Below, piece by piece: positions 1 through 64,000 of a stretch of 64,000 bases of DNA. The notes under the pieces were generated by a model. It saw nothing but the letters and a program-made list of their open reading frames with translations. It was not told where the DNA came from and searched no databases. The first letter of the stretch is position 1. Each line of letters opens with the position of its first letter. The DNA is from Rhodospirillales bacterium (GTDB taxonomy: Bacteria > Pseudomonadota > Alphaproteobacteria > Acetobacterales > Acetobacteraceae), in NCBI GenBank assembly GCA_025352665.1, contig JANXSM010000045.1:1-64000 (forward strand), given 5' to 3'. The translations under genes and the position numbers were made by a program.

Positions 1-150
1 CTGCTCGACGGTGGGTTGCGCATCCGGCCGATGGTGCTGCCGGACCGCTTTCTGGAACACGACGCACCCGCCCGGCAGATGATCGACGCCGGGCTGACCG
101 CCGCCGATATCGTCCGCACCGTGACCACGGCCCTGGGGCACGCAGCATGA
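1..150 (+). CDS. dxs: 1-deoxy-D-xylulose-5-phosphate synthase, C-terminal end (partial)
   Basis: Only the last 49 codons are present; the frame is open from base 1 to TGA at 148-150. The tail contains LPDRFLEHDAP followed by AGLTAADIV, matching the C-terminus of DXS, the thiamine-diphosphate enzyme that makes deoxyxylulose 5-phosphate from pyruvate and glyceraldehyde 3-phosphate at the entry to the MEP isoprenoid pathway. The stop overlaps the hpnM start (ATGA), so the two are probably co-transcribed. A dxs copy at the head of a hopanoid operon would supply isoprenoid precursor for squalene and hopene. The assignment rests on a short tail, so other transketolase-like enzymes cannot be fully excluded. 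Confidence 0.75.
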   Translation: MLDGGLRIRPMVLPDRFLEHDAPARQMIDAGLTAADIVRTVTTALGHAA

Positions 151-767
151 TTTCACGTCGCCTGATCCTCGCCGCACCGCTGGGGCTGTTGGCCCCTGCG
201 GCATTCGGTCAAACGGCAGTGGCGGGTCCCGCGGCTGCCATCCAGATGCTCGACTCGGCGCTCATCATGGTGATGAAGGCCGGCAAGACCCTGCCCTTCG
301 CCACGCGCGCCGCCATGCTGACGCCCGTGGTGCAGCATGTGTTCGACCTGGAGACCCTGTTGCAGAGCTCGGTCGGGCTCTCGCGTTGGAACAGCATTGC
401 CGAGGCGCAGAAGACCGAGCTGCTGGACGCCTTCACCGGGTTCACCGTGTCCAGCTATGTCGGCAATTTTGACGCGTTCAACGGCGAAAGCTTCGCGATC
501 GCGCCGGACCTGCGCCATGTCGGTCGCGATGTCGTGGTGCAGACCAAGCTTATGGGCGCGGGCGGCGACCCGACGCGGCTGGATTACCAGATGCGCGAAA
601 TCGGCGGCAACTGGCGGGTCGTCGATATTCTGCTCGATGGCTCGATCAGCCGCGTCGCGGTGACCCGTTCCGACTTCCGTGCCCTGCTGAGCCGGGGCGA
701 CGTGGGGGGGCTGATCGCCAGCCTGCGGCAGAAATCCAGCAACCTTGCCAACGGTGCTGCGACCTGA
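147..767 (+). CDS. hpnM: HpnM, MlaC/Ttg2D-like periplasmic protein of the hopanoid operon
   Basis: This 206-residue protein has an N-terminal signal peptide (MISRRLILAAPLGLLAPAAF, cleavage expected near residue 21). The mature part resembles the MlaC/Ttg2D phospholipid-binding family: an FDLETLLQSSVG segment near residue 70 and a YQMREIGGNWRVVDILLDG segment near residue 145. HpnM proteins are the hopanoid-operon branch of this family and are thought to carry lipids across the periplasm; the exact cargo is not established. The start overlaps the dxs stop (ATGA) and the stop overlaps the hpnI start (TGATG). The name depends on context as well as on the fold signature. Confidence 0.82.
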   Translation: MISRRLILAAPLGLLAPAAFGQTAVAGPAAAIQMLDSALIMVMKAGKTLPFATRAAMLTPVVQHVFDLETLLQSSVGLSRWNSIAEAQKTELLDAFTGFTVSSYVGNFDAFNGESFAIAPDLRHVGRDVVVQTKLMGAGGDPTRLDYQMREIGGNWRVVDILLDGSISRVAVTRSDFRALLSRGDVGGLIASLRQKSSNLANGAAT

Positions 768-1963
768 TGTCCCTCATGCTGGCCGCTCTTCCTGCGCTGC
801 TGGCCGTCTGCGGCATCGGGCAGGCGTTCGCCGGCTGGCGCTCGGTGCGGCGGTTCGCGCAGGCGCAGGTGGCCGAACCGCGTGCCTGGCCGGCGGTGAC
901 CTTGTTGAAACCGCTGTATGGCGACGAGCCGTTGCTGGAAGCGGCACTGGCCAGCGTGTGCGCCCAGGACTACCCGGATTTTCAGATCGTGTTCGGCGTG
1001 CAGGATGCCGCCGACCCTGCGATATCGGTTGTCGAGCGGCTGCGGCGGCGGTTTCCGCATGTCGAGATCGATCTCGCCATCGATCCCACGCCCCATGGTG
1101 CCAACCGCAAGGTGGCCAATCTGATCAACATGTTCCCGCTCGCGCGGCATGATCTGCTGGTGATCGCCGACAGTGATCTGCATTGCGCGCCGGATTATCT
1201 CACCCGTATCGTCGCCGCCTTCGATGGCCCGCATGTCGGCCTGGTCACCACATTGTATGCCGGGCTGGCGGCAACCCATAATTTGGCGGCCCGGCTCGGC
1301 GCTTCCACGATCAATCATGGTTTTCTGCCCGGTGCGCTGATGTCGCGCGACCTCGGCCGACAGGACTGCCTGGGCGCCACCATGGCTTTGCGGCGCGAGA
1401 TGCTGGCGGCAATCGGCGGGTTGCCGGCTCTGGTTGACCACATCGCCGACGACAATGTGCTCGGCGTGCGAGTACGGGCGCTCGGCCTGCAGATCCGCAT
1501 CGCCAGCACGGTGCCGGCGACCACGGTGCCGGAGACCGGATTGAACGCGTTGTTCCGCCATGAACTGCGGTGGTCGCGCACGATCCTGTCGCTGGTCCCG
1601 GTGGAGTTTGCTTTGTCCTCCATGCAGTTCCCGCTGTTCTGGGCCGCGTTGGCCTGGGCCGTGTCGGGCCAGGTTTGGCTGGGGGCGTTGTTTGCGTTGT
1701 GCTGGCTGGCGCGGGGCCTGGCTGCAACTGGCATCGATCGCAGGCTCGGCCTGGTGCGGCGCGGCTGGGCGACACCGGCACCGGTGTTGCTGTTGCCGCT
1801 GCGCGATCTGCTCTCGATGGCCATCATCTTCGCGAGCTATGCCAGCGATAAAGTGGAATGGCGCGGCCAGATGATGCATACACGCCGGCCAGAGCAACCA
1901 CCCTCGCCCCTCGACCGAGACATAGACCGCGCCGCGGCGCGCCAAGGGACCGTATTGTCATGA
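767..1963 (+). CDS. hpnI: HpnI, hopanoid GT21-like glycosyltransferase
   Basis: The 398-residue protein is a membrane-associated glycosyltransferase of the ceramide glucosyltransferase type. It has a hydrophobic N-terminus, a GT-A fold with LLKPLYGDEPLLEAAL near residue 45, a DSD motif (ADSDLHC) near residue 127, the acceptor-side DDN motif near residue 227, and HELRW near residue 264 in the (Q/R)xxRW region. Hydrophobic segments follow between about residues 285 and 360. In characterised bacteria HpnI adds N-acetylglucosamine to bacteriohopanetetrol, HpnK removes the acetyl group, and HpnJ forms the cyclitol ether. All three occur here in the order I-J-K, which makes the call strong. The start overlaps the hpnM stop (TGATG). 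Confidence 0.9.
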   Translation: MSLMLAALPALLAVCGIGQAFAGWRSVRRFAQAQVAEPRAWPAVTLLKPLYGDEPLLEAALASVCAQDYPDFQIVFGVQDAADPAISVVERLRRRFPHVEIDLAIDPTPHGANRKVANLINMFPLARHDLLVIADSDLHCAPDYLTRIVAAFDGPHVGLVTTLYAGLAATHNLAARLGASTINHGFLPGALMSRDLGRQDCLGATMALRREMLAAIGGLPALVDHIADDNVLGVRVRALGLQIRIASTVPATTVPETGLNALFRHELRWSRTILSLVPVEFALSSMQFPLFWAALAWAVSGQVWLGALFALCWLARGLAATGIDRRLGLVRRGWATPAPVLLLPLRDLLSMAIIFASYASDKVEWRGQMMHTRRPEQPPSPLDRDIDRAAARQGTVLS

Positions 1964-3387
1964 TGAAGACCCTGTTCCTCCAACCGCCCTCGTTCGATGG
2001 GTTCGACGGTGGCGCCGGATCGCGCTACCAGGCGAAGCGCGAGATCAAAAGCTTTTGGTTCCCGACCTGGCTGGCCCAGCCCGCCGCCCTGATCCCCGGC
2101 TCCACGCTGATCGACGCGCCGCCGGCGCGCATCGGCATGGATGTGGTGCTGAAGGCGGCGGCCGAGCACGAGCTGTGCATCATTCACACCTCCACGCCCA
2201 GCTTCGCCTCCGACGTGAAGGTGGCCGCGGCGCTGAAACAGGCCAACCCGAAGTTGATCATCGGCATGGTCGGCGCCAAGGTGGCTGTGCAGCCGACCGA
2301 GAGCCTGGAGCAGGGCCTGCCGATCGATTTCGTCGCCCGCAACGAGTTCGATTTCACCATCAAGGAAGTCGCCGAAGGGCGTGACTGGCGCGAGATCGAC
2401 GGCATTTCCTATCGCGCGGACGATGGCAGCCTGGTCCACAACAAGGACCGCGCCATGCTGCAGAACATGGACGACCTGCCCTTCGTCAGCACCGTCTACA
2501 AGCAGCTGCGCATCGAGGATTATTTCATCGGCTACCTCATGCACCCCTATGTCTCGATCTACACGGGACGCGGCTGCAAAAGCCATTGCACCTTCTGCCT
2601 GTGGCCGCAGACCGTGGGCGGACACACCTATCGTGTGCGGAGCCCGGAGCATGTGGCCGCGGAGATCCGCCAGATCCAGCGCGACTTCCCGCAGGTGAAG
2701 GAGATCTTCTTCGACGACGACACCTTCACCGACAATCTGCCGCGCGCCGAAGCGATTGCGAAGGAACTCGGCAAGCTCGGAGTGATCTGGTCCTGCAACG
2801 CCAAGGCGAATGTGCCGCGGGCGACGCTTGAAGTGTTGAAGGCCAATGGTCTGCGCCTGCTGCTCGTGGGCTATGAGAGCGGCAACCAGCAGATTCTGCA
2901 CAACATCAAGAAGGGCATACTGATCGCGACGGCGCGGCGCTTCACCAAGGATTGCCACGAACTCGGCATCAAGATCCACGGCACCTTCATTCTTGGGCTG
3001 CCCGGCGAAACCCGCGAGACCATCCAGGAGACCATCACCTTCGCCAAGGAGATCAACCCCCATACGCTGCAGGTGTCGCTGGCGGCACCGTATCCGGGGA
3101 CGTTCCTTTATAAGCAGGCGGTGGAGAATGGCTGGCTCGACGCCGAGCATGCGGAGCTGATCGACGATCACGGCGTGCAGATTGCCCCGCTGCACTACCC
3201 GCATCTGTCGCACACAGAAATCTTTGAGAGCGTCGAGGTGTTCTACAAGAAGTTCTACTTCCGCGCGCCGAAGATCGCCTCGATCGTGAGCGAGATGATC
3301 CGCAGCCCGCAGATGATGAAGCGGCGGCTGCGCGAGGGTGTGGAGTTTTTCCAGTTCCTGCGTGAACGCCACAAGGAAGCCGCCTGA
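1960..3387 (+). CDS. hpnJ: HpnJ, B12-binding radical SAM hopanoid cyclitol-ether synthase
   Basis: The 475-residue protein has an N-terminal cobalamin-binding-like domain (about residues 1-170) and a radical SAM domain with the CxxxCxxC cluster motif in GRGCKSHCTFCLWPQ near residue 200. A SAM-binding GYESG segment follows. HpnJ converts glucosaminyl-bacteriohopanetetrol into the cyclitol ether by ring contraction in characterised bacteria. The chosen start is the first ATG of an ATGATG overlapping the hpnI stop; a longer in-frame start at 1858 would add 34 Arg/Pro-rich residues that overlap hpnI and look non-coding. The gap to hpnK is 8 bases. Confidence 0.92.
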   Translation: MMKTLFLQPPSFDGFDGGAGSRYQAKREIKSFWFPTWLAQPAALIPGSTLIDAPPARIGMDVVLKAAAEHELCIIHTSTPSFASDVKVAAALKQANPKLIIGMVGAKVAVQPTESLEQGLPIDFVARNEFDFTIKEVAEGRDWREIDGISYRADDGSLVHNKDRAMLQNMDDLPFVSTVYKQLRIEDYFIGYLMHPYVSIYTGRGCKSHCTFCLWPQTVGGHTYRVRSPEHVAAEIRQIQRDFPQVKEIFFDDDTFTDNLPRAEAIAKELGKLGVIWSCNAKANVPRATLEVLKANGLRLLLVGYESGNQQILHNIKKGILIATARRFTKDCHELGIKIHGTFILGLPGETRETIQETITFAKEINPHTLQVSLAAPYPGTFLYKQAVENGWLDAEHAELIDDHGVQIAPLHYPHLSHTEIFESVEVFYKKFYFRAPKIASIVSEMIRSPQMMKRRLREGVEFFQFLRERHKEAA

Positions 3388-3395
3388 GCTTTGCC

Positions 3396-4205
3396 ATGCC
3401 GCGCCGGGTAATCGTCTCGGCGGATGATTTCGGCCTGTCCGAAGCGGTGAACGCAGGCATCGAGCGCGCTCATCGCGAGGGCGTGCTCGGGGCCGCGAGC
3501 CTGATGGTGGCCGGGGCCGCTGCTGCAGATGCGGTGCGGCGGGCGCGGTCCATGCCGGGGTTGCGCGTTGGGCTGCATCTGGTCGTGATCGAGGGCGCCT
3601 CGATGCTGGCGGATCCCGCTCTGGTGGATGGGCGGGGGTGGTTTGCCTCTGACCAGTTGCGGTTGGGGGTGAATTACTTCTTTCGCCCGCAGGTGCGCCA
3701 TGCGTTGGAGCGTGAAATCCGCGCCCAGTTCGCAGCCTTTGCCGCCACCGGGCTGGAATTGGCGCATGCCGATGCACACAAGCACATGCATATGCATCCC
3801 ACGGTCGGGCGCATGATGATCGACATCGGCCGCGAATTCGGCCTGCGCCATGTGCGCGTGCCAGCCGAGCCGGTCGAGGTGCTGGCCGCCTGTGGCACGC
3901 CTTCGGGCTTCGGCGCCCGGGCCATGCTGGCGGGAACGCGGGTGCTGCGGGGGCAGGTTGAACGCGCCGGGATGACTGCGCCGGACCAAGTGTTCGGCCT
4001 CGCCTGGTCCGGCCATATGACAGAGGCACGGATGCTGCGTCTGATCCCGCGGCTGCCGCGTGGTCTCAGCGAAATCTATTTCCATCCCGCGGCGAGCCGC
4101 GACGCAACTTTGCAGGCCTTGATGCCTTCCTACGACCATGTCGGTGAACTCGAGGCTCTGCTGAGCCCGGCGGTGCGGCAGGCCTTGGGGGAAGTTGCGT
4201 CATGA
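3396..4205 (+). CDS. hpnK: HpnK, hopanoid N-acetylglucosaminyl deacetylase (YdjC family)
   Basis: This 269-residue protein belongs to the YdjC/ChbG deacetylase family. The N-terminus has the metal-binding SADDFGLSEAVNAGI motif (residues 8-22). A His-rich segment, HADAHKHMHMHP, near residue 125 provides further metal ligands. HpnK removes the acetyl group from N-acetylglucosaminyl-bacteriohopanetetrol, the step between HpnI and HpnJ. It follows hpnJ by 8 bases and its stop overlaps the next start (ATGA), so it is in the middle of one transcript. Confidence 0.9.
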   Translation: MPRRVIVSADDFGLSEAVNAGIERAHREGVLGAASLMVAGAAAADAVRRARSMPGLRVGLHLVVIEGASMLADPALVDGRGWFASDQLRLGVNYFFRPQVRHALEREIRAQFAAFAATGLELAHADAHKHMHMHPTVGRMMIDIGREFGLRHVRVPAEPVEVLAACGTPSGFGARAMLAGTRVLRGQVERAGMTAPDQVFGLAWSGHMTEARMLRLIPRLPRGLSEIYFHPAASRDATLQALMPSYDHVGELEALLSPAVRQALGEVAS

Positions 4206-4846
4206 TCGAGCTTTGGCACTGGCGGCGGCGGACGTCCGAGATTTACGCGGCCATCCGGGCAAGTGCTGACCCCGCGGCCGCCTGGGCACTGTGGCGTGAG
4301 ACGCGCGACGCGATGTTTCGCACCCATGCACAGTCGCCGATCGATGTGGCGGAGCGGGAGACCTACCCCGGCATTCCACTGTTTCCCTATGACCCGGCGC
4401 TGCGGTTGTTCTCGCATCTGGCACCGCATGGTGGCGCCAGGCTGGCGCTCGCCGCCGGGGCGGACGGGGCCGTCGCCGCCGAGCCTTTCGCACGCACGAT
4501 CGGGCTGGCCTCCACCCTGGGGCGCGAACTGACGCTCTACTGGATCGGCGGCTACGGCGGTGGCGTGTTCCTGCCGTTCGCCGACGCCACCAGCGGTTAC
4601 GAGACCTATGGTGGTGGCCGCTATCTGCTCGACACGATCAAGGGCGCCGATCTCGGCCAGGCGCCGGACGGTCGGGCTATCCTTGATTTCAACTTCGCCT
4701 ACGCGCCGTCCTGCGCGCATTCGCAGCGCTTTGTCTGCCCGTTGGCGCCGGCTGAGAACCGGCTTTCTGCATCCGTTCGGGGTGGAGAGAGGTCGGCTGG
4801 AACCGGTGGGGGTTTGCAGCGTCCTGTTGAGGAATGCGTTGCTTAA
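4202..4846 (+). CDS. DUF1684 family protein
   Basis: The 214-residue protein has the hallmark C-terminal half of DUF1684: YGGGRYLLDTIKGADLG near residue 137, then LDFNFAYAPSC and VCPLAPAENRL near residue 180. The family is widespread and no enzymatic role is established. The N-terminal half also fits (a WRETRDAMFRTHAQSP segment). It is translationally coupled to hpnK (ATGA), so it probably shares the hopanoid transcript, but a role in hopanoid chemistry is only inferred from position. The last 20 residues are rich in Gly and Arg and may not be conserved. Confidence 0.8.
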   Translation: MIELWHWRRRTSEIYAAIRASADPAAAWALWRETRDAMFRTHAQSPIDVAERETYPGIPLFPYDPALRLFSHLAPHGGARLALAAGADGAVAAEPFARTIGLASTLGRELTLYWIGGYGGGVFLPFADATSGYETYGGGRYLLDTIKGADLGQAPDGRAILDFNFAYAPSCAHSQRFVCPLAPAENRLSASVRGGERSAGTGGGLQRPVEECVA

Positions 4847-4875
4847 CATTGGTTGCAAATGGGTGGGTTGGGGCG

Positions 4876-5136
4876 ATGCGAGTCACCGGGATTTTCATGG
4901 CGGCGGTGATGGCGGCGGGAGTTTTGGCCGGCGCGCCGGCGTTTGCGGCGAACATGTGCAAGACCGAGAACATGAGCTGCGCCACGACCATGCCGGTCGA
5001 TGGGTTCTGCCAGTGTACGTCGCAGGGCCCGACCCAGGATGGGAAGGTTGTCGCGGACCAGGCGCCGGCGAAGGCGAATGCGACGAGCGTGGGGTGCAGT
5101 GCCAACTCCAAGGACCCTGGTTGCACCAAGCCATAG
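4876..5136 (+). CDS. Small secreted Cys-containing protein, function unknown
   Basis: The 86-residue product starts with a clear signal peptide (MRVTGIFMAAVMAAGVLAG, cleavage expected after AFA near residue 24). The mature part of about 60 residues has five cysteines and Asn/Thr/Gly/Asp, typical of a small exported protein stabilised by disulfides. I chose ATG 4876 because it begins the signal peptide; an upstream in-frame ATG at 4834 would put 14 extra residues in front of it. No family is recognised. It sits 29 bases after the hopanoid operon on the same strand. Confidence 0.65.
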   Translation: MRVTGIFMAAVMAAGVLAGAPAFAANMCKTENMSCATTMPVDGFCQCTSQGPTQDGKVVADQAPAKANATSVGCSANSKDPGCTKP

Positions 5137-5255
5137 CGAAGCGGCTGTGGTCGGTTGGGTGACCAGCACCGGCACGCTCGACTGATCGGCGGTTACGAAT
5201 TCTTCAAGGTTTTCGGGCCACCCTGACGCTGCAGAGATAGGCTGCACGTGCAAGG

Positions 5256-6494
5256 ATGTTTGATGTGAAGCCAGGATTTGCGGCACTCGTTGTGGACGAC
5301 GATGAGTTCAGCCGAAGAACCGCGGTGCGGGTGCTGCATCGCCTCGGTGCGGGATCGGTGATGGAGGCGGGGGACGGCGAGCAGGCGCTGCGCTGTGCCA
5401 GGACGGCCGCGGGGCGGCTTGACCTTGTGGTGTGCGACCTCAGGATGCCGCAGCTCGATGGGATCGAGACGCTGCGCTACCTGGCCACGGACAACGCATC
5501 GACCTTGTTCGTGTTTGCCAGCAGTGCCGATGCCCGCGTGTTGCGCAGTGCGCGGGACATGGCGTCGACCTTCGGCATCCGCTCGCTGCGCACGCTGGAA
5601 AAGCCGGTCACGCCGCTGAAGCTGCAGGCGATATTCGATGAGGTGGAGGCCTGCGCGGTGGAAGCCTGCGCGGCAATAGATGTGGTGCCGGCCCGCGAGG
5701 CCAGCCGCCTGGTAAGCGCGGACGATCTGTTGCGCGGGGTGCGGGCCGGGGAACTGGCAGCCTACTACCAGCCCAAGGTGACGATGTCCGATCGGGAGGT
5801 GGCGGGTGCCGAGGCGTTGGTGCGCTGGCATCATCCGGTGCATGGCCTGCTGTCGCCACACGCCTTCCTGTCGGTGGCCAACGCGTCCGGACTGATGGAA
5901 CAGCTGACCGACCTGATGTTCGCCGCCGCGGTTGCGCGTTGCGCACAGTGGCGACTGGCCGGGCTCGATATCTCCGTCAGCGTCAACCTGCCGATCGAAT
6001 GCCTGGGCTCGCGCGATCTGCCGCGCCGGTTGGAGGCGGTCACGATCGCTCACCGGCTGCTGCCGGAGCACATGATTCTGGAAGTGCCGGAGGACGGCTG
6101 GCTGCGTGACGAGGCCGTGGCACGCGAGGTGCTCACGCGGTTGCGGGTGCACGGGTTCAATCTGTCGATCGACGATTTCGGCACCGGCTACTCCACCACG
6201 CAGCAGCTGCTGCAGGCGCCGTTCAATGAAATGAAGATCGACCAGTCGTTCGTCATTGCGGCGCCGGGGGATGAGGAGTCGGCGGTGGTGCTGAGCTCCA
6301 GCATCGCTCTTGCGCATCGGCTGGGGTTGACCGTGGTGGGCGAGGGGGCTGAGACGCAGGCGCATTGGGATATTCTGCGCCAGGCGGGTTGCGATCAGGT
6401 GCAGGGCTATTTCGTCGCCCGGCCGATGCCCGGCGACGATTTCCTGGCCTGGTCGCGCAGCTGGAAGGCGCAACTGGTCACGGTCTTGGGCTGA
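5256..6494 (+). CDS. Response regulator with EAL c-di-GMP phosphodiesterase output
   Basis: The 412-residue protein has an N-terminal receiver domain (about residues 8-130) with acidic residues DDDE at 14-17 and the phospho-acceptor Asp61 in VCDLRMPQLDG. An EAL domain follows (about residues 155-405). The EAL signature is at 186-188 (AEALVRW), and DDFGTGYS near residue 310 keeps the metal-binding Asp pair, so phosphodiesterase activity is expected. There is no GGDEF domain. It probably hydrolyses cyclic di-GMP under control of a kinase; the convergent hybrid kinase downstream is the obvious candidate. The TGA stop is the first base triplet of a 55-bp palindrome. Confidence 0.9.
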   Translation: MFDVKPGFAALVVDDDEFSRRTAVRVLHRLGAGSVMEAGDGEQALRCARTAAGRLDLVVCDLRMPQLDGIETLRYLATDNASTLFVFASSADARVLRSARDMASTFGIRSLRTLEKPVTPLKLQAIFDEVEACAVEACAAIDVVPAREASRLVSADDLLRGVRAGELAAYYQPKVTMSDREVAGAEALVRWHHPVHGLLSPHAFLSVANASGLMEQLTDLMFAAAVARCAQWRLAGLDISVSVNLPIECLGSRDLPRRLEAVTIAHRLLPEHMILEVPEDGWLRDEAVAREVLTRLRVHGFNLSIDDFGTGYSTTQQLLQAPFNEMKIDQSFVIAAPGDEESAVVLSSSIALAHRLGLTVVGEGAETQAHWDILRQAGCDQVQGYFVARPMPGDDFLAWSRSWKAQLVTVLG

Positions 6495-6546
6495 TACCGG
6501 CCCGCCTTGATGCTGACGCTTCCAGCATCAAGGCGGGCCGGTATCA
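6492..6546. repeat. Palindromic repeat, TGATACC family, copy 1
   Basis: Two perfect 24-bp inverted arms (6492-6515 and 6523-6546) are separated by 7 bases. The arms begin TGATACCGGCCCGCC. The first three bases are the stop codon of the EAL gene. The element lies between convergent genes and would form a very stable RNA hairpin, so it may end both transcripts, although there is no T-tract. A second member lies at 12948-13000 with the same terminal bases. Confidence 0.85.
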
Positions 6547-6620
6547 AGCGTCCTGCAGCTTGCGGCATGCAAGCTGTTGCGTGTCGCGGGGCTGGACGGC
6601 GGCGGCGCGCAAAATATGAC

Positions 6621-9600
6621 TCATGTGTCAACCTCAAGGCGGGTTGGTATGCGTTCGAAAACATCGCGACCGGCAGTGAACCGTTGCAAGGCGGATTCGG
6701 CGCCAAGACCTGCGGCGCACAGGATTTGGAAGGCGTTCTGCAACCCGGCCGGGTCGCCATTTTGGGCGGCGGTTTCCACTGAGCGTCCCGCAATGGCGAG
6801 GCGTGTGGCGCCCACGGAGAAGGCGGCACCGGCCAGCCTGTGCGCGGCCGTGGCGATCGCCACCCGGTCGGGCTCGGCCGCCTGCAGCAGGAGCGCGAGA
6901 TCGGCCTGTTGCGATGTTGCGGTTTCGCGGAACTCGCCGAGCCAGGCGGCGCCGTCGGGATCGGCGGGATCGAACAGCTCACGGTACAGCGTGGGGTCGA
7001 AGTCCGGTTCGCAAGCCTCGCCTGGGGGCGCCAGGGCTGGCTGGGGCATCGTGGGCACGTCGAAATAGGACGCCAGTACGCGTGAGAGCTGCGCCAGGGT
7101 GAGCGGCTTGATCGCGACCTCGTTCATGCCGGCGCGTCGACACCGCTCGAGCTGTGCGGGGGTGACGTCGGCGGTGAGGCCCACGATCGGCAGATCGCAG
7201 AGCGGCGGCTGGGATGCGCGGATGGCGGTGGTCAGCCCGGCGCCGTCCATGCCGGGCATGTGGCAGTCGGTCACCAGCAAATCGAAGCTCGCGCCACGAA
7301 GTTGTTCGAGCGCGGCTTCCCCGTGCTCGGCGACGGTCACCGCGAAGCCGAGCAGCTCGAGCTGGCGGCGGGTGAGCCAGCGGTTGGTGGGCTCGTCGTC
7401 CGCCACCAGTATATGCTTGCCGGCGGAGCAGACGGCGGTTTGTGTGGGATCCACGCCCGCACGCTCCGGAACTGCGGCGCTGGCGGCGATGAGGGGCAGG
7501 GTGACGGTGAAGCAGCTGCCTGCCGCGGGCGTGCTGGTGACCGTGATCTGGCCGCCGAGTAGGTGGGTGAGCCGGCGCGAGATGCACAGACCCAGGCCGG
7601 TCCCGCCATACGTGCGCGAGGTCGAACGGTCGGCCTGCATGAACGGCTCGAACAGGCGCTCGATCACTTCGGGGCCCATGCCCAGGCCGGTGTCCTGCAC
7701 CGCGAACACCAGCTGTTCGCCGGCATTGCCCGGCGCACAGGTTACCGAGAGGGCGATGGAGCCGTGGGCGGTGAACTTGACGGCGTTGGACAGCAGGTTG
7801 TTCAGGATCTGGCGCAGGCGCAGCGGATCGGTGTCGACCAGTCCGGGCAGGGCGGTATCCAGGTGGAGGTGCAGTTCAACCCCTTTGGCCGCGGCCGCGT
7901 GGACATGCGGCTGGGTCAGGTCGCTGACGAAGTCGCGCAGCCGGGTGGGTACGATTGCGGTCTGCAGGGCGCCGGCCTCGATTTTGGAGAAGTCGAGAAT
8001 GTCGTTCAACACGTCGAGCAGGCTGGCGGCGGAGTTGTGCACCATATCGGCCATGCGGTGCTGATCCTCGGACAGCCTGGTGGCGCGCAGGAGGTCGAGC
8101 ACGCCGAGCAGGCCGCTCATGGGCGAGCGGATCTCGTGGCTCATGGTGGCCAGGAATTCGGATTTCGCCTGCGCGGCACGGTCGGCCTCGTCGCGCGCCG
8201 CGCGCAGCACCGCCTCGTTTTCCAGCCGCTGGGTGACGTCCGAGTAGGTGCGCACGATGCCGCCGCCCGGCAGCGGCGCACTGCGGATTTCTAGGGTGGT
8301 GCCGTTGCTGCGTCGCCGCTCGTAGCAATGCGGCTGGTCGGACACGCCGCCGGACAGGACGAACTGGCGCGAGGCGGCGTCGAGGTCGCCACCGTCATCG
8401 CCGAACTCGCCGTGCTGCCATTGCCAGCGGAGTACCTCGCTGAATTTCGGTCGGGTGGTCATGAGGTCGGCGGGCAGCCCCAGCTTGAGCAGCGCCTGGC
8501 GGTTGATCACCTGCACGCGGTGGTCGGCGTCGATCATCACGATGCCCTGGCTCATGTGTTCCAGTGCGGTTTCCAGCAGATGGGACTTGTGCGCGGTGCG
8601 TGCCTCGCTCTGCCGCAGCGCTTCGCGGGCGCGGGCCAGACGGCCCTGGCGCACGAGCACCAGGACGGTGACCGCCATCAGGACTGCGGTCAGCAGGATG
8701 CCGATGGCGACATACATATGCCGGCTGGCGTCGTATGGCTGCAGCAACTCGGTTTCGCCGATGCCGACGGCCACGATCAACGGAAACCCGGTGACGCCGC
8801 GATAGGAATAGAGCCGGGCCGGTTCCGACCCCAGCGATGGCATCGAGAAGCTGCCGGCCAGGGCCTGGGCGGAGGCTGCCGAGAGGCGAGCGGCGATGTG
8901 CTGGCTGCCGATGGCGGCGGGCGGCTGGCCAGATGCCTGCGCACTCACGCCTGCAGCGCTTCCGCTGGCGCGAACGACGCCGTCGGTGCCGGACAGCAGC
9001 ACCACGCCGGCGCCGCCCAGGTCGACCGAGCGGTAGAAGCGGGTGAAATATTCAGGGTCGAGCGACATGACGATCACGCCGTCGAACGATCCGTTTTCGG
9101 CGAACACCTTGCGGGTGAGTTGGATCGACCATTTGTTGCTGGCGCGGCCCAGCACCGGCTTGCTGACGAACAGAGCGTCCTGCGCGGGGTCGAGCTGGAC
9201 GCGAAAATGCTCGCGGTCGCTGAGATCGATGGTACTGCCGGTGGATGCGAGATTGGATGCGCGCAGCAGCCCGTGCCGGTCGGCAAGCGAGACCTGGAAG
9301 GTGAAGTCGGACAGCGCCAGCGTGCGCTGGCGCCAGGTTGGAATGTCGAAATGATCGGGATCGCCCTGATAGGACTTGCGCATGGCCAGCAGCGCTTGGT
9401 CGGCCTGCTTGACCGAGCGGACGACGTGTTCCTCGAACGCGCGGGCGAGGTTGCCGGTGCTCTGCACCGCGCCGCGCAGCGCCTGGGTGCGCTCGACCGA
9501 CATGGAGTGGATCACCGAGACCCAGACCAGGGCGATGCTGAGCAGTCCCAGGATGGCGGCACCACTTTGGGCGAGCCTGCCCAGGTGGCGCAGGTGCAGG

Positions 9601-9662
9601 TGGGGAAGGCCCAAATGGGAAAGGCCCAAATGGGAAAGGCTGGAACGCCACAGCCAGGTCAT
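6621..9662 (-). CDS. Hybrid sensor histidine kinase (Cache-PAS-HisKA-HATPase-REC-HPt)
   Basis: This 1013-residue membrane kinase has a transmembrane segment at about residues 35-52, an extracytoplasmic Cache-like sensor region (about 55-315), a second transmembrane segment (about 317-338), a PAS-like region (about 365-475), and a HisKA domain with phospho-acceptor His509 (ATMSHEIRSPMSG). The ATPase domain has an N box NLLSNAVKF near 623 and G boxes DTGLGMG and GGTGLGLCI (657-695). A receiver domain carries Asp799 (TDCHMPGMDG), and a C-terminal HPt domain carries His941 (AAHRLAG). The full phosphorelay could pass phosphate to a separate regulator such as the neighbouring REC-EAL protein. Residues 9-28 are a short SHLGL-type repeat. 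The last codons (RIPTRL) are encoded by what looks like a decayed half of the TGATACC repeat. Confidence 0.93.
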   Translation of the reverse strand: MTWLWRSSLSHLGLSHLGLPHLHLRHLGRLAQSGAAILGLLSIALVWVSVIHSMSVERTQALRGAVQSTGNLARAFEEHVVRSVKQADQALLAMRKSYQGDPDHFDIPTWRQRTLALSDFTFQVSLADRHGLLRASNLASTGSTIDLSDREHFRVQLDPAQDALFVSKPVLGRASNKWSIQLTRKVFAENGSFDGVIVMSLDPEYFTRFYRSVDLGGAGVVLLSGTDGVVRASGSAAGVSAQASGQPPAAIGSQHIAARLSAASAQALAGSFSMPSLGSEPARLYSYRGVTGFPLIVAVGIGETELLQPYDASRHMYVAIGILLTAVLMAVTVLVLVRQGRLARAREALRQSEARTAHKSHLLETALEHMSQGIVMIDADHRVQVINRQALLKLGLPADLMTTRPKFSEVLRWQWQHGEFGDDGGDLDAASRQFVLSGGVSDQPHCYERRRSNGTTLEIRSAPLPGGGIVRTYSDVTQRLENEAVLRAARDEADRAAQAKSEFLATMSHEIRSPMSGLLGVLDLLRATRLSEDQHRMADMVHNSAASLLDVLNDILDFSKIEAGALQTAIVPTRLRDFVSDLTQPHVHAAAAKGVELHLHLDTALPGLVDTDPLRLRQILNNLLSNAVKFTAHGSIALSVTCAPGNAGEQLVFAVQDTGLGMGPEVIERLFEPFMQADRSTSRTYGGTGLGLCISRRLTHLLGGQITVTSTPAAGSCFTVTLPLIAASAAVPERAGVDPTQTAVCSAGKHILVADDEPTNRWLTRRQLELLGFAVTVAEHGEAALEQLRGASFDLLVTDCHMPGMDGAGLTTAIRASQPPLCDLPIVGLTADVTPAQLERCRRAGMNEVAIKPLTLAQLSRVLASYFDVPTMPQPALAPPGEACEPDFDPTLYRELFDPADPDGAAWLGEFRETATSQQADLALLLQAAEPDRVAIATAAHRLAGAAFSVGATRLAIAGRSVETAAQNGDPAGLQNAFQILCAAGLGAESALQRFTAGRDVFERIPTRLEVDT

Positions 9663-9762
9663 TGCTGACGGCTCTCGATTGCCGGTCGGTGGATCCCGCC
9701 GTGGCAGTGACCCTGGGCGGGGCCGGTTACCAGAACGTTAGCGAGGTGGAGATTGACCGCTC

Positions 9763-9787
9763 AGGTCAGCCGTTAACTGATCTGAAA
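9763..9787. promoter_or_regulatory. Imperfect inverted repeat upstream of the orphan pair (candidate operator)
   Basis: Two 9-base arms, TCAGGTCAG and CTGATCTGA, flank about 7 bases immediately upstream of the ATG at 9793, with one mismatch between the arms. The position fits an operator or a small leader hairpin. No regulator is identified and the element could be chance. Confidence 0.25.
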
Positions 9788-9792
9788 TTTTT

Positions 9793-10086
9793 ATGAGGCA
9801 AGACAATGTTCCAAAGCTGCAGGCTCGGGTGATCGAATTGCACCGCCCGCTCAAATCCGCGGTACGGATCGCCGATCGGCATCAGGTTGTTACCAAGGCG
9901 ATGGACATCAGGGAACGGGTCTATTTTGGCGACGGCGAGGCCTTGTTGCATCGTCTGCTGATCGTCGGGTCCGAGACGGGGGAATTCGATATCACGCCGG
10001 CGAAGTTTGCCGAGACTTTCCTCCCCGAACTCGCCACGATTATGGCGGTGCGGGACGCGGGTCGGGATTGCCGGCCACCACCGTGA
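9793..10086 (+). CDS. Hypothetical protein, first of a coupled pair
   Basis: A 97-residue soluble protein with no recognised family. It has a plausible mixed helix composition (LQARVIELHRPL, VYFGDGEALLHRLL) and codon use similar to neighbouring genes, with G/C at most third positions. Its TGA stop overlaps the next gene's ATG (TGATG), so the two are probably translated together. The antisense frame is rich in His, Gln and Arg and looks like a shadow. The pair is divergent from the hybrid kinase, but a functional link is only a guess. Confidence 0.5.
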   Translation: MRQDNVPKLQARVIELHRPLKSAVRIADRHQVVTKAMDIRERVYFGDGEALLHRLLIVGSETGEFDITPAKFAETFLPELATIMAVRDAGRDCRPPP

Positions 10087-10577
10087 TGAGAGGTTCCCGC
10101 GCCACCGATGCGCCGAATGCGTTGCATGACGTGCAGGAGCGGCTGTTGCGGGCCGGCGTCGCAGTGGGTGACAGCGGGCGTGCGCTGTTGACCTCCGCTG
10201 CGTCCCTGCGCCAGCGCTGCATGCGCCCGGACAGCCGCAGCGACGCCTTGATGGCCGAGTACGCGACGCTCGCGGGGACTGTTCAGGCGGCGCTGGATTT
10301 TGTGGCGCCGTTGCCCTCGCTGAGCCTGCTGGCCGTGCGTGGCTTGGACGATTGCGCCGGGGTGCGTGATGGTCCTCCGCAAGCGCTGGTGGATCTGCTG
10401 GCGGCGGCCAAGCAGCTTGGGGCTGTCAGCGGGCGACTGTCCACGGCACTGGTGGAGGTGCAGTCGCGGCTGTCCAATCTCGCCGAGCTTGCCGAGGATG
10501 AAGCGATTTGCCCGTATGGCGCCTACGCAGTCGCGCTGTCGCCTGGGACGCTGCCCGCCACTGCGTTGGCGGCTTAG
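10086..10577 (+). CDS. Hypothetical helical protein, second of a coupled pair
   Basis: A 163-residue protein predicted to be mostly helical and Ala/Leu-rich (for example LVDLLAAAKQLGAVSGRLST). No family is recognised. ATG 10086 is preferred because it overlaps the preceding stop (TGATG); TTG 10068 and GTG 10083 are also in frame. The stop TAG at 10575-10577 is the beginning of a palindromic half-repeat. Confidence 0.5.
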   Translation: MRGSRATDAPNALHDVQERLLRAGVAVGDSGRALLTSAASLRQRCMRPDSRSDALMAEYATLAGTVQAALDFVAPLPSLSLLAVRGLDDCAGVRDGPPQALVDLLAAAKQLGAVSGRLSTALVEVQSRLSNLAELAEDEAICPYGAYAVALSPGTLPATALAA

Positions 10578-10618
10578 ACCGGGATGATTTCTGGTAGGCG
10601 AAGTCATCCCGGTCTAAC
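10575..10618 (-). repeat. Two-hairpin repeat family, 3' module only (half copy)
   Basis: A 44-bp palindrome with ends TAGACCGGGATGA and TCATCCCGGTCTA. Read on the minus strand it matches the 3' module of the full elements near 45.4 and 59.1 kb, including the central TCGCCTACCAGA segment. Its first three plus-strand bases are the stop codon of the preceding gene. Confidence 0.7.
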
Positions 10619-10626
10619 GCGTGACG

Positions 10627-10662
10627 CCCTGGGCAGGCCGAAGGCCATCCGGCGCGACCGCA
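10627..10662. repeat. Possible fragment of the 21.5-kb palindrome arm
   Basis: The segment with GCCGAAGGCCATCCGGCG resembles part of the arm of the large palindrome at 21494-21770 (GCCGAAGGCCATTCCGGCG), with preceding GCCCTGG in both. It lies just beyond a glycosyltransferase stop, in the same gap as the half-repeat at 10575-10618. The match is short and imperfect. Confidence 0.3.
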
Positions 10663-10669
10663 ATCTCGC

Positions 10670-11425
10670 TCATTGGGGTTCAACCCTCAGCAGCCGGCCG
10701 AGCAGGGCTGTTTGCAGGCGCACATACATGAAGGCCAGCAGGAGGTTGGAGCGGACGTAGCAGAAATGCGAGACGCCGCCTTCGCTGCTTCGGAAATAGT
10801 GGACCTCGGTCGGGAAGGCGACCGGCCGCACGCCGCGCCAGCACAGGCGGATGGCGGCTTCGGGGTCGAAGTCGAAGCGGCGCATCCAGCGGGTGGCCGA
10901 GAACACCTCGATCAAGGGGGCGATCGGGTAGACGCGCATGCCGAATAGCGAGTCGCCGATGCCGGCCCGGCGGGTTTGCAGGTCGGCGAGTAGATTGGCG
11001 ATCTGGCGGCCGAGCACCCGGGCGCGGGGGGCACTGGCGTCGAAGATAGGCCGGCCCAGCACCATCACCTCTGGCTGCAGGGTGGAGACTTCCATCATGT
11101 CCGGGATATCGGCAGCGTTGTGCTGGCCGTCGGCGTCCAGTGTCAGCGCATGGGTGAAGCTCTGCGCCATCGCCGCGCGCAGGCCGTGCAGCACGGCGGC
11201 GCCCTTGCCGCGGTTGCGGGGGAGTACCAGCACCCTCAGGCACGGGTCCGATGCGGCCATCCGGTGCAATTCCGGCGTTGTGTTGTCTGTGCTGCCGTCC
11301 ACGACCACCCAAACCGGCGACCACATGCGGCGCGCATGCGCCACGGTTTCGAACAGGCGGGGGCCGGCGTTGTAGCTCGGGATCAGGACGAGATGGGTCT
11401 GGCTCGCGACCGAGGCCGGCGTCAG
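10670..11425 (-). CDS. Family 2 glycosyltransferase
   Basis: The product (about 251 residues) is a GT2 enzyme. It has VLIPSYNAGPRLFETV near the N-terminus, VDGSTDNT near residue 45, and a catalytic-type LDADGQHNAADI near residue 100. It resembles dolichyl-phosphate-mannose-synthase-like transferases but has no obvious C-terminal membrane domain. The start is uncertain: no ATG, GTG or TTG lies close to the fold's first strand. CTG 11425 overlaps the upstream gene's stop (CTGA), which matches the overlap style of this genome; an ATG about 25 codons further upstream inside the flavoenzyme gene is the alternative. Coupling suggests the two enzymes act on the same product. Confidence 0.8.
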   Translation of the reverse strand: MTPASVASQTHLVLIPSYNAGPRLFETVAHARRMWSPVWVVVDGSTDNTTPELHRMAASDPCLRVLVLPRNRGKGAAVLHGLRAAMAQSFTHALTLDADGQHNAADIPDMMEVSTLQPEVMVLGRPIFDASAPRARVLGRQIANLLADLQTRRAGIGDSLFGMRVYPIAPLIEVFSATRWMRRFDFDPEAAIRLCWRGVRPVAFPTEVHYFRSSEGGVSHFCYVRSNLLLAFMYVRLQTALLGRLLRVEPQ

Positions 11426-12711
11426 GCCTGGTCTGGCTCGGGCAGGGCGCGCGGCCGCGGGGCGCTGTGTTTCAGGGCGAACGCCTTGATAAAGTAGATG
11501 CATTTGAACAGCACCAAACTCGGCTTGATGGGGGAATGGCCGAACACGTCGCCCGACAGCAGCGATAGCAGCGCCTCCTGCATGCGAAACGCATTGCGGG
11601 GCGCCATGAACAGGTCCCGCATGGCGGGGCGGTTCATGCGGTAGATATACCACGAGAAGCTGGCGAGCGACTCCCGCACCGCGGCCTCGAAGCCGCGGAC
11701 GGCGCGGCGGGCTTCGGCGGCGGTGCCGTGCAGCGCGGCCGAGACCACGTCGGCGCCGAGGAAACCGCCTTTCATGGCGAGATAGACGCCGGTGGAGAAC
11801 ACCGGGTCGATGAAGGCGTAGGCGTCGCCGAGCATCAGGTAGCGGTCTCCGCTCATGCGCTTGGAGCGGTAGGAGTAGTTGCCGGTGGCCTGCGCCTCGG
11901 AGCAGATCTCGGCATCGGCCAGGCGGGCGGACAGCGCGGGGCACAGGGCAATCAGCTGGTGCAGGAAGCTGGTGACGTCGGTGCCGCGTGCCTTGATGAA
12001 CTCGGGGCTGCAGACCGCGCCGATGCTGGTGGTGCCGTCCATCAGCGGAATGAACCAGAACCAGCCATGGGCGAACCAGAACACGCTGATGTTGCCTTCG
12101 GCCTTGTCGGGCAGGCGGTGGGCACCGCGGAAATGGGCGAAGACGGCGGCGGATTTATGCTGCTCGTTGCGCTGCTTGAGCGAGAGTTTGTTGGCCAGCA
12201 GCGTGTCGCGGCCGGAGGCGTCGACCAGGAAGCGGGCGGTGAAGCGGTGCTCGCAGCCGTCATCTGCCTTTGCGGTCGCCACCACGCCGCCTTCGGCCGG
12301 GAAGGTCACATCGGCCACGCGGCAGCCTTCCACCACAGTGGCGCCCCTGGCTGCGGCGTTTTTAAGCAGGATGTGGTCGAATTCGGAGCGACGGACCTGG
12401 TAGGAATAGAAGAAGCGTTTGTCCCAGCCTTGGGCGAAGTCCAACGTCACCGCCTTGTTGTGCGTGGGAGAGACGAATTCCACGCCATATTTCGGCATGC
12501 CGATGCGGTCGATCTCGTTCTTTACGCCGAGTTTTTCCAGCAGCGGCACATTCATCGGCAGCAGCGACTCGCCAATGTGAAAGCGCGGGTGGCGGTCCTT
12601 TTCGACCAACAGCACACGCTCGCCGCGGGCGGCCAGAAGGGCTGCCACGGTGGAGCCGGCCGGGCCGCCGCCGACCACCAGAACATCATAGTCGCTCGCT
12701 GAATGAGCCAT
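11422..12711 (-). CDS. FAD-dependent halogenase/monooxygenase-like protein
   Basis: The 429-residue flavoprotein begins with an FAD-binding GGGPAGS motif (residues 14-20), then FHIGESLLP near residue 45, as in the tryptophan-halogenase branch of class A flavoenzymes. WFWFIPL near residue 217 fits the WxWxIP motif used to recognise flavin-dependent halogenases. A second FAD contact, GDAYAFIDPVFSTG, lies near residue 296. Whether it halogenates or hydroxylates, and what substrate it uses, cannot be read from the sequence. It is translationally linked to the downstream glycosyltransferase, which hints at a small tailoring unit for a lipid or aromatic metabolite. Confidence 0.78.
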   Translation of the reverse strand: MAHSASDYDVLVVGGGPAGSTVAALLAARGERVLLVEKDRHPRFHIGESLLPMNVPLLEKLGVKNEIDRIGMPKYGVEFVSPTHNKAVTLDFAQGWDKRFFYSYQVRRSEFDHILLKNAAARGATVVEGCRVADVTFPAEGGVVATAKADDGCEHRFTARFLVDASGRDTLLANKLSLKQRNEQHKSAAVFAHFRGAHRLPDKAEGNISVFWFAHGWFWFIPLMDGTTSIGAVCSPEFIKARGTDVTSFLHQLIALCPALSARLADAEICSEAQATGNYSYRSKRMSGDRYLMLGDAYAFIDPVFSTGVYLAMKGGFLGADVVSAALHGTAAEARRAVRGFEAAVRESLASFSWYIYRMNRPAMRDLFMAPRNAFRMQEALLSLLSGDVFGHSPIKPSLVLFKCIYFIKAFALKHSAPRPRALPEPDQA

Positions 12712-12738
12712 GGCGCACCGTGTGAAGGGATGGGGCCT

Positions 12739-12885
12739 TTAGAAGACCCTCAGGTTCTCCCGCAAAGTCTGATGCGTGTATTCGGTCCGCGTCAACTGTC
12801 GCTTCTGCAGTGCCGGCGTCATTTCGTCGCGGATCGGATGGGTGTATTTGGGTTTGATGTAGCCTTGCACTAGGAAACCTCGCGT
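12739..12885 (-). pseudogene. C-terminal remnant of an NtaA/DszA-type flavin monooxygenase
   Basis: The minus strand encodes about 48 codons ending in TAA at 12741-12739. The peptide contains PALQKRQLTRTEY followed by TLRENLRVF, matching the conserved tail (PELQRRG..RTEY...TLRENL) of bacterial-luciferase-like monooxygenases of the NtaA/SnaA/DszA group. The rest of the roughly 440-residue family is absent: upstream the frame runs straight into a repeat module. This is therefore a decayed 3' end, not an active gene. The assignment is by recalled family pattern. Confidence 0.6.
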
Positions 12886-12888
12886 GAT

Positions 12889-12933
12889 TCAGACCTTTCG
12901 GCGATTCCCCCTTCGGTCATCACGCCCTGGCAA
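12889..12933 (-). repeat. Two-hairpin repeat family, 5' module only (half copy)
   Basis: Read on the minus strand this is GGGCGTGATGACCGAAGG continuing to GAAAGGTCTGAATCACGCG. It matches the 5' module of the full elements at 45318-45423 and 59113-59219 nearly base for base. The ends are inverted (GCGTGAT and ATCACGC). It abuts the monooxygenase remnant. Confidence 0.75.
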
Positions 12934-12947
12934 GCGGTGAGGCGCGC

Positions 12948-13000
12948 GATACCAGTCCGCATCGATGCTGGGGGAGTCAACGTCGATGCGGACTGGTATC
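12948..13000 (-). repeat. Palindromic repeat, TGATACC family, copy 2
   Basis: Perfect 18-bp inverted arms (12948-12965 and 12983-13000) begin GATACCAGTCCGCATCGA and enclose a 17-base loop. On the minus strand the element follows the glycosylase gene so that TGA TACC forms its stop codon (13001-12999), exactly as for copy 1 at 6492. Confidence 0.85.
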
Positions 13001-13637
13001 AGGCGGCAGTTGCGGGATTGGGCTTGATCTTCTTGCCCTCGTCGGCGGCGCGCCACAGGTACCAGGCGGCGGTGGAGCGATGCGGCGACCAGTCAAGGCC
13101 GAGCTCGGCCAGGGCCTTGGGACGCGGCTGCTCCGCCAGGCCGTGCAACAGGCGGTAGCCTTCGCGGACCCCGAAATCGTCGACGGGCAGGATATCTGGT
13201 CGCCCCATGTTCATCAGCAGCATTTCCACCGTCCAGCGGCCGACGCCACGGATGATGACGAGGCGTTCGATCAGCGCCTCGTCCGACAGGCGGGCGGCCT
13301 GGCGGGTGGTTGGGACCACGCCCTCGCTGGTTTTGAGGGCGATGTCGCGGATGGCGGCGATCTTGCTGAAACTGAAGCCGCAGGCGCGCAGATCCGCCTC
13401 CGGTCGGGCCAGCACCAGCTCGGCGGGCGGGAATTCGTGGTCCGGGAACAGGGCGACGAAGCGGGCGAAAATGGTCTCGGCGGCGCGGCCGTGCAGCTGT
13501 TGGTGGGCGATGGCGCGCAGCAGCCTGGCGTAGGGGCTGCGTTTGTCGTCCACCGGCGTGGTCCGCGGGCCGAGACGGCCGATCAGGCCCGCAAACTTTA
13601 TACAGGTTTCGGACAAATGGGCTTCTGCGGGATTCAT
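12999..13637 (-). CDS. alkA: DNA-3-methyladenine glycosylase II (AlkA-like)
   Basis: The 212-residue protein is a helix-hairpin-helix base-excision glycosylase. It has LLRAIAHQQLHGRAAETIF near residue 40, the hairpin LVIIRGVGRWTVEMLLM near residue 125, and the catalytic Asp in DILPVDDFGVREGY near residue 150. It removes alkylated purines from DNA. The start ATG 13637 (MNPAEAH) fits the family length; the longer upstream frame is Arg/Pro-rich and unlikely. It lacks the N-terminal regulatory or TATA-like domain of the E. coli enzyme, as is common for the shorter bacterial form. The stop codon is provided by the adjacent palindrome. Confidence 0.9.
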   Translation of the reverse strand: MNPAEAHLSETCIKFAGLIGRLGPRTTPVDDKRSPYARLLRAIAHQQLHGRAAETIFARFVALFPDHEFPPAELVLARPEADLRACGFSFSKIAAIRDIALKTSEGVVPTTRQAARLSDEALIERLVIIRGVGRWTVEMLLMNMGRPDILPVDDFGVREGYRLLHGLAEQPRPKALAELGLDWSPHRSTAAWYLWRAADEGKKIKPNPATAA

Positions 13638-13777
13638 GGGGTTATTTCCATATAGTGCGCAAATCACGGGGACGGCTGAATTATCTGTGAGCCCCATTGT
13701 AGATATGCGGGTTACGCTTGCGTAATTCGGGTTTATCGGCGGTATAGTCTTGTTCAGGAAATAACAAGGCGCCTCAT

Positions 13778-13993
13778 ATGGCCCGCGCTCACCGGCTGAT
13801 CGCTCCCTCCACCGACAAGCTGTATGAGGACGCCAATCGGCAGACCACAGCGCTTGCGGGTCTGGCGGTGACATTGTTCCTGGTGGTGATTGCCCTGTTT
13901 CTGTTCCGCGAACTGCATCAGAATGCCGCCATCGAGGACTGCCTGATGGCGGGGCGCGCGAATTGCGACCTGCTGGTTTCGCTGGAGCATTGA
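13778..13993 (+). CDS. Small single-pass membrane protein
   Basis: The 71-residue protein has one strong transmembrane helix (about residues 25-45, LAGLAVTLFLVVIALFLF). A short N-terminal basic part precedes it, and the C-terminal tail has two Cys (ECLMAGRANC-like spacing, actual DCLMAGRANC). Similar tiny proteins occur in related bacteria without known function. It is divergent from the glycosylase and 97 bases before the creatininase operon. Confidence 0.6.
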   Translation: MARAHRLIAPSTDKLYEDANRQTTALAGLAVTLFLVVIALFLFRELHQNAAIEDCLMAGRANCDLLVSLEH

Positions 13994-14089
13994 TCTCCCG
14001 ATTTCGGCACTGCGTTTTTCTGCACCGAACAATTTGACGCAAGGCCGTTCCGTGGCAGGTTGACCCGATCAGGCAGGGGAGCGGCCACT

Positions 14090-14782
14090 ATGCGGATTTC
14101 GGATATGGACTGGCGGATGGTCGAGGATTGGACCCGCATCGACGATCGCGGTGTCCTGCCGCTCGGCAGCACCGAACAGCATGGCGGCCTGTCGCTGATG
14201 GTGGACACCATCCTGTCTGAAAAGGTGGCCGTGGAGGCCGCCGCACCACTCAATATCCCTGTGTATCCTGCCATTCCCTTCGGCATCGCACCGTATTTCC
14301 AGGCGTTTCCCGGCAGCGTGACCATTCGCGTCGCGACCTATGTGGAGCTGGTGCGCGACGTTTTGGACAGCATGAAGCGCAGTGGCTTCCGGCGCATCCT
14401 CATCGTCAACGGCCATGGCGGCAACCAGCCGGCGGCGGCCCTGGCGCAGGAATGGATGATGGACAACCCCGATTGCCGCGTGCGCTTCCATGACTGGTGG
14501 AAAGCGCCGAAAACCTTGGCGCAGGCGCAGGCGACCGACCCCTCCGGCAGCCATGCCAACTGGATGGAGAATTTCCCGTGGACGCGCCTGGCGACGACGC
14601 CGGCCGATGACGAGAAGCCGCTGGTCGACACCGATCGGATGAAGACGATGCCGCCGTTCGAGTCGCGCAACATGTTGGAGGACGGCAGCTTCGGAGGCCG
14701 CACCCAGCGTTCCGACAACGAGATGCTGGCGATATGGGATGTCGCCGTGGCCGAAACCCGTGCGCTGCTGGAGGCCTGGTGA
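14090..14782 (+). CDS. Creatininase family amidohydrolase
   Basis: The 230-residue protein has the creatininase-family metal sites: LPLGSTEQHGG near residue 22 and IVNGHGGNQ near residue 105. The family hydrolyses cyclic or linear amides such as creatinine and formamidopyrimidines with bound divalent metals. The true substrate here is unknown. ATG 14090 follows a GGGGAG ribosome site at a suitable distance. The gene is first of a four-gene operon with a ketopantoate-reductase-like enzyme, an SDR and an M20 peptidase, all joined by 4-base overlaps, which suggests stepwise breakdown of one amide-containing compound. Confidence 0.85.
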   Translation: MRISDMDWRMVEDWTRIDDRGVLPLGSTEQHGGLSLMVDTILSEKVAVEAAAPLNIPVYPAIPFGIAPYFQAFPGSVTIRVATYVELVRDVLDSMKRSGFRRILIVNGHGGNQPAAALAQEWMMDNPDCRVRFHDWWKAPKTLAQAQATDPSGSHANWMENFPWTRLATTPADDEKPLVDTDRMKTMPPFESRNMLEDGSFGGRTQRSDNEMLAIWDVAVAETRALLEAW

Positions 14783-15783
14783 AAATCCTTATCTGGGGCG
14801 CCGGTGCGATCGGCGGCGCCGTTGGTGCATTCCTGGCGCGCGCCGGGCATGACATCACCTTCGTGGATATCGCGGCCGACCATGTGGCGGCGATCAATGC
14901 CACGGGGCTGCAGATCACCGGGCCGGTGGACCAGTTCACCATCCATGTGCCGAGTTTCACGCCAGCCCAGGTGGGCGGGGTATGGCAGCATGTGTTTCTG
15001 TGCGTGAAGGCGCATCACACCGTCGATGCCTGCCAGGCGCTGCTGCCGCATCTGGCACCGGACGGCTACGTGCTGTCGCTGCAGAACGGGCTCAACGAGG
15101 TTGAGATCGAGGCGATCGCCGGGCGCACGCGGACCATGGGGGCCTTCGTCAATTTCGGCGCCGACTGGATGGGGCCGGGCGAGATCATGCTGGGCAACCG
15201 CGGGGCCGTGGTGCTGGGCGAGGTCGACGGACAGATGACCGAGCGGCTGGCCGAGCTGCTCAAGGTCATGCAGGACTTCGATCCCGCCGCGATCAGCACG
15301 CCGGAGATCTGGGGTTATCTTTGGGGCAAGCTCGGCTATGGGGCGATGCTGTTCGCGCAGGCCTTGGGCGACATGGGCATCGCCGATTGCCTGGCGCGGC
15401 CGGAACTGCTGGGCCTGTGGCGCGAGCTTGGCCGCGAGGCTGTTACGGTTGGTTTGGCTGAGGGCGCCAATCTGCGCGGTTTCAACGGCTTCGATCCGAA
15501 GGCGTTCGCACCCGGGGCGAGTGAGCAAGCGGCGCGCGACAGCGTGGCCGAAATGGTTGCCTTCAACCAAGGCAGTGCGAAGACGCATTCCGGCGTTTGG
15601 CGCGACCTCGCCATCCGCAAGCGGCGCACCGAGGTGGACAGCCAGATTGCGCCGATTGCCGCCATCGGGCGGCGCCACGACATTGCCTGCCCGCGCATCG
15701 AGAAACTGGTCGCCATGATCCATGAGGTGGAGGCGGGCAGCCGCCCATTGTCCGACGACAACCTGCTGGAGCTTGCCGCATGA
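14779..15783 (+). CDS. 2-dehydropantoate 2-reductase family (ApbA/PanE-like) oxidoreductase
   Basis: The 334-residue protein has an N-terminal NAD(P)-binding motif, ILIWGAGAIGGAVGAFLARA (residues 3-22), and the C-terminal helical domain of the ApbA/PanE family (WGKLGYGAMLFAQ near 190). The GTG start overlaps the upstream stop (GTGA). Although the family is named for ketopantoate reduction, many paralogues reduce other 2-oxo acids or oxidise 2-hydroxy acids. Its place inside a catabolic-looking operon, away from other pan genes, argues for a different 2-oxo or 2-hydroxy acid. Confidence 0.82.
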   Translation: MKILIWGAGAIGGAVGAFLARAGHDITFVDIAADHVAAINATGLQITGPVDQFTIHVPSFTPAQVGGVWQHVFLCVKAHHTVDACQALLPHLAPDGYVLSLQNGLNEVEIEAIAGRTRTMGAFVNFGADWMGPGEIMLGNRGAVVLGEVDGQMTERLAELLKVMQDFDPAAISTPEIWGYLWGKLGYGAMLFAQALGDMGIADCLARPELLGLWRELGREAVTVGLAEGANLRGFNGFDPKAFAPGASEQAARDSVAEMVAFNQGSAKTHSGVWRDLAIRKRRTEVDSQIAPIAAIGRRHDIACPRIEKLVAMIHEVEAGSRPLSDDNLLELAA

Positions 15784-16523
15784 ACATTTCCTTTGCCGGG
15801 CGCACCGTTGCCGTGAGCGGCGCCGGCCATGGGTTCGGGCGGGTGATCGCCCAAAGCTTCGCCGACCTTGGTGCCAGCGTGCATATCTGCGACCTCAGTG
15901 CCGCCAATATGGCCGAGACCGCGGCGGGGCGGGACATTCGCACGACGGTGGTGGATGTGACCGACCGCCGCGCTGGGGCCGACTGGATCGCCGCGATCGG
16001 GGCACCGGTGTTCTGCCTGGTCAACAATGCCGGGGGCGTCGGCGGCCAGGGGCCGAAGCCGTTGGAGGAGGTGGAGGATGCCGACTGGGACCGGATCTTC
16101 GACATCAATGTGAACGCGGCGATGGTGCTGTCGCGGGCGGCGGTGGGCGGCATGAAGACGCTGGGGGGCGGGCGCATCGTCAACATCACCTCGGGGGCCG
16201 GGCTGCAAGCCTCGCTGACCGGCATTCAGGCCTATTGCAGCGCCAAGCACGCGATGGTGGGACTGACGCGGCAGCTGGCGCATGAGTTGGGAAAGTTCAA
16301 CATCACGGTGAATTCCGTCGCTCCCGGCTTCGTGCGCTCCAATCCATCCACCGAACTGCAGTGGCAGAGCTATGGGGAGGAAGGCCAGAAGGCGATGGTC
16401 AGCCGCATCGCCATGCGGCGGCTGGGGTCTGCGCAGGATATCGCCAATGGCGTGCTGTTCTTCGCCTCCGACCTCGCCAGTTTCGTGACTGGGCAGATCC
16501 TGTCGGTGGACGGCGGCAGATGA
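15780..16523 (+). CDS. Short-chain dehydrogenase/reductase
   Basis: The 247-residue protein is a classical SDR: a cofactor motif VSGAGHGFG (residues 12-20, usual TGxxxGxG), NNAGG near residue 83, catalytic Ser region ITSGAGLQ near 138 and YCSAKHA near 155. The C-terminus (DLASFVTGQILSVDGG) is typical of the 3-oxoacyl-ACP-reductase-like group. It interconverts a hydroxyl and a ketone with NAD(P)H; the substrate is unknown. It overlaps both neighbours by ATGA, so it is the third member of the operon. Confidence 0.88.
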   Translation: MNISFAGRTVAVSGAGHGFGRVIAQSFADLGASVHICDLSAANMAETAAGRDIRTTVVDVTDRRAGADWIAAIGAPVFCLVNNAGGVGGQGPKPLEEVEDADWDRIFDINVNAAMVLSRAAVGGMKTLGGGRIVNITSGAGLQASLTGIQAYCSAKHAMVGLTRQLAHELGKFNITVNSVAPGFVRSNPSTELQWQSYGEEGQKAMVSRIAMRRLGSAQDIANGVLFFASDLASFVTGQILSVDGGR

Positions 16524-17902
16524 CCGATATGGCTGCGATCGACGCCTGGGTCGATGACCACAAGCCGCGCCTGCTGACGGAATTGATGGGGTTCCTGCGC
16601 GCGCCCAGCGTTTCCACCGATCCTGGGTACGCCGCGGGTCTGGAACGGGCGGGCGCCATTCTGCTGGAGCGGCTGCAGCGGATCGGGTTGCGGAATGTCC
16701 AGGCGCTGCAGGAAGGCGGCCACCGCGCCATTTACGGCGAGTGGCTGGACGCGCCGGGCGCGCCGACCATTCTGGTGTATGGGCATTACGACGTGCAGCC
16801 GCCGGATCCTTTGGAGCTGTGGGAGACGCCGCCGTTCGAGCCGACCATTCGCGACGGAAAACTGTATGCGCGCGGGGCTTCCGACGACAAATCACCGTTG
16901 TGGATCGCGGTTTCGGCACTGGAGGCGTGGCTGGCCACCGAGCGGCGGCTGCCGGTGAACGTGAAGCTGTTGCTGGAAGGCGAGGAGGAGATCGGCAGCC
17001 GTTCGCTGCCGGCGATCCTGGCCGCCCACCACGAGCTGCTGCGGGCGGACGTGCTGCTGTCAGCCGATGGCGGGCGGTGGCGGGCGGATCTGCCGAGTGT
17101 CAACACGAGTTCGCGGGGCCTGGCGGCGCTGCAGCTGGAAGTGCGGACCGCCGGACGAGACCTGCATTCCGGGCGTTACGGCGGTGCTGTCGGCAATGCG
17201 GTGATGGTGCTGGCGCGGCTGCTGGCGAGCCTGCATGACAATGAGAACCGCATTGTGGTGGCGGGTTTCGCCGATGGGCTGGCGCGGCCGGGCAATGCCG
17301 ATATCGCCAGCATGGACCGGTTGGATTTCGACGCGGCCGGTTTCTACGACGCGATCGGCGCGCGGCCTGGGGCGCTGGAGCCGGGGGGCCGGCTGTTGGA
17401 GGCGTTGTGGCTGCGGCCGACCATCGAGGTGAACGGCATCGCCGGCGGCTATGACGGTCCTGGCGGCAAGACGGTAATCCCGTGCACGGCGCGCGCCAAG
17501 CTGACCTGCAGGCTTGGGCCGGGGCAGGACCCAAAGCAGGCGGGCGACGCGGTTGCGGCGCATTTGCGGGCGCATCTGCCGGAGTATGCCGACCTGGTGA
17601 TCGACCAGGAGCGCGAGGGGGTGGCGGCCTATGCGGTGCCCGAGGACGATCGGTTCCTCGCCGTCATCGAGCAAGTGGTGGAGCAGGTGCACGGCACGCG
17701 GCCAGTGCGGGTGGGGATTGGCGGCACCTTGCCGATTTCGGCGATGGTGAAACAGTCGCTCGGGATCGAGACGGTGATGTTCAGCTATGCCACGGCGGAT
17801 GAGAACATCCACGCGCCGAACGAGTATTTCCGCTTGCAGTCGTTCGATGACGGGTTGCTGGCCTGGACGCGGCTGTTCGAGGCACTCGGCAAGGTTGCTT
17901 AA
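16520..17902 (+). CDS. M20 family metallopeptidase (dipeptidase-like)
   Basis: The 460-residue enzyme has the M20 di-zinc centre: YGHYDVQPPDP near residue 88, the bridging Asp in YARGASDDKSPL near 122, and the catalytic Glu in LLEGEEEIGSRSL near 157. A dimerisation domain is inserted in the middle, and a late His is in DENIHAPNEYF near 430. This pattern fits the dipeptidase/acylase branch. Its ATG overlaps the SDR stop (ATGA). As last gene of the operon it may hydrolyse the amide product generated by the upstream enzymes. Confidence 0.88.
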   Translation: MTDMAAIDAWVDDHKPRLLTELMGFLRAPSVSTDPGYAAGLERAGAILLERLQRIGLRNVQALQEGGHRAIYGEWLDAPGAPTILVYGHYDVQPPDPLELWETPPFEPTIRDGKLYARGASDDKSPLWIAVSALEAWLATERRLPVNVKLLLEGEEEIGSRSLPAILAAHHELLRADVLLSADGGRWRADLPSVNTSSRGLAALQLEVRTAGRDLHSGRYGGAVGNAVMVLARLLASLHDNENRIVVAGFADGLARPGNADIASMDRLDFDAAGFYDAIGARPGALEPGGRLLEALWLRPTIEVNGIAGGYDGPGGKTVIPCTARAKLTCRLGPGQDPKQAGDAVAAHLRAHLPEYADLVIDQEREGVAAYAVPEDDRFLAVIEQVVEQVHGTRPVRVGIGGTLPISAMVKQSLGIETVMFSYATADENIHAPNEYFRLQSFDDGLLAWTRLFEALGKVA

Positions 17903-17906
17903 CGCT

Positions 17907-18353
17907 CTATCCCCATTTGCTGAGGGTTTTGGTTGAGGGGGGCAATGGTGGGGGCGGCGTTTCTGCTTCCACCGGGGTTGGCCTGGGTGTTGGCGTCGTG
18001 GCTGACGTGGGAGATTGCGCGGGTGCTGCGGCGGTGTCCGGTTTGCTTTCTTTGGTCACGGCCTGGGCGCGCTGGGCGCTGGCCTCCGGGGCGGCGGTCA
18101 GGCTTTGCTGTTTGAACTGCTGCAACTGCTGGGCGGTGGGCAGGCTTTCGGTGATGCGGCCCGAAGCGTCCCGGAATTCGAGGATGACGATGTGCAGCGC
18201 CGGGTCCAGCCGGCTGGCGGGATTGGGGTAGGAGACACGCTGGTCCGATGCCGCCGGGGCCGCCGCGGGGCCGATGGCCGGCGTCGCCGGGCTGTCCGCC
18301 ATAAGGGACAGAGCGTGGCTTTGCGTGACTGGACTTGCGAGTTCGATCGACAT
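17907..18353 (-). CDS. FlaG-like or related short protein with Pro/Thr-rich tail
   Basis: The 148-residue protein has a compact middle segment, SRLDPALHIVILEFRDASG followed by ITESLPTAQQLQQFK (about residues 46-83), resembling a short domain often annotated near flagellar genes in Rhodospirillales. The C-terminal 60 residues are low-complexity Ala/Pro/Thr (PTPRPTPVEAE, PPPPLPP). No flagellar gene lies nearby, so the function is uncertain. It ends 4 bases from the convergent M20 gene. Confidence 0.5.
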   Translation of the reverse strand: MSIELASPVTQSHALSLMADSPATPAIGPAAAPAASDQRVSYPNPASRLDPALHIVILEFRDASGRITESLPTAQQLQQFKQQSLTAAPEASAQRAQAVTKESKPDTAAAPAQSPTSATTPTPRPTPVEAETPPPPLPPSTKTLSKWG

Positions 18354-18452
18354 GGCACGAACCGTTTCATATCCGCTTACTGGAGCGTATCTGAGAGGCT
18401 AGAGTCGATAGGTTAATGAGTCGTTCGCGTGGGGTGGGAAATTAGGCGGGAA

Positions 18453-18524
18453 AGCGCTTCTTTTTTGAAAAAAAGAAGCAAAAAACTTTCAAACGTTTTT
18501 TGGTCCTTTTTTTCAAAAAAAGAC
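18453..18524. terminator. AT-rich double-hairpin terminator repeat, copy 1
   Basis: Two A/T hairpins: GCTTCTTTTTTGAAAAAAAG (18456 onward, closing with AAGC) and a second TTTTTTTCAAAAAAAGA around 18505-18522. They are linked by AAAAACTTTC and TTTTTTGG. The element lies just after the ABC transporter stop and can act as an intrinsic terminator in both directions. Copies with the same layout occur at 22705-22784 and 56296-56371. Confidence 0.75.
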
Positions 18525-18530
18525 TACTCT

Positions 18531-20309
18531 CTACTCCGCGGTTTCGACCATCTGTTTGCGCAGCAGGTCGCGAAACGGGCCGGGGCGGTGCGACAGCACC
18601 GAGGGCGGGCCGTCGTCGATGACGCGGCCGAAGTCCATCACCACGATGCGGTCGAAGTTGCGCAGGGTGGACAGGCGGTGCGCCACCGCGATGACGGTGC
18701 GGCCCTGCATGAGATTGTCGAGCGCCAGCTGGATCGCGGCCTCGCTTTCACTGTCGAGCGCGCTGGTGGCTTCGTCGAGCAGCAGGATCGGGGCGTTCTT
18801 CAGCAGGGCGCGGGCGATGGCGAGGCGCTGGCGCTGGCCGCCGGACAGCTTGGCGCCGCGGTCGCCCACCATCGTGTCGAAGCCTTCCGGCAGGGCCTCG
18901 ATGAACTCGCGGCAACGGGCGACGTTGGCCGCGGCAAGCACCTCGGCCTCGGTTGCGTCCGGCCTGGCGTAGCGGATGTTCTCGAGCACTGAGCGATGGA
19001 AGAGCGAGATGTCTTGCGGCACGATCGCCATGGCGTCGCGCAGGCTCAGCTGGGTGTGCGTTGCGATATCCTGGCCGTCGATCAGCACGGCGCCGGACTG
19101 CACGTCGTGGAAGCGTTGCAGCAGGGAAACGATGGTGGATTTTCCGGCGCCGGAGGCACCGACCAGGCCGACCCGCTCGCCAGGTGCGATGATGAGATTG
19201 AAATGGTCGAGCACCGGCCGGCGGCCCGGGTAGGCGAAGGTCACGTCGCGGAACTCGACCATGCCGTCGCGCGCGGCCAGTTCCAGGGCGCCGGGCTGAT
19301 CGGGCAGGTCATGCGAGACCAACAGCGCCGACAGCGCCTCGCGCATGCGGGCGATGTGCTGGGTGAGGTCGACCAGCGCCACCGCCAGGTCGCGCGTGCC
19401 GTGCAGGATGGTGAAGCCGAGCGAGCAGATCAGCACCAGGTCGCCGGCACTGGCCTGGCCTTGCTGCCACAGCAGCACGCCGGTGCCGAGCAGGCCCGCG
19501 GTGATCACGGCCGTCATGATGGCGTGGGTGAGGCGCAGCTTCTCCATATATATGAGGCTGTGGCGGCGGGCGCGCATTTCGCCTTCCATGCGGCCGGCGA
19601 AGCGGGTCTGTTCGCGCAAGGTGGCCCCGAAGGCGCGCACGACGCTCATGTTGCCGATGACGTCGACCAGTTCGCCGTCGACTGAGGCTGCCTCATGCGC
19701 ATAGGCGCTGTGCAGGGGGGTGCCACGGCGGGCCATGAGGAAGATGATGCCGGCCATGGCGAGGCTGATGGCGCCGAGGCCCAGAGCCATCCACAGTTTC
19801 ACCGTGCCGATCAGGCCGATCGCCACCACCACGGCCAGGCAGGGCGGCAGCACGTTCCAGCTCAGCACGTTCTCGGTCATGAACATGGCGTTGGAGGTGG
19901 CGGTGATGCGACCGGCCAGCGTGCCGGGCAGGCGTTCGGCGTAGTAGCTCGGCGAATGGCCGGCGAGATGGGCGAACAGGTCGCGCCGCACGTCGCCGGT
20001 GACGCGTACGAAGCTGTAGGCGGCGGTCCAACAGCCGACGCGCCACATGAGGTTGTCGGCAGCGATCAGGCTGCACAGGATGACGAAGGCGGTCCACACG
20101 TGGTTGGGGGCTCCGGGGCCGTGGGCGACCTCGTCGATCAGCCATTTCATGCCGTATTGCGTGGTGACCGACGCGATCACGGCCAGCACCACCGCGGCCA
20201 GCACCACGGCGTGGCCGCGCCAGTGGCGCCGGACGTAGGTCGCCAGGAAGCCGAGCGGGTTGTTGCGGTACTGGGTGATGTCGGGAGGGTTTGCCAAGGT
20301 TCGAGCCAT
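18531..20309 (-). CDS. ABC transporter, fused membrane and ATPase domains (MsbA-like exporter)
   Basis: The 592-residue half-transporter has an N-terminal six-helix membrane domain (about residues 25-320) and a C-terminal ATPase. Walker A is GASGAGKST near 380, the signature LSGGQRQRLAIARALLK is near 485, and Walker B ILLLDEATSALD follows. This architecture exports lipids, drugs or peptides as a homodimer. ATG 20309 (MARTLANPPD) is chosen; an ATG 25 codons upstream is possible. It is divergent from a GT4 glycosyltransferase, which suggests export of a glycolipid or saccharide, but this is inference. Confidence 0.9.
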   Translation of the reverse strand: MARTLANPPDITQYRNNPLGFLATYVRRHWRGHAVVLAAVVLAVIASVTTQYGMKWLIDEVAHGPGAPNHVWTAFVILCSLIAADNLMWRVGCWTAAYSFVRVTGDVRRDLFAHLAGHSPSYYAERLPGTLAGRITATSNAMFMTENVLSWNVLPPCLAVVVAIGLIGTVKLWMALGLGAISLAMAGIIFLMARRGTPLHSAYAHEAASVDGELVDVIGNMSVVRAFGATLREQTRFAGRMEGEMRARRHSLIYMEKLRLTHAIMTAVITAGLLGTGVLLWQQGQASAGDLVLICSLGFTILHGTRDLAVALVDLTQHIARMREALSALLVSHDLPDQPGALELAARDGMVEFRDVTFAYPGRRPVLDHFNLIIAPGERVGLVGASGAGKSTIVSLLQRFHDVQSGAVLIDGQDIATHTQLSLRDAMAIVPQDISLFHRSVLENIRYARPDATEAEVLAAANVARCREFIEALPEGFDTMVGDRGAKLSGGQRQRLAIARALLKNAPILLLDEATSALDSESEAAIQLALDNLMQGRTVIAVAHRLSTLRNFDRIVVMDFGRVIDDGPPSVLSHRPGPFRDLLRKQMVETAE

Positions 20310-20437
20310 CTTTCGGAAGTCGGGTGAAAATGACTGCGCAATAGGGCCGGTTTGCGGCGAAGGGCCAACCGAGTTTTGCCACAATTGGCCGGTAACACCA
20401 GATCATCGTCGCTCTCCAGCAAGTCGAGGCCCCATTC

Positions 20438-21490
20438 ATGCGTATCGCCCAGATTGCGCCGCTGTTCGAAGCCGTTCCGCCGAAGCTGTACGGTGGCACC
20501 GAGCGCGTGGTGTCCAACCTCACCGAAGAGCTGGTGGCGATGGGCCACGACGTGACGCTGTTCGCCAGTGGCGACAGCATCACCGCCGCCAAGCTGGAGG
20601 CGGTGTGGCCGCAGGCGCTGCGGCTTGACCCCGAGATCCGCGACTGGGTGAGCACCTATGCGCTGCTGATGGAATACGTGCGCCAGCGCGCCGACCAGTT
20701 TGACGTGCTGCATTTCCATTGCGACTACTGGCCTTCGTCGCTGTTTTCGCGCCAGTCAGTGCCGTTTCTGACCACGCTGCACGGGCGGCTGGATCTGCCG
20801 GAATTCGCCGCTGTTTATGCGATGTTCCCGTCCACGCCGCTGATTTCGATTTCCCATAGCCAGCGTAAGCCGGTGCCGCATCTGGGCTGGGCGGACACGG
20901 TGCTGCATGGCATTCCCGCGCAGCTGCTGACGCCACAGCCGGTGGACAGCCATGATTATTTCGCCTTCCTCGGCCGGATTTCACCGGAGAAGGGCATCGA
21001 GCGGGCCATTCGCATCGCCCAGGCCTGTGGCGTGACGCTGAAGGTGGCCGCCAAAGTCGACAAGGTGGACCAGGAATACTTCAAGGCCGAGGTGGAGCCG
21101 CTGCTGGCCTCGGGCGGCGTGGAGTTCATCGGCGAGATCAGCGACGCGCAAAAGCCGGCCTTCCTGTCCGGTGCAAAGGCACTGATGTTCGCCATCGATT
21201 GGCCGGAGCCGTTCGGCCTGGTGATGATCGAGGCGATGGCCTGCGGCTGCCCGGTGATCGCCTTCCGCCGTGGGTCGGTGCCTGAAGTGATGGACGACGG
21301 GCTGACCGGCTTCGTGGTCGAGAACGTCGAGGAGGCGATCGTCGCCTGCGGTCGTTTGGGCGAACTGGACCGCGGCAAAATCCGCGCGCAGTTCGAGAAA
21401 CGTTTCACCGCGCGCCGCATGGCAGAGGATTATGTCGAAGTCTATCAGCGCCTGATCGACCGCCGCAGCCTGCGGGTCGTGGCGGGGTGA
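20438..21490 (+). CDS. Family 4 glycosyltransferase
   Basis: The 350-residue protein has the GT-B fold of GT4. The N-terminus reads APLFEAVPPKLYGGTERVVS with the acceptor-side GGTE motif, followed by HFHCDYWP and TTLHGRLD. The donor half has FLGRISPEKGIERAI near residue 175 and the E-x7-E nucleotide-sugar motif in PEPFGLVMIEAMACGCPVIA near 255. It transfers a hexose from a nucleotide sugar. The TGA stop lies exactly three bases before the arm of a 277-bp palindrome. Confidence 0.92.
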   Translation: MRIAQIAPLFEAVPPKLYGGTERVVSNLTEELVAMGHDVTLFASGDSITAAKLEAVWPQALRLDPEIRDWVSTYALLMEYVRQRADQFDVLHFHCDYWPSSLFSRQSVPFLTTLHGRLDLPEFAAVYAMFPSTPLISISHSQRKPVPHLGWADTVLHGIPAQLLTPQPVDSHDYFAFLGRISPEKGIERAIRIAQACGVTLKVAAKVDKVDQEYFKAEVEPLLASGGVEFIGEISDAQKPAFLSGAKALMFAIDWPEPFGLVMIEAMACGCPVIAFRRGSVPEVMDDGLTGFVVENVEEAIVACGRLGELDRGKIRAQFEKRFTARRMAEDYVEVYQRLIDRRSLRVVAG

Positions 21491-21493
21491 CCG

Positions 21494-21770
21494 GCCCGGG
21501 TGTGTCCAGCTACGCCGGAATGGCCTTCGGCCCGACCAGGGCCTTGCCCTGGACCCAGCAGGGGCAAAGCCCCTGCACCCCGCTCATTGAAGCGGGTCTC
21601 TGAATGGGGAGGGGGTCATACCCGCGGGTCGCCGATCTCTGCGGGTACGCCCCCCTCCCCATTCAGAGATTTGCCTTAACGAATGGAGTCCAGAGGCCCT
21701 GCCTCTGGCAGATCCAGGGCAGCGCCCTGGTCGGGCCGAAGGCCATTCCGGCGTAGCCGGACACCCGGGC
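21494..21770. repeat. 277-bp nested palindromic repeat
   Basis: Outer arms of about 60 bp run inward from GCCCGGGTGT at 21494 and from the complement of the same bases at 21770. They share CTACGCCGGAATGGCCTTCG and GGCCCGACCAGGGC. Inside is a second perfect 19-bp inverted repeat (21597-21615 with 21651-21669, TCTCTGAATGGGGAGGGGG) plus smaller hairpins such as CAGGGGCAAAGCCCCTG. Both flanking convergent genes end with TGA followed by exactly three bases and then GCCCGGGTGT. No open frame is seen inside. It is probably a non-coding mobile repeat or a bidirectional terminator cassette. Confidence 0.88.
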
Positions 21771-21773
21771 TGA

Positions 21774-22169
21774 TCAGCCCTGATACTGCGCGGCGGTGAC
21801 CTGTTCCAGCCAGTTCACGGGGGACCCGTTGAGCTTTTCCTGAATGGCGATGTGGCTCATTGCCGTGGTTGGACTGGCGCCGTGCCAGTGCTTCTCGCCG
21901 GGCGGAAAGAATACCACGTCGCCTGGGCGGATGAACTCGATCGCCCCGCCTTCGCGCTGTACCAGGCCGCTGCCTGCGGTGACGATAAGGGTTTGGCCGA
22001 GCGGATGGGTGTGCCAGGCGGTGCGTGCGCCGGGCTCGAAGGTTACCAGCGCCATGGCCACGCGCGCCGGCTCCGGCGGGCTGAACAGTGGGTCGATCCG
22101 CACGGTGCCGGTGAAATACTCGGCAGGGCCTTTGGCTGAGGGCTGTGAGCCGGCTCGCTTAATCTCCAT
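21774..22169 (-). CDS. Cupin domain protein
   Basis: The 131-residue single-domain cupin has the two conserved boxes: [20 protein letters not shown] near residue 48 and [15 protein letters not shown] near 88. Metal-ligand His residues are in HTH and KHWH. The sequence resembles the cupins associated with carboxymuconolactone decarboxylase and quercetinase-like proteins, whose roles range from dioxygenase to binding protein. It is convergent with the GT4 gene across the large palindrome, and 18 bases downstream of the next minus-strand gene. Confidence 0.85.
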
Positions 22170-22187
22170 CGTCGCTCTCCCAGGATA

Positions 22188-22655
22188 TTACGGCGTATTC
22201 AACTCGCTCAGGGACTTGTGGGCCTGCGCCACGACTTCCGCGGGCATGGCGTCGGCGAAGTCGATGGCGATCTGCTCGTAGGAGCAGTCCAGGCGGCCGC
22301 ATTCCAGCAGTGCTTTCAGCCCGTCGATCGCTTTGGCCGATTTCACCGTTTTGATAACGCAGTCTTTGGCGCCGAGCTTTTTGATGTCGCGCTCGGCATA
22401 GCCGGCGGCCTGGGTGCGGCCGTGCTTGAGCTTGAGGTATTCGCGATAGACGCGGATCGATTCGGCGACGCGGCTTTCGATGGTGTCGCCGCCCAGGTGT
22501 TGCTTCAGCGCCGCCGCGACCTCCACCTCGACAAGCCGCTTGGCGGCCGCCTCGGCGACCGCGGGGTTGCGGTCCTTGTTGGTGTCCCTGCAGATCCGAA
22601 GCCAATAGATCTCAGAGGAGTTTTCGATCGCGCGGAATACCGGATTGTCTTGCAT
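22188..22655 (-). CDS. Hypothetical protein
   Basis: The 155-residue protein is mostly helical and charged, with three Cys or single-Cys segments (LRICRDTN, KDCVIKT, LECGRLDCSYEQ). It has no signal peptide or membrane segment. No family is recognised; the Lys/Ala/Glu-rich N-terminal half (AAAKRLVEVEVAAALKQHL) is consistent with a coiled or helical bundle. It lies between glnD and the cupin on the same strand, separated from glnD by a terminator-like repeat, so it is probably expressed with the cupin rather than with glnD. Confidence 0.6.
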   Translation of the reverse strand: MQDNPVFRAIENSSEIYWLRICRDTNKDRNPAVAEAAAKRLVEVEVAAALKQHLGGDTIESRVAESIRVYREYLKLKHGRTQAAGYAERDIKKLGAKDCVIKTVKSAKAIDGLKALLECGRLDCSYEQIAIDFADAMPAEVVAQAHKSLSELNTP

Positions 22656-22704
22656 TACGAAATAATGGCAGAAATCCGCCTGCAGCGCTACTCGGTGGAG
22701 GTCG

Positions 22705-22784
22705 TCCTTTTTTGAAAAAAAAGACTGAAAAACGCCTATCTATTGAAAGTTTTTTGTTTCTTTTTTTCAAAAAAGAAGCGCTTA
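22705..22784. terminator. AT-rich double-hairpin terminator repeat, copy 2
   Basis: Read on the minus strand it starts TAAGCGCTTCTTTTTTGAAA, where TAA is the glnD stop codon. A second hairpin, TTTTTTTTCAAAAAAGGA, ends it near 22705. The order and linker (AAAAAACTTTC) match copy 1. It is placed to terminate the mutS-glnD transcript. Confidence 0.75.
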
Positions 22785-25589
22785 CCCCGCAGCGGCTCGC
22801 CGTCGCCTCGGCGGTGGCACCACCGGTTGCACGGCATCGTCCGGCGAGGTGAGGGCGGCGAGCAAGGCTTCGCGCAATTGGCTGAGCTTGCGGTCGTTCT
22901 CGATCTTCAGGCCGAACACGTCCTTCACGTAGAACACGTCCACCGCGCGCACGCCGTAGGTGGTGACATGGGCTGAGGCGATCTGCAGGCCGGCTTCGCT
23001 GATCGCAGCAGTCACGTCGTGCAGCAGGCCAGGGCGGTCGCGGCCGTTCACTTCCAGAACCGTGTGGGTGTTGCTGGCACGATTGTCGATGACCACGCGC
23101 GGTGGCACGTGAATGGCGCGCATGCGACGGCTCAGCAGGGCCTGCGAGACTTTGCGGATTTCGCTGGCCAGGCGAAGGCGGCCGGACAGCGCCTGTTCGA
23201 TCAGCACATACAGGCGGGCGAGGCGATGCGGGGCATCGAAGGCGCCGCCGGCAGCGTCCTGGATCCAGAACGTGTCGAGCGCCATGCCGTTGGTCAGCGT
23301 GTGGATGCGCGCGTCGACGATCGAGGCGCCGGCGACGGCGAGTGCGCCGGCGATGCGGCTGAACAGGCCGGCGTGGTCGGCGGCGTACACCATTACCTCG
23401 GTGACGGCGCGGGCGGGCAGCGGCTGGGTTTCGACCGTCAGCGGCGCGTGGCGGCGCTCGGCCTCACGGATCAGGCTTGCGTGGCGTGCATGGGTTTCCG
23501 GATCGAACGACAGCCAATAGCCACCGTAGCCGAGCGAAAGGAAGCGCTCGAGGTCGGCTTGCGGCCAATCCGGCAGCAAGCTGGCGGCGGCCTGGCGGGC
23601 GCGCTCCACCCGCACGTCGCGCTCGGTTGTGGCGAGACCGCCGGCCAGCACCTCGGCGACCCGGGCGTAGAGCTCGCGCAGCAGCGTCGCCTTCCAGCCG
23701 TTCCAAACCTTGCTCGACACGGCCCGCATGTCGGCCACCGTGAGCACCATCAGGAGACGCAGCCGCTCGGGCGACTGGATGGTGTCGGCGAGGTCGAGGA
23801 TGGTCTTGGGGTCGTCGATGTCGCGCTTGAACGCGGTTTGGCTCAGGAGGAGGTGATGCAGCACCAGCCAGGAGACGGTCTCGGTTTCCTCGGCGGACAG
23901 GCCGAGGCCGGGGCATACCTCGAGTGCCAACTCGGCGCCGAGTTCGGAGTGATCGCCCCCGCGGCCCTTGGCGATGTCGTGCAGCAGCATGGCGGCGTAG
24001 AGCGCGCGGCGGGACTGCAGATGGTCGACCAGGCCAGATGCCACCGGGGCGATGCCGGACAGTTCGCCCTGCTCAAGGCTGTTGAGGACGCGGATCGCCT
24101 CGATCGTGTGCTCGTCGACGGTGAACACATGATAGGTGTCGAACTGCATCTGGCCGACGATGCGGGCCCAATCGGGCAGAAACCGGCCCAGGAGGCCGGT
24201 TTCGTTCATCACTTTCAGCCAGTTGGCGCCGTCGGCATGATTGTGCTCGGCATCTCGGCCGCACAGCAGGTCCATGAAAATATCGGCGGCTTCCGCGTTG
24301 TTGCGCAGCTGAACGGCACGGCGTTCGTTGCGGATCAGCGCCCGCAAGGCCAGCGGGTGAAGGCTGAGATCGCGGTCCCGCGCGATCTGCAGCATGCGGA
24401 GCATCAGGATTGGCTCTTCGCGGAAGTCCCGGCCTTTCGCCAGCAGCAGCTGACCGTCGGCCAGCACGAAGCCTGCCGCGATCAGGGGCGCGTCGGTCTC
24501 GGGGGCGACCGCGGGCGGGCCGAGGGCTGCGCGCAGCAGGGCGGGCTCCAGCACATGGGTGAGCCTTGTGACCTCGCGCGCGGTCAGGAAATAATGGCGC
24601 ATGAAGCGCTCGACACCGTCCTGGCGTCCGTGGCGGGTGTAGCCCATGCGGGCGCCAACCACGGGTTGCAGGTCGAAGGTCAGCCGCTCCTCGGCGCGGC
24701 CTGCGACATAGTGGAGGTGAAACCGCAGCGACCATAGGAAGTCCCAGCTGCGCAGCGCGAGCCGGGCCTCGGTCAGAGTGATGATGCCGGCGGCGGGGCC
24801 CTCGGGCTCGGCCAGCTGCAGCATGTTGCTGACGCCGTAGATGGCGCGGGCGAGCCAGTAGAGGGTTTGCAGGTCGCGCAGGCCGCCGCGGCCCTCCTTG
24901 ATGTTGGGCTCGACCACGAACGGGCTGTCGCCGTAGCGTCGGTGACGGTTGTCGCGCTCGGCCTTTTTGGCGGCGACGAAGGCTGCGACCCGGCCGATCC
25001 GGCTTTCGGCAAAGGCTTCGTTGAATTCTGTGAACAGGGTGCGGTCGCCGGCGATCGGCCTGGCGTCGAGCAGCGAGGTGAAGATTGTGGTGTCCGCCTC
25101 GCTTTCGTGCAGGCAGTCGGCGACCGAGCGGGTGGCGTGGCCAACCTTGAGCCCCAAGTCCCACAGGAAATACAGCATGAACTCGACCGCCCGCAGCGTG
25201 GCAGGCTGGGGTTCGGGGGTAGTCAGGAACAGCAGGTCGATGTCGCTGAACGGGGCCAGCACGCCGCGGCCGAAACCGCCGGTGGCAGCGATGCACAACG
25301 GAGATTGCACGGCACCCGGGTTGGCTGCGCCATGCAGGTTCAGCGTATAGCCGAACAGGGTGACGATCAGGCCTTCAGTGAGCTTGCCGAGCCTGCGCGC
25401 CGCCGGCACGCCGCTGATGGTGCCCATTTCGAAACTGTCGCGCACGTCCTGCTGGATGCGGGCGAGGTGGCGGCGGAATGTGGCCAGCGCTTCCTCCCGC
25501 CGGGGCACCGGGCCCTGGGCGGCGAGGGCTTTGAGAAGTTGGTCGGTGGCCGCTTCGATTTCGAGCGGCAAGGGCGTGGGGGCGAGCAT
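22782..25589 (-). CDS. glnD: Bifunctional uridylyltransferase/uridylyl-removing enzyme GlnD
   Basis: The 935-residue protein has the standard GlnD layout. A nucleotidyltransferase domain (about 70-270) carries GGFGRGVLAPFSDIDLLFL, an HD domain (about 440-600) has AMLLHDIAKGRGGDHSE, and two ACT domains lie in the last 220 residues (EVMVYAADHAGLFSRIAGAL and LEVNGRDRPGLLHDVTAAIS). It senses glutamine through the ACT domains and adds or removes UMP on PII proteins, controlling nitrogen assimilation. ATG 25589 gives the usual N-terminus. It follows mutS by 22 bases on the same strand, a known gene pair in alphaproteobacteria. Confidence 0.95.
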   Translation of the reverse strand: MLAPTPLPLEIEAATDQLLKALAAQGPVPRREEALATFRRHLARIQQDVRDSFEMGTISGVPAARRLGKLTEGLIVTLFGYTLNLHGAANPGAVQSPLCIAATGGFGRGVLAPFSDIDLLFLTTPEPQPATLRAVEFMLYFLWDLGLKVGHATRSVADCLHESEADTTIFTSLLDARPIAGDRTLFTEFNEAFAESRIGRVAAFVAAKKAERDNRHRRYGDSPFVVEPNIKEGRGGLRDLQTLYWLARAIYGVSNMLQLAEPEGPAAGIITLTEARLALRSWDFLWSLRFHLHYVAGRAEERLTFDLQPVVGARMGYTRHGRQDGVERFMRHYFLTAREVTRLTHVLEPALLRAALGPPAVAPETDAPLIAAGFVLADGQLLLAKGRDFREEPILMLRMLQIARDRDLSLHPLALRALIRNERRAVQLRNNAEAADIFMDLLCGRDAEHNHADGANWLKVMNETGLLGRFLPDWARIVGQMQFDTYHVFTVDEHTIEAIRVLNSLEQGELSGIAPVASGLVDHLQSRRALYAAMLLHDIAKGRGGDHSELGAELALEVCPGLGLSAEETETVSWLVLHHLLLSQTAFKRDIDDPKTILDLADTIQSPERLRLLMVLTVADMRAVSSKVWNGWKATLLRELYARVAEVLAGGLATTERDVRVERARQAAASLLPDWPQADLERFLSLGYGGYWLSFDPETHARHASLIREAERRHAPLTVETQPLPARAVTEVMVYAADHAGLFSRIAGALAVAGASIVDARIHTLTNGMALDTFWIQDAAGGAFDAPHRLARLYVLIEQALSGRLRLASEIRKVSQALLSRRMRAIHVPPRVVIDNRASNTHTVLEVNGRDRPGLLHDVTAAISEAGLQIASAHVTTYGVRAVDVFYVKDVFGLKIENDRKLSQLREALLAALTSPDDAVQPVVPPPRRRRAAAG

Positions 25590-25611
25590 GAAGGTGATGT
25601 TAATCCCGCAA

Positions 25612-28227
25612 TTATGAACGCGACAGCTTGCACAACGCATATATCGCGTCGAGCGCATCGCGCGGGCTCATCTGATCTGGATCGAGCGCGGTCAGCGCGT
25701 CAACGAGCGAATGATCCGCGGGGAGGCTGGGTTCCGTGGCTTCGGCCGGCTCCGCGCCGGCGAACAGGGGCAGGCTGGCAGCATCGGTGAGGCGACCGGC
25801 GCGGGTTTCGAGCGCCTTCAGCAGCTGGGCGGCGCGTTTGACCACAGGTGGCGGGACACCTGCGAGCTGGGCGACATGGACGCCCCAGCTGCGACCGGCC
25901 GCACCGGCTCCGACCTCGTGGAGGAACACAACCTGGCCGCGGAACTCCTTCACCCGCATGGCGTGCGGGGAGAGATTGGGCAGTTCGCCCCTGAGTTGGC
26001 TGAGCTCGTGGAAGTGGGTGGCAAAGATTGCCCGGCAGCGCAGCGCGTTGTGCAGCGATTCCAGCACCGCCCAGGCGATGGCCAGACCGTCCAGCGTGGC
26101 GGTGCCGCGGCCGATCTCGTCGACCACCACCAGGCTGCGGGGGCCGGCCTGGTGCAGGATGGCGGCGGTTTCGGTCATTTCCACCATGAAGGTGGAGCGG
26201 CCGCGGGCGAGGTCGTCGGCAGCGCCCACGCGGGAGAACAGCCGGTCGACGATGCCGAGGCTGGCCTGGGCGGCGGGCACCGGCAGGCCGGCCTGGGCCA
26301 GGATGACGATGAGTGCGTTCTGCCGCAGGAAGGTGGATTTGCCGGCCATGTTGGGGCCGGTGAGCAGCAGCAGGCGGCGGTCGGGGGCGAGGTCGCAGTC
26401 GTTTGGCACGAAGGCGTTGCGGCTGGCGGAGGTGGCGGCGGCCAGGGCCTGCTCGACCACAGGGTGGCGGCCGGCGACGATTTTGAATTCGGTGCCATCA
26501 GTGACGTGGGGGCGCACCCAGGTGCCGGGTTCGGCCAGACGTGCCGCGGATTGGGCGACATCGATGCGGGCCAGCGCCGCGGCGCAGGCGGCGATGGCTT
26601 CGGATCGTTCCAGGGTTTGCGCGACCAGATGGGCGAACACCGCGCGCTCGCGCTGGGTGGCGCGGTCGGCGGCCTCGGTGATGCGGCGGTCGAGGTCGGA
26701 CAGCTCGGGCGTGGTGAAGCGGGCGCCATTGGCCATGCCCTGGCGCAGGGTGAGGTCGGGATGGTCGCGCAGCTTTTCGACCGCGATGGCCGGTGCCTCG
26801 ATGACATAGCCGAGCTGGGCGTGGTGCTTGATCTTGATGCTGGCGACGCCGAAGCGCTGGGCGAAATCCAGCTGGAGCGAGGCGATGACACGCCGGCTGT
26901 CGTCGCGCAGGCTGCGGTGGGCGTCGAGCTCGCCGTCGTAGCCGGGGGCGATTGCGCCGTCCTCCAGCCGCAGCGGGGCGGGCTCGGCCAGGGCCGCGGA
27001 CAGGATTGCGAGCAGCGCCGGGGGGACCGAAAGGGCGGATCTTGCGGCGGCGAGTTCGGTGGGCAGCAGGCCTTCGAGCAGGGTGGCGATTCGGCTGGCG
27101 GCGGCGAGGGCGGCAGCGATCGCGGCGAGGTCGCGCGGGCCGGAGCGGTTGAGCGAGAGCCGGGCCAGGGCGCGGGTGGCGTCTGGCACGGAGCGGAGAT
27201 GGGCGCGGATTTGGGTGGCGATTTCGCCGGCGCCTGCGCCGAGCAGCCAGGACCAGGCGTCCTGCCGTTGTGCGATGGTTTCGATGTCGGTGAGCGGGGC
27301 TGTCAGCCAGGCTGCGAGCAGCCGGCTGCCGGCTGCGGTGTGGGTGCGTTGAACGGCTGCCAGCAGCGTGTGGGCCAGCCCGCCGTCGCGCGCGCGGGTG
27401 ATTTCCAGGCTGGCGCGGGTTGGTGCATCCAGCTCCAGCCGGCCGGCCTCGCCGCGGGGCGATGGGGGGGACAGGCGCGGCAATTGGCCGGCCTGGGTGG
27501 TGCGCACGTAGTCCAGTGCCATGGCGGCGGCCTGGGTTTCGGCTTCGGAGAAGCTGCCGAAGGCGTCGATGCTGGCAGTCGCGAAGGCTTCCGCCAGCCT
27601 GCGGGTCGCCTGGGCCGTGGCGAGGGGGGTGGCGGAGGTGCGGCGGGGGGCGAATTCGCCGAGGTCGATGTCGCCGTCGGCCAGGATCTCCGCGGGGTCG
27701 AGCTGGCCGAGCAGGGCGGGCAGGCTGGCGGCTACAACCGACTGCGTTTCGAACAGGCCCGTCGACATGTCGAGCCAGGCAGCACCGATGCGTGCGCCAT
27801 GGGCCACCAGGGCGAGCAACAGATTGGGCCTGGCTGATTCGAGAAGCGCGTCCTCGGTCAGCGTGCCCGGGGTTACCAGCCGGACGACGGCGCGGCGGAT
27901 CGGTGCCTTGCCGGTGCGCAGCTTGGGGTCTTCCATCTGTTCGCCGACGGCCACGCGAAAGCCGCGGCGGATCAGGCGGGTGAGATAGGCATCGGCGGCA
28001 TGCACGGGCACGCCGCACATGGCGATTGGCGTGCCTGCGTGTTGGCCGCGATGGGTGAGGGCGATGTCGAGTGCCCCGGCTGCGGCTTCGGCGTCGGCGA
28101 AGAAGAGTTCATAGAAGTCGCCCATGCGGAAGAACAGCAGGGCGTCGGGGTGTTCGGCCTTGAGGGCGAACCATTGGGCGATGGCGGGGGAGGCGCCGGC
28201 GGCGTCGAGGGTGGAGAGATCGGACAT
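25612..28227 (-). CDS. mutS: DNA mismatch repair protein MutS
   Basis: The 871-residue protein has the N-terminal mismatch-recognition domain with the Phe-x-Glu motif in LFFRMGDFYELFFADA near residue 35. Clamp and lever domains follow, and the C-terminal ATPase carries Walker A TGPNMAGKSTFLRQ near 625, STFMVEMTET near 680 and Walker B VVVDEIGRGTATLDG near 700. It binds mispaired bases and starts repair with MutL. ATG 28227 is used; a GTG just before it is in frame. It is the promoter-proximal gene of the mutS-glnD pair. Confidence 0.97.
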   Translation of the reverse strand: MSDLSTLDAAGASPAIAQWFALKAEHPDALLFFRMGDFYELFFADAEAAAGALDIALTHRGQHAGTPIAMCGVPVHAADAYLTRLIRRGFRVAVGEQMEDPKLRTGKAPIRRAVVRLVTPGTLTEDALLESARPNLLLALVAHGARIGAAWLDMSTGLFETQSVVAASLPALLGQLDPAEILADGDIDLGEFAPRRTSATPLATAQATRRLAEAFATASIDAFGSFSEAETQAAAMALDYVRTTQAGQLPRLSPPSPRGEAGRLELDAPTRASLEITRARDGGLAHTLLAAVQRTHTAAGSRLLAAWLTAPLTDIETIAQRQDAWSWLLGAGAGEIATQIRAHLRSVPDATRALARLSLNRSGPRDLAAIAAALAAASRIATLLEGLLPTELAAARSALSVPPALLAILSAALAEPAPLRLEDGAIAPGYDGELDAHRSLRDDSRRVIASLQLDFAQRFGVASIKIKHHAQLGYVIEAPAIAVEKLRDHPDLTLRQGMANGARFTTPELSDLDRRITEAADRATQRERAVFAHLVAQTLERSEAIAACAAALARIDVAQSAARLAEPGTWVRPHVTDGTEFKIVAGRHPVVEQALAAATSASRNAFVPNDCDLAPDRRLLLLTGPNMAGKSTFLRQNALIVILAQAGLPVPAAQASLGIVDRLFSRVGAADDLARGRSTFMVEMTETAAILHQAGPRSLVVVDEIGRGTATLDGLAIAWAVLESLHNALRCRAIFATHFHELSQLRGELPNLSPHAMRVKEFRGQVVFLHEVGAGAAGRSWGVHVAQLAGVPPPVVKRAAQLLKALETRAGRLTDAASLPLFAGAEPAEATEPSLPADHSLVDALTALDPDQMSPRDALDAIYALCKLSRS

Positions 28228-28481
28228 CACTCACTCTACAAGGCGCGATCGCTTCTGCGAAGGCGCGGTTTGGGGTGGTCGATCTCGATATCGCATCCGC
28301 GGTCCGTACCGGCCTCTGCTCCAGTTTCCAATCCGTGGTGTGGACGAGACTTTTGGATTTCCCGACGACGAGGAGTTTTGGTAGAGGCCGCGCCGGCGTT
28401 CTCCGGGATTTATGCGCGCACGGCTCGTTACGGGAAATTGCGTAATTGCTTTGTTGTGGTAATTATGTTCTTCTCGTGTTC

Positions 28482-29120
28482 ATGAGTTCTCTCGCCCTCT
28501 CACTGACCGAACGCTTCTCGCTGTCCATTGATGGACTGTTGCGGGCGGTGGCGGCTGCGATTGTCGGGGGGCGGATGAATGGTGCGGTGATTTTGCTGGT
28601 CTGGACCCGGATCAAGCGCACGGAGACGCGGGTGTTGGCGCTGGTGGCGGCGATCCGGGCCGGGCGGGTTCGCGGTGGTTGGGTGGTGGAGGCGCGGGCC
28701 ACCTGTGCCTCGGCCGCCCCCCGGGCTGTGCCGCCAGCTTTCTTGAAAGTGCCGCGCAGCTTCGCCTGGTTGATTGTGCTGGTGCCTTACCATGCCGCTG
28801 GATATGCGAGCCAACTGCGGCATCTGCTGGCTGAGCCCGATATGGTGGCGCTGCTGGCGGCAACCCCTCGGTTGGGCAAGATTTTGCGGCCGCTGTGCCG
28901 GATGCTCGGGATTGAGGCGGAACTGCTTTCGCCGTTGGTCCTGGTTACGCAAAAGGTTGTTGCCGAAGTTGCGGGAGCATTCGTCGTCGAAGTCTCGACA
29001 GAGGTTGTTCCGGAGATCGCGATACAGGGTGTGGTTGGTGATCGGCGGATTGCGATTCAACCGGGCGGCGATGGGGGCACGTGGCCGGCGCCGGAGGGTG
29101 GGTTTTTTAGCCCGGCCTGA
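28482..29120 (+). CDS. Conserved hypothetical protein (LRPLCRMLG motif)
   Basis: The 212-residue protein has a hydrophobic N-terminal part (RAVAAAIVGGRMNGAVILLV) and Arg-rich middle. A conserved-looking block, YASQLRHLLAEPDMVALLAA, is followed by ILRPLCRMLGIEAELLSP around residues 105-150. Blocks of this kind recur in hypothetical proteins of acetic-acid-bacteria relatives, but no function is known to me. ATG 28482 is preferred over an earlier frame start at 28446 that would add 12 Cys/Val-rich residues. It stands alone between mutS (divergent) and maeB. Confidence 0.6.
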   Translation: MSSLALSLTERFSLSIDGLLRAVAAAIVGGRMNGAVILLVWTRIKRTETRVLALVAAIRAGRVRGGWVVEARATCASAAPRAVPPAFLKVPRSFAWLIVLVPYHAAGYASQLRHLLAEPDMVALLAATPRLGKILRPLCRMLGIEAELLSPLVLVTQKVVAEVAGAFVVEVSTEVVPEIAIQGVVGDRRIAIQPGGDGGTWPAPEGGFFSPA

Positions 29121-29138
29121 GGGCCACTATTCCGCACG

Positions 29139-29153
29139 TCGTAATTGTTACGA
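29139..29153. promoter_or_regulatory. Perfect 6-3-6 inverted repeat upstream of maeB (candidate operator)
   Basis: TCGTAA, spacer TTG, then TTACGA lie in the 194-base gap before the malic enzyme gene, in locally AT-rich sequence. The position fits a regulator site or part of a promoter. It does not match a consensus that I can name with confidence. Confidence 0.3.
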
Positions 29154-29314
29154 TATCAAAACGTAAAGCGGCCAAGGCGCCTGGGTCCGCGAGGTGGGTT
29201 TGGCCGGTGGCCCTGGCATTGCGCCGGCCACCGCACCTGCGAAGCTGCCGGGTTGCTCCATGGCGGCCCAGCGGTCAGATTGCGGGTCGGAAAACGCATT
29301 CCAAGGAACACGAC

Positions 29315-31624
29315 ATGGCTGACGGCATCGCCCCTGCAAACTCCGATTCCCGCACCACGAGGGTCTCGGCCGAGGAGGCGCTGGCCCTGCATAGCTCGGG
29401 CCGGCCCGGCAAGCTCGAGACCCGCATCTCCAAGCCGATCACCACTGCGCGCGACCTGTCGCTGGCCTATTCGCCGGGGGTGGCCGAGCCTTGCCTGGAG
29501 ATCCATCGCGATCCGGCGTTGGCCTATGAATACACCACCAAGGGCAACATGGTGGCTGTGGTTTCCAACGGTACCGCCGTCCTGGGGCTCGGCAATCTCG
29601 GAGCGCTTGCCTCCAAGCCGGTGATGGAGGGCAAGGTGGCGCTGTTCAAGCGCTTCGCCGATATCGACGGCATCGACCTGTGCATCGATACCGAGGACGT
29701 GGACGCCATCGTCAACTGCGTGCGCTACCTCGGGCCTTCGTTCGGCGGCATCAACCTCGAGGACATCAAGGCGCCGGAATGCTTCATCGTGGAGCAGCGG
29801 CTGCGCGAGTTGATGGACATTCCGGTGTTCCATGACGACCAGCACGGCACTGCGATCGTGGCGGCGGCGGGGCTGATCAACGCCTGCCATCTGACCGGGC
29901 GGGAGCTGCGGACGGTCAAGCTCGTGGTGAACGGGGCAGGGGCTGCGGCGATCGCCTGTGTCGAGTTGCTGAAGGCGATGGGCGCGCATCCGCAGAACAT
30001 CACGCTGTGCGACACCAAAGGCGTGGTCTACCAGGGCCGCACCGCGGGCATGAACCAGTGGAAATCGGCGCATGCCATCAAGACCGAGGCGCGCACGCTG
30101 GCCGAGGCGCTGAAGGGAGCGGACGCTTTTTTCGGCCTTAGCGTCAAAGGAGCGCTCACCCAGGAGATGGTGGCTGAGATGGCGGACCAGCCGATCATCT
30201 TCGCCATGGCCAATCCAGACCCCGAGATCACGCCGGAGGAGGCCCGAAAGGTCAGCCCGCAGGCGATCATCGCGACAGGGCGAAGCGACTATCCCAATCA
30301 GGTCAACAACGTTTTGGGCTTTCCCTATATCTTTCGCGGGGCACTCGACGTGCGCGCCAGCACGATCAACGAGGCGATGAAGATTGCGGCGGCCGAGGCG
30401 CTGGCCATGCTGGCGCGCGAGGACGTGCCAGACGAGGTGACCACCGCAGGCTCCGGGTCGGCGGCCGGCACGCTGAAGTTCGGACCGGACTACATCATTC
30501 CCAACGCCTTCGACCCGCGGTTGATCTCTCGCCTGCCGCCGGCCGTGGCGAAGGCTGCGATGGACAGCGGGGTGGCCCGCAAGCCGATTGCCGATCTGCG
30601 CAAATATGCCCGCGAGCTGTCGGGCCGGCTGGACCCGACCGCCAATGCGCTCGACGCAATCATGGAGCGCGTGCGCAGCCAGCCGCAGCGTGTGGTGTTC
30701 GCCGAGGGCGAGGAGGAGAAGGTGGTGCGCGCCGCGGTGGCGTTCCGCAACGCCGGCTACGGCACCCCGGTGCTGATCGGGCGCGAGGATCGGGTTCGCG
30801 CGACCATGGCCCGGCTCGGCCTGGGTCAAACCGCGGGGATCGAGGTGCACAACGCCCGGCTGTCGCATCGCAACGCTGATTATGCGGCCTTCCTGTTTCA
30901 CCGCCTGCAGCGGCGCGGCCTGGTGGAGCGGGACTGCCAGCGCATGGTCAACCAGGATCGCAACGTGTTCGCCGCGTGCATGGTGGCGACGGGCGATGCG
31001 GACGCGATGGTGACCGGGCTGACGCGCTCGCCTTCGGTGTGCCTCGCTGACATCGGCCAAGCGATCGATACGGCGCCGGGCACGGTATCGTTCGGCCTGA
31101 CGCTGATGCTGGGCGAGCAAGGGCGCACCATCTTCATCGCTGACACGCTGGTGCATGAGCGCCCCGAGCCGGCACAACTGGTGGAGATCTGCATCGGGGC
31201 TGCGGCGGCCGCGCGGCTGATGGGCCATGAGCCGCGGGTGGCGCTGCTGTCCCACTCCACCTTCGGCAACCCGATGAATGCCACCAGCGATGCGATGCGC
31301 GCAGCCGTGGCGTTGCTGGACGAGCGCAGCGTGGATTTTGAGTACGACGGCGAGATGAGCCCGGACGTGGCGCTCGACCCAGGGTATCGCGCGCTGTACC
31401 CGTTCTGTCGGCTGACCGGGCCAGCCAATGTGCTGGTGATGCCTGGGCTGCATTCCGCCTACATCACATCTCGCCTGGCGCCGCGGCTGGGTGGGGGCGG
31501 CACCATCGGGCCACTGATCATCGGGCTCAACCAGGCGGCCCAGCTGGTGCCGATGGACAGCTCGGTGAGCCAGCTGGTCGATATCGCCACGATCGCGGCG
31601 TACCAGGCGCTCGCCAGGGTCTGA
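29315..31624 (+). CDS. maeB: NADP-dependent malic enzyme with phosphotransacetylase-like domain
   Basis: The 769-residue protein joins two domains. The N-terminal malic enzyme (about residues 25-435) has SPGVAEPCLEI, FHDDQHGTAIVAAAGLIN and VNGAGAAAIACVELLKAMG. The C-terminal part (about 440-765) resembles phosphate acetyltransferase (VVFAEGEEEKVVRAA, MVTGLTRS, MPGLHSA). The enzyme decarboxylates malate to pyruvate with NADP; the C-terminal domain is usually regulatory rather than catalytic. ATG 29315 follows AAGGAA. The stop overlaps the next gene (TGATG). Confidence 0.95.
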   Translation: MADGIAPANSDSRTTRVSAEEALALHSSGRPGKLETRISKPITTARDLSLAYSPGVAEPCLEIHRDPALAYEYTTKGNMVAVVSNGTAVLGLGNLGALASKPVMEGKVALFKRFADIDGIDLCIDTEDVDAIVNCVRYLGPSFGGINLEDIKAPECFIVEQRLRELMDIPVFHDDQHGTAIVAAAGLINACHLTGRELRTVKLVVNGAGAAAIACVELLKAMGAHPQNITLCDTKGVVYQGRTAGMNQWKSAHAIKTEARTLAEALKGADAFFGLSVKGALTQEMVAEMADQPIIFAMANPDPEITPEEARKVSPQAIIATGRSDYPNQVNNVLGFPYIFRGALDVRASTINEAMKIAAAEALAMLAREDVPDEVTTAGSGSAAGTLKFGPDYIIPNAFDPRLISRLPPAVAKAAMDSGVARKPIADLRKYARELSGRLDPTANALDAIMERVRSQPQRVVFAEGEEEKVVRAAVAFRNAGYGTPVLIGREDRVRATMARLGLGQTAGIEVHNARLSHRNADYAAFLFHRLQRRGLVERDCQRMVNQDRNVFAACMVATGDADAMVTGLTRSPSVCLADIGQAIDTAPGTVSFGLTLMLGEQGRTIFIADTLVHERPEPAQLVEICIGAAAAARLMGHEPRVALLSHSTFGNPMNATSDAMRAAVALLDERSVDFEYDGEMSPDVALDPGYRALYPFCRLTGPANVLVMPGLHSAYITSRLAPRLGGGGTIGPLIIGLNQAAQLVPMDSSVSQLVDIATIAAYQALARV

Positions 31625-32553
31625 TGCGCGCCAGGGTCGCGTGGCTGATCCTGGCGTGCTTCGGTCTGGCCGGCTTCACCGAAACGACGGTGCGCCGGCC
31701 GGCGCCGCCGGGCGAGCTGGTGGGAAGCTTCGTGCAGCCGGACGGCGGTGCACGCCATGGTGTGCTGATCCTGCCGGGCGGAACCGATCGCGACGGCAAC
31801 CGGCCAGGCGAATACAACGACAACCTCAAACTGCTGGCCCAGGGCCTGGCCGGCTGCGGCCTTGCTTCGCTGCGGGTGGATATTCGCGGCACCGGCGACA
31901 GCACCAAGGCGCTGCCGTGGGAGCTTGATGGCTACACGGTTGACCTGACGGAGGCGGATGCGGCGGGCTGGCTTGACTGGCTGCGTGCACACACTGGCGC
32001 GGTGGATCTGATCGGCCAGGGCGAGGGCGGGCTGACCGCGCTGCGCGTGGGGGGTGCTGCGTCTCGCATCGTGCTGCTCGGCGTGGCCGCGCGGCGTCCC
32101 GCAGCCGTGCTGCGCGACCGGTTGTCCGGGCTCGGGCTTTCGGCCGCCGCCCATGCGCGGATCGGGGCGGCCATCGCAGCGCTTGAAGCCGGACGCGGGC
32201 CCGACGAGCAGCCGCCGGCGATCGGCGGGCTGTTTCGTCTCGGCACCAGTTATCTGATCTCGCTGTTCAAGCTCGATCCGCTGGCGGAGCTGCGCCATCT
32301 CCACACGGCCACGTTGGTGGTCAACGGCACCACCGATCTGGAGACCACCCCGCAGGACGGACCACGGCTGGCGGCGACCCGGCCAGGGGTGACCGCCATC
32401 GCACCGGCCTTCATGAACCATGTGCTGCGCGTGGCACCGCGCGACTGGACCGACAATCTGGCCACCTACGAGCGCGCCGATTTGCCGTTGCATCCGCAGC
32501 TGGTGCCCGCGCTGTGTCGTTTTCTGGGCGCTGGCCCGGCGCATGGTCGGTAA
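31624..32553 (+). CDS. Alpha/beta-hydrolase-fold protein lacking the nucleophile Ser
   Basis: The 309-residue product starts with a signal or lipoprotein-like segment (VAWLILACFGLAGF). An alpha/beta-hydrolase fold follows: VLILPGGTDRDGN near 50, SLRVDIRGTGDS near 82 and VVNGTTDLETTP near 236. At the nucleophile elbow, where relatives have GHSEGG, this protein has IGQGEGGL, so the catalytic Ser is replaced by Gly. A late His (FMNHVLRVAP) is present. The protein may be inactive as a hydrolase, or may have a binding role. It is coupled to maeB (TGATG). Confidence 0.7.
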   Translation: MRARVAWLILACFGLAGFTETTVRRPAPPGELVGSFVQPDGGARHGVLILPGGTDRDGNRPGEYNDNLKLLAQGLAGCGLASLRVDIRGTGDSTKALPWELDGYTVDLTEADAAGWLDWLRAHTGAVDLIGQGEGGLTALRVGGAASRIVLLGVAARRPAAVLRDRLSGLGLSAAAHARIGAAIAALEAGRGPDEQPPAIGGLFRLGTSYLISLFKLDPLAELRHLHTATLVVNGTTDLETTPQDGPRLAATRPGVTAIAPAFMNHVLRVAPRDWTDNLATYERADLPLHPQLVPALCRFLGAGPAHGR

Positions 32554-32613
32554 CTGCGCTTGACCGCGCTACGATCCTGTGGAACCCCGGAGTCATCGGA
32601 AGGCAACAAATCC

Positions 32614-33918
32614 ATGGACGATACGATTTCGACGCGCGACACCCAGCCGGTCACGATGCGCTTGCGCATCATTTCCATCTTCGGCGGCTCGATCGGCAAT
32701 CTCATCGAGTGGTACGACTTCTATATCTATAATTTCTTCGCGCTGTATTTTGCCAAGTCGTTCTTTCCCAATTCGAACCCGACGGCGCAGCTGCTCAACA
32801 CGTTTGGGATCTATGCCATCGGCTTTCTGATCCGCCCGGTTGGCGGCTGGCTGTTTGGTGTCTATGCCGACCGCGCCGGACGGCGGGCCGCCCTCAGCCT
32901 GTCGGTGACGATGATGTGCGCGGGGTCGCTGATGATCGCGGTGGCCCCCACCTTCGCCTCCGCCGGCGTGTTCGCGCCCATCATCCTTTTGGCCGCGCGC
33001 CTGCTGCAGGGGGTTTCGCTGGGCGGCGAATACGGCGCCTCGGCCACCTATCTCAGCGAGGTCGCGGGGGCGAAGAACCGCGGCTTCTACAGCAGTTTCC
33101 AATACGTGACGCTGATCGGCGGCCAGGTGCTTGGCAGCCTCACACTTTTGATCATGCAGCAGCAGTTCACCGGGCTGGAGCTGGAGGCCTGGGGATGGCG
33201 GGTGCCTTTCTTCATCGGGGCACTTTTCGCCGTATTTGGACTGTATCTGCGTAGGGGGCTGATCGAGTCGGCGGAGTTCATCAAGGCCTCTCGCATACCG
33301 CGCGGCAACCCGTTCCGCGAGCTGATGAAACACCCGCGCGCTGTGCTGCTGGTGTTCGGGCTGACCATGGGCGGCACCACCGCCTTTTACACCTACACCA
33401 CGTATATGCCGACCTTCCTGGTGAACACGGTAAAGTTGACCAGGGACCAGGCGACCCAGATTTCGTTCATCACCCTGCTGATCTATGCGGCCCTGCAGCC
33501 GGCGTTCGGCGCCGTTTCCGACATCATCGGCCGCCGGCCGGTGCTGATGTTCTTCGGTATTTTCGGAACAATCGGCACCGTGCCGCTGCTCACGCTGCTG
33601 TCCGGCACGCATGACTACATGACGGCGCTGCTGCTCAGCATGTCGGCCCTTGTGGTTGTTTCAGGCTACACCTCGATCAATGCCGTGGTGAAGGCCGAAC
33701 TGTTCCCGGCCAATGTGCGCGCTCTCGGGGTCGGGTTCCCGTATTCCCTGGCCGCGTCGTTGTTCGGCGGCACGGCGCCGCTGATCGCACTGTCGTTCAA
33801 GGATGCCGGCCACGAGAGCCTGTTCTATTGGTATGTAACCGCTTTGGTATTCATTTCGCTGCTCGTTTACGTCTTCATGCGTGACACGCGCGACCATTCC
33901 CGGATCGAACAAGACTGA
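32614..33918 (+). CDS. MFS transporter, metabolite:H+ symporter family
   Basis: The 434-residue permease has the metabolite:H+ symporter pattern. The N-terminus reads GSIGNLIEWYDFYIYNFFAL, the loop 2-3 motif is GGWLFGVYADRAGRR, and LLQGVSLGGEYGASATYLSE lies near residue 138. Twelve hydrophobic segments are expected. Relatives carry dicarboxylates, alpha-ketoglutarate, citrate, shikimate or proline betaine. With maeB two genes upstream, a C4-dicarboxylate or related acid is a reasonable guess. ATG 32614 follows GGAAGG. Confidence 0.88.
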   Translation: MDDTISTRDTQPVTMRLRIISIFGGSIGNLIEWYDFYIYNFFALYFAKSFFPNSNPTAQLLNTFGIYAIGFLIRPVGGWLFGVYADRAGRRAALSLSVTMMCAGSLMIAVAPTFASAGVFAPIILLAARLLQGVSLGGEYGASATYLSEVAGAKNRGFYSSFQYVTLIGGQVLGSLTLLIMQQQFTGLELEAWGWRVPFFIGALFAVFGLYLRRGLIESAEFIKASRIPRGNPFRELMKHPRAVLLVFGLTMGGTTAFYTYTTYMPTFLVNTVKLTRDQATQISFITLLIYAALQPAFGAVSDIIGRRPVLMFFGIFGTIGTVPLLTLLSGTHDYMTALLLSMSALVVVSGYTSINAVVKAELFPANVRALGVGFPYSLAASLFGGTAPLIALSFKDAGHESLFYWYVTALVFISLLVYVFMRDTRDHSRIEQD

Positions 33919-33961
33919 AATAATACTTGCGCGGGACCGCCGGGATCGTGACCTTGCGGGA

Positions 33962-35140
33962 ATGACGCATCGCCGTGAGGTCGCTGCACTTCCCTTGGGC
34001 CTTCTGGCAGCTGCGGCATTCCTGTCGTCGGCCGGGGCGCGGGTGATCGATCCGCTGCTGCATGTGATCGCGGATGATTTCCACGAGAGCGTGCCGACGG
34101 TTGCCATCATCATCACGGCGTTCACCCTGCCGTATGGGGTGAGCCAGTTGTTCCTGGGACCGATCGGCGATCGTTTCGGCAAGTTGCGGGTGCTGCTGGG
34201 GGCTCTGGTGTGCTACGTGTTGGCCACCGGCGCCTGTGCTTTTGCCTCCGACCTTACAACGCTCACCCTGATGCGCGCGGCCGCGGGCGCTGCCAGCGCA
34301 GGCCTGATCCCGGTCGGCCTTGCCTATATCGGCGATGCCGTTCCCTACCAGGACCGCCAGTTGGCGCTCAGCCGCTTCCTGACCGGAGCGGTGCTGGCGC
34401 AGGTCATGGCGGGGCCGATCGGCGGCGTGTTCGGCGAATATCTTGGCTGGCGCGACCTGTTCCTGCTGCTGGCGGGGATCGCGGCGCTGGTGGCCCTGGC
34501 GCTTGCTGTGCGGTTGCGCGGGCTGCCGGACCGGGTTAACCCACGCGCCGATTTCAGCCCGGCCGGCCTGGTGGGGCTCGCGCGAGCCCCAGCCCCGCGC
34601 CGCCTGCTGATCGCCTCCCTGATCGACGGCGGGCTTTTGGGCGGCAGCTTCCCCTTCGTCGCCTCGTTCCTGCGTGAGGATTTCAATCTCGCTTACGGCA
34701 CGATCGGGCTGGTGCTGGCCTGTTTCGGCCTCGGCGCGTGGAGCTATACGCGATACGCAGCACGCATCATCCGCGGCCTGGGTGAGCCTGGCATGGTGCT
34801 CGCAGGCGCCGCGATCATGGCCACGGGCATGGTGATCGGCGTGGCGAGCCCGTTCTGGCAGGTGTTTGTGGCGGTCGAGTTCATGCTGGGTCTCGGCTAC
34901 ATGATGCTGCACGGCGTGTTGCAGGCGCGCGCGACGGAACTGCTGCCTGAGGCCCGCGCCACCGCCGTTTCGGCCTTTGTCGCCATGCTGTTCCTGGGCC
35001 AGTCGCTGGGGGCGCTGGGCATGGCGCAGATGATCGCAGGCTTCGGCTACCGCCCTACGTTTTCTGTGGTGGCGGCGCTGATCGTGGTGCTCGGCGTGGT
35101 TCTGCGCCCGCTGGTCCGGTTCAGAATCTCAGCAGGCTGA
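33962..35140 (+). CDS. MFS transporter, DHA1-like efflux permease
   Basis: The 392-residue membrane protein has a drug:H+ antiporter-like layout: motif A in GPIGDRFGKLRVLLGA near residue 58, LMRAAAGAASAGLIPVGLAY near 95, and about twelve hydrophobic segments. Substrate is unknown. ATG 33962 is chosen; upstream in-frame codons are Arg/Asp-rich. Its 3' end overlaps a short convergent ORF by 12 bases. Confidence 0.85.
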   Translation: MTHRREVAALPLGLLAAAAFLSSAGARVIDPLLHVIADDFHESVPTVAIIITAFTLPYGVSQLFLGPIGDRFGKLRVLLGALVCYVLATGACAFASDLTTLTLMRAAAGAASAGLIPVGLAYIGDAVPYQDRQLALSRFLTGAVLAQVMAGPIGGVFGEYLGWRDLFLLLAGIAALVALALAVRLRGLPDRVNPRADFSPAGLVGLARAPAPRRLLIASLIDGGLLGGSFPFVASFLREDFNLAYGTIGLVLACFGLGAWSYTRYAARIIRGLGEPGMVLAGAAIMATGMVIGVASPFWQVFVAVEFMLGLGYMMLHGVLQARATELLPEARATAVSAFVAMLFLGQSLGALGMAQMIAGFGYRPTFSVVAALIVVLGVVLRPLVRFRISAG

Positions 35141-35299
35141 AGGCGGCTTCGCGTCGGTGGCGAAATGCAGCAGGCAAACGCCGAACTGCTCGGAGAAATG
35201 CGCCATGGCCCCGGCGCCATGGCCCGAGTAGCCGTCTGGGCGGTCGATCGCCAGCCCCGCTGCGATGTGCGGGAACAGCATGCCAGCGAACTTTTCCAT
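35129..35299 (-). CDS. Short 56-residue ORF behind a secreted protein gene
   Basis: The minus strand encodes a 56-residue protein (MEKFAGMLFPHIAAGLAIDR at the N-terminus, ending KPPSAC). ATG 35299 is preceded by GAGGACGAGCGG, a good ribosome-binding site. It lies 21 bases after the stop of the gene at 35321-35872, in the same frame and strand. The middle is Gly/His-rich (YSGHGAGAMAHFSEQFG). No family is recognised. It overlaps the end of the convergent MFS gene by 12 bases. Confidence 0.45.
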   Translation of the reverse strand: MEKFAGMLFPHIAAGLAIDRPDGYSGHGAGAMAHFSEQFGVCLLHFATDAKPPSAC

Positions 35300-35320
35300 C
35301 CGCTCGTCCTCGTTGTCGGC

Positions 35321-35872
35321 TTAGGGATCGGCCTTGAACTGCACGAAGGCCACGCGGGTTGCGGTTGATTTCGCGTTGTTCAGGACCTGCTTGAGTTCCG
35401 GGACCTGGCGATATGCGACGTTGTCGGGCACGGAACCGTGGGCCGCCGGCGCTCCATGCCAGAAGAACCGCGCATCGGGCACGAATTCATAACCCTGACC
35501 CGCCAGCAGAGCGCCGCCTGGCGCAGGCCGGGTTTCGGCTGGGCGGCCCGGCCACACCACGTCAAGATTCTCTGGATAGATGGCGCAGTTCACGCCGCCT
35601 TTCTGGGCGCAGCGGTCGAGTGCCGCGTTGCGCTGGCCCTCCAGTGTCCGGCTGCCCCATTCGGCGCCGAACGCGCCGTTGCTGCCGATGGCGAAGGCGC
35701 GCGGCAGATTTCCGGTCAGAAATTTCTCGGCATAGACGACCCGCCCCTCGGCCGAGATCGGCGGCAGGCGGGAGAGGTCCAGGATTGTTGGAGCCTGAGT
35801 TTGCGCCAGGAGCGGCGCCCGGCTCGCAAGCGCCAGAATCACCATGGCCGCACCTGCGATCCCATTGCGCAT
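35321..35872 (-). CDS. Secreted hypothetical protein
   Basis: The 183-residue protein has a signal peptide (MRNGIAGAAMVILALASRAP, cleavage near AQT at residue 24). The mature part contains RAFAIGSNGAFGAEWGSR, then ALDRCAQKGGVNCAIYPE near residue 90. That block, with its two Cys about nine residues apart, resembles the small C-type repeat seen in exported proteins of many alphaproteobacteria. Function is unknown. It is divergent from argG (115-base gap). Confidence 0.65.
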   Translation of the reverse strand: MRNGIAGAAMVILALASRAPLLAQTQAPTILDLSRLPPISAEGRVVYAEKFLTGNLPRAFAIGSNGAFGAEWGSRTLEGQRNAALDRCAQKGGVNCAIYPENLDVVWPGRPAETRPAPGGALLAGQGYEFVPDARFFWHGAPAAHGSVPDNVAYRQVPELKQVLNNAKSTATRVAFVQFKADP

Positions 35873-35987
35873 GCCCGCCTCCTCATTCTGACCTCGTTAT
35901 TAACCACCCTGCCACTGCGCCGCCGCTTGCGCAATCGATCGGCTCGGCGTTACCTCCCGCTTTCGAATGAGTGCCAGGAGATCCGCC

Positions 35988-37217
35988 GTGCGCGTGAAGG
36001 ACGTCAAGAAGGTCGTGCTTGCCTATTCCGGGGGGCTCGACACCAGTGTGATTCTGCGCTGGCTGCAGACCGAGTACAAATGCGAGGTGGTGACCTTCAC
36101 CGCCGATCTTGGCCAGGGCGAGGAGTTGGAGCCGGCCCGCAAGAAGGCCGAGATGTTCGGGGTGAAGGAGATCTTCGTCGACGATCTGCGCGAGACCTTC
36201 GTGCGCGACTTCGTGTTTCCGATGTTCCGCGCCAACGCGCTGTATGAGGGGCAGTATCTGCTGGGCACCTCCATTGCCCGCCCGCTGATCGCCCAGCGCC
36301 AGATCGAGATCGCCGAAATGGTGGGTGCTGACGCCGTCGCCCATGGGGCCACCGGCAAGGGCAACGACCAGGTGCGGTTCGAGCTCGCCTATTACGCCCT
36401 GAAGCCTGACGTGAAGGTGATCGCGCCCTGGCGTGAATGGGACCTGACCAGCCGCACCCGGCTTTTGGAATTCGCCGAAACCAATCAGATTCCGATCACC
36501 AAGGACAAGCGCGGCGAGGCGCCGTTCTCAGTCGATGCGAATCTTTTGCACTCCTCCTCCGAGGGCAAGGTGGTCGAAGACCCCGCCATCGAGGCGGATG
36601 AGATGGTGTATCAGCGCACGCTCAGTCCCGAGGATGCGCCGGACAAGGCGACGGTGATCTCGATCGATTTCGAGAAGGGCGACCCGACCCATATCGACGG
36701 CGTGGCGATGTCGCCGGCGACGCTGCTCACCCGGCTCAATGAGCTGGGAAAGGCCAATGGCATCGGCCGGCTCGATCTGGTGGAGAACCGTTTCGTTGGC
36801 ATGAAGTCGCGCGGGATCTACGAGACGCCCGGTGGTACCATCCTGTATGTGGCCCATCGCAGCATCGAGAGCATCACGCTGGATCGTGAGGTCGGCCACC
36901 TCAAGGACAGCCTGATGCCGAAATATGCCGAGTTGATCTACAATGGCTTCTGGTTCTCGCCAGAGCGGCGGATGCTGCAGGCGGCGATCGACGAAAGCCA
37001 GAAATCGGTGTCTGGCCGGGTGCGCCTGAAGCTCTACAAGGGCAATGTCAGTTGCATCGGCCGCGAAAGCCCGAACTCGCTCCACTCCATGAAGGTGGTG
37101 ACATTCGAGGAGGACCAGGGCGCCTACGACCAGTTCGACGCCCAGGGATTCATCAAGCTGAACGCGCTGCGCCTGCGGCTTGGTGCCCAGGCCGGCCGTA
37201 AAGGAGGAAGCCTGTAA
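35988..37217 (+). CDS. argG: Argininosuccinate synthase
   Basis: The 409-residue enzyme joins citrulline and aspartate with ATP in arginine synthesis. It has the ATP-binding [19 protein letters not shown] near the N-terminus, [16 protein letters not shown] near residue 115 and [14 protein letters not shown] near 265. GTG 35988 is preferred because AGGAG lies 7 bases upstream; ATG 35967 would add seven residues and lies before that site. The stop overlaps the next start (TAATG). Confidence 0.97.
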
Positions 37218-37720
37218 TGACTGTTTCGATCTACACCGCCTCGATACCCGTGCTGACGCGTTCGCTGCGCGCACTTTCCGCCATCCTGGCCAAGGGCCAG
37301 GCTTTCGCGGAAGCCAAGAAGATCGAACCGTCGGTGCTGCTGGCCTCGCGCCTCGCCCCCGACATGTTCCCGCTGTCCCGCCAGGTGCAGATCGCCAGCG
37401 ACGGCGCCAAGGGCGTGGCGCGTCTCGTCGATGTCGAAATCCCCAAGTATGAGGATACCGAAACGACCTTCGAGCAACTGCAGGAGCGTATTGCCAAGAC
37501 GGTTGCCTTCCTTGAGGCCATCCCGGCCGGCTCGTTCGAGGGCAGCGACACCAAGGCGATCACGTTGAAGATGCGCTCGGGCGATATCGAGTTCACCGGC
37601 GAGAGCTTTCTGTTGACCTTCGTAATCCCGAACCTGATGTTCCACGTCACCACCGCCTACAACATCTTGCGCCACAACGGCGTTGAGATCGGCAAGCGGG
37701 ACTTCCTCGGCGCCAACTGA
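37217..37720 (+). CDS. DUF1993 family protein
   Basis: The 167-residue helical protein fits DUF1993: it has SRLAPDMFPLSRQVQIASD near residue 42 and NLMFHVTTAYNILRHNGVEI near 140, which are typical of this DinB-like helical bundle. No biochemical function is known. It is translationally coupled to argG (TAATG) and followed by a strong terminator, so the pair forms one transcription unit. The link to arginine metabolism is positional only. Confidence 0.85.
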   Translation: MTVSIYTASIPVLTRSLRALSAILAKGQAFAEAKKIEPSVLLASRLAPDMFPLSRQVQIASDGAKGVARLVDVEIPKYEDTETTFEQLQERIAKTVAFLEAIPAGSFEGSDTKAITLKMRSGDIEFTGESFLLTFVIPNLMFHVTTAYNILRHNGVEIGKRDFLGAN

Positions 37721-37726
37721 TCAGCA

Positions 37727-37766
37727 GCGCCCGCAGCCAGCGAAGCTGCCGTCTGGCTGCGGGCGC
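37727..37766 (+). terminator. Hairpin terminator after argG-DUF1993
   Basis: A perfect 14-bp stem (GCGCCCGCAGCCAG at 37727-37740 with its complement at 37753-37766) and a 12-base loop lie 7 bases after the DUF1993 stop. No long T-run follows, only ATTCTG. Confidence 0.7.
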
Positions 37767-37994
37767 ATTCTGAAAATCACGCGTCGGTCATTCGTTCAAT
37801 GACATCAGCGAAAAACCGCGAGGCTGTCACCGAGCTCCCACGTCATCAGCTCCACCAAGGCCTCCGATCGGGAAGCCTTTGCCGGCACCGTCGCGTGTCG
37901 CACGCCGATGTGCGGGGGATAGGGGCTCACCGCCCAGCCAAGTGGCGGGGACTGGAAAGACGAGACCGGCGACACGGTCAGACGTTGTCAAGTT

Positions 37995-38594
37995 CTAAGG
38001 GCGAGGCAGCGTTTGAATGCCGGGCAGGGCCCCGACTCGCGCGACCCAGGTCGCCACCCCCGGTGGCACCACGAACTCGCCTTCGTCGGCGACGTGGGTG
38101 TAGGCGAACAATGCTAGGTCGGCGATTGTCGGGCCGCTGTCGGTCAGCCAGTCGTGGCCGGCCAGGCGCTGTTCCATCACCCTGAGTGCCTTGGCCCCCC
38201 GCTGGGCGCAGACGGCCAGTCGCCCCGCCTGCGCCTGTTTCTGGCCGCGATAGGTGATGAGGTTGCGCGCCACGGCGATGTAAGGCTCGTGGCTGTACTG
38301 TTCCCAGAACAACCATTGCATGACGCGTGTGCGCGCGAGGCCGTGGTCCGGGAGCCAGGCCGTGGCTTCGGCGAAATGGGCGAGAATGGCGTTGGACTGG
38401 GTGAGCACGGAGCCGTCGTCCAGCGTGACTACTGGCACTTCGCCTTGGGGGTTCATGGCCAGGAACGCCGTTGTTGCCGTATCGCCCGTGTTGGGATCGG
38501 TCTCCACCCAGTGGAACGCATGGCCGGTGAGGCGCAGGATCTGTGTGGCTTTCCAGCAGTTGCCGGACATCGTCATGCCGTAGACCGTGATCAT
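37995..38594 (-). CDS. Glutathione S-transferase
   Basis: The 199-residue protein has a thioredoxin-like N-terminal domain with the active-site region MTMSGNCWKATQIL (residues 7-20). The conserved GEVPVVTLDDGSVLTQSNAI follows near 50-69, with the cis-Pro and glutathione-binding Gln-Ser. The C-terminal helical domain contains WLTDSGPTIADLALFAYTHV near 150, with the N-capping box. It is divergent from hyuB (79-base gap). The 274-base gap downstream holds the argG terminator and no other feature. Confidence 0.9.
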   Translation of the reverse strand: MITVYGMTMSGNCWKATQILRLTGHAFHWVETDPNTGDTATTAFLAMNPQGEVPVVTLDDGSVLTQSNAILAHFAEATAWLPDHGLARTRVMQWLFWEQYSHEPYIAVARNLITYRGQKQAQAGRLAVCAQRGAKALRVMEQRLAGHDWLTDSGPTIADLALFAYTHVADEGEFVVPPGVATWVARVGALPGIQTLPRP

Positions 38595-38673
38595 GCGCCT
38601 GTCTTCCCGTGGTCGTGGCGCAAGCGTGCAACACGGATCGCCAGACCGTGAACGCATCGTTAAGCTGGCTGCC

Positions 38674-40476
38674 ATGCAGAGCGCACGCCCCGACCCGATC
38701 ACCGCCGAGTTGTTTCGCAACGCCATCGTGGCGCTGGCTGACGAGATGGCGCTGACCATCTATCGCACCGCCTATTCCGGCGTGCTCAAGAACATCATGG
38801 ACTTCAGCACCGCGATTTGCGACGGGCAGGGGCGGCTGGTGGCGCAGGGGCTGTCGCTGCCGGGGCATCTCGCCTCCATCCCCTCAGCACTGCGCGCCTG
38901 CATCGCATTGTTCGGCGACGACATCGCGCCCGGCGATATCCTGATCATGAACGACCCTTATTCCGGCGGCATGCATCTGCCGGATATTTTTATTTTCCGG
39001 CCGTTCCTGCATCCGGCGGTCGAGGGTGAGACAAGTGGCCCGATGGCTTGGGCGGCGACCGTCTGCCACCACACCGATGTCGGCGGGCGCGTGCCCGGCT
39101 CCAACGCGTCCGACAGCACGGAGATCTTTGCCGAGGGCCTGTGCATTCCGCCGCTCAAGCTGTTTGCGGCCGGTCAGCCGAACACCACGCTGCTGCGCAT
39201 GATCGAGCGTAACGTGCGGCTGCCGAAGCGGGTCATGGGCGATCTGCGTGCCCAGCTCGCCGCCTGCGAAATCGGCATCCGCGGCATGGCCGATCTCGTT
39301 GCCCGGCATGGTCCCGAGGCCACGCTTGCGTTGATGGGCGAGACGATGGACCACTCCGAACGGCTGGTACGCCACTGCCTCGCCGAGCTGCCCGATGGCG
39401 AAGCCATGTTCACCGACTGGATCGACGACGACCAGATCGACGCTGGCAAGCCGATCAAGTTGGTCTGCACGGTGCGCAAGCACGGCGAGAAGATGGTGTT
39501 CGACTGGACTGGCTCCAGCCCACAGGTGAAGGGCGCCATCAACAACACCTGGAGCTACACGGCCGGCGCCAGCTATTGCGCCGCGAAATGCGTGCTGAGC
39601 ATCAACATGGCCAACAACGACGGGGTGTTCCGTGCCATCGAGGTGATCGCACCGCCTGGCACCATCATGAACGCGCTGTCACCGGCCGCCTGCGCTGCCC
39701 GCGGCCTGACCGGGTTTCGCGCGGCCGACTGCGCCTTCGGAGCGCTGGCTGCACTATACCCCGACCGTGTGTTTGCAGCCTCGGACGGCGGCAACACCGG
39801 GGTTACCATCGGCGGCACCGATACCAGTCGGCGGCCGTTCATCTATGTCGATTTCCTGTCCGGCGCCTGGGGCGGGCGGCCGACAAGCGACGGGCTCGAC
39901 GGCAATACCAACATGTTTGCCAACATGGCGAGCTTCTCGATCGAGGCGATCGAGACCGATAATCCGCTGGAAGTTCTCGACTACGAGATGCTGCCGGACA
40001 CTGGCGGGCCCGGCAAATATCGTGGCGGCCTCAGCCTGCGCCGTACCTGGCGCATGCTGGCGGACGAGGGCATTCTGCAGGTCCGTGCCGACCGCGCCAC
40101 CCATAGGCCCTATGGCCTGCAAGGCGGCGGCCCCGGCAGCCCGAGTCGCAATGTCATGAACCCCGGGACGCCCGAGCAGGTGGTGCTCTCGGCCAAACTC
40201 ACCATGACCCTGCGCCAGGGCCAGGTGTTCCGCCATGAACTGCCCGGCGCCGGCGGCTGGGGCGACCCGCTGACCCGCGATGCCCAGGCGGTGGCCGCCG
40301 ACCTCAAGGCCGAAAAGATTACCCGCGCCGCCGCGGCACTTGACTACGGCGTGATGTTTGTCGGCGATACGCTGCTGATCGACGAGGCGGCAACGCGTGC
40401 CCTGCGCACCCGCATCGCCGCGCGCGGTCCTGCCCCCAGCCCCGCCTGGCAGCCTTTCCCGGGGCTGGTCGCATGA
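38674..40476 (+). CDS. hyuB: Hydantoinase B/oxoprolinase family protein
   Basis: The 600-residue protein matches the HyuB family: MDFSTAICDGQGRLVAQG near residue 48, MNDPYSGGMHLPDIFIF near 90, and AATVCHHTDVGGRVPGSNA near 125. With HyuA it forms ATP-dependent amidohydrolases acting on 5-oxoproline, N-methylhydantoin or acetone/acetophenone-type carboxylation in different bacteria. The substrate is not specified by the sequence. ATG 38674 is the natural N-terminus. Its stop overlaps hyuA (ATGA). Confidence 0.92.
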   Translation: MQSARPDPITAELFRNAIVALADEMALTIYRTAYSGVLKNIMDFSTAICDGQGRLVAQGLSLPGHLASIPSALRACIALFGDDIAPGDILIMNDPYSGGMHLPDIFIFRPFLHPAVEGETSGPMAWAATVCHHTDVGGRVPGSNASDSTEIFAEGLCIPPLKLFAAGQPNTTLLRMIERNVRLPKRVMGDLRAQLAACEIGIRGMADLVARHGPEATLALMGETMDHSERLVRHCLAELPDGEAMFTDWIDDDQIDAGKPIKLVCTVRKHGEKMVFDWTGSSPQVKGAINNTWSYTAGASYCAAKCVLSINMANNDGVFRAIEVIAPPGTIMNALSPAACAARGLTGFRAADCAFGALAALYPDRVFAASDGGNTGVTIGGTDTSRRPFIYVDFLSGAWGGRPTSDGLDGNTNMFANMASFSIEAIETDNPLEVLDYEMLPDTGGPGKYRGGLSLRRTWRMLADEGILQVRADRATHRPYGLQGGGPGSPSRNVMNPGTPEQVVLSAKLTMTLRQGQVFRHELPGAGGWGDPLTRDAQAVAADLKAEKITRAAAALDYGVMFVGDTLLIDEAATRALRTRIAARGPAPSPAWQPFPGLVA

Positions 40477-42554
40477 ACCTGCGCATCGGCATCGACATCG
40501 GCGGCACCTTCACCGACCTGATCGCCATCGGCGCTGATGGCAGCGTGCGGACCTGCAAGACCGCCTCCACCCCCGCCGACTACTCGGCCGGCATCTCGGT
40601 CGGCCTGCAGGCACTGCTGCGCGCCGCGGGGCCGGATGCGGTCGTGACCGATCTGCTGCACGCCACCACCATCGGCTCCAACACCATCCTGGAAGGCAAA
40701 GGTGCGCCCACCGCGCTGATCACCACACGCGGCTTTCGCGACGTGTTGGAAATCCGCGACCTGCGCATGCCTCGGCTGTATGATATCAACTGGACCAAGC
40801 CAGTGCCTTTGGTGCCACGCGAGCTGCGCCTCGAAGTCGATGAGAAGCTTCGCCCAGACGGCAGCGTCAGGCTCCCGCTTGACCCGGTCACGGTGGCAGC
40901 CGCCATCAAAACCATCCGCGAAGCCGGTGTGCAATCCGTCGCGATCTGCTTGCTGCACAGCTACGCCAACCCGGCCCATGAGAACGTTGTCGCCTCCGCC
41001 GTGCGCGCGATGTTGCCGGACATCTCGATCAGCGTCAGTCATGCCATCTTGCCGGAGGCCGGAGAATACCCGCGCACCAGCACCACCGTCATCAACGCCA
41101 CGCTGCAGCCCGTGGTGCGCGCCTATCTGCAATCCCTGCAGACCCGGCTTAACGCCATGGGCATTGTGGCGCCGCTGCGGCTGATGCAGTCCAACGGCGG
41201 CCTCGCCTCCGCCCGCGCGGCCGCCGACACGCCGGCGCGCATTGTCGAATCTGGCCCTGCCGCGGGCGTCGTGGGTGCCGCCGCTTTGGCCGCTCGCCTC
41301 GGCGAGGCGCGTGTCGTCACCTTCGACATGGGCGGCACCACCGCCAAGGCGGGGCTGATCGAGGCTGGCCAGGTCACCCGCGCCGCCGCCCAGGAAATCG
41401 GCGCGGGGGTGATGGCTGGCGCCCGGCTGCTGGTCGGTGGCGGCTACTTGCTGAAGCTGCCGGCGATCGACCTGGCTGAAGTCGGCGCTGGCGGAGGCTC
41501 GCTGTGCCGGCTCGATGCCGGCGGCGCGCCCAAGGTGGGACCCTTGTCGGCTGGTGCCCTTCCCGGACCCGTCTGCTACGGCCGCGGCGGCACCATTCCC
41601 ACCATCACCGACTGCAATCTGGTGCTTGGCTATCTCGACCCCGCGGGCCTTGCCGGCGGTACGATCCGGCTGGACACTTCGGCGGCTCGCGTGGCCATCG
41701 CCAGGCAGCTCGCCGAGCCCATGGGCCTGTCGGTCGAACAGGCAGCACTTGGCATGCTCCGCGTGGCCGCCGCCACCATGATGCGGGCGATCCGCGCGGT
41801 CAGCGTGGAGCGCGGGTTGGACGTGCGCGCCTGCGCCATGATGGCGTTCGGCGGCAATGGCCCGTTGTTCGCCGCCTCCATCGCCCGCGAGCTCGGCATC
41901 TCCCGCATCATCGTGCCTCCGATGCCGGGGCTGTTCAGCGCCTTTGGCCTGTTGCTCGCCGAAACGGAACACCACCTCAGCCGCACCTGGCGCAAGCGGC
42001 TCGACCAGCTGACGCCTGAGGTGCTGCAGGACGCACTCGACGAAATTCTGATTGATGGCGACCGGCGTCTGGCGCAGGACGGCTTCGAGCCGGAGCTCCG
42101 CCAGGCCGGCGTTTCAGTCATGGCGCGCTATATTGGCCAGTCCAGCGAAATACCGGTGGCGCTTGCACCCGGCACCGCCGAGGAGATCCTTGCGGGTCTG
42201 TCTGAAGCCTTTGGTGCGGAGCACAACCGCGTCTACGGCTTTCGCGCCCCTGCTACCGAACCCGTCGAACTCACCGGCCTTACCCTGCTGGCCCGCGGTA
42301 CCTCCGCCGTGCCCCGGCTGCCCGAACGCATCCCGCCCGGCGCCGCCCATCCGCTGTTCCACCGCAACGCCTGGTTCGAAGGCTCGGGCTGGGTCGAAAC
42401 CTCCGTCATCGGCCGCGCTGCTCTGGTGGGACGCACCGTGCCAGGCCCGATCATCGTTCAGGAATACGACGCAACCTGCTTGGTGCCGCCCGGTGCCACC
42501 GCCACCGTCGATCCGTTCGGCAACATATGTCTGGCGGTGCCGGCGGCCGGGTGA
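40473..42554 (+). CDS. hyuA: Hydantoinase A/oxoprolinase family protein
   Basis: The 693-residue protein begins with the nucleotide-binding RIGIDIGGTFTDLIAIGADG. HATTIGSNTILEGKGAPTAL is near residue 67, TFDMGGTTAK near 285 and MAFGGNGPLFAASIARELGI near 450. These are hallmarks of the HyuA ATPase subunit. It overlaps hyuB by ATGA and almost certainly forms a complex with it. No third carboxylase subunit or regulator is adjacent. Confidence 0.93.
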   Translation: MNLRIGIDIGGTFTDLIAIGADGSVRTCKTASTPADYSAGISVGLQALLRAAGPDAVVTDLLHATTIGSNTILEGKGAPTALITTRGFRDVLEIRDLRMPRLYDINWTKPVPLVPRELRLEVDEKLRPDGSVRLPLDPVTVAAAIKTIREAGVQSVAICLLHSYANPAHENVVASAVRAMLPDISISVSHAILPEAGEYPRTSTTVINATLQPVVRAYLQSLQTRLNAMGIVAPLRLMQSNGGLASARAAADTPARIVESGPAAGVVGAAALAARLGEARVVTFDMGGTTAKAGLIEAGQVTRAAAQEIGAGVMAGARLLVGGGYLLKLPAIDLAEVGAGGGSLCRLDAGGAPKVGPLSAGALPGPVCYGRGGTIPTITDCNLVLGYLDPAGLAGGTIRLDTSAARVAIARQLAEPMGLSVEQAALGMLRVAAATMMRAIRAVSVERGLDVRACAMMAFGGNGPLFAASIARELGISRIIVPPMPGLFSAFGLLLAETEHHLSRTWRKRLDQLTPEVLQDALDEILIDGDRRLAQDGFEPELRQAGVSVMARYIGQSSEIPVALAPGTAEEILAGLSEAFGAEHNRVYGFRAPATEPVELTGLTLLARGTSAVPRLPERIPPGAAHPLFHRNAWFEGSGWVETSVIGRAALVGRTVPGPIIVQEYDATCLVPPGATATVDPFGNICLAVPAAG

Positions 42555-42718
42555 ACGATTTCCGCCGGCTCGCAATCTTGTCAGTTGCGGGTTTGATGAA
42601 AGCTACGTCAACGTTGCGAACGCGAATCAGTGTCGCCCGGTTTGCCAACCCGAGGGCGTTCTTTCCGAATCGGGCGCTCGCGTCTTTCCTGCAATCTGCA
42701 TCCATGAGGTCCACTGCC

Positions 42719-44611
42719 ATGCAGCGTCGTCGGCTTGCGAATCTCGGCGTCAGCGCCCTGCTGATCGCCGTCCTGATGGCGTCTGGCGTGCTAGTGCGAA
42801 GCACTGCGGCATGGGCTGCGGACCTGCCGACGATCGTTGAAAAGCTGACCACCGACGTGATCGTGCAGGACAACGGCGGCTTCACCGCCCGACAGACGAT
42901 GGTGATCCACGTCACCAACACCGCGGCCGCGGCCGGACTGGGGCAGTTTCCACTGCCCTACTCCCCCACCATCCAGCCGATAGACGCGATCGAGGCTCAT
43001 GTCGAGAAGCCTGACGGAACCAGGGTGGACGTGTCGCCGGATGGGTTTCGCGACCAGTCGGCGCCCGGCGACCCGTCGCTTCAGATGTTTTCGGACATGC
43101 GGCAGAGGGTGGTCGTGTTCCCACAGGTTGCAGCCGGTGATCGCCTCTTTGTCACCTGGCACAGCACGGCCGCGCGGCCTCGTGTGCCCGGCGGCTTCCA
43201 GTTCAGCAACGTGGTGTTCCGTAGTTTTCCATGGAACGACATCACGACCACGATCTCAGTCCCGCCCGGACAGATGCTGCAGGTGGACGCGGACGGATTC
43301 GCGCACACAAGCGAGGTGGTCGACGGGCGGACGATCCACCACATGCACGCGAGCTATCCGCAGCCGCTCGCCAACGACGTGGTGGTGCGCGGGCCCTACA
43401 GCCGGTGGCCGCATTTCTATGCGTCGACCTTCCCGGACTGGAATGCGTTCGCCGCCAGTTATGCCACGGTGCTGATGCCGCATGTGTTCGTTACCCCAAA
43501 ACTGCAGCAGCTGGCCGACCAGATCACCCTGGGGATCACCGACCGGCGCGCGCAGGCCGAGGCACTTTACACCTGGGTGCGAGACCACATCCGCTACGTC
43601 AATGTGATGCTTGGCAACGGCGGCATCGATCCGCACGACGCAGCCGACATCGCCGGCAACGGCTTCGGCGACTGCAAGGACCATGTCGTCATTCTGCATA
43701 CCTTGCTGGCCGCGAAGGGGATCGCGGGTGCCATGGTGGTGATCAATCTAGGCAACGAATCCGGGTCAGGCGCCGTTGCCACGCTCGCCCCGTTCAACCA
43801 CCTGATCACCTACCTCCCTGATTTCGACCTCTATGTGGACAGTACCAACAGCGTGGCCCCGTTCGGAGCACTTCTGCTGAACGAGGCCGGCAAGCCTGTG
43901 ATGGTGGTGGGCGACGAAGGTAAGGCAAAGCGCACCACCCCGGTTCCGGACGAGGCGATGTCGGTCAGCGAGCTTGCCGTGCAGGCGAGCATGGACGACG
44001 CAGGCGTGGTCTCCGGCAGCTCGACCACAACCGCCCGGGGCCCCCTTGCCCTGGCCTTGCGCCTGATTGCCCGGAGCTATGAAGCCGCGGGCAAGGGGGC
44101 AGCCGCGGCCGCCCGGCTCAAGCAACTTGGATCTGCCGGGACGGGATCCTTCGCGTTCGACGCCCCGGCCGGATCGTCCGACGAGTACACCGTCGCCGGC
44201 ACGTTCACGCTGGAGAAGGAACCATCGCTTCTGGACGGACAGTCCTTCACCTTGTGGACCGGTCTGCGTGTGCTGGACCGTCCAGGCGACGCATTGCTCG
44301 GCCCGCTGTTCCAGCGCGGGATTGCCGACAGCGAGGCCACATTCTGCTATCCCGGCCGCCAGAAAGAGACCTTGTCGCTGACCCTGCCGGATGGGCGGGA
44401 GCTCGATAAATTGCCCAAGGACCTCACGCTCGACTCCCCACTGTTCCATTTCGCATCGCATTGGTCGTTGGAGGGGCAGACCGTGACAGTGCGGCGGGAA
44501 TTTGTTTCCCATGTGCCCGGGCCACTCTGCGAGGGGGCGACGCGCAAGACGGTGGCGGCATCCCTCGGGCGTATTCGTGACGACTACAACAGGCGCGTCG
44601 AGATCAAATGA
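42719..44611 (+). CDS. Exported DUF3857/transglutaminase-like protein
   Basis: The 630-residue protein has a signal peptide (RRRLANLGVSALLIAVLMAS, cleavage after AWA near residue 34). A DUF3857 domain follows (about 35-250), then a transglutaminase-like domain (about 255-400) with the catalytic Cys in NGFGDCKDHVVILHTLLA near 320 and FDLYVDSTNSVAPFG near 378. Such proteins are often linked to surface or polysaccharide functions, but the activity is not established. ATG 42719 is preferred because GAGGT lies 8 bases upstream; earlier in-frame starts overlap hyuA. Confidence 0.82.
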   Translation: MQRRRLANLGVSALLIAVLMASGVLVRSTAAWAADLPTIVEKLTTDVIVQDNGGFTARQTMVIHVTNTAAAAGLGQFPLPYSPTIQPIDAIEAHVEKPDGTRVDVSPDGFRDQSAPGDPSLQMFSDMRQRVVVFPQVAAGDRLFVTWHSTAARPRVPGGFQFSNVVFRSFPWNDITTTISVPPGQMLQVDADGFAHTSEVVDGRTIHHMHASYPQPLANDVVVRGPYSRWPHFYASTFPDWNAFAASYATVLMPHVFVTPKLQQLADQITLGITDRRAQAEALYTWVRDHIRYVNVMLGNGGIDPHDAADIAGNGFGDCKDHVVILHTLLAAKGIAGAMVVINLGNESGSGAVATLAPFNHLITYLPDFDLYVDSTNSVAPFGALLLNEAGKPVMVVGDEGKAKRTTPVPDEAMSVSELAVQASMDDAGVVSGSSTTTARGPLALALRLIARSYEAAGKGAAAAARLKQLGSAGTGSFAFDAPAGSSDEYTVAGTFTLEKEPSLLDGQSFTLWTGLRVLDRPGDALLGPLFQRGIADSEATFCYPGRQKETLSLTLPDGRELDKLPKDLTLDSPLFHFASHWSLEGQTVTVRREFVSHVPGPLCEGATRKTVAASLGRIRDDYNRRVEIK

Positions 44612-44762
44612 CCCCAGCTGCGCGAGGCTTTCTCTTCCTCGCCAACACGCGACATCACGATGATGAGAACAACAAAAGACACAGGGACGTGTTATCTGCG
44701 GGGTGAAATCTGGTCCGAATGATCCGGGTGGATGATTATGTCTGTGACAGGGGAGGTTGGCA

Positions 44763-45320
44763 GTGTTCAGCCTGGTTTTTAGCCGTCGCTATTCCATGGC
44801 CCATCGCCTGATCGCGGGGTCGTCGGATAAATGCGCCACACCGCACGGGCACAACGAAATCGTCACGGTTCATCTGCAGCCGGTGCGTCTCGATGTACTG
44901 TGCGGCCAGGTGAACATGGTCGAGAGTTTCGAGCGGGCGAAGTCCACGTGGCATAGCTGGATCGACAACCACGTCGATCACGCGCTGCAATTGTCGCACA
45001 CTGATCCGATACTGGACTGGTTTCGCATGTCTGAGCCGCAACGGTTAAGCCGCATTCTGATCACCCAAGGCGATCCGACGACGGAGATGCTGTCGGTCTG
45101 CATGATGTCCAAGCTGAATGCGTTCCTGGCGGCCGATGGCGGCCGGCTGCAGTGCGTAACGATCGAGATCGAGGAGACGCCGACCAACACGGTGCGATTG
45201 ACCGGCCCGGCGGCGGATCATTTCCCGCCGACGGAACGGAGTTGGTGGACGCGGGCCGACATGAGCATCAACGATCTTCATCTCGCCCCTGCCTCGCTGC
45301 GCGAAGTGGTGCTGGCTTAG
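44763..45320 (+). CDS. queD: QueD-like 6-pyruvoyl-tetrahydropterin synthase family protein
   Basis: The 185-residue protein keeps the family's zinc and catalytic residues: RRYSMAHRLIAG supplies the first His, and DKCATPHGHNEIVTVHL supplies the active-site Cys and the HGH pair (residues 25-41). The C-terminal IEIEETPTNTV holds the conserved Glu. QueD makes 6-carboxytetrahydropterin for queuosine. At 185 residues it is longer than the usual 120. GTG 44763 is chosen because GGGAGG lies 6 bases upstream. The stop TAG is the first codon of a repeat. No preQ1-type leader was seen. Confidence 0.85.
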   Translation: MFSLVFSRRYSMAHRLIAGSSDKCATPHGHNEIVTVHLQPVRLDVLCGQVNMVESFERAKSTWHSWIDNHVDHALQLSHTDPILDWFRMSEPQRLSRILITQGDPTTEMLSVCMMSKLNAFLAADGGRLQCVTIEIEETPTNTVRLTGPAADHFPPTERSWWTRADMSINDLHLAPASLREVVLA

Positions 45321-45423
45321 AGCGTGATGACCGAAGGTGGAATCACCGAAAGGTCTGAATCATGCGATCAAACAAAGAGCTAGAGCGGGATTACGTCGCC
45401 TATCAGACGTCATCCCGCTCTAG
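45318..45423 (+). repeat. Two-hairpin repeat, full copy A
   Basis: About 106 bp. The 5' module runs TAGAGCGTGATGACCGAAGG to GGTCTGAATCATGCG; the spacer is AT-rich (ATCAAACAAAGAG); the 3' module is a palindrome with ends CTAGAGCGGGAT and ATCCCGCTCTAG. The first three bases are the queD stop. It is nearly identical to copy D at 59113-59219. Confidence 0.88.
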
Positions 45424-45525
45424 CGCGTGATCGCTTCAGGTAGGCGAAGCGGTCAGGCTCTAGTCTTTTGTTTTAACAAGAAATTTTATCGCTCGTTTGA
45501 TTCAACCCCAGGCGATATTGCCCTA
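45421..45525 (-). repeat. Two-hairpin repeat, full copy B (tail to tail with A)
   Basis: Read on the minus strand it begins TAGGGCAATATCGCCTGGGG, where TAG is the amidase stop. It continues through GTTGAATCAAACGAGCG and GTTAAAACAAAAG, and ends with a CTAGAGCCTGACCGCTTCG palindrome. It overlaps copy A at its tail and is closest to copy C at 53297. Confidence 0.82.
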
Positions 45526-46910
45526 ACCCAGATCCGCCACGGCGAAGGGCTGGGCGAGTTCAAGGCTGCGGGCGGCGCGCAGCACCAGGTCGTCGCGGTA
45601 TTGGCTGGCGGCGATTTGCACGCTGCGCGGCAGGCCTTCCTGGGTGAAGCCCATGGGCACGGTGATGGCGGGCCCGCGTGTGAGGTTGAAGGCGAAGGTC
45701 CACGGCGCCCAGGCGGTCCACAGCGATTGCACCGGGTCGACCGTCGGTGCGTCTGCGAGCGGCGGTGGGCCGGGCACGGTCGGGCACAGCACCAGGTCGT
45801 AACGGGCGTGGAACCGCGCCATGGCGTTGGCTGCGGCCAGGCGCATCGCGTCCGCTTCCATATAATCGAGGGCGGAGGCGCCGGCTGCGTGCTCGGCTAC
45901 CTCCACGATGCCGTGGTCGAGCATGTGCCGGCGACTTTCGGGTATTCCGGCCACCACTTTCGACAGGGCGGCACCCCAGATGCGGCCGAAGATTTCGCGT
46001 ACATCGGGCAGATCGGCCTCGGCCTCCTCCACCTCGGCGCCGGCCTCCAGCAGTAGATGGGCGGCCTGTTCAACGGCGGCGATCCCTTCCCAGTCGACCG
46101 GCGCATCGAACCCCGGCCGGCGCAGCAACGCCACCCGTAGCCCGGCGACGCCGTATTCCAGCCCCGCCGTCCAGTCGCGGGGGTCGTCGGGCAGGCACAG
46201 CGGGTCGCGCCGATCGTGGCGGGCGAGGGCTGAGAACATCAGCGCCGTGTCGCGCACCGTGCGTGCCATCGGTCCTGCCACAGCCACAGAGGCGAAGGCG
46301 CCGAGTGGCCATTGCGGCACGCGGCCGAAGCTCGGCTTCAGCCCGACACGCCGCACCAGGCCGCGGGAATGCGGATCGACCCGCCGGCGTCGGTGCCGAT
46401 ATGCAAGGGCCCGAAGCACGCCGCCGCCGCCGCTCCGGCGCCCGCGCTGGAACCGCCGGTGGTGTGCAGCCGGTTCCATGGATTGCGGGTGATGCCATGC
46501 AGTGGGCAGTCGCCCGTAGATTTCCAACCGTATTCCGTGGTGGTGGTCTTGCTGATGATGACGGCGCCGGCCGCCTTCAGGCCCACCACGGTGGGCGCGT
46601 CCTCGCTGACCGGCGCCGGATCGGTCAGCCGGCTGCCACGGCGGGTGGGAAAGCCTGCGATGTCGATCAGGTCCTTCACCGTCACCGGCACGCCGTCGAG
46701 CGGGCCGAGCGGTCGGCCGGTCCGCCAGCGCGATGCACTTTCGCCGGCGGCGGCCAGAGCGTGCGGATTCATCACGGCAAACGCGTTCACCTGGCCGTTG
46801 AGTCGGGCGATCCGTGAAATCACCGCCTGCAGCGCCTCCGTCGGGCTCAGCGTGCCGCGGGCATAGAGGGTCAGCAGATCATCGGCGGTCATCAACGCGG
46901 GATCGGTCAT
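45523..46910 (-). pseudogene. Amidase with single-base frameshift
   Basis: The first part (ATG 46910, GGAAGAGCC ribosome site) encodes a normal amidase N-terminus: the catalytic Lys in VTVKDLIDIAGF, and the signature region TTGGSSAGAGAAAA. It then reads GTDAGGSIRIPAAWCGVSG and hits TGA at 46340-46338. The second frame resumes with LKPSFGRVPQW and runs to TAG at 45525. Adding one C (GGCCTGAAG for GGCTGAAG) at about 46341 restores the expected GVSGLKPSFGRVP. This is a one-base deletion, either real inactivation or a sequence error. The C-terminal half is otherwise intact (about 460 residues total). Confidence 0.85.
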
Positions 46911-46973
46911 CGGCTCTTCCTGCAGGAGGCGGGTTGGGCCACCATGCTGCCGACACGCGATGGAGGAAAGCCC

Positions 46974-47879
46974 GTGGATCACGCATCACAGCCCTGGCAA
47001 TGGCCTGAACCGACCTGGCGCGCCATGGTCGAACGCGCAAGAGCGGGCCGCTCGCTGCGCCCCACCGCCTGGCCGGGGGGCGCTGTGTGCGCGGTTTCCC
47101 TGTCGTTCGACGCCGACCACGAAACCATCCCGCTGCGGGACGGCGACGAAAGCCCGATGCGCATCAGCCAGGGCCAGTTCGGCGCCCGCAGCGGCATGCC
47201 GCGCATACGCGCCCTGCTGGAACGCCACCAGATCCACGCAAGCTTCTTCTACCCCGCGGTCTCGGCCCTGCTGCATCCCGACGAAGTGCGCGGCGTGGCC
47301 GCAGAGGGCCATGAGATCGGCATCCACTCCTGGATCCACGAGCTGAACACCAAGCTCGACCACGCGACCGAGCGCGACCTGTCGTTCCGCGCCGCGGACG
47401 TGCTGGCCAAGCTGTCCGGCCGCGTGCCGGTGGGCATGCGCACGGCCAGCTGGGATTTTTCGCCCCACACGCTGAGCATCATCCGCGAAATGGGCCTGCT
47501 CTACGACAGTTCGCTGATGGCCGATGACGACCCCTACGAAATCACTGATGGCGGCGAGCCTACAGGTGTCGTGGAACTGCCGCCGGAATGGATCCGCGAC
47601 GACGCGCCCTATTTCGGCTTCCAGCGCCACAGCGCCATTCGCCCCCACACGACCCCGAACGGTGTGGAGGAAATCTTCCGCGGCGAGTTTGACGGCGCCT
47701 ACCAGGAGGGCGGCCTGTTCCTGCTCACCATGCACCCGCACATCACCGGCCACCGCAGCCGCATTGCCATGCTGGACCGGCTGATTTCTTACATGAAGGC
47801 CCAGCCCAAAGTGTGGTTCGCAACCCATGAACAAGTCGTCAAATGGTGCTGGGAAAACGCCGCTGTCCCGGCCGGGTAG
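46974..47879 (+). CDS. Polysaccharide deacetylase family protein
   Basis: The 301-residue protein has the deacetylase metal motif in CAVSLSFDADHETI near residue 35 and the His pair in EIGIHSWIHELNTKLDH near 118. RTASWDFSPHTL follows near 155, and a late His is in FLLTMHPHITGHRS near 248. The family deacetylates N-acetyl sugars, or cleaves amide/allantoin-type C-N bonds in the PuuE branch. GTG 46974 is preferred because GGAGGAAAG lies 6 bases upstream; ATG 46944 is possible. It is divergent from the amidase by 63 bases, which fits a shared amide substrate. Confidence 0.87.
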   Translation: MDHASQPWQWPEPTWRAMVERARAGRSLRPTAWPGGAVCAVSLSFDADHETIPLRDGDESPMRISQGQFGARSGMPRIRALLERHQIHASFFYPAVSALLHPDEVRGVAAEGHEIGIHSWIHELNTKLDHATERDLSFRAADVLAKLSGRVPVGMRTASWDFSPHTLSIIREMGLLYDSSLMADDDPYEITDGGEPTGVVELPPEWIRDDAPYFGFQRHSAIRPHTTPNGVEEIFRGEFDGAYQEGGLFLLTMHPHITGHRSRIAMLDRLISYMKAQPKVWFATHEQVVKWCWENAAVPAG

Positions 47880-47911
47880 GGTCGGGACCCGGGCTCCCGG
47901 GGTCTCGACCC
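47879..47911. terminator. Hairpin between convergent deacetylase and GH16 genes
   Basis: GGGTCGGGACCCGGG pairs with CCCGGGGTCTCGACCC across a 2-base loop, with one bulge and one mismatch. It fills the 36-base gap between two convergent genes and can serve both. Confidence 0.65.
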
Positions 47912-47915
47912 ACAC

Positions 47916-50906
47916 TCATGCGTGGGCCGGGATGGTGAAGTGGACCGTGATTGGCGTCATCAGGCTGGCCTGGGCTGTGACGGGTGTGCCGTCGAAGCTC
48001 AGGCTTTTCACGTAGAGGTTTCGGTCCAGCGCTGCGGTGCCGCCCCAGGCGTCGTTGAGGAACGACATCGCCACATCGTGCGATACCCCGGTGCCACCGA
48101 AGCTGCCGGCAAAGCTGAACAACTCGGCGGTCCCGCCTGAATTCAGAAAGGTCACTGTCGGGCTGCCGACGACCAGGTTGTCGATCGAGATCTGTGCCTG
48201 GGCATCGCCCTGGTATGCATCCTCGGTGAGACCCACCACGAGTTTGTCCGGCCCGGTGGCAGGCGTCGAGACAGTTTGCGTGCCGGAACTCATGAGGGCC
48301 ACGGCGCTGTTGGGGGTGACGGCGCCGTTGTAGGTGATGCCGGTGAGATAGAGGTTGCGGTCCATCGTGGAGGTGCCGCCGTAGGCGTCGTTGAGGAAAT
48401 CGATCGTCTCGGTATGCGCGCCCGGGCCGAAACTGCCAGCGACCGCGAATGTCTGCGTCTGTCCGGCGTTGTGGATGGCGGTGGTGGTCTGGGTGCCGCC
48501 CTGCTGCACTCCATCGACCTCAAGTGTGAATTGCGCGTCGCCATTCCAGGCGTCTTCATTGACTGTGAACAGGAATACATCGGGGCCGCTGCCGATCTGG
48601 ATGACGGGCGGACCGGTTGGCACCGGGACTGGGGTCGGCACAGGGGCGGGCGCGGGTGTGGGAACCGGTGCTGGCGCGGGGACCGGCACCGGCGTGGGGG
48701 TCGGGGCCGGAGCGGGCACGGGGGTCGGCACTGGAGCCGGCGTGGGCGTGGGCGCAGCCGCCGCAGTGAAGGCGAAGCTCTGGGTGCCGCCGGCATACTC
48801 GTTCAGCACCGCCTGTGGCAGCACTGTGCCATCGATCGACCCGCCGACGACGAACAGGTTCCGATCGCCGGTGGGCCCATCGCCGTTGTTGAGGAAGTCG
48901 ACGGCCACCGTATGCACGGTGGTGCCAAAATTGCCCCGGAAGGTGAAGCTCTGCGTCTGTCCCAGACCATGGCTGGCGGTGGCGGTGAAAACCCCGCCTT
49001 GCGGCGCTCCATCAATGGCAACGCTGAACTGCGCATTAACTCCCTGGTACGAATCTTCCGAAACGCTGAGCAGTAGCGTGTCCGATCCAGTGCCGGTGGT
49101 CACGGTTCCCGGCGGAACCGGTGCGGGTGTCGGCGTGGGCAGCGGCGCTGGGGCGGGGCTTGGCACGGGAACCGGCACCGGGGTGGGCGTAGGCGCGGGA
49201 GCCGGGGCGGGGACGGGTGCCGGGGTCGGCACGGGAACCGGCACCGGGGTGGGCGTAGGCGCGGGAGCCGGGGTGGGGACGGGAGCCGGGGTCGGCACGG
49301 GCACCGGCACCGGCACGGGTGCTGGCGTCGGTGCCGGCGCGGGCGCCGGGCTGGCAGTGCCGGGACCCGTAAATGTGAAGCTCTGCGCACCGCCGGCGTA
49401 TTCGTTTAGAACCGCTCCGGGGATCACCACGCCGTCGATCGCGCCTGACACCACGAACAGGTTGCGATCGCCATCCGGGCCGTCGCCGTTGTTGAGGAAA
49501 TCCACCGTCACGGTATGGGCGGTGGTACCAAAATTCCCGTTCACGGTGAACGCCTGCGTCTTGCCGCTCGCCCGAGTGGCCGTGGCCGCCAGCAGCCCGC
49601 CCTGCGGCATGCCGTCGACCAGAATGGTGAACTGCGCATCCACGCCCTGGTAGGAATCCTCGGCGATATTGAGCAGCAGGGCATCCGGCCCGGTGCCGAC
49701 GGTAACCGGCCCGCCATTCGCCACATTGCCTGAGGGCGGAGAGACTGTAGCAACCGTGCCGGTAAAGGTGAAGCTCTGTGCGCCCCCGGCATACTCGTTC
49801 AGCGTCGACCCCAGGATGGCGGCGCCGTCGATCGTGGCGTTGGTGACGTAGAGATTGCGATCGCCGGTCGACCCGCTGTCGTTGTTGATGAAGTTCACCG
49901 CGACCGTATGGGCTGCCGTTCCGAACACCCCGTTGATAGTGAACGCCTGGTTCTGGCCATGCGAGTGGTCCGCCTGGGCGGTCTGCGCACCGCCCTGCTG
50001 CACGCCATCGATGGTGACGATGAACTGTGCATCGGTCGAAAGGTAGGAATCCTCCGATATGTTGAGGATCAGGCTATCGCTGCCGCTGCCGATCACTGGC
50101 GGCGTGGGCACCGGCGGCAGCGACAGCACGGGCAATGTGTTGACGCCGTCGGGTGAGGAGATCGCCTTCTGCACCACGGCCGGGATGGCGGCGTTGTTCG
50201 AATAGGCGCGGATATAGTCGATGCTGTAGCTCGACGATGCACCCGCGGCCGGCTGTCCCGGCCAGCTTCCGGCCCCGCCCACGGCGAGATCCGCAAGCAT
50301 GTACATCTGCGCCGCGGCCAGGGCAGGCGGTGTAACGTCGGCGGTTCCGATCAGTTGGCCGTCAAACACATATTGAATAGCGCTTGCAGTCCACAGGAAC
50401 CCATAGGTGTGATAGCCGGAATATAGATTGGTGCCGGTATCGGTGAAGCCGCCGCTGCTGTCGGTTGGCGTGCTGGTGTGGGTCCAATACTGGCTGATGC
50501 TGCCGGTGGTGTTCGGCTGCTCAAGAATGTCGATCTCGGGATAACCCTGGCCCACTGGCAACATCCAGAACGCGGGCCAGAATCCGCGCGACATCGGCAT
50601 AGCCGCACGGATTTCAAAATAACCCTGGTTCTGCGTGAAGCTGTTCGATGTCTGCAGCAGGCCCGAAGTATATGGTAGCCCTCCAGACGGCGTCGGAGTC
50701 GCCGTGATGGTCAGCGCGCCGCTGACGATTGTGAAGGGGCTGCCAGCTGTGCCCACGGGGGTGGAGACATAGTTCTCCGCCTCATGGTTTGTTGGGATTG
50801 TTGTGGCCCCATTGGCGAAACTATTGTTGAATATGCCCATATCGGTGGCGCTGGTGAACTCGTCATCAAATGTTAAATGGTAGCCGATCAAATCGAGCTT
50901 CGTCAT
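47916..50906 (-). CDS. GH16-like glycoside hydrolase with five carbohydrate-binding repeats
   Basis: The 996-residue protein has a GH16-like catalytic domain (about 8-238) with the signature EIDILE at 124-129 (Glu124 and Glu129) and FWPAFWMLPVG just before. Five related modules follow at roughly 272-383, 395-505, 600-710, 770-880 and 883-990. Each has EDSYQGVDAQF-like and DRNLYV-like blocks of the calcium-dependent xylan-binding-type module. Two are separated by Pro/Ala/Thr/Val linkers (PVPVPTPAPVPAPAPAPTP). The family cleaves beta-1,3/1,4-glucans, agars or related polymers. No classical signal peptide is seen. The start ATG follows AAGGAATCGCCTAC, almost the same site as in the divergent GH26 gene. 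Confidence 0.88.
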   Translation of the reverse strand: MTKLDLIGYHLTFDDEFTSATDMGIFNNSFANGATTIPTNHEAENYVSTPVGTAGSPFTIVSGALTITATPTPSGGLPYTSGLLQTSNSFTQNQGYFEIRAAMPMSRGFWPAFWMLPVGQGYPEIDILEQPNTTGSISQYWTHTSTPTDSSGGFTDTGTNLYSGYHTYGFLWTASAIQYVFDGQLIGTADVTPPALAAAQMYMLADLAVGGAGSWPGQPAAGASSSYSIDYIRAYSNNAAIPAVVQKAISSPDGVNTLPVLSLPPVPTPPVIGSGSDSLILNISEDSYLSTDAQFIVTIDGVQQGGAQTAQADHSHGQNQAFTINGVFGTAAHTVAVNFINNDSGSTGDRNLYVTNATIDGAAILGSTLNEYAGGAQSFTFTGTVATVSPPSGNVANGGPVTVGTGPDALLLNIAEDSYQGVDAQFTILVDGMPQGGLLAATATRASGKTQAFTVNGNFGTTAHTVTVDFLNNGDGPDGDRNLFVVSGAIDGVVIPGAVLNEYAGGAQSFTFTGPGTASPAPAPAPTPAPVPVPVPVPTPAPVPTPAPAPTPTPVPVPVPTPAPVPAPAPAPTPTPVPVPVPSPAPAPLPTPTPAPVPPGTVTTGTGSDTLLLSVSEDSYQGVNAQFSVAIDGAPQGGVFTATASHGLGQTQSFTFRGNFGTTVHTVAVDFLNNGDGPTGDRNLFVVGGSIDGTVLPQAVLNEYAGGTQSFAFTAAAAPTPTPAPVPTPVPAPAPTPTPVPVPAPAPVPTPAPAPVPTPVPVPTGPPVIQIGSGPDVFLFTVNEDAWNGDAQFTLEVDGVQQGGTQTTTAIHNAGQTQTFAVAGSFGPGAHTETIDFLNDAYGGTSTMDRNLYLTGITYNGAVTPNSAVALMSSGTQTVSTPATGPDKLVVGLTEDAYQGDAQAQISIDNLVVGSPTVTFLNSGGTAELFSFAGSFGGTGVSHDVAMSFLNDAWGGTAALDRNLYVKSLSFDGTPVTAQASLMTPITVHFTIPAHA
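49162..49293. repeat. 66-bp tandem repeat encoding the Pro-rich linker
   Basis: A 66-bp unit starting GGCACGGGAACCGGCACCGG at 49162 repeats at 49228, nearly identical. On the minus strand it encodes a 22-residue Pro/Val/Ala/Thr linker between modules 2 and 3 of the GH16-like enzyme. Length changes here would alter linker length. Confidence 0.8.
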
Positions 50907-51472
50907 GTAGGCGATTCCTTATGGCGTGCTTGCCAACCAGCGCTGTCGCACGCGTTTTTTTCTTAATTCGGTGTCAAGGCAAGTCACTTATACTGGAGGC
51001 TGCCAATCGGGCCGATGTCTTTCCCCAAATCGAAATGGGGCAGCGCCAAAAGCCATGCTTGCTGATCGAACAGCAGGCGGAGCGGATCGCCTGACCATCC
51101 TGTCGTCGGAGACTCCCAACATGACTGTAAACAGATTCGTCATGCCTATCATTTGATAAATATCTTTCAGAATAGGTTAGGGTTCCTAAGATAACTCCTG
51201 CTCTTGGATAAAATAACACAAAAATATCCGAAACATTGACGATATGAGATATGAGGACTTCCGCATTAGATAACGTAGATGATAGTCCAATTAGGAACGT
51301 TCTACATTGGTTTTGGAGATGCAGAGAAACAATCACAGTGTGAATGAACAATTTGAATTATTATATGATCTGAAATATCTTAATTCAGTTCATCAAATCC
51401 AGCACCGACCCTCAAATCCGGCAGAAAGTCTTTAGTCTGCCCGATTTCTAAGTAATCAAGAAGGAATCTTCC
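50907..51472. promoter_or_regulatory. AT-rich divergent promoter region between GH16 and GH26 genes
   Basis: This 566-base gap is the most AT-rich part of the window, especially 51120-51440. It separates two divergent secreted-enzyme genes and should hold both promoters and regulator sites. A short GGCAGA/TCTGCC inverted repeat (about 51420-51441) lies near the GH26 start. Apparent frames here (one of 125 codons on the minus strand) have Cys/Ser-rich, unfamiliar content and I do not call them genes. The composition contrasts with neighbours and could reflect acquisition or an H-NS-type silenced region. Confidence 0.55.
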
Positions 51473-53299
51473 ATGTCCACCAATTCGGCATTCCCGCTGG
51501 GCGTGTTCGTCGGCGGCCCGAACGGCAGCGATTCCTACGCCCAGTCGTTGGTCACCAGCGAGTTCAACAGCTTCGTGCAGACCATGGGCACATCCCCGCA
51601 GTTCATGGATGGGTATGTCGACCAGGGCCAGTCGATCAACCAGTGGGCCAGCAATGCGAGTTGGACCGCATGGTCCTGGGCCAGCATGCCAGGCGCCAGC
51701 GGAACAACGCCGGTGATCGGCCTGCCAATGGCAACCGATGGCGACTACGGCAATCCGGACGCGGTGTTCAGGGATTTCGCCTCGGGCAAATACGACAACG
51801 TGCTGCAGAACCTGGTTCAGGCCTGGTCAGACCAGGGGTTCAAAACGCAGTATTGGCGACCTGGCTACGAAATGAACGTCTCGTCCATGCCCTGGTATGT
51901 CGGCGACAACGCCCAAACCCAGGCGGACTACATCAGCGCCTTCCAGCACATCTCAGGCGTGCTCCATCACGCCGGCAATGCCACGGGCGTCGACGTCAAG
52001 GTTGTATGGAGCCCGAACATCATGAACTGGAACAACGACATCAACGTGATGAGCCTTTATCCGGGGAACTCGGCGGTCGATGTGATGGGTCCCGATCAAT
52101 ACGACAACATGTATCCGCGCGATCTGTACGATTGGGCCAAGAACAACGGGACTGTGGACAGCAGCTTCCAGCAATGGGCGTCCAACCCCATCAACGTGGA
52201 GCACTATTTCACCTATCCTTCGGGCAGCCAGTGGCACCCCACCGGCGACGGTCAGGGCAATGGCCAAAGCCTGAAGCAGTTCATCGACTTCGCAAAGGCG
52301 AACGGCAAGTCGATCGCCATGTCCGAAACCGGCGCCGGCGGCGGTGGCAACACCGACACCTGGGAGGATCCAGCCTTCGTTCAGTGGCTGGCCAACACGC
52401 TGCGGAACGCGGGCGTTCCCATCAGCTACGTCAATCTGTGGGACACCAACGCCAACGGCTCATGGGATTTCTCATCGGGCAGCGCCGGCAAGCCACTGAC
52501 CGCCGCCGCCTGGCGCCAGTATTTCGGGGTCGGCTCGGGATCGACCAGTGCCCCCGCCCCCGCCCCCGCGCCAATTCCTGCTCCTATGCCTTCACCCACC
52601 CCCTCGACCGCCCCGGCGGCCAGTACGGCCACCTCGACGGCCGCGGCAGGAACGATCGTCGTGAACCTGTCGGAGGAAGCCTGGCAAGGCGACGCGCAGG
52701 TGAACCTCAGTGTCAACGGACAGCAGATCGGCTGGTCGCAGACCATCACCGCCAATCATGACGCGGGCCAAAGCCAGTCCGTCACGCTGCAGGGCAGTTT
52801 CAACACCAGCGGCCAGAACGTGGTGACGGTGAATTTCCTCAACGACGCCTGGGGCGGCACCGCGCAGACCGACCGCAACGTCTTTGTCGACAGCATCACC
52901 GTGGGCAACCAGACGGTGCAGACCAATGCAGCCCTCTATTCCGCGGGACCGCAGGACTTCACCGTGCCGGCTGCGTCGATCTCATCGTCGTCGAACATGG
53001 CTTTCGCCCTGCCGCAGACGGTGCAACTCGCCACAGGCGACGCCAGCCTGACCGCGGTAGCCTCGGAAACGCTCGACTTCACTGGTGTCGGTTATGGCAA
53101 CGACACGATTGCAGGCTTTGATCCATCGACGGATGTTCTGAAGATCAGCCGGATGCTGGCGCCGGATTTCGCGGCGATCCAGAACGACCTGCAATCCAGC
53201 GGCGGCAATACCGTCATCACACTCGGCAGCAGCCACTCGATCACGTTGCAGGGCATGGTGCCGCAGGCCCTGACAGCGTCAAATTTCGCTTTTGCCTAG
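51473..53299 (+). CDS. GH26-like glycoside hydrolase with CBM and type I secretion tail
   Basis: The 608-residue protein has a (beta/alpha)8 hydrolase domain (about 1-345). Acid/base Glu133 is in YWRPGYEMN and nucleophile Glu285 in IAMSETGAGG. GH26 enzymes usually have His before the first Glu; here it is Tyr. An Ala/Pro linker (about 355-390) precedes one carbohydrate-binding module (about 393-500, EEAWQGDAQV and DRNVFV). The last 85 residues (GVGYGNDTIAGFDPSTDVLK) resemble a type I secretion C-terminal signal. Mannan or mixed-linkage glucan cleavage is likely. The TAG stop is the first codon of repeat copy C. Confidence 0.83.
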   Translation: MSTNSAFPLGVFVGGPNGSDSYAQSLVTSEFNSFVQTMGTSPQFMDGYVDQGQSINQWASNASWTAWSWASMPGASGTTPVIGLPMATDGDYGNPDAVFRDFASGKYDNVLQNLVQAWSDQGFKTQYWRPGYEMNVSSMPWYVGDNAQTQADYISAFQHISGVLHHAGNATGVDVKVVWSPNIMNWNNDINVMSLYPGNSAVDVMGPDQYDNMYPRDLYDWAKNNGTVDSSFQQWASNPINVEHYFTYPSGSQWHPTGDGQGNGQSLKQFIDFAKANGKSIAMSETGAGGGGNTDTWEDPAFVQWLANTLRNAGVPISYVNLWDTNANGSWDFSSGSAGKPLTAAAWRQYFGVGSGSTSAPAPAPAPIPAPMPSPTPSTAPAASTATSTAAAGTIVVNLSEEAWQGDAQVNLSVNGQQIGWSQTITANHDAGQSQSVTLQGSFNTSGQNVVTVNFLNDAWGGTAQTDRNVFVDSITVGNQTVQTNAALYSAGPQDFTVPAASISSSSNMAFALPQTVQLATGDASLTAVASETLDFTGVGYGNDTIAGFDPSTDVLKISRMLAPDFAAIQNDLQSSGGNTVITLGSSHSITLQGMVPQALTASNFAFA

Positions 53300-53402
53300 A
53301 GCGATGTCGCCTGAGGTTGAGTCAACCGTGTCATAAAATTGCTCGTTAAAACAAAATTTAGAGTCTGATCGCTTCGTCTATCAGAAGCGATCAGACTCTA
53401 AG
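53297..53402 (+). repeat. Two-hairpin repeat, full copy C
   Basis: Begins TAGAGCGATGTCGCCTGAGG, with TAG as the GH26 stop. It continues GTTGAGTCAACCG, an AT-rich spacer (GTTAAAACAAAATTTAGAG), and a 3' palindrome whose arms are CTGATCGCTTCG and GAAGCGATCAGACTC. It matches copy B best. Confidence 0.85.
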
Positions 53403-53427
53403 ACACGCGCCGGGAGGGCGTCGCGCC

Positions 53428-54861
<1,434 letters not shown>

Positions 54862-55137
54862 CGTGGCGGATACCCCCCGATTGGGGTGCAACTCGGTGAC
54901 CTCTGCGCCGGCGGTGGCACTTCTGACAGACTGCGGCAGACGGGTCACGGAACGCCTCCATCAAGCACGAGGGCAATCGTTCGCCGCCGTGGTGTTTTGC
55001 ATCTCGCATCTGCACATGGCGACATTACGGCGAAAACGACGCATTCCACGGAAAGGTTCCGCGGCATTCAAGATGCTGCCGCGGCCTCCCTGCGCGCGGC
55101 GCTGGCGCTTTGGGTCGGGGAATGGAACACTCGTCCC

Positions 55138-56286
55138 ATGGAAGCATCCCTCGTCGCACAACTGACCGACTGGCGCCGGCATCTTCACGCCCATCCCGAG
55201 CTTTCCACGCAGGAAAGTGGCACCGCAGCCTTCGTGCGCGATCGGCTGACCGAGCTTGGCATACCCTTCGTCGCCAATGTCGGGGGACACGGCGTGGTGG
55301 CCACGCTTTCGCGTGGAGGTTCCAACCGTGCGGTCGGGCTGCGCGCGGACATGGACGCGTTGCCGATCACCGAAACCACGGGACTGGCCTACGCGTCGAC
55401 CAATCCCGGCGTAATGCACGCCTGCGGCCATGATGGCCACACCACCTCGCTGCTCGGGGCCGCCGCTCTGCTGAACGCCGATCCGGACTGGTCGGGCACC
55501 GTGCATCTGGTGTTCCAACCGGCCGAGGAAGGTGCCGGCGGTGCGAAGGCGATGATCGCCGACGGACTGTTCGAGCGCTTCCCGATGGAGCGGATCTTCG
55601 GCTACCACAACTGGCCGGGTCTGGAGGCCGGCGCAATCGCCGTGCATGCGGGCCCGGTGATGGCCGCGGGTGCCCGGCTGGAAATCGTGATCGACGGCCA
55701 CGCCGGTCACGCTGCCATGCCGCACCAGACGCGTGACCCCATGGTGGCCGCGGGGCATATGCTGGTGGCGCTTCAATCGATCGTGGCGCGCAATGTCGAC
55801 CCGATCGAGGCGGGCGTGATCAGCATCGGCATGATCGAGGGAGGGGTGGCCGCCAATCAGATCCCGGCCCGCATCAGCATGCGCGGCACGTCGCGCTATT
55901 ATTCCAAGGCGACTCGCGCCGTCATCGACGATGGCATTCGAAGGGTCGCGGCAGGTATTGCCACCATGTTCGCCATGGATGTGACGGTCGACATCGTCTA
56001 CGGCGTCGGTCCCACCATCAATTCGGCCGCCGAAGCGGAGTTGGCAGCGCTTGCCGCCGCCGACGCTGGCCTGGCGCTGCGGCGTGACCTCGCCCCTGCG
56101 ATGACCGGCGAGGATTTCGGTTGGATGCTGGAGCGCCTGCCAGGTGCTTATATGTGGATCGGCAATGGCCCGGCTGAGCCCGGCCGAGAACTGCACAATC
56201 CCGGCTACGACTATAACGACGCCATTCTGCCTGCGGCGGCCGGATTTCTGGCCGGTGTCGCCAAACGGGCGTTGCGGAAAGATTGA
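55138..56286 (+). CDS. M20D amidohydrolase (hippurate/IAA-amino acid hydrolase type)
   Basis: The 382-residue enzyme has the M20D metal motifs: RRHLHAHPELSTQE near residue 13, LRADMDALPI near 68, MHACGHDGHTTSLLGAA near 95 and LVFQPAEEGAGGAKAMI near 125. A late His is in AMTGEDFGWMLER near 322 region. The Cys-Gly-His-Asp centre is typical of hydrolases of N-acyl amino acids. The substrate is not known. It is divergent from otsA and followed by an AT-rich terminator repeat. Confidence 0.92.
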   Translation: MEASLVAQLTDWRRHLHAHPELSTQESGTAAFVRDRLTELGIPFVANVGGHGVVATLSRGGSNRAVGLRADMDALPITETTGLAYASTNPGVMHACGHDGHTTSLLGAAALLNADPDWSGTVHLVFQPAEEGAGGAKAMIADGLFERFPMERIFGYHNWPGLEAGAIAVHAGPVMAAGARLEIVIDGHAGHAAMPHQTRDPMVAAGHMLVALQSIVARNVDPIEAGVISIGMIEGGVAANQIPARISMRGTSRYYSKATRAVIDDGIRRVAAGIATMFAMDVTVDIVYGVGPTINSAAEAELAALAAADAGLALRRDLAPAMTGEDFGWMLERLPGAYMWIGNGPAEPGRELHNPGYDYNDAILPAAAGFLAGVAKRALRKD

Positions 56287-56295
56287 GAGAAGCAG

Positions 56296-56371
56296 GCCTT
56301 TTTCGAAAACGACCAAAAAATTTCTATAGCCTGCAGGTGTTTGTTTCTTTTCCTCAAAAAAGAAACTCTGG
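56296..56371. terminator. AT-rich double-hairpin terminator repeat, copy 3
   Basis: Two A/T hairpins, CCTTTTTCGAAAA near 56299 and TTTCTTTTCCTCAAAAAAGA near 56345, flank a diverged centre. The minus-strand reading (TTTCTTTTTTGAGGAAAAGA) lines up with copies 1 and 2. It lies directly after the M20D stop, between convergent genes. Confidence 0.65.
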
Positions 56372-56430
56372 CTTGCTTTCTTCCTACCAGGCGAGGGCCT
56401 CCCGGCCGGCCGTGTGACCGCTTGAAACCG

Positions 56431-57456
56431 TCAGCTTAATTCGGGCTGCAGCCTGTCATAACCTCGCAGCCGATACCACGCCATCGAAACAAGCCAGCAC
56501 ACTGCGAAGACGCCGACCACGACAAACCCGAAATTGGTGAGATCCTCGTTGAGCGCTTCCACCGCGGTCCATACGCGCCCTTGCAGCCCGAACTGGTCTG
56601 CGATCACCCCCGCCGCCTCGATCCCGCCGATCACCAGTGCGACGGCCACGGACGCCGCCGTGATCGACAGGTTGTACCACAGCTTGCGCATCGGATTGAT
56701 GAAGGCCCAGTCATAGGCTTGCACCATGAAGGCGCTGTCGGCGGTGTCGACCAGCGACATGCCGGCGGTGAACAGGGCGGGGAACACCAGGATCTGCCAT
56801 GGCGACATGCCATGCGCCGCCTGGCTCGCGGAGATGCCGAGCAGCCCCACCTCCGTGGCGGTATCGAAGCCCAGCCCGAACAGGAAGCCAACCGGATACA
56901 TGTGCCAGCTGCGTGTCACCGTGCGAAACACCGGCCGCAGCACGCGGGCCAGGAATCCGCGACCGGACAGCAACTGGTCCAGCCCTTCGTTGTCGATCGA
57001 ACCCCCCGCACGGACGCGCCTGAAGCTACCCCAGATCCCACGCAGGATCACGAGGTTTGCCAACCCGATCACCAGCAGGAAGGTGGCCGAGACGGCGGTG
57101 CCGATCACCGCACCGACCGTCTTGAAGTCGGCCAATCGGTTCTGCGCTGCAACGGTGGCCAAGGCGATGGCAATGCAAGCGAGCACCACGATGGTGGAAT
57201 GACCGAGCGAAAACCAGGTGCCGGCCGAAACTGGCCGCAGGCCTGATTGCATGAGTTTGCGCACAACGTTGTCGATGGCCGCGATATGATCGGGATCCAC
57301 CGCATGGCGCAGCCCGAAAATCCAGGCGAGGAAGGCGGTGCCTAGCAGCGCAGGGTGCCCTTGAAATGCAGCCCAGGCCCAGACCCAGGAAACCGCGTTG
57401 GCGAGGACTAGGCCCGCGAACAGCAGGCGTGTCCTGTGCGCAGAAAATCGGTTCAA
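56431..57456 (-). CDS. NiCoT family nickel/cobalt permease
   Basis: The 341-residue membrane protein carries the NiCoT signature GLRHAVDPDHIAAIDN near residue 54, and WFSLGHSTIVV near 85. The fourth conserved block, LGFDTATEVGLLGISA, is near 195. About eight transmembrane helices are predicted. It takes up Ni2+ or Co2+ at low concentration. TTG 57456 is chosen because GGGAG lies 7 bases upstream; the longer frame start at 57567 overlaps tctC. A GTATGA half-site lies 30 bases upstream, but no full NikR operator is visible. Confidence 0.9.
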   Translation of the reverse strand: MNRFSAHRTRLLFAGLVLANAVSWVWAWAAFQGHPALLGTAFLAWIFGLRHAVDPDHIAAIDNVVRKLMQSGLRPVSAGTWFSLGHSTIVVLACIAIALATVAAQNRLADFKTVGAVIGTAVSATFLLVIGLANLVILRGIWGSFRRVRAGGSIDNEGLDQLLSGRGFLARVLRPVFRTVTRSWHMYPVGFLFGLGFDTATEVGLLGISASQAAHGMSPWQILVFPALFTAGMSLVDTADSAFMVQAYDWAFINPMRKLWYNLSITAASVAVALVIGGIEAAGVIADQFGLQGRVWTAVEALNEDLTNFGFVVVGVFAVCWLVSMAWYRLRGYDRLQPELS

Positions 57457-57536
57457 GGCAGCACTCCCAGATGCGACTTTGAAAGTATGATAAACATTCA
57501 AACTCTGCTTACAACTGAAAATGCAGCGTTGCGGCG

Positions 57537-58505
57537 TCAGGCAGGCGCGGACAGCACGTCTTTCCACTTGTTTATGAACTCGGTCTGTCCAGCCAGCATC
57601 TTTTTCGTCGCCTCCGGTGTGGCGGGTTCGAGGTTGGCGCCATTGTTCTTGGCCCAGGCCACCATCTCCGGGTTGGTCAGAGCCTTGGTGAGCGCGTCGG
57701 CCAGGATGGTGGTGACATCGGCGGGAAGCCCAGGGGGGGCTGCGACCGGGCGATACTGCACGAGCTGCGCCAGCTCGGGCTGGCCGAGCGCATGCGCATC
57801 CGGCACGCCCGGCAGGCTGCTCTTGTCTTCGAACGTTGCGATGATGCGCACGATGCCGGCCTGCGCCAAGCCCACCATCGAGGTGAGCGAACTGATGGCG
57901 ACATCGCCGTCACCGCGCACCGTGCCGATGATGTAGTCATTGCTGCCCTTGTAGCCGGAGATGATCTGGCCGCGGATCCCCAGCAGCTTGTTGGCGATCA
58001 GCGTCGCCGCATTGGCCATTGACGCCGGACCGGTACAAGGGAATTTCACCACGCGCTTTTTCGACAGCGCCATCACGTCATCCATCGACTTGATCGGCGA
58101 TTCCATACCAACGCAAACAGCATAAGGATCGCTGCCGAGATTGCCGATCCAGCTGAACCTCGAAAGATCGTAGCCGGCATTGCCCTGTAGCATCTGAAGG
58201 ATCAACGCGCCCGGCATGTTGAGCACCGAGATCATGCTGCCGTCCGGCTTGGCATGATAGAGCTGGCTCGCCGCCTTCGCCCCGCCGGCGCCGTCGAGAT
58301 TGACCGGAATGATGCGCGTGCCCGGCGGCAGCGCATCGATCATATGCGGAATGGCCGTGCGTACATAGGCATCGAACCCGCCGCCGGGCGCATAGGGGAT
58401 CAGGAACGTGATGTCCTTGTGCGGCAGTCCCGCGGCGGCGGCGAATGCGGGCAGAAGCGCCGAGGCGCCCACTGCCATGAGTGTTCTGCGACCGATGTTG
58501 ACCAT
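57537..58505 (-). CDS. tctC: Tripartite tricarboxylate transporter substrate-binding protein (TctC)
   Basis: The 322-residue protein has a signal peptide with a twin Arg (RRTLMAVGASALLPAFAAAA). The mature part matches the TctC/Bug family: PYAPGGGFDAYVRTAI near residue 36 and NLDGAGGAKAASQLYHAKPD near 68. It captures a carboxylate in the periplasm for the TctAB permease. The start follows GGGAGGAGACAACG. It is last in an operon running tctA, tctB, cupin, cupin, tctC. Confidence 0.9.
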   Translation of the reverse strand: MVNIGRRTLMAVGASALLPAFAAAAGLPHKDITFLIPYAPGGGFDAYVRTAIPHMIDALPPGTRIIPVNLDGAGGAKAASQLYHAKPDGSMISVLNMPGALILQMLQGNAGYDLSRFSWIGNLGSDPYAVCVGMESPIKSMDDVMALSKKRVVKFPCTGPASMANAATLIANKLLGIRGQIISGYKGSNDYIIGTVRGDGDVAISSLTSMVGLAQAGIVRIIATFEDKSSLPGVPDAHALGQPELAQLVQYRPVAAPPGLPADVTTILADALTKALTNPEMVAWAKNNGANLEPATPEATKKMLAGQTEFINKWKDVLSAPA

Positions 58506-58531
58506 CGTTGTCTCCTCCCTTTGACCAGAGG

Positions 58532-59092
58532 CTACGCCGGTTTGGGCGCAGCTTCCACCTGATCGAACCAGTCCATGCCCATCTTCTTGATGATGCGGTT
58601 GCTGATCACGATCAGGCGCGCTTCAGAGGTGGCCGAACTGTTCAGATGCTGGTGCACCGTATAGGGCGGAATGAAGATGAAATCGCCGCGCTTCCAATCG
58701 TAGCGCTTCGGGGTCTCTTCCCATTTCCAGTGATACACCTCCTCGCATTGGTAGCTCATGTCCCAGTGCAGATCATAGCCTTCGCCTTCCACGACGAAGA
58801 TGATCTCCTCCCACATGTGCCGATGCTTGCCCGATGCGCCACCGTTGGGCGCGAGGAACTGCATGTAGGCATCCACGCACATCTCGGCCGAGCCGAAGCG
58901 TTCATGCATGAGATGCTTGATGAGTCCGTCGTCGCATTCCTCCATCGGCATCATCTCGGGACTGATGACCTTGGGGCGCTCGTCATATTCGGCGCGGAAA
59001 TCCTTGGACTGCTGAACGTCGTCGGCGCGGAAGCTGCAGGTGCCGCCGCTGACCCGGGCGAAATCCTCTTCGCGAAGAATGGTGCTGCTCAT
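58532..59092 (-). CDS. Cupin domain protein (second cupin of the tct cluster)
   Basis: The 186-residue protein has a central cupin core: GGASGKHRHMWEEIIFVVEG near residue 85, and GDFIFIPPYTVHQHLNSS near 137. Metal ligands (His-x-His, Glu, His) are all visible. The N-terminal 70 residues are variable and rich in Asp/Glu/Met. It is 26 bases upstream of tctC. Cupins of this size next to Bug/Tct systems are often linked to aromatic or hydroxy-acid degradation, but no function is proven. Confidence 0.82.
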   Translation of the reverse strand: MSSTILREEDFARVSGGTCSFRADDVQQSKDFRAEYDERPKVISPEMMPMEECDDGLIKHLMHERFGSAEMCVDAYMQFLAPNGGASGKHRHMWEEIIFVVEGEGYDLHWDMSYQCEEVYHWKWEETPKRYDWKRGDFIFIPPYTVHQHLNSSATSEARLIVISNRIIKKMGMDWFDQVEAAPKPA

Positions 59093-59112
59093 GTCTATGT
59101 CCTTCTCAAGGC

Positions 59113-59219
59113 GCTAAAGCGGAATGACGTCTGATCGGCGACGTAATCCGGTTCTAGCTCTCTGTTTTATCGCGTGATTCAGACCTTTCGGTGATACCGC
59201 CTTCGGTCATCACGCTCTA
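59113..59219 (-). repeat. Two-hairpin repeat, full copy D
   Basis: Minus-strand reading begins TAGAGCGTGATGACCGAAGG, with TAG as the stop of the upstream cupin gene. It continues AAAGGTCTGAATCACGCG, spacer ATAAAACAGAGAG, and a palindrome CTAGAACCGGATTACGTCG to GACGTCATTCCGC. About nine of ten bases match copy A. It sits inside the tct operon between the two cupin genes. Confidence 0.88.
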
Positions 59220-59819
59220 AAGGTCGGTCGGTGGCTTGAAGCCTTCCCAGCCGGTCTTGGGCGGGTATTCCACAATTTGCTGCAGCATCAGGTGCATGAA
59301 CAGGAACAGCGGCTTCGCCTTGAACACGAGCACGATCGCCTCGTTGTCAGGGTCATCGTTGAAATGCTGATGCACGCAGCCGTTCTCGACGATCATGATG
59401 TCGCCGGCCTTCCATGGCACCAGCTTGCCGTCGTGCACGTCATGCCCGCGGCCCTTGATGATGTAGAAGCAGGCGGAGTTGAGATGGCCGTGCTTCTGGC
59501 CATAGGCGCCAGGGGCGAACACCTCCAGATGGCACTCGATCGACTGCGTCACCTTCGCGTGCTGCGGGCTGATCACATGCTTGCCGAACAGCCCCGGCCC
59601 ACCCTTCCACGGCATCGCCGTTGACGAGTACACACGCGGTTCATCCACCAGCGTTTTGTAAAGATGGCTGTAGGTGCCTTCAAGCGCCCGCACGAAGGTG
59701 CGCTTCTTGGCCCAGCGTTCCCAGTTCTGGTTCTCGGCGTCAAGGTCGTGCGGCCGCTCGTTGCGCAGCGCGCTGGGCGGGTTCGCCGCAGGCTCCTTCT
59801 GATCGTAAAGGCCGGTCAT
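59217..59819 (-). CDS. Cupin domain protein (first cupin of the tct cluster)
   Basis: The 200-residue protein has one cupin core: ECHLEVFAPGAYGQKHGHLN near residue 96, then VPWKAGDIMIVENGCVHQHF near 135. Ligand His residues are in KHGH and VHQH. The N-terminal part (WERWAKKRTFVRALEGTYSH) is shared with no family I can name. ATG 59819 follows AAGGAGTGACTGT. It is 19 bases after tctB, in the same operon. It is paralogous in fold to the next cupin, but the two have little sequence in common. Confidence 0.82.
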   Translation of the reverse strand: MTGLYDQKEPAANPPSALRNERPHDLDAENQNWERWAKKRTFVRALEGTYSHLYKTLVDEPRVYSSTAMPWKGGPGLFGKHVISPQHAKVTQSIECHLEVFAPGAYGQKHGHLNSACFYIIKGRGHDVHDGKLVPWKAGDIMIVENGCVHQHFNDDPDNEAIVLVFKAKPLFLFMHLMLQQIVEYPPKTGWEGFKPPTDL

Positions 59820-59838
59820 ACAGTCACTCCTTGTTTCG

Positions 59839-60282
59839 TTAAACTTCGCCGCCGAACAGCAGGCCGGCGAACAGGTCGAGTTGCAGCACCTGGTTGAACA
59901 CTGCCCACAGCGCGAGCGGCACCAAGGTCGCGGTGACAAGGCTCGCTACCAAACCGCGGCGGCCGGCGACCCGCAGTGCCACGAACATGAACAACGCCAC
60001 CGCCGGCAGCAGTCCCAGCACGAGCATGGCGCCGCCGAGCAGCAACACGCCGCCGACGGCGACACCCTGGCGGCGCAGATCGGCCTGCGCGCGCATCGGC
60101 TTGGCCGGCGGAGAAATCTGCAGCGCCACGAGATCGACGACGCACAGCAGCAGCGTCACCCAGCCCACCTGGAGTGGCATCGCCGCGGCCGCGGCCGGAA
60201 TGCCGTTGCACAGGAACAGATAGACGATTGAGACGGTGCCGAAACATAGCGCCGGCAACCGGTCGCTCAGGCCACGGCTCAT
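59839..60282 (-). CDS. tctB: Tripartite tricarboxylate transporter small permease subunit (TctB)
   Basis: The 147-residue protein has four hydrophobic segments (for example VSIVYLFLCNGI, VGWVTLLLCVVDLVAL, VAVGGVLLLGGAMLVLG, LVPLALWAVFNQVLQL). That is the size and topology of TctB. Identity is strongly supported by the adjacent tctA, whose stop overlaps this start (ATGA). Confidence 0.88.
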   Translation of the reverse strand: MSRGLSDRLPALCFGTVSIVYLFLCNGIPAAAAAMPLQVGWVTLLLCVVDLVALQISPPAKPMRAQADLRRQGVAVGGVLLLGGAMLVLGLLPAVALFMFVALRVAGRRGLVASLVTATLVPLALWAVFNQVLQLDLFAGLLFGGEV

Positions 60283-61802
60283 GCCGGCGCCCGCCTGGTC
60301 CGTGACAGCCCAAGTGCACGGCCGAGATGGCGGCTGATCGGCCGGCCCAGCAGAGCGATCAGCAAAACCGCAATCAAGACCAGGCACACCGGTCGCGTGA
60401 CAAACAGGCTCCAATGCCCATCCGACATCATCAGGCTTTGCTGGAAGTTGCGCTCGATGCCTTTGCCGAGCACCAGGCAGATCACGATGGGCAGGCGCGG
60501 AAATTCATACAGCGACATGCAATAGCCGATGACCCCAAACAGGCAGGACACCACCACGTTGCCGATCGACTGGTCGACCGCCCACGACCCCACCAGCGCC
60601 ACGGACAGCACCAGCGGCACCAGAATCGTCGCCGGTACCGTGGTGATACGCGCCAAGGGACGCACGAACAAAAGCCCGGCGAACGAGGCGATGACGCAGG
60701 ACAGGGTCAGCGCCCACACCAGCCCGTAAATTTCGGTCTGGTTGTTGATCAGCATCAGCGGCCCGGGCTGCATGCCGTGCAGCACCAATATGCCAAGAAA
60801 CACTGCCATTTCCGCACTGCCGGGAATGCCGAACGCGAGGGTGGGGATCAGCGTACTGCCGTCCTTGGCGTTGATGGCCGCTTCCGGCGCAATCACACCC
60901 TGAATGTTCCCCCGGCCGAAGCTGTCGGGATCCTTCGAGACCTGCACAGTGACGGAATACGACAGGAACGCCGCCACCACCCCGCCCACGCCGGGCACTG
61001 CGCCCACCACGGTGCCGATCAGGGAGCCACGAATGACGGTCGGCCAATGCCGGAACGTCTCCATCACCCCGTCCCACATGCCGCCGATGCGCGTGGCGCC
61101 TGCATCGTTGGAAATGGTGCCCCCCTTCACCCATAATCGGATCATCTCGGTGACCGCGAACAAGCCGATCAGCGCCGGGACCAGGCGAACGCCGTCCCAT
61201 AGATATTCCATGCCGCCAGTCATTCGCACCGCGCCGGTGACGTCCTCATAGCCGATGAAGGCCACCATCAGGCCAAAGCCGCCCGAGATCAGCCCGTGTA
61301 GCAAACGCCCGCGCGCGGCGGCCGCGACCATCACCAGCCCCATAATGGCGAGCAACAGGAATTCCGGCGGGCCGAACAGCAGCACGATGGATTTCGAGAT
61401 CGGCAGCACCAGCAGCAGCGAGAAGGTGCCGATGATCCCGCCGATCGAATTGGCACTGGCGGCCGCCCCGATCGCCAGGCCGGCCCGGCCCTGCTGGGCC
61501 AACGGATAACCATCAAGACAGGTCGCTGCATTCGGCGCAGAGCCCGGCGTGTTCAGCAGGATTGCCGAAATACTGCCACCCATCGGCACCGCGCCCATGA
61601 CACCCCCGGCCAGGGCAAGTGACGTGATCGAGTCGAGACCATAGGTCAGCGGGATCATCAGGGCGAGCGCCGTGGTGCCGCCCAGGCCAGGGATGGCGCC
61701 AAACACCAGTCCCACGGCCATGCCGACCACCATGAACAACAAGGGTTTGAGGTGCAGCAGCCCCTCAAACCCCGATGCCCAGATGCCCAGCAGTTCCGTC
61801 AT
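60279..61802 (-). CDS. tctA: Tripartite tricarboxylate transporter large permease subunit (TctA)
   Basis: The 507-residue membrane protein has the TctA signature: GLVFGAIPGLGGTTALALMI near residue 30, and GGSISAILLNTPGSAPNAAT near 76. A second glycine-rich block, GAVPGVGGVVAAFLSYSVTV, is near 287. About twelve transmembrane helices are predicted. It forms the membrane channel for a citrate-like carboxylate, with TctB and the binding protein TctC. ATG 61802 (MTELLGIWASG) gives the family N-terminus. It starts the operon and is divergent from the chrA pair. Confidence 0.95.
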   Translation of the reverse strand: MTELLGIWASGFEGLLHLKPLLFMVVGMAVGLVFGAIPGLGGTTALALMIPLTYGLDSITSLALAGGVMGAVPMGGSISAILLNTPGSAPNAATCLDGYPLAQQGRAGLAIGAAASANSIGGIIGTFSLLLVLPISKSIVLLFGPPEFLLLAIMGLVMVAAAARGRLLHGLISGGFGLMVAFIGYEDVTGAVRMTGGMEYLWDGVRLVPALIGLFAVTEMIRLWVKGGTISNDAGATRIGGMWDGVMETFRHWPTVIRGSLIGTVVGAVPGVGGVVAAFLSYSVTVQVSKDPDSFGRGNIQGVIAPEAAINAKDGSTLIPTLAFGIPGSAEMAVFLGILVLHGMQPGPLMLINNQTEIYGLVWALTLSCVIASFAGLLFVRPLARITTVPATILVPLVLSVALVGSWAVDQSIGNVVVSCLFGVIGYCMSLYEFPRLPIVICLVLGKGIERNFQQSLMMSDGHWSLFVTRPVCLVLIAVLLIALLGRPISRHLGRALGLSRTRRAPA

Positions 61803-61881
61803 TCCCGTTCCCTCGGTGCTTTCGGCAGTGAATTGGGTCGCTGCGTTGCAGGCTCTTGTCGTGGTCTGGCGCAGGGCATAC

Positions 61882-61896
61882 GTTCGCTGGGCGAAC
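61882..61896. promoter_or_regulatory. Inverted repeat in the tctA-chrA intergenic region (candidate operator)
   Basis: A perfect GTTCGC-TGG-GCGAAC repeat is flanked by CATAC and ATATATG, which extend the near-symmetry. It lies 80 bases upstream of tctA and 131 before chrA, inside the 225-base divergent gap. Spacing fits a dimeric regulator site (GntR- or IclR-like), but no regulator gene is in the window. Confidence 0.4.
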
Positions 61897-62027
61897 ATAT
61901 ATGCGTATTTGCGCACACGCAATCGGCTTTTCCCCCGCTGTCAACATGCCAGCCGCTGGTGGCACCATGGCTTGACCGCTGAGGGCCGGTGTGTTGCGTC
62001 GCACAAGATATCAGGTGGGAGGGACAG

Positions 62028-62618
62028 ATGGCCGTCGAGACCTTGAGGGAGGCGCCGCCCGCCCCAGAGCCACCAGTGCCGGGCCCGCTCGCCCTGTTTC
62101 TCGCCTTCGGAAAGATCGGCATCACCGCATTCGGTGGCGGCCTGTCCGGCTGGGTCATGCAGGACATGGTTCGCAAAAGGCGCTGGGTCAGCGAAGACGA
62201 TTTCCTTGCCGGGCTTGCGATGTCGCAGGCGCTGCCTGGGGTGAACGTGGTCAATCTTGCGATCTGGATCGGCTACCGGATGGGCGGCGGACTTAGCGCT
62301 CTGTGCTCGGCGCTGGGGATCGTGGTGCCCCCGATGATTATGGTCAGCCTGTTCGCGTTGGTCTACGAATGGCTGGCCCGTTTCCCGGGATCGGCGCGTG
62401 CCATCGAGGGAGCCGTTGCGGCCTCGATCGGGTTCATGATCGCCATGGGGGTGCGCGTAGGCCAGCGTAGCCTGCACCGGGTGGCGACGGCTACGGTCAT
62501 GATCGTGGTTTTCGTCGGCGTCGCCTTTCTGAAACTGCCGATCGTGCTGGTGGTGGCGGTGTTGGCGCCGATCAGTGTGGCTCTGGCGTATCGGCGGGAG
62601 GTGGCCGATGCGCGATAG
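62028..62618 (+). CDS. chrA: Chromate transporter, N-terminal-type half (ChrA)
   Basis: The 196-residue protein is a single ChrA domain: LFLAFGKIGITAFGGGLSGW near residue 24 with the FGG motif. QALPGVNVVNLAIWIGYRMG near 73 has the conserved Pro-Gly. Five or six hydrophobic segments follow. ChrA proteins export chromate or act as general anion transporters; short forms work in pairs. ATG 62028 follows GGGAGGGACAG. It overlaps the second half by 11 bases. Confidence 0.9.
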   Translation: MAVETLREAPPAPEPPVPGPLALFLAFGKIGITAFGGGLSGWVMQDMVRKRRWVSEDDFLAGLAMSQALPGVNVVNLAIWIGYRMGGGLSALCSALGIVVPPMIMVSLFALVYEWLARFPGSARAIEGAVAASIGFMIAMGVRVGQRSLHRVATATVMIVVFVGVAFLKLPIVLVVAVLAPISVALAYRREVADAR

Positions 62619-63135
62619 CCCATATCTCGCCATTCTCGCCGTGTTCGTCCCGCTATCGCTGCTGTCGGTCGGCGGCGGCCAGGCGGTGCTGCCGGAAATC
62701 CATCGCCAGGCGGTGTTGAGCCATCAGTGGATCAGCGAGGCGACGTTCTTGGCCGACTACGCCATCTCACGGATGTCGCCAGGCCCGAGTTCGCTGATCG
62801 TGACGCTCATCGGCTTTCAGGTGGGTGGCGCGCTGGGCGCGCTGCTGGCTACGTTTGCAATCTTTCTGCCGTCGTCGCTGCTGATGTATGCGCTGGTGCG
62901 CGTCTGGTCTCGCACCCGAGGAGCACGGTGGCAGAGGGCGGTGGAGCGTGGCCTGGCGCCGGTTGCGGCAGGATTGATCCTAGCCTCCTGCGTCACCCTG
63001 CTTGCGGCCGCTTCAGGGGGATGGATGGTGCCGGTGGCGGCGGTGGCATCCGCCGGTCTACTGATGACGGACAAGGTAAGCTCCATCCTGATCGTGATCG
63101 GTGGGGCGGCGGTGTTCCTGCTGGTCGGCAATTGA
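62608..63135 (+). CDS. chrA: Chromate transporter, C-terminal-type half (ChrA)
   Basis: The 175-residue protein is the partner domain: FVPLSLLSVGGGQAVLPEIH near residue 13 and SRMSPGPSSLIVTLIGFQVG near 54. Five hydrophobic segments are predicted. The two short ChrA proteins with opposite topology form the active transporter in other bacteria. Overlap with the first half implies coupled translation. Confidence 0.9.
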   Translation: MRDSPYLAILAVFVPLSLLSVGGGQAVLPEIHRQAVLSHQWISEATFLADYAISRMSPGPSSLIVTLIGFQVGGALGALLATFAIFLPSSLLMYALVRVWSRTRGARWQRAVERGLAPVAAGLILASCVTLLAAASGGWMVPVAAVASAGLLMTDKVSSILIVIGGAAVFLLVGN

Positions 63136-63147
63136 GGGAGTGGCGGG

Positions 63148-64000
63148 ATGCCGCATGAGTTCGAAGGCGAGACGCACTGGCACGAGCCGGCCGGGCTTTC
63201 GCCGGCCGGGCTGAGCCGGTTTCGTCGTCCGCCCACCGCCTACGACCAGTTCATGCAGGCGGAGGGCATCGGGCTGACGCGCGGCGCGCATGTGGCGGAC
63301 CTCACGGAAGTGTCGCTCACCCCCTGGTCGCGCACCGGCGGGCGCGGGCGCTATCTGCAACTCAACGGCACCGAGTCTCACTGGGGCAGCTATCTCGTGG
63401 AAGTGCCGGCGGCCGCCGCGTTGCAGGCCGAGAAGCATCTGTTCGAGGAGGTCTTCCTGGTGCTGTCGGGCCGCGGCACCGCGGAAATCTGGCGCGTGGG
63501 AAGTCCGAAGCGACACCGCTTCGAATGGCAGCAAGGAGCGATGTTCGCGGTGCCCATGAATGCCATGCACCGCATCGTCAACGCCTCCAACGAACCGGCG
63601 TTGCTGCTGGCAGGCACCACGGCCCCCGGTGTGCTCAACCTTTTGGGCGATCGCGAGGCGGTGTTCTCCAACAGCTACGTGCCGCCCGAAGGTGACGATG
63701 AGGATCTGTTCTCCCCCTATGACGACATCCAGCCGGACCCCGTGCGCGAACTCGCTCTGTGCCGTACCCACCTGGTGCCGGACGCGTTGGCCTGCGACCT
63801 GCCGCTCGACAATCGGCTGTCGCCGGGATACCGGCAGATGGAACTGGAAATGACCCGCACGCCGTTCCACGCGACCATCGGCCAGCACCGCCCCGGCCGC
63901 TACGCCAAGGGGCATCTGCTGCCGGTGGGGACTGCCCTCATCTGCCTCGGCGGCGAGGGCTACACCTATGTCTGGCCGGAGCGGCTCGGGCCCACACCCT
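63148..64000 (+). CDS. Cupin domain protein (3' end beyond window)
   Basis: The frame is open from ATG 63148 to the window end (284 codons). An aromatic/His-rich N-terminus (ETHWHEPAGLSPAGL) precedes one cupin core, HLFEEVFLVLSGRGTAEIWR near residue 98 and GAMFAVPMNAMHRIVN near 129. A possible second cupin begins near 230 (MELEMTRTPFHATIGQHRPG and KGHLLPVGTALICL), so this is probably a bicupin of the gentisate-dioxygenase-like or ethanolamine-type layout. GGGAG lies 9 bases before the start. It follows chrA by 12 bases and is the third cupin near the tct cluster. Confidence 0.8.
   Translation, partial: MPHEFEGETHWHEPAGLSPAGLSRFRRPPTAYDQFMQAEGIGLTRGAHVADLTEVSLTPWSRTGGRGRYLQLNGTESHWGSYLVEVPAAAALQAEKHLFEEVFLVLSGRGTAEIWRVGSPKRHRFEWQQGAMFAVPMNAMHRIVNASNEPALLLAGTTAPGVLNLLGDREAVFSNSYVPPEGDDEDLFSPYDDIQPDPVRELALCRTHLVPDALACDLPLDNRLSPGYRQMELEMTRTPFHATIGQHRPGRYAKGHLLPVGTALICLGGEGYTYVWPERLGPTP

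Follow-up and report, generated by a model that had tools for sequence, protein, structure and literature searches.

Glycanase genes and features of the locus

The window (the whole 64,000-nucleotide stretch of DNA analysed) contains two divergently transcribed glycanase genes separated by an A+T-rich spacer. The preliminary description of this pair is confirmed as an observation, with both open reading frames (ORFs) where it placed them; its interpretation is supported in part. The features are as follows.

47916-50906, minus strand: 996-aa GH16 enzyme with its catalytic domain at the N-terminus, five CBM60 modules and two Pro/Thr-rich linkers
50187-50906, minus strand: GH16 catalytic domain, residues 1-240; matches to PF00722, the EglC model and laminarinase-type PDB entries
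50520-50537, minus strand: GH16 catalytic signature EIDILE (E-x-D-x-x-E), read from the sequence
49779-50081, minus strand: CBM60 copy 1, shortened loop before DRN
49386-49688, minus strand: CBM60 copy 2, shortened loop NNGDG..DRN
48783-49085, minus strand: CBM60 copy 3, shortened loop
48282-48584, minus strand: CBM60 copy 4, loop NDAYGG..DRN
47919-48251, minus strand: CBM60 copy 5, C-terminal; modelled (pLDDT 90.0), last strand at residues 102-107 of 111
50907-51472, no strand: A+T-rich intergenic region between the divergent GH16 and GH26-type genes
50913-50920, minus strand: AAGGAATC ahead of the GH16 start
51461-51468, plus strand: AAGGAATC ahead of the GH26-type start
51473-53299, plus strand: GH26-type enzyme, 608 aa, without signal peptide
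51473-52540, plus strand: GH26-type catalytic domain; modelled (pLDDT 90.9)
51869-51871, plus strand: Glu133, predicted acid/base, in RPGYEMN (Tyr replaces the usual His); invariant column
52325-52327, plus strand: Glu285, predicted nucleophile, in SETGAG; invariant column
52646-52972, plus strand: CBM60 of the GH26-type enzyme
52973-53296, plus strand: type I-secretion-like C-terminal tail, ending NFAFA; weak matches

Both enzymes belong to known families; their side-by-side placement looks local.

The GH16 enzyme and its CBM60 modules

Residues 64-232 of the larger enzyme match PF00722 (3.3e-14; 53.2 bits against a cut-off of 22). Together with the E-x-D-x(x)-E motif, found as EIDILE and presumably of the beta-bulge type, this places the domain in GH16. 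The nearest NCBIfam model is that of the EglC endo-1,3-1,4-beta-glycanase (NF052454), positions 217-457 of which align with residues 9-236; the score of 135.8 bits is under the curated cut-off of 700, and the domain is not a member of that equivalog. The rhizobial EglC, ExsH and PlyA-PlyB proteins are thus similar in the GH16 domain; they differ in that the window enzyme carries its CBM60 array behind the catalytic domain, while the EglC model has another region ahead of it. PDB neighbours of the domain are mainly laminarinases and beta-1,3-glucanases, which count against a mixed-linkage explanation.

Five stretches of the GH16 enzyme match CBM60 (1.1e-44), as had been described for a GH16-like protein with five copies of one module, and the GH26-type enzyme has a single copy (5.2e-15). 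The module had been called a calcium-type carbohydrate-binding module. It is assigned to CBM60 by PF16841 scores over the cut-off and by the vCBM60 fold, the latter for the last GH16 copy only: its model matches vCBM60 2xfd with Z 12.3 (rmsd 1.7, 89 residues), and the first non-CBM60 row in the same search has Z 8.0. Nine aligned copies, six of them from the window, share invariant E, N, G and DRN positions.

CBM60 occurs in at least 65 of 249 genomes of the family and in 5 of 397 other genomes of a phylum sample that includes some family members. In this family the module follows GH16, GH26, GH5, CAP, beta-helix and PQQ-dehydrogenase domains. In the phylum sample, four genomes from other families of the same class carry it: G390 has a GH16 protein with two C-terminal CBM60 modules and no signal peptide, G447 and G464 have CBM60 within RTX-repeat proteins, and in G518 the module is N-terminal. 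In a genome of another class (G433), two xylanase-type proteins contain the same Pfam module (3.2e-9 and 5.0e-8). Unlike the window enzymes, both have Sec signal peptides (by eye), and their modules are divergent enough to be missed by an HMM built from the window's own copies. Another CBM60 protein of the window's genome ends with an autotransporter-type strand repeat.

The GH26-type enzyme

Assignment of the second enzyme to GH26 depends on its predicted fold and its relatives. Neither Pfam nor NCBIfam gives a credible match to its catalytic part, and PDB sequences give a single weak one (0.0082). Of 26 aligned relatives, 25 match the GH26 model PF02156 at E values up to 1 (best 1.9e-8), and the window protein does not. 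The HMM check proposed earlier gives direct matches for GH16 and CBM60; for GH26 the matches are those of relatives. In fold searches with the predicted model, the nearest solved structures are GH26 enzymes with a (beta/alpha)8 fold, and the sequence profile places CtLic26 (endoglucanase H) first among PDB sequences (4.2e-12).

The closest fold matches are the Clostridium thermocellum lichenase CtLic26 (2cip, 2bv9; Z 23.6, rmsd 3.2 over 268 residues, 22% identity) and the mixed-linkage xylanase AlXyn26A (7xs3, 7xjr; Z 23.5, rmsd 3.1 over 265 residues, only 18% identity). These two Z values are tied, which counts against the glucan explanation put forward below. A beta-1,3-xylanase follows with Z 21.6, and mannanases reach at most 19.7, the value of the B. 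subtilis YdhT row. The window domain is about 70-80 residues longer than CtLic26 and, unlike it, is followed by a CBM60 and a secretion-like tail.

R129, E133, D208, Y210, E285 and W323 are invariant across the 26 aligned sequences. The two catalytic Glu and the Arg, Asp, Tyr and Trp at subsites -1/+1, listed for GH26 in an excerpt of PMC6556568, are thus present; the correspondence was made by eye, not by superposition. None of the 26 sequences has the HE motif (His before the acid/base Glu), which the same excerpt gives as the mark of GH26 beta-mannanase branches; CtLic26 has RPLHEANG at this position. A plain mannanase can be rejected on three grounds: the HE motif is absent, mannanase Z values are lower and, according to PMC4725902, CBM60 is reported not to bind mannan. 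Mannan is accordingly a disfavoured substrate. A GH26 group lacking HE is thereby added to the family; it is nearest to the lichenase and xylanase members, which form small branches in the tree excerpted from PMC6556568.

Arrangement and distribution of the pair

The preliminary description proposed a divergent regulon dedicated to a single complex polysaccharide, with both genes facing away from a common AT-rich control region. The A+T-richness is real: the 566 bp spacer has a G+C content of 43%, compared with 65% in the window. The near-identical ribosome sites are also present, as both strands of the window together contain exactly two copies of AAGGAATC, one at each of the two gene starts. 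This sharing is weak evidence of a link because about 0.7 copies are expected by chance (own arithmetic, window base composition) and AAGGA is an ordinary ribosome-site core. A scan of the spacer for sigma-70-like promoter pairs found none (1.1 expected by shuffling), so no shared promoter was recovered, and an RNA element was rejected after an Rfam search that returned nothing up to E 1. Within 40.5-56.3 kb of the window, the eight neighbouring ORFs scanned include no regulator or transporter; a polysaccharide-deacetylase-like gene (46944-47879) converges on the GH16 gene and ends 36 bp from its stop codon, which would suit a polysaccharide regulon.

Comparison across genomes also speaks against such a regulon. 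The GH26 gene was detected in one of eight genomes of the genus (three of the other seven are less than 90% complete) and in 15 of 249 genomes of the family. Adjacent GH16-CBM60 and GH26-CBM60 genes were found at no other locus compared (30 of 32 GH26 matches and 30 of 48 GH16 matches, setting aside loci overlapping the window, with flanks mostly of about 1.5 kb or less). Among these loci the neighbourhood is not conserved, and a conserved divergent operon was rejected. The two families do co-occur: the GH16 was detected in 7 of the 15 GH26 genomes and in 24 of all 249 (Fisher 1e-4, without correction for relatedness). This supports a shared lifestyle, not a shared operator. A dedicated divergent regulon is improbable. 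The back-to-back layout is probably local and of recent date, since the other seven genomes of the genus yielded no GH26 gene.

Twelve plasmid records match the GH26-type protein, none over 80% of its length; in 10 of the 12 the best-matching stretch lies on the CBM60 part only.

Signal peptides and export

Neither window enzyme has a signal peptide according to a home-made rule and inspection by eye, as is the case for cargo of type I secretion; rhizobial EPS glycanases (Ply) are described as signal-less type I cargo in an excerpt of PMC2275737. One enzyme had been given a type I tail and the other no recognised export signal; the present data support a type I-like tail on the first and the lack of a signal peptide on the second. 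The GH26-type tail weakly resembles the PueAB C-terminus (2.6e-5) and, in EglC, the region ahead of the GH16 part (9.5e-4); both matches are far under the curated cut-offs, and the tail has no Pfam match. Pfam and NCBIfam scans of the GH16 protein gave no tail match of this type, and its C-terminus extends four residues beyond the last predicted CBM60 strand.

Lack of a clear signal peptide recurs among the CBM60 proteins examined. Signal peptides were called with home-made hydrophobicity tests and by eye, not with SignalP, and by slightly different rules in the two counts that follow. A clear Sec signal was found in 0 of 101 CBM60 ORFs examined, which are not independent; their source loci include 80 regions picked among the CBM60 matches listed, and L077 and the two L094 ORFs were taken from the named-genome scan. 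Four ORFs score 1.8 or higher (L149, L239, L198, L231) and were judged by eye to be ambiguous or to reflect untranslated upstream sequence. Nearly half of the ORFs (49 of 101) end within 25 residues of a CBM60; one of these (L257:351-1907) stops inside the module, so that 48 end just behind one.

The second count began with 61 rows of GH16 and GH26 relatives. Removal of L159 (the same gene as L066) and L070 (cut at its CBM60) leaves 29 with and 30 without the module. Clear signal peptides are present in 0 of 29 with CBM60 (2 ambiguous) and 9 of 30 without. The ambiguous cases, L126 and L149, are CBM60-bearing GH16 relatives with hydrophobic N-termini; if both are counted as positives, the comparison becomes 2 of 29 against 9 of 30 (p 0.04). 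The hydrophobicity rule found seven of the nine accepted signal peptides (L074 and L082 were called by eye) and flagged one CBM60-bearing relative, L126 (1.82). Among the 30, L141, L143 and L153 are cut at the C-terminal end and could carry a CBM60, while L147 and L150 have no upstream stop in their locus. By eye, most of the 21 relatives with neither CBM60 nor signal peptide show type I-like ends or RTX-like repeats at the N-terminus; neither is clearly visible in L139, L142 and L143.

The genome carries one gene pair for a type I exporter in which the fusion protein exceeds its curated cut-off. This HlyD-type protein (C127; 316.4 bits, cut-off 208.65) is encoded next to an ABC exporter gene whose product scores 291.6 bits, under the PrtD cut-off of 510.15. 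Six weaker HlyD-type matches are all below the cut-off; a second exporter is therefore possible. RTX-repeat proteins are encoded in four frames.

The two glycanases are probably exported, likely through this exporter. Linkage of type I genes to CBM60 genes was rejected, since 95 CBM60 loci (about 780 kb) contain no C127-like fusion-protein gene (BLAST E 1e-8). ABC-protein matches in some of these loci are of a general kind; a partial match at the edge of L241 (42% over 125 residues) was followed into L296, and L296-L298 gave no fusion-protein match at 1e-5. This lack of linkage is consistent with exit by lysis or another signal-less route, as is the GH16 C-terminus, whose four free residues are unlike classical tails. 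Such an exit, which concerns the route only and is compatible with any substrate, is considered unlikely: relatives with the same catalytic domains have RTX-like ends or N-terminal RTX-like repeats, as judged by eye, and the genome encodes both an exporter pair and RTX-repeat proteins.

Many related proteins are untagged and end in the module, a design that hints at an export route not yet studied. In it the terminal CBM60 may itself be the export element, a hypothesis to which gene linkage lends no support. More specifically, and tentatively, CBM60 may have been recruited in this family as a calcium-dependent module at the C-terminus that serves both export and folding and substitutes for RTX in type I secretion: the terminal module would exit unfolded, fold on calcium outside and then anchor to sugar. 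If so, one protein part would have two jobs, anchoring and secretion. The data point to a large class of signal-less, often CBM60-ended proteins in Acetobacteraceae-type genomes. Open-access literature yielded no paper joining CBM60 or Acetobacteraceae with type I secretion, a weak form of absence.

Proposed function and substrate

On balance, the probable explanation is that the locus encodes two separately built, signal-less, extracellular endo-glycanases of an Acetobacteraceae-type bacterium acting on beta-1,3/1,4-glucan-type polymers. The CBM60 modules would tether each enzyme to its polymer, and the GH16 or GH26 domain would cut it by a retaining two-glutamate mechanism. The GH26-type enzyme would leave through the type I exporter by its RTX-like tail, and the GH16 enzyme by a C-terminal end that is itself a CBM60. 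Candidate targets are lichenan and cereal or fungal mixed-linkage glucan; xylan is less likely. A common beta-1,3/1,4-glucan (or xylan) substrate is plausible, in line with the earlier proposal, as the GH16 domain is nearest to EglC and the GH26-type domain to a lichenase and a mixed-linkage xylanase. The domains, the predicted catalytic residues and fold, the lack of signal peptides and the presence of an exporter gene pair are shown, and substrate, export route and any co-regulation are inferred.

In a rather doubtful alternative, the two enzymes remodel a matrix of exopolysaccharide or cellulose that the bacterium itself makes, in the way that ExsH and PlyA/B of rhizobia trim EPS, and CBM60 ties them to the self-made cellulose. 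Two cellulose-synthase matches in the genome exceed the curated cut-off (898.5 and 793.4 bits), the nearest model of the GH16 domain is rhizobial, and the autotransporter-type repeat of the other CBM60 protein is one that a matrix protein might have. A sugar-transferase gene is located some 1.4 kb from a Bradyrhizobium relative (L075). A GH26 gene is placed within an EPS cluster of Actinoplanes missouriensis in an excerpt of PMC13390465, and the GH26-type protein has distant Actinoplanes matches (22-28% identity). Against remodelling, neither enzyme is of the cellulase type, and the other GH26 relatives in the neighbourhoods listed stand among unrelated genes (mostly by eye). The eight scanned neighbours include no EPS synthesis or export gene; the closest to such a function are the polysaccharide-deacetylase-like gene and a GT20 gene. 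A third cellulose-synthase-like match (C163) was rejected as a synthase of the bacterium's own mixed-linkage glucan, because it does not contain the FxVTxK motif that an excerpt of PMC5567048 describes for BgsA, a mixed-linkage synthase.

Catalytic domains and binding modules

Both open reading frames in 47916-53299 are present as stated in the preliminary description, whose observation as a whole is confirmed and whose interpretation is partly supported. The minus-strand gene encodes a GH16 enzyme of 996 residues that carries five CBM60 modules (PF16841, 1.1e-44), some of them parted by Pro/Thr-rich linkers; the HMM search bore out the GH16 call and named the module family. The plus-strand protein (608 residues) has one CBM60 and a 108-residue tail. 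Sequence assigns the module shared by the two enzymes to CBM60; the last GH16 copy has also been modelled (pLDDT 90.0), and its predicted fold matches vCBM60 2xfd with Z 12.3 over 89 residues. The gene pair adds a new member to enzyme families already known.

In the alignment, the loop ahead of DRN is shorter in GH16 copies 1-3 (NNDSG or NNGDG), and these copies may bind differently because of it. Copies 4-5, the GH26 copy and three aligned copies from contig C113 of the same genome have NDAYGG, NDAWGG or NDLYGG. C113 carries a GH16 paralogue (L009:8341-11124, plus strand), also with five CBM60 modules; its catalytic domain is 43% identical to that of the window enzyme, its C-terminus is HHFTVLVPNS, and an acyltransferase-3 gene is found some 1.4 kb upstream. 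The two GH16-CBM60 genes of this genome are on separate contigs, unlike those of a congener (L215, G164:C288), which are in tandem.

The GH26 call fared unevenly: the window domain itself has no credible Pfam or NCBIfam match, while 25 of 26 aligned homologues match Pfam GH26. Homologues occur in 15 of 249 Acetobacteraceae genomes (E 1e-6), some as fragments only. When a profile of the 26 aligned sequences is run against the PDB, the top match is CtLic26 (endoglucanase H; 4.2e-12). With the AlphaFold2 model (pLDDT 90.9), CtLic26 and AlXyn26A are tied (Z 23.6 and 23.5), followed by a beta-1,3-xylanase (21.6) and mannanases (19.7 or less); Foldseek too puts CtLic26 at the top, with one of its rows a fusion containing that enzyme. 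All 26 sequences have the predicted catalytic residues Glu133 and Glu285 and lack the His of the HE motif. By motif, profile and predicted fold rather than by a tree, the domain is filed as GH26-type, outside the mannanase branches. Tandem GH26-type pairs without signal peptides occur at L071, L072 and L080 (genomes G108, G017 and G206); their ends, NIAWV/SIAWV and KINWS/KVVWS, look like those of type I cargo.

Putative substrate

The nearest NCBIfam neighbour of the GH16 domain is EglC, an endo-1,3-1,4-beta-glycanase (score far under its cut-off); most of the domain's PDB neighbours are laminarinases and beta-1,3-glucanases. The targets of CBM60 are reported to be beta-1,4-glucan and xylan, not mannan (PMC4725902), and PMC4444583 shows a CBM60 structure with cellobiose. 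The simplest reading of these sequence and model comparisons would be a beta-1,3/1,4-glucan as common substrate. One genome with a homologue (L079) is a lichen metagenome assembly, a setting in which lichenan would be within reach; this is no more than suggestive. Self-made cellulose serving as an anchor for CBM60 enzymes is a real rival, since the window genome has two cellulose synthase genes.

Is the divergent pair a dedicated system?

The evidence is against the proposed dedicated system. The GH26 gene was found in one of eight genomes of the genus, and a divergent CBM60 pair is seen at no other fetched locus, leaving aside those overlapping the window; this check covers 30 of 32 GH26 and 30 of 48 GH16 matches, with flanks mostly about 1.5 kb or less. 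One fetched locus (L112) has GH26- and GH16-type frames together, without CBM60. GH26, GH16 and CBM60 co-occur above chance across the 249 genomes (relatedness uncorrected). The near-identical ribosome sites hold up, as their shared octamer occurs in the window solely at these two starts; searches for a promoter or an RNA element common to the pair gave none.

Export

An export signal had been described as absent from one enzyme; an N-terminal signal peptide is missing in both. The supposed type I secretion tail exists as the 108-residue extension, and its likeness to the C-terminus of PueAB, a type I-secreted protein, and to the EglC region preceding the GH16 part is weak.

By home-made hydrophobicity rules and eye, none of 101 distinct complete CBM60 frames, partly chosen among the matches listed, has a clear signal peptide (four are ambiguous). 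The last CBM60 lies within 25 residues of the C-terminus in 49; in 46 others more than 60 residues follow, and 26 of these match a loose hydrophobic-end pattern (ADMLFA, SDFLFG), which resembles type I ends. For relatives of the catalytic domains of both enzymes, clear signal peptides number 0 of 29 in proteins with CBM60 (two ambiguous) and 9 of 30 in those lacking it (p 0.002; 0.04 when the two ambiguous proteins are counted as positives). What merits follow-up is this class of signal-less proteins, which often end in CBM60. Genome G433 belongs to another taxonomic class; its two CBM60 proteins, xylanase-like by eye, both carry signal peptides. In the model of the last GH16 copy the final strand lies within the predicted fold and four free residues follow; any export signal of this protein would therefore have to lie within the domain itself.

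Export of rhizobial glycanases without signal peptides by a type I system, described in PMC2275737, is a precedent. The window genome has one HlyD-type fusion protein above the curated cut-off, with an ABC exporter gene beside its gene, and six weaker matches under the cut-off. Four of its reading frames match RTX repeats. No similar fusion-protein gene is found in 95 CBM60 loci, which, like the short end behind the last CBM60 strand, counts against type I export. A weak HlyD-type match (G000:C45:12248-12652; 35 bits, under cut-off) and an RTX-repeat frame of 3799 residues (C45:17176-20160) are about 5 kb apart on one contig of this genome, a possible second exporter.

Other CBM60 proteins and a split amidase

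Two frames lie at contig ends, on C47 and C123:

L011:17775-18797, plus strand, CBM60 at the start of an open frame
L010:17770-19131, minus strand, two CBM60 at the end of an open frame, with an autotransporter-type repeat

They may be parts of a single large protein, of matrix or adhesin type. In L234:2479-6084, a glucose/sorbosone dehydrogenase and a Calx-beta domain are followed by five CBM60 modules; the protein lacks a signal peptide and its C-terminus is HDFAFA. L241:4363-7959 and L242:1732-4575 match it at the start and at the C-terminus. Proteins of CAP, GH5 and beta-helix type also have C-terminal CBM60 modules and no clear signal peptide (L240:457-1944, L192:560-2110 and L213:1213-2802). 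In the window, the amidase gene at 45523-46982 (minus strand) is split into two frames, which match positions 1-166 and 165-445 of the Pfam Amidase profile; either a frameshift has made it a pseudogene or the assembly is in error.
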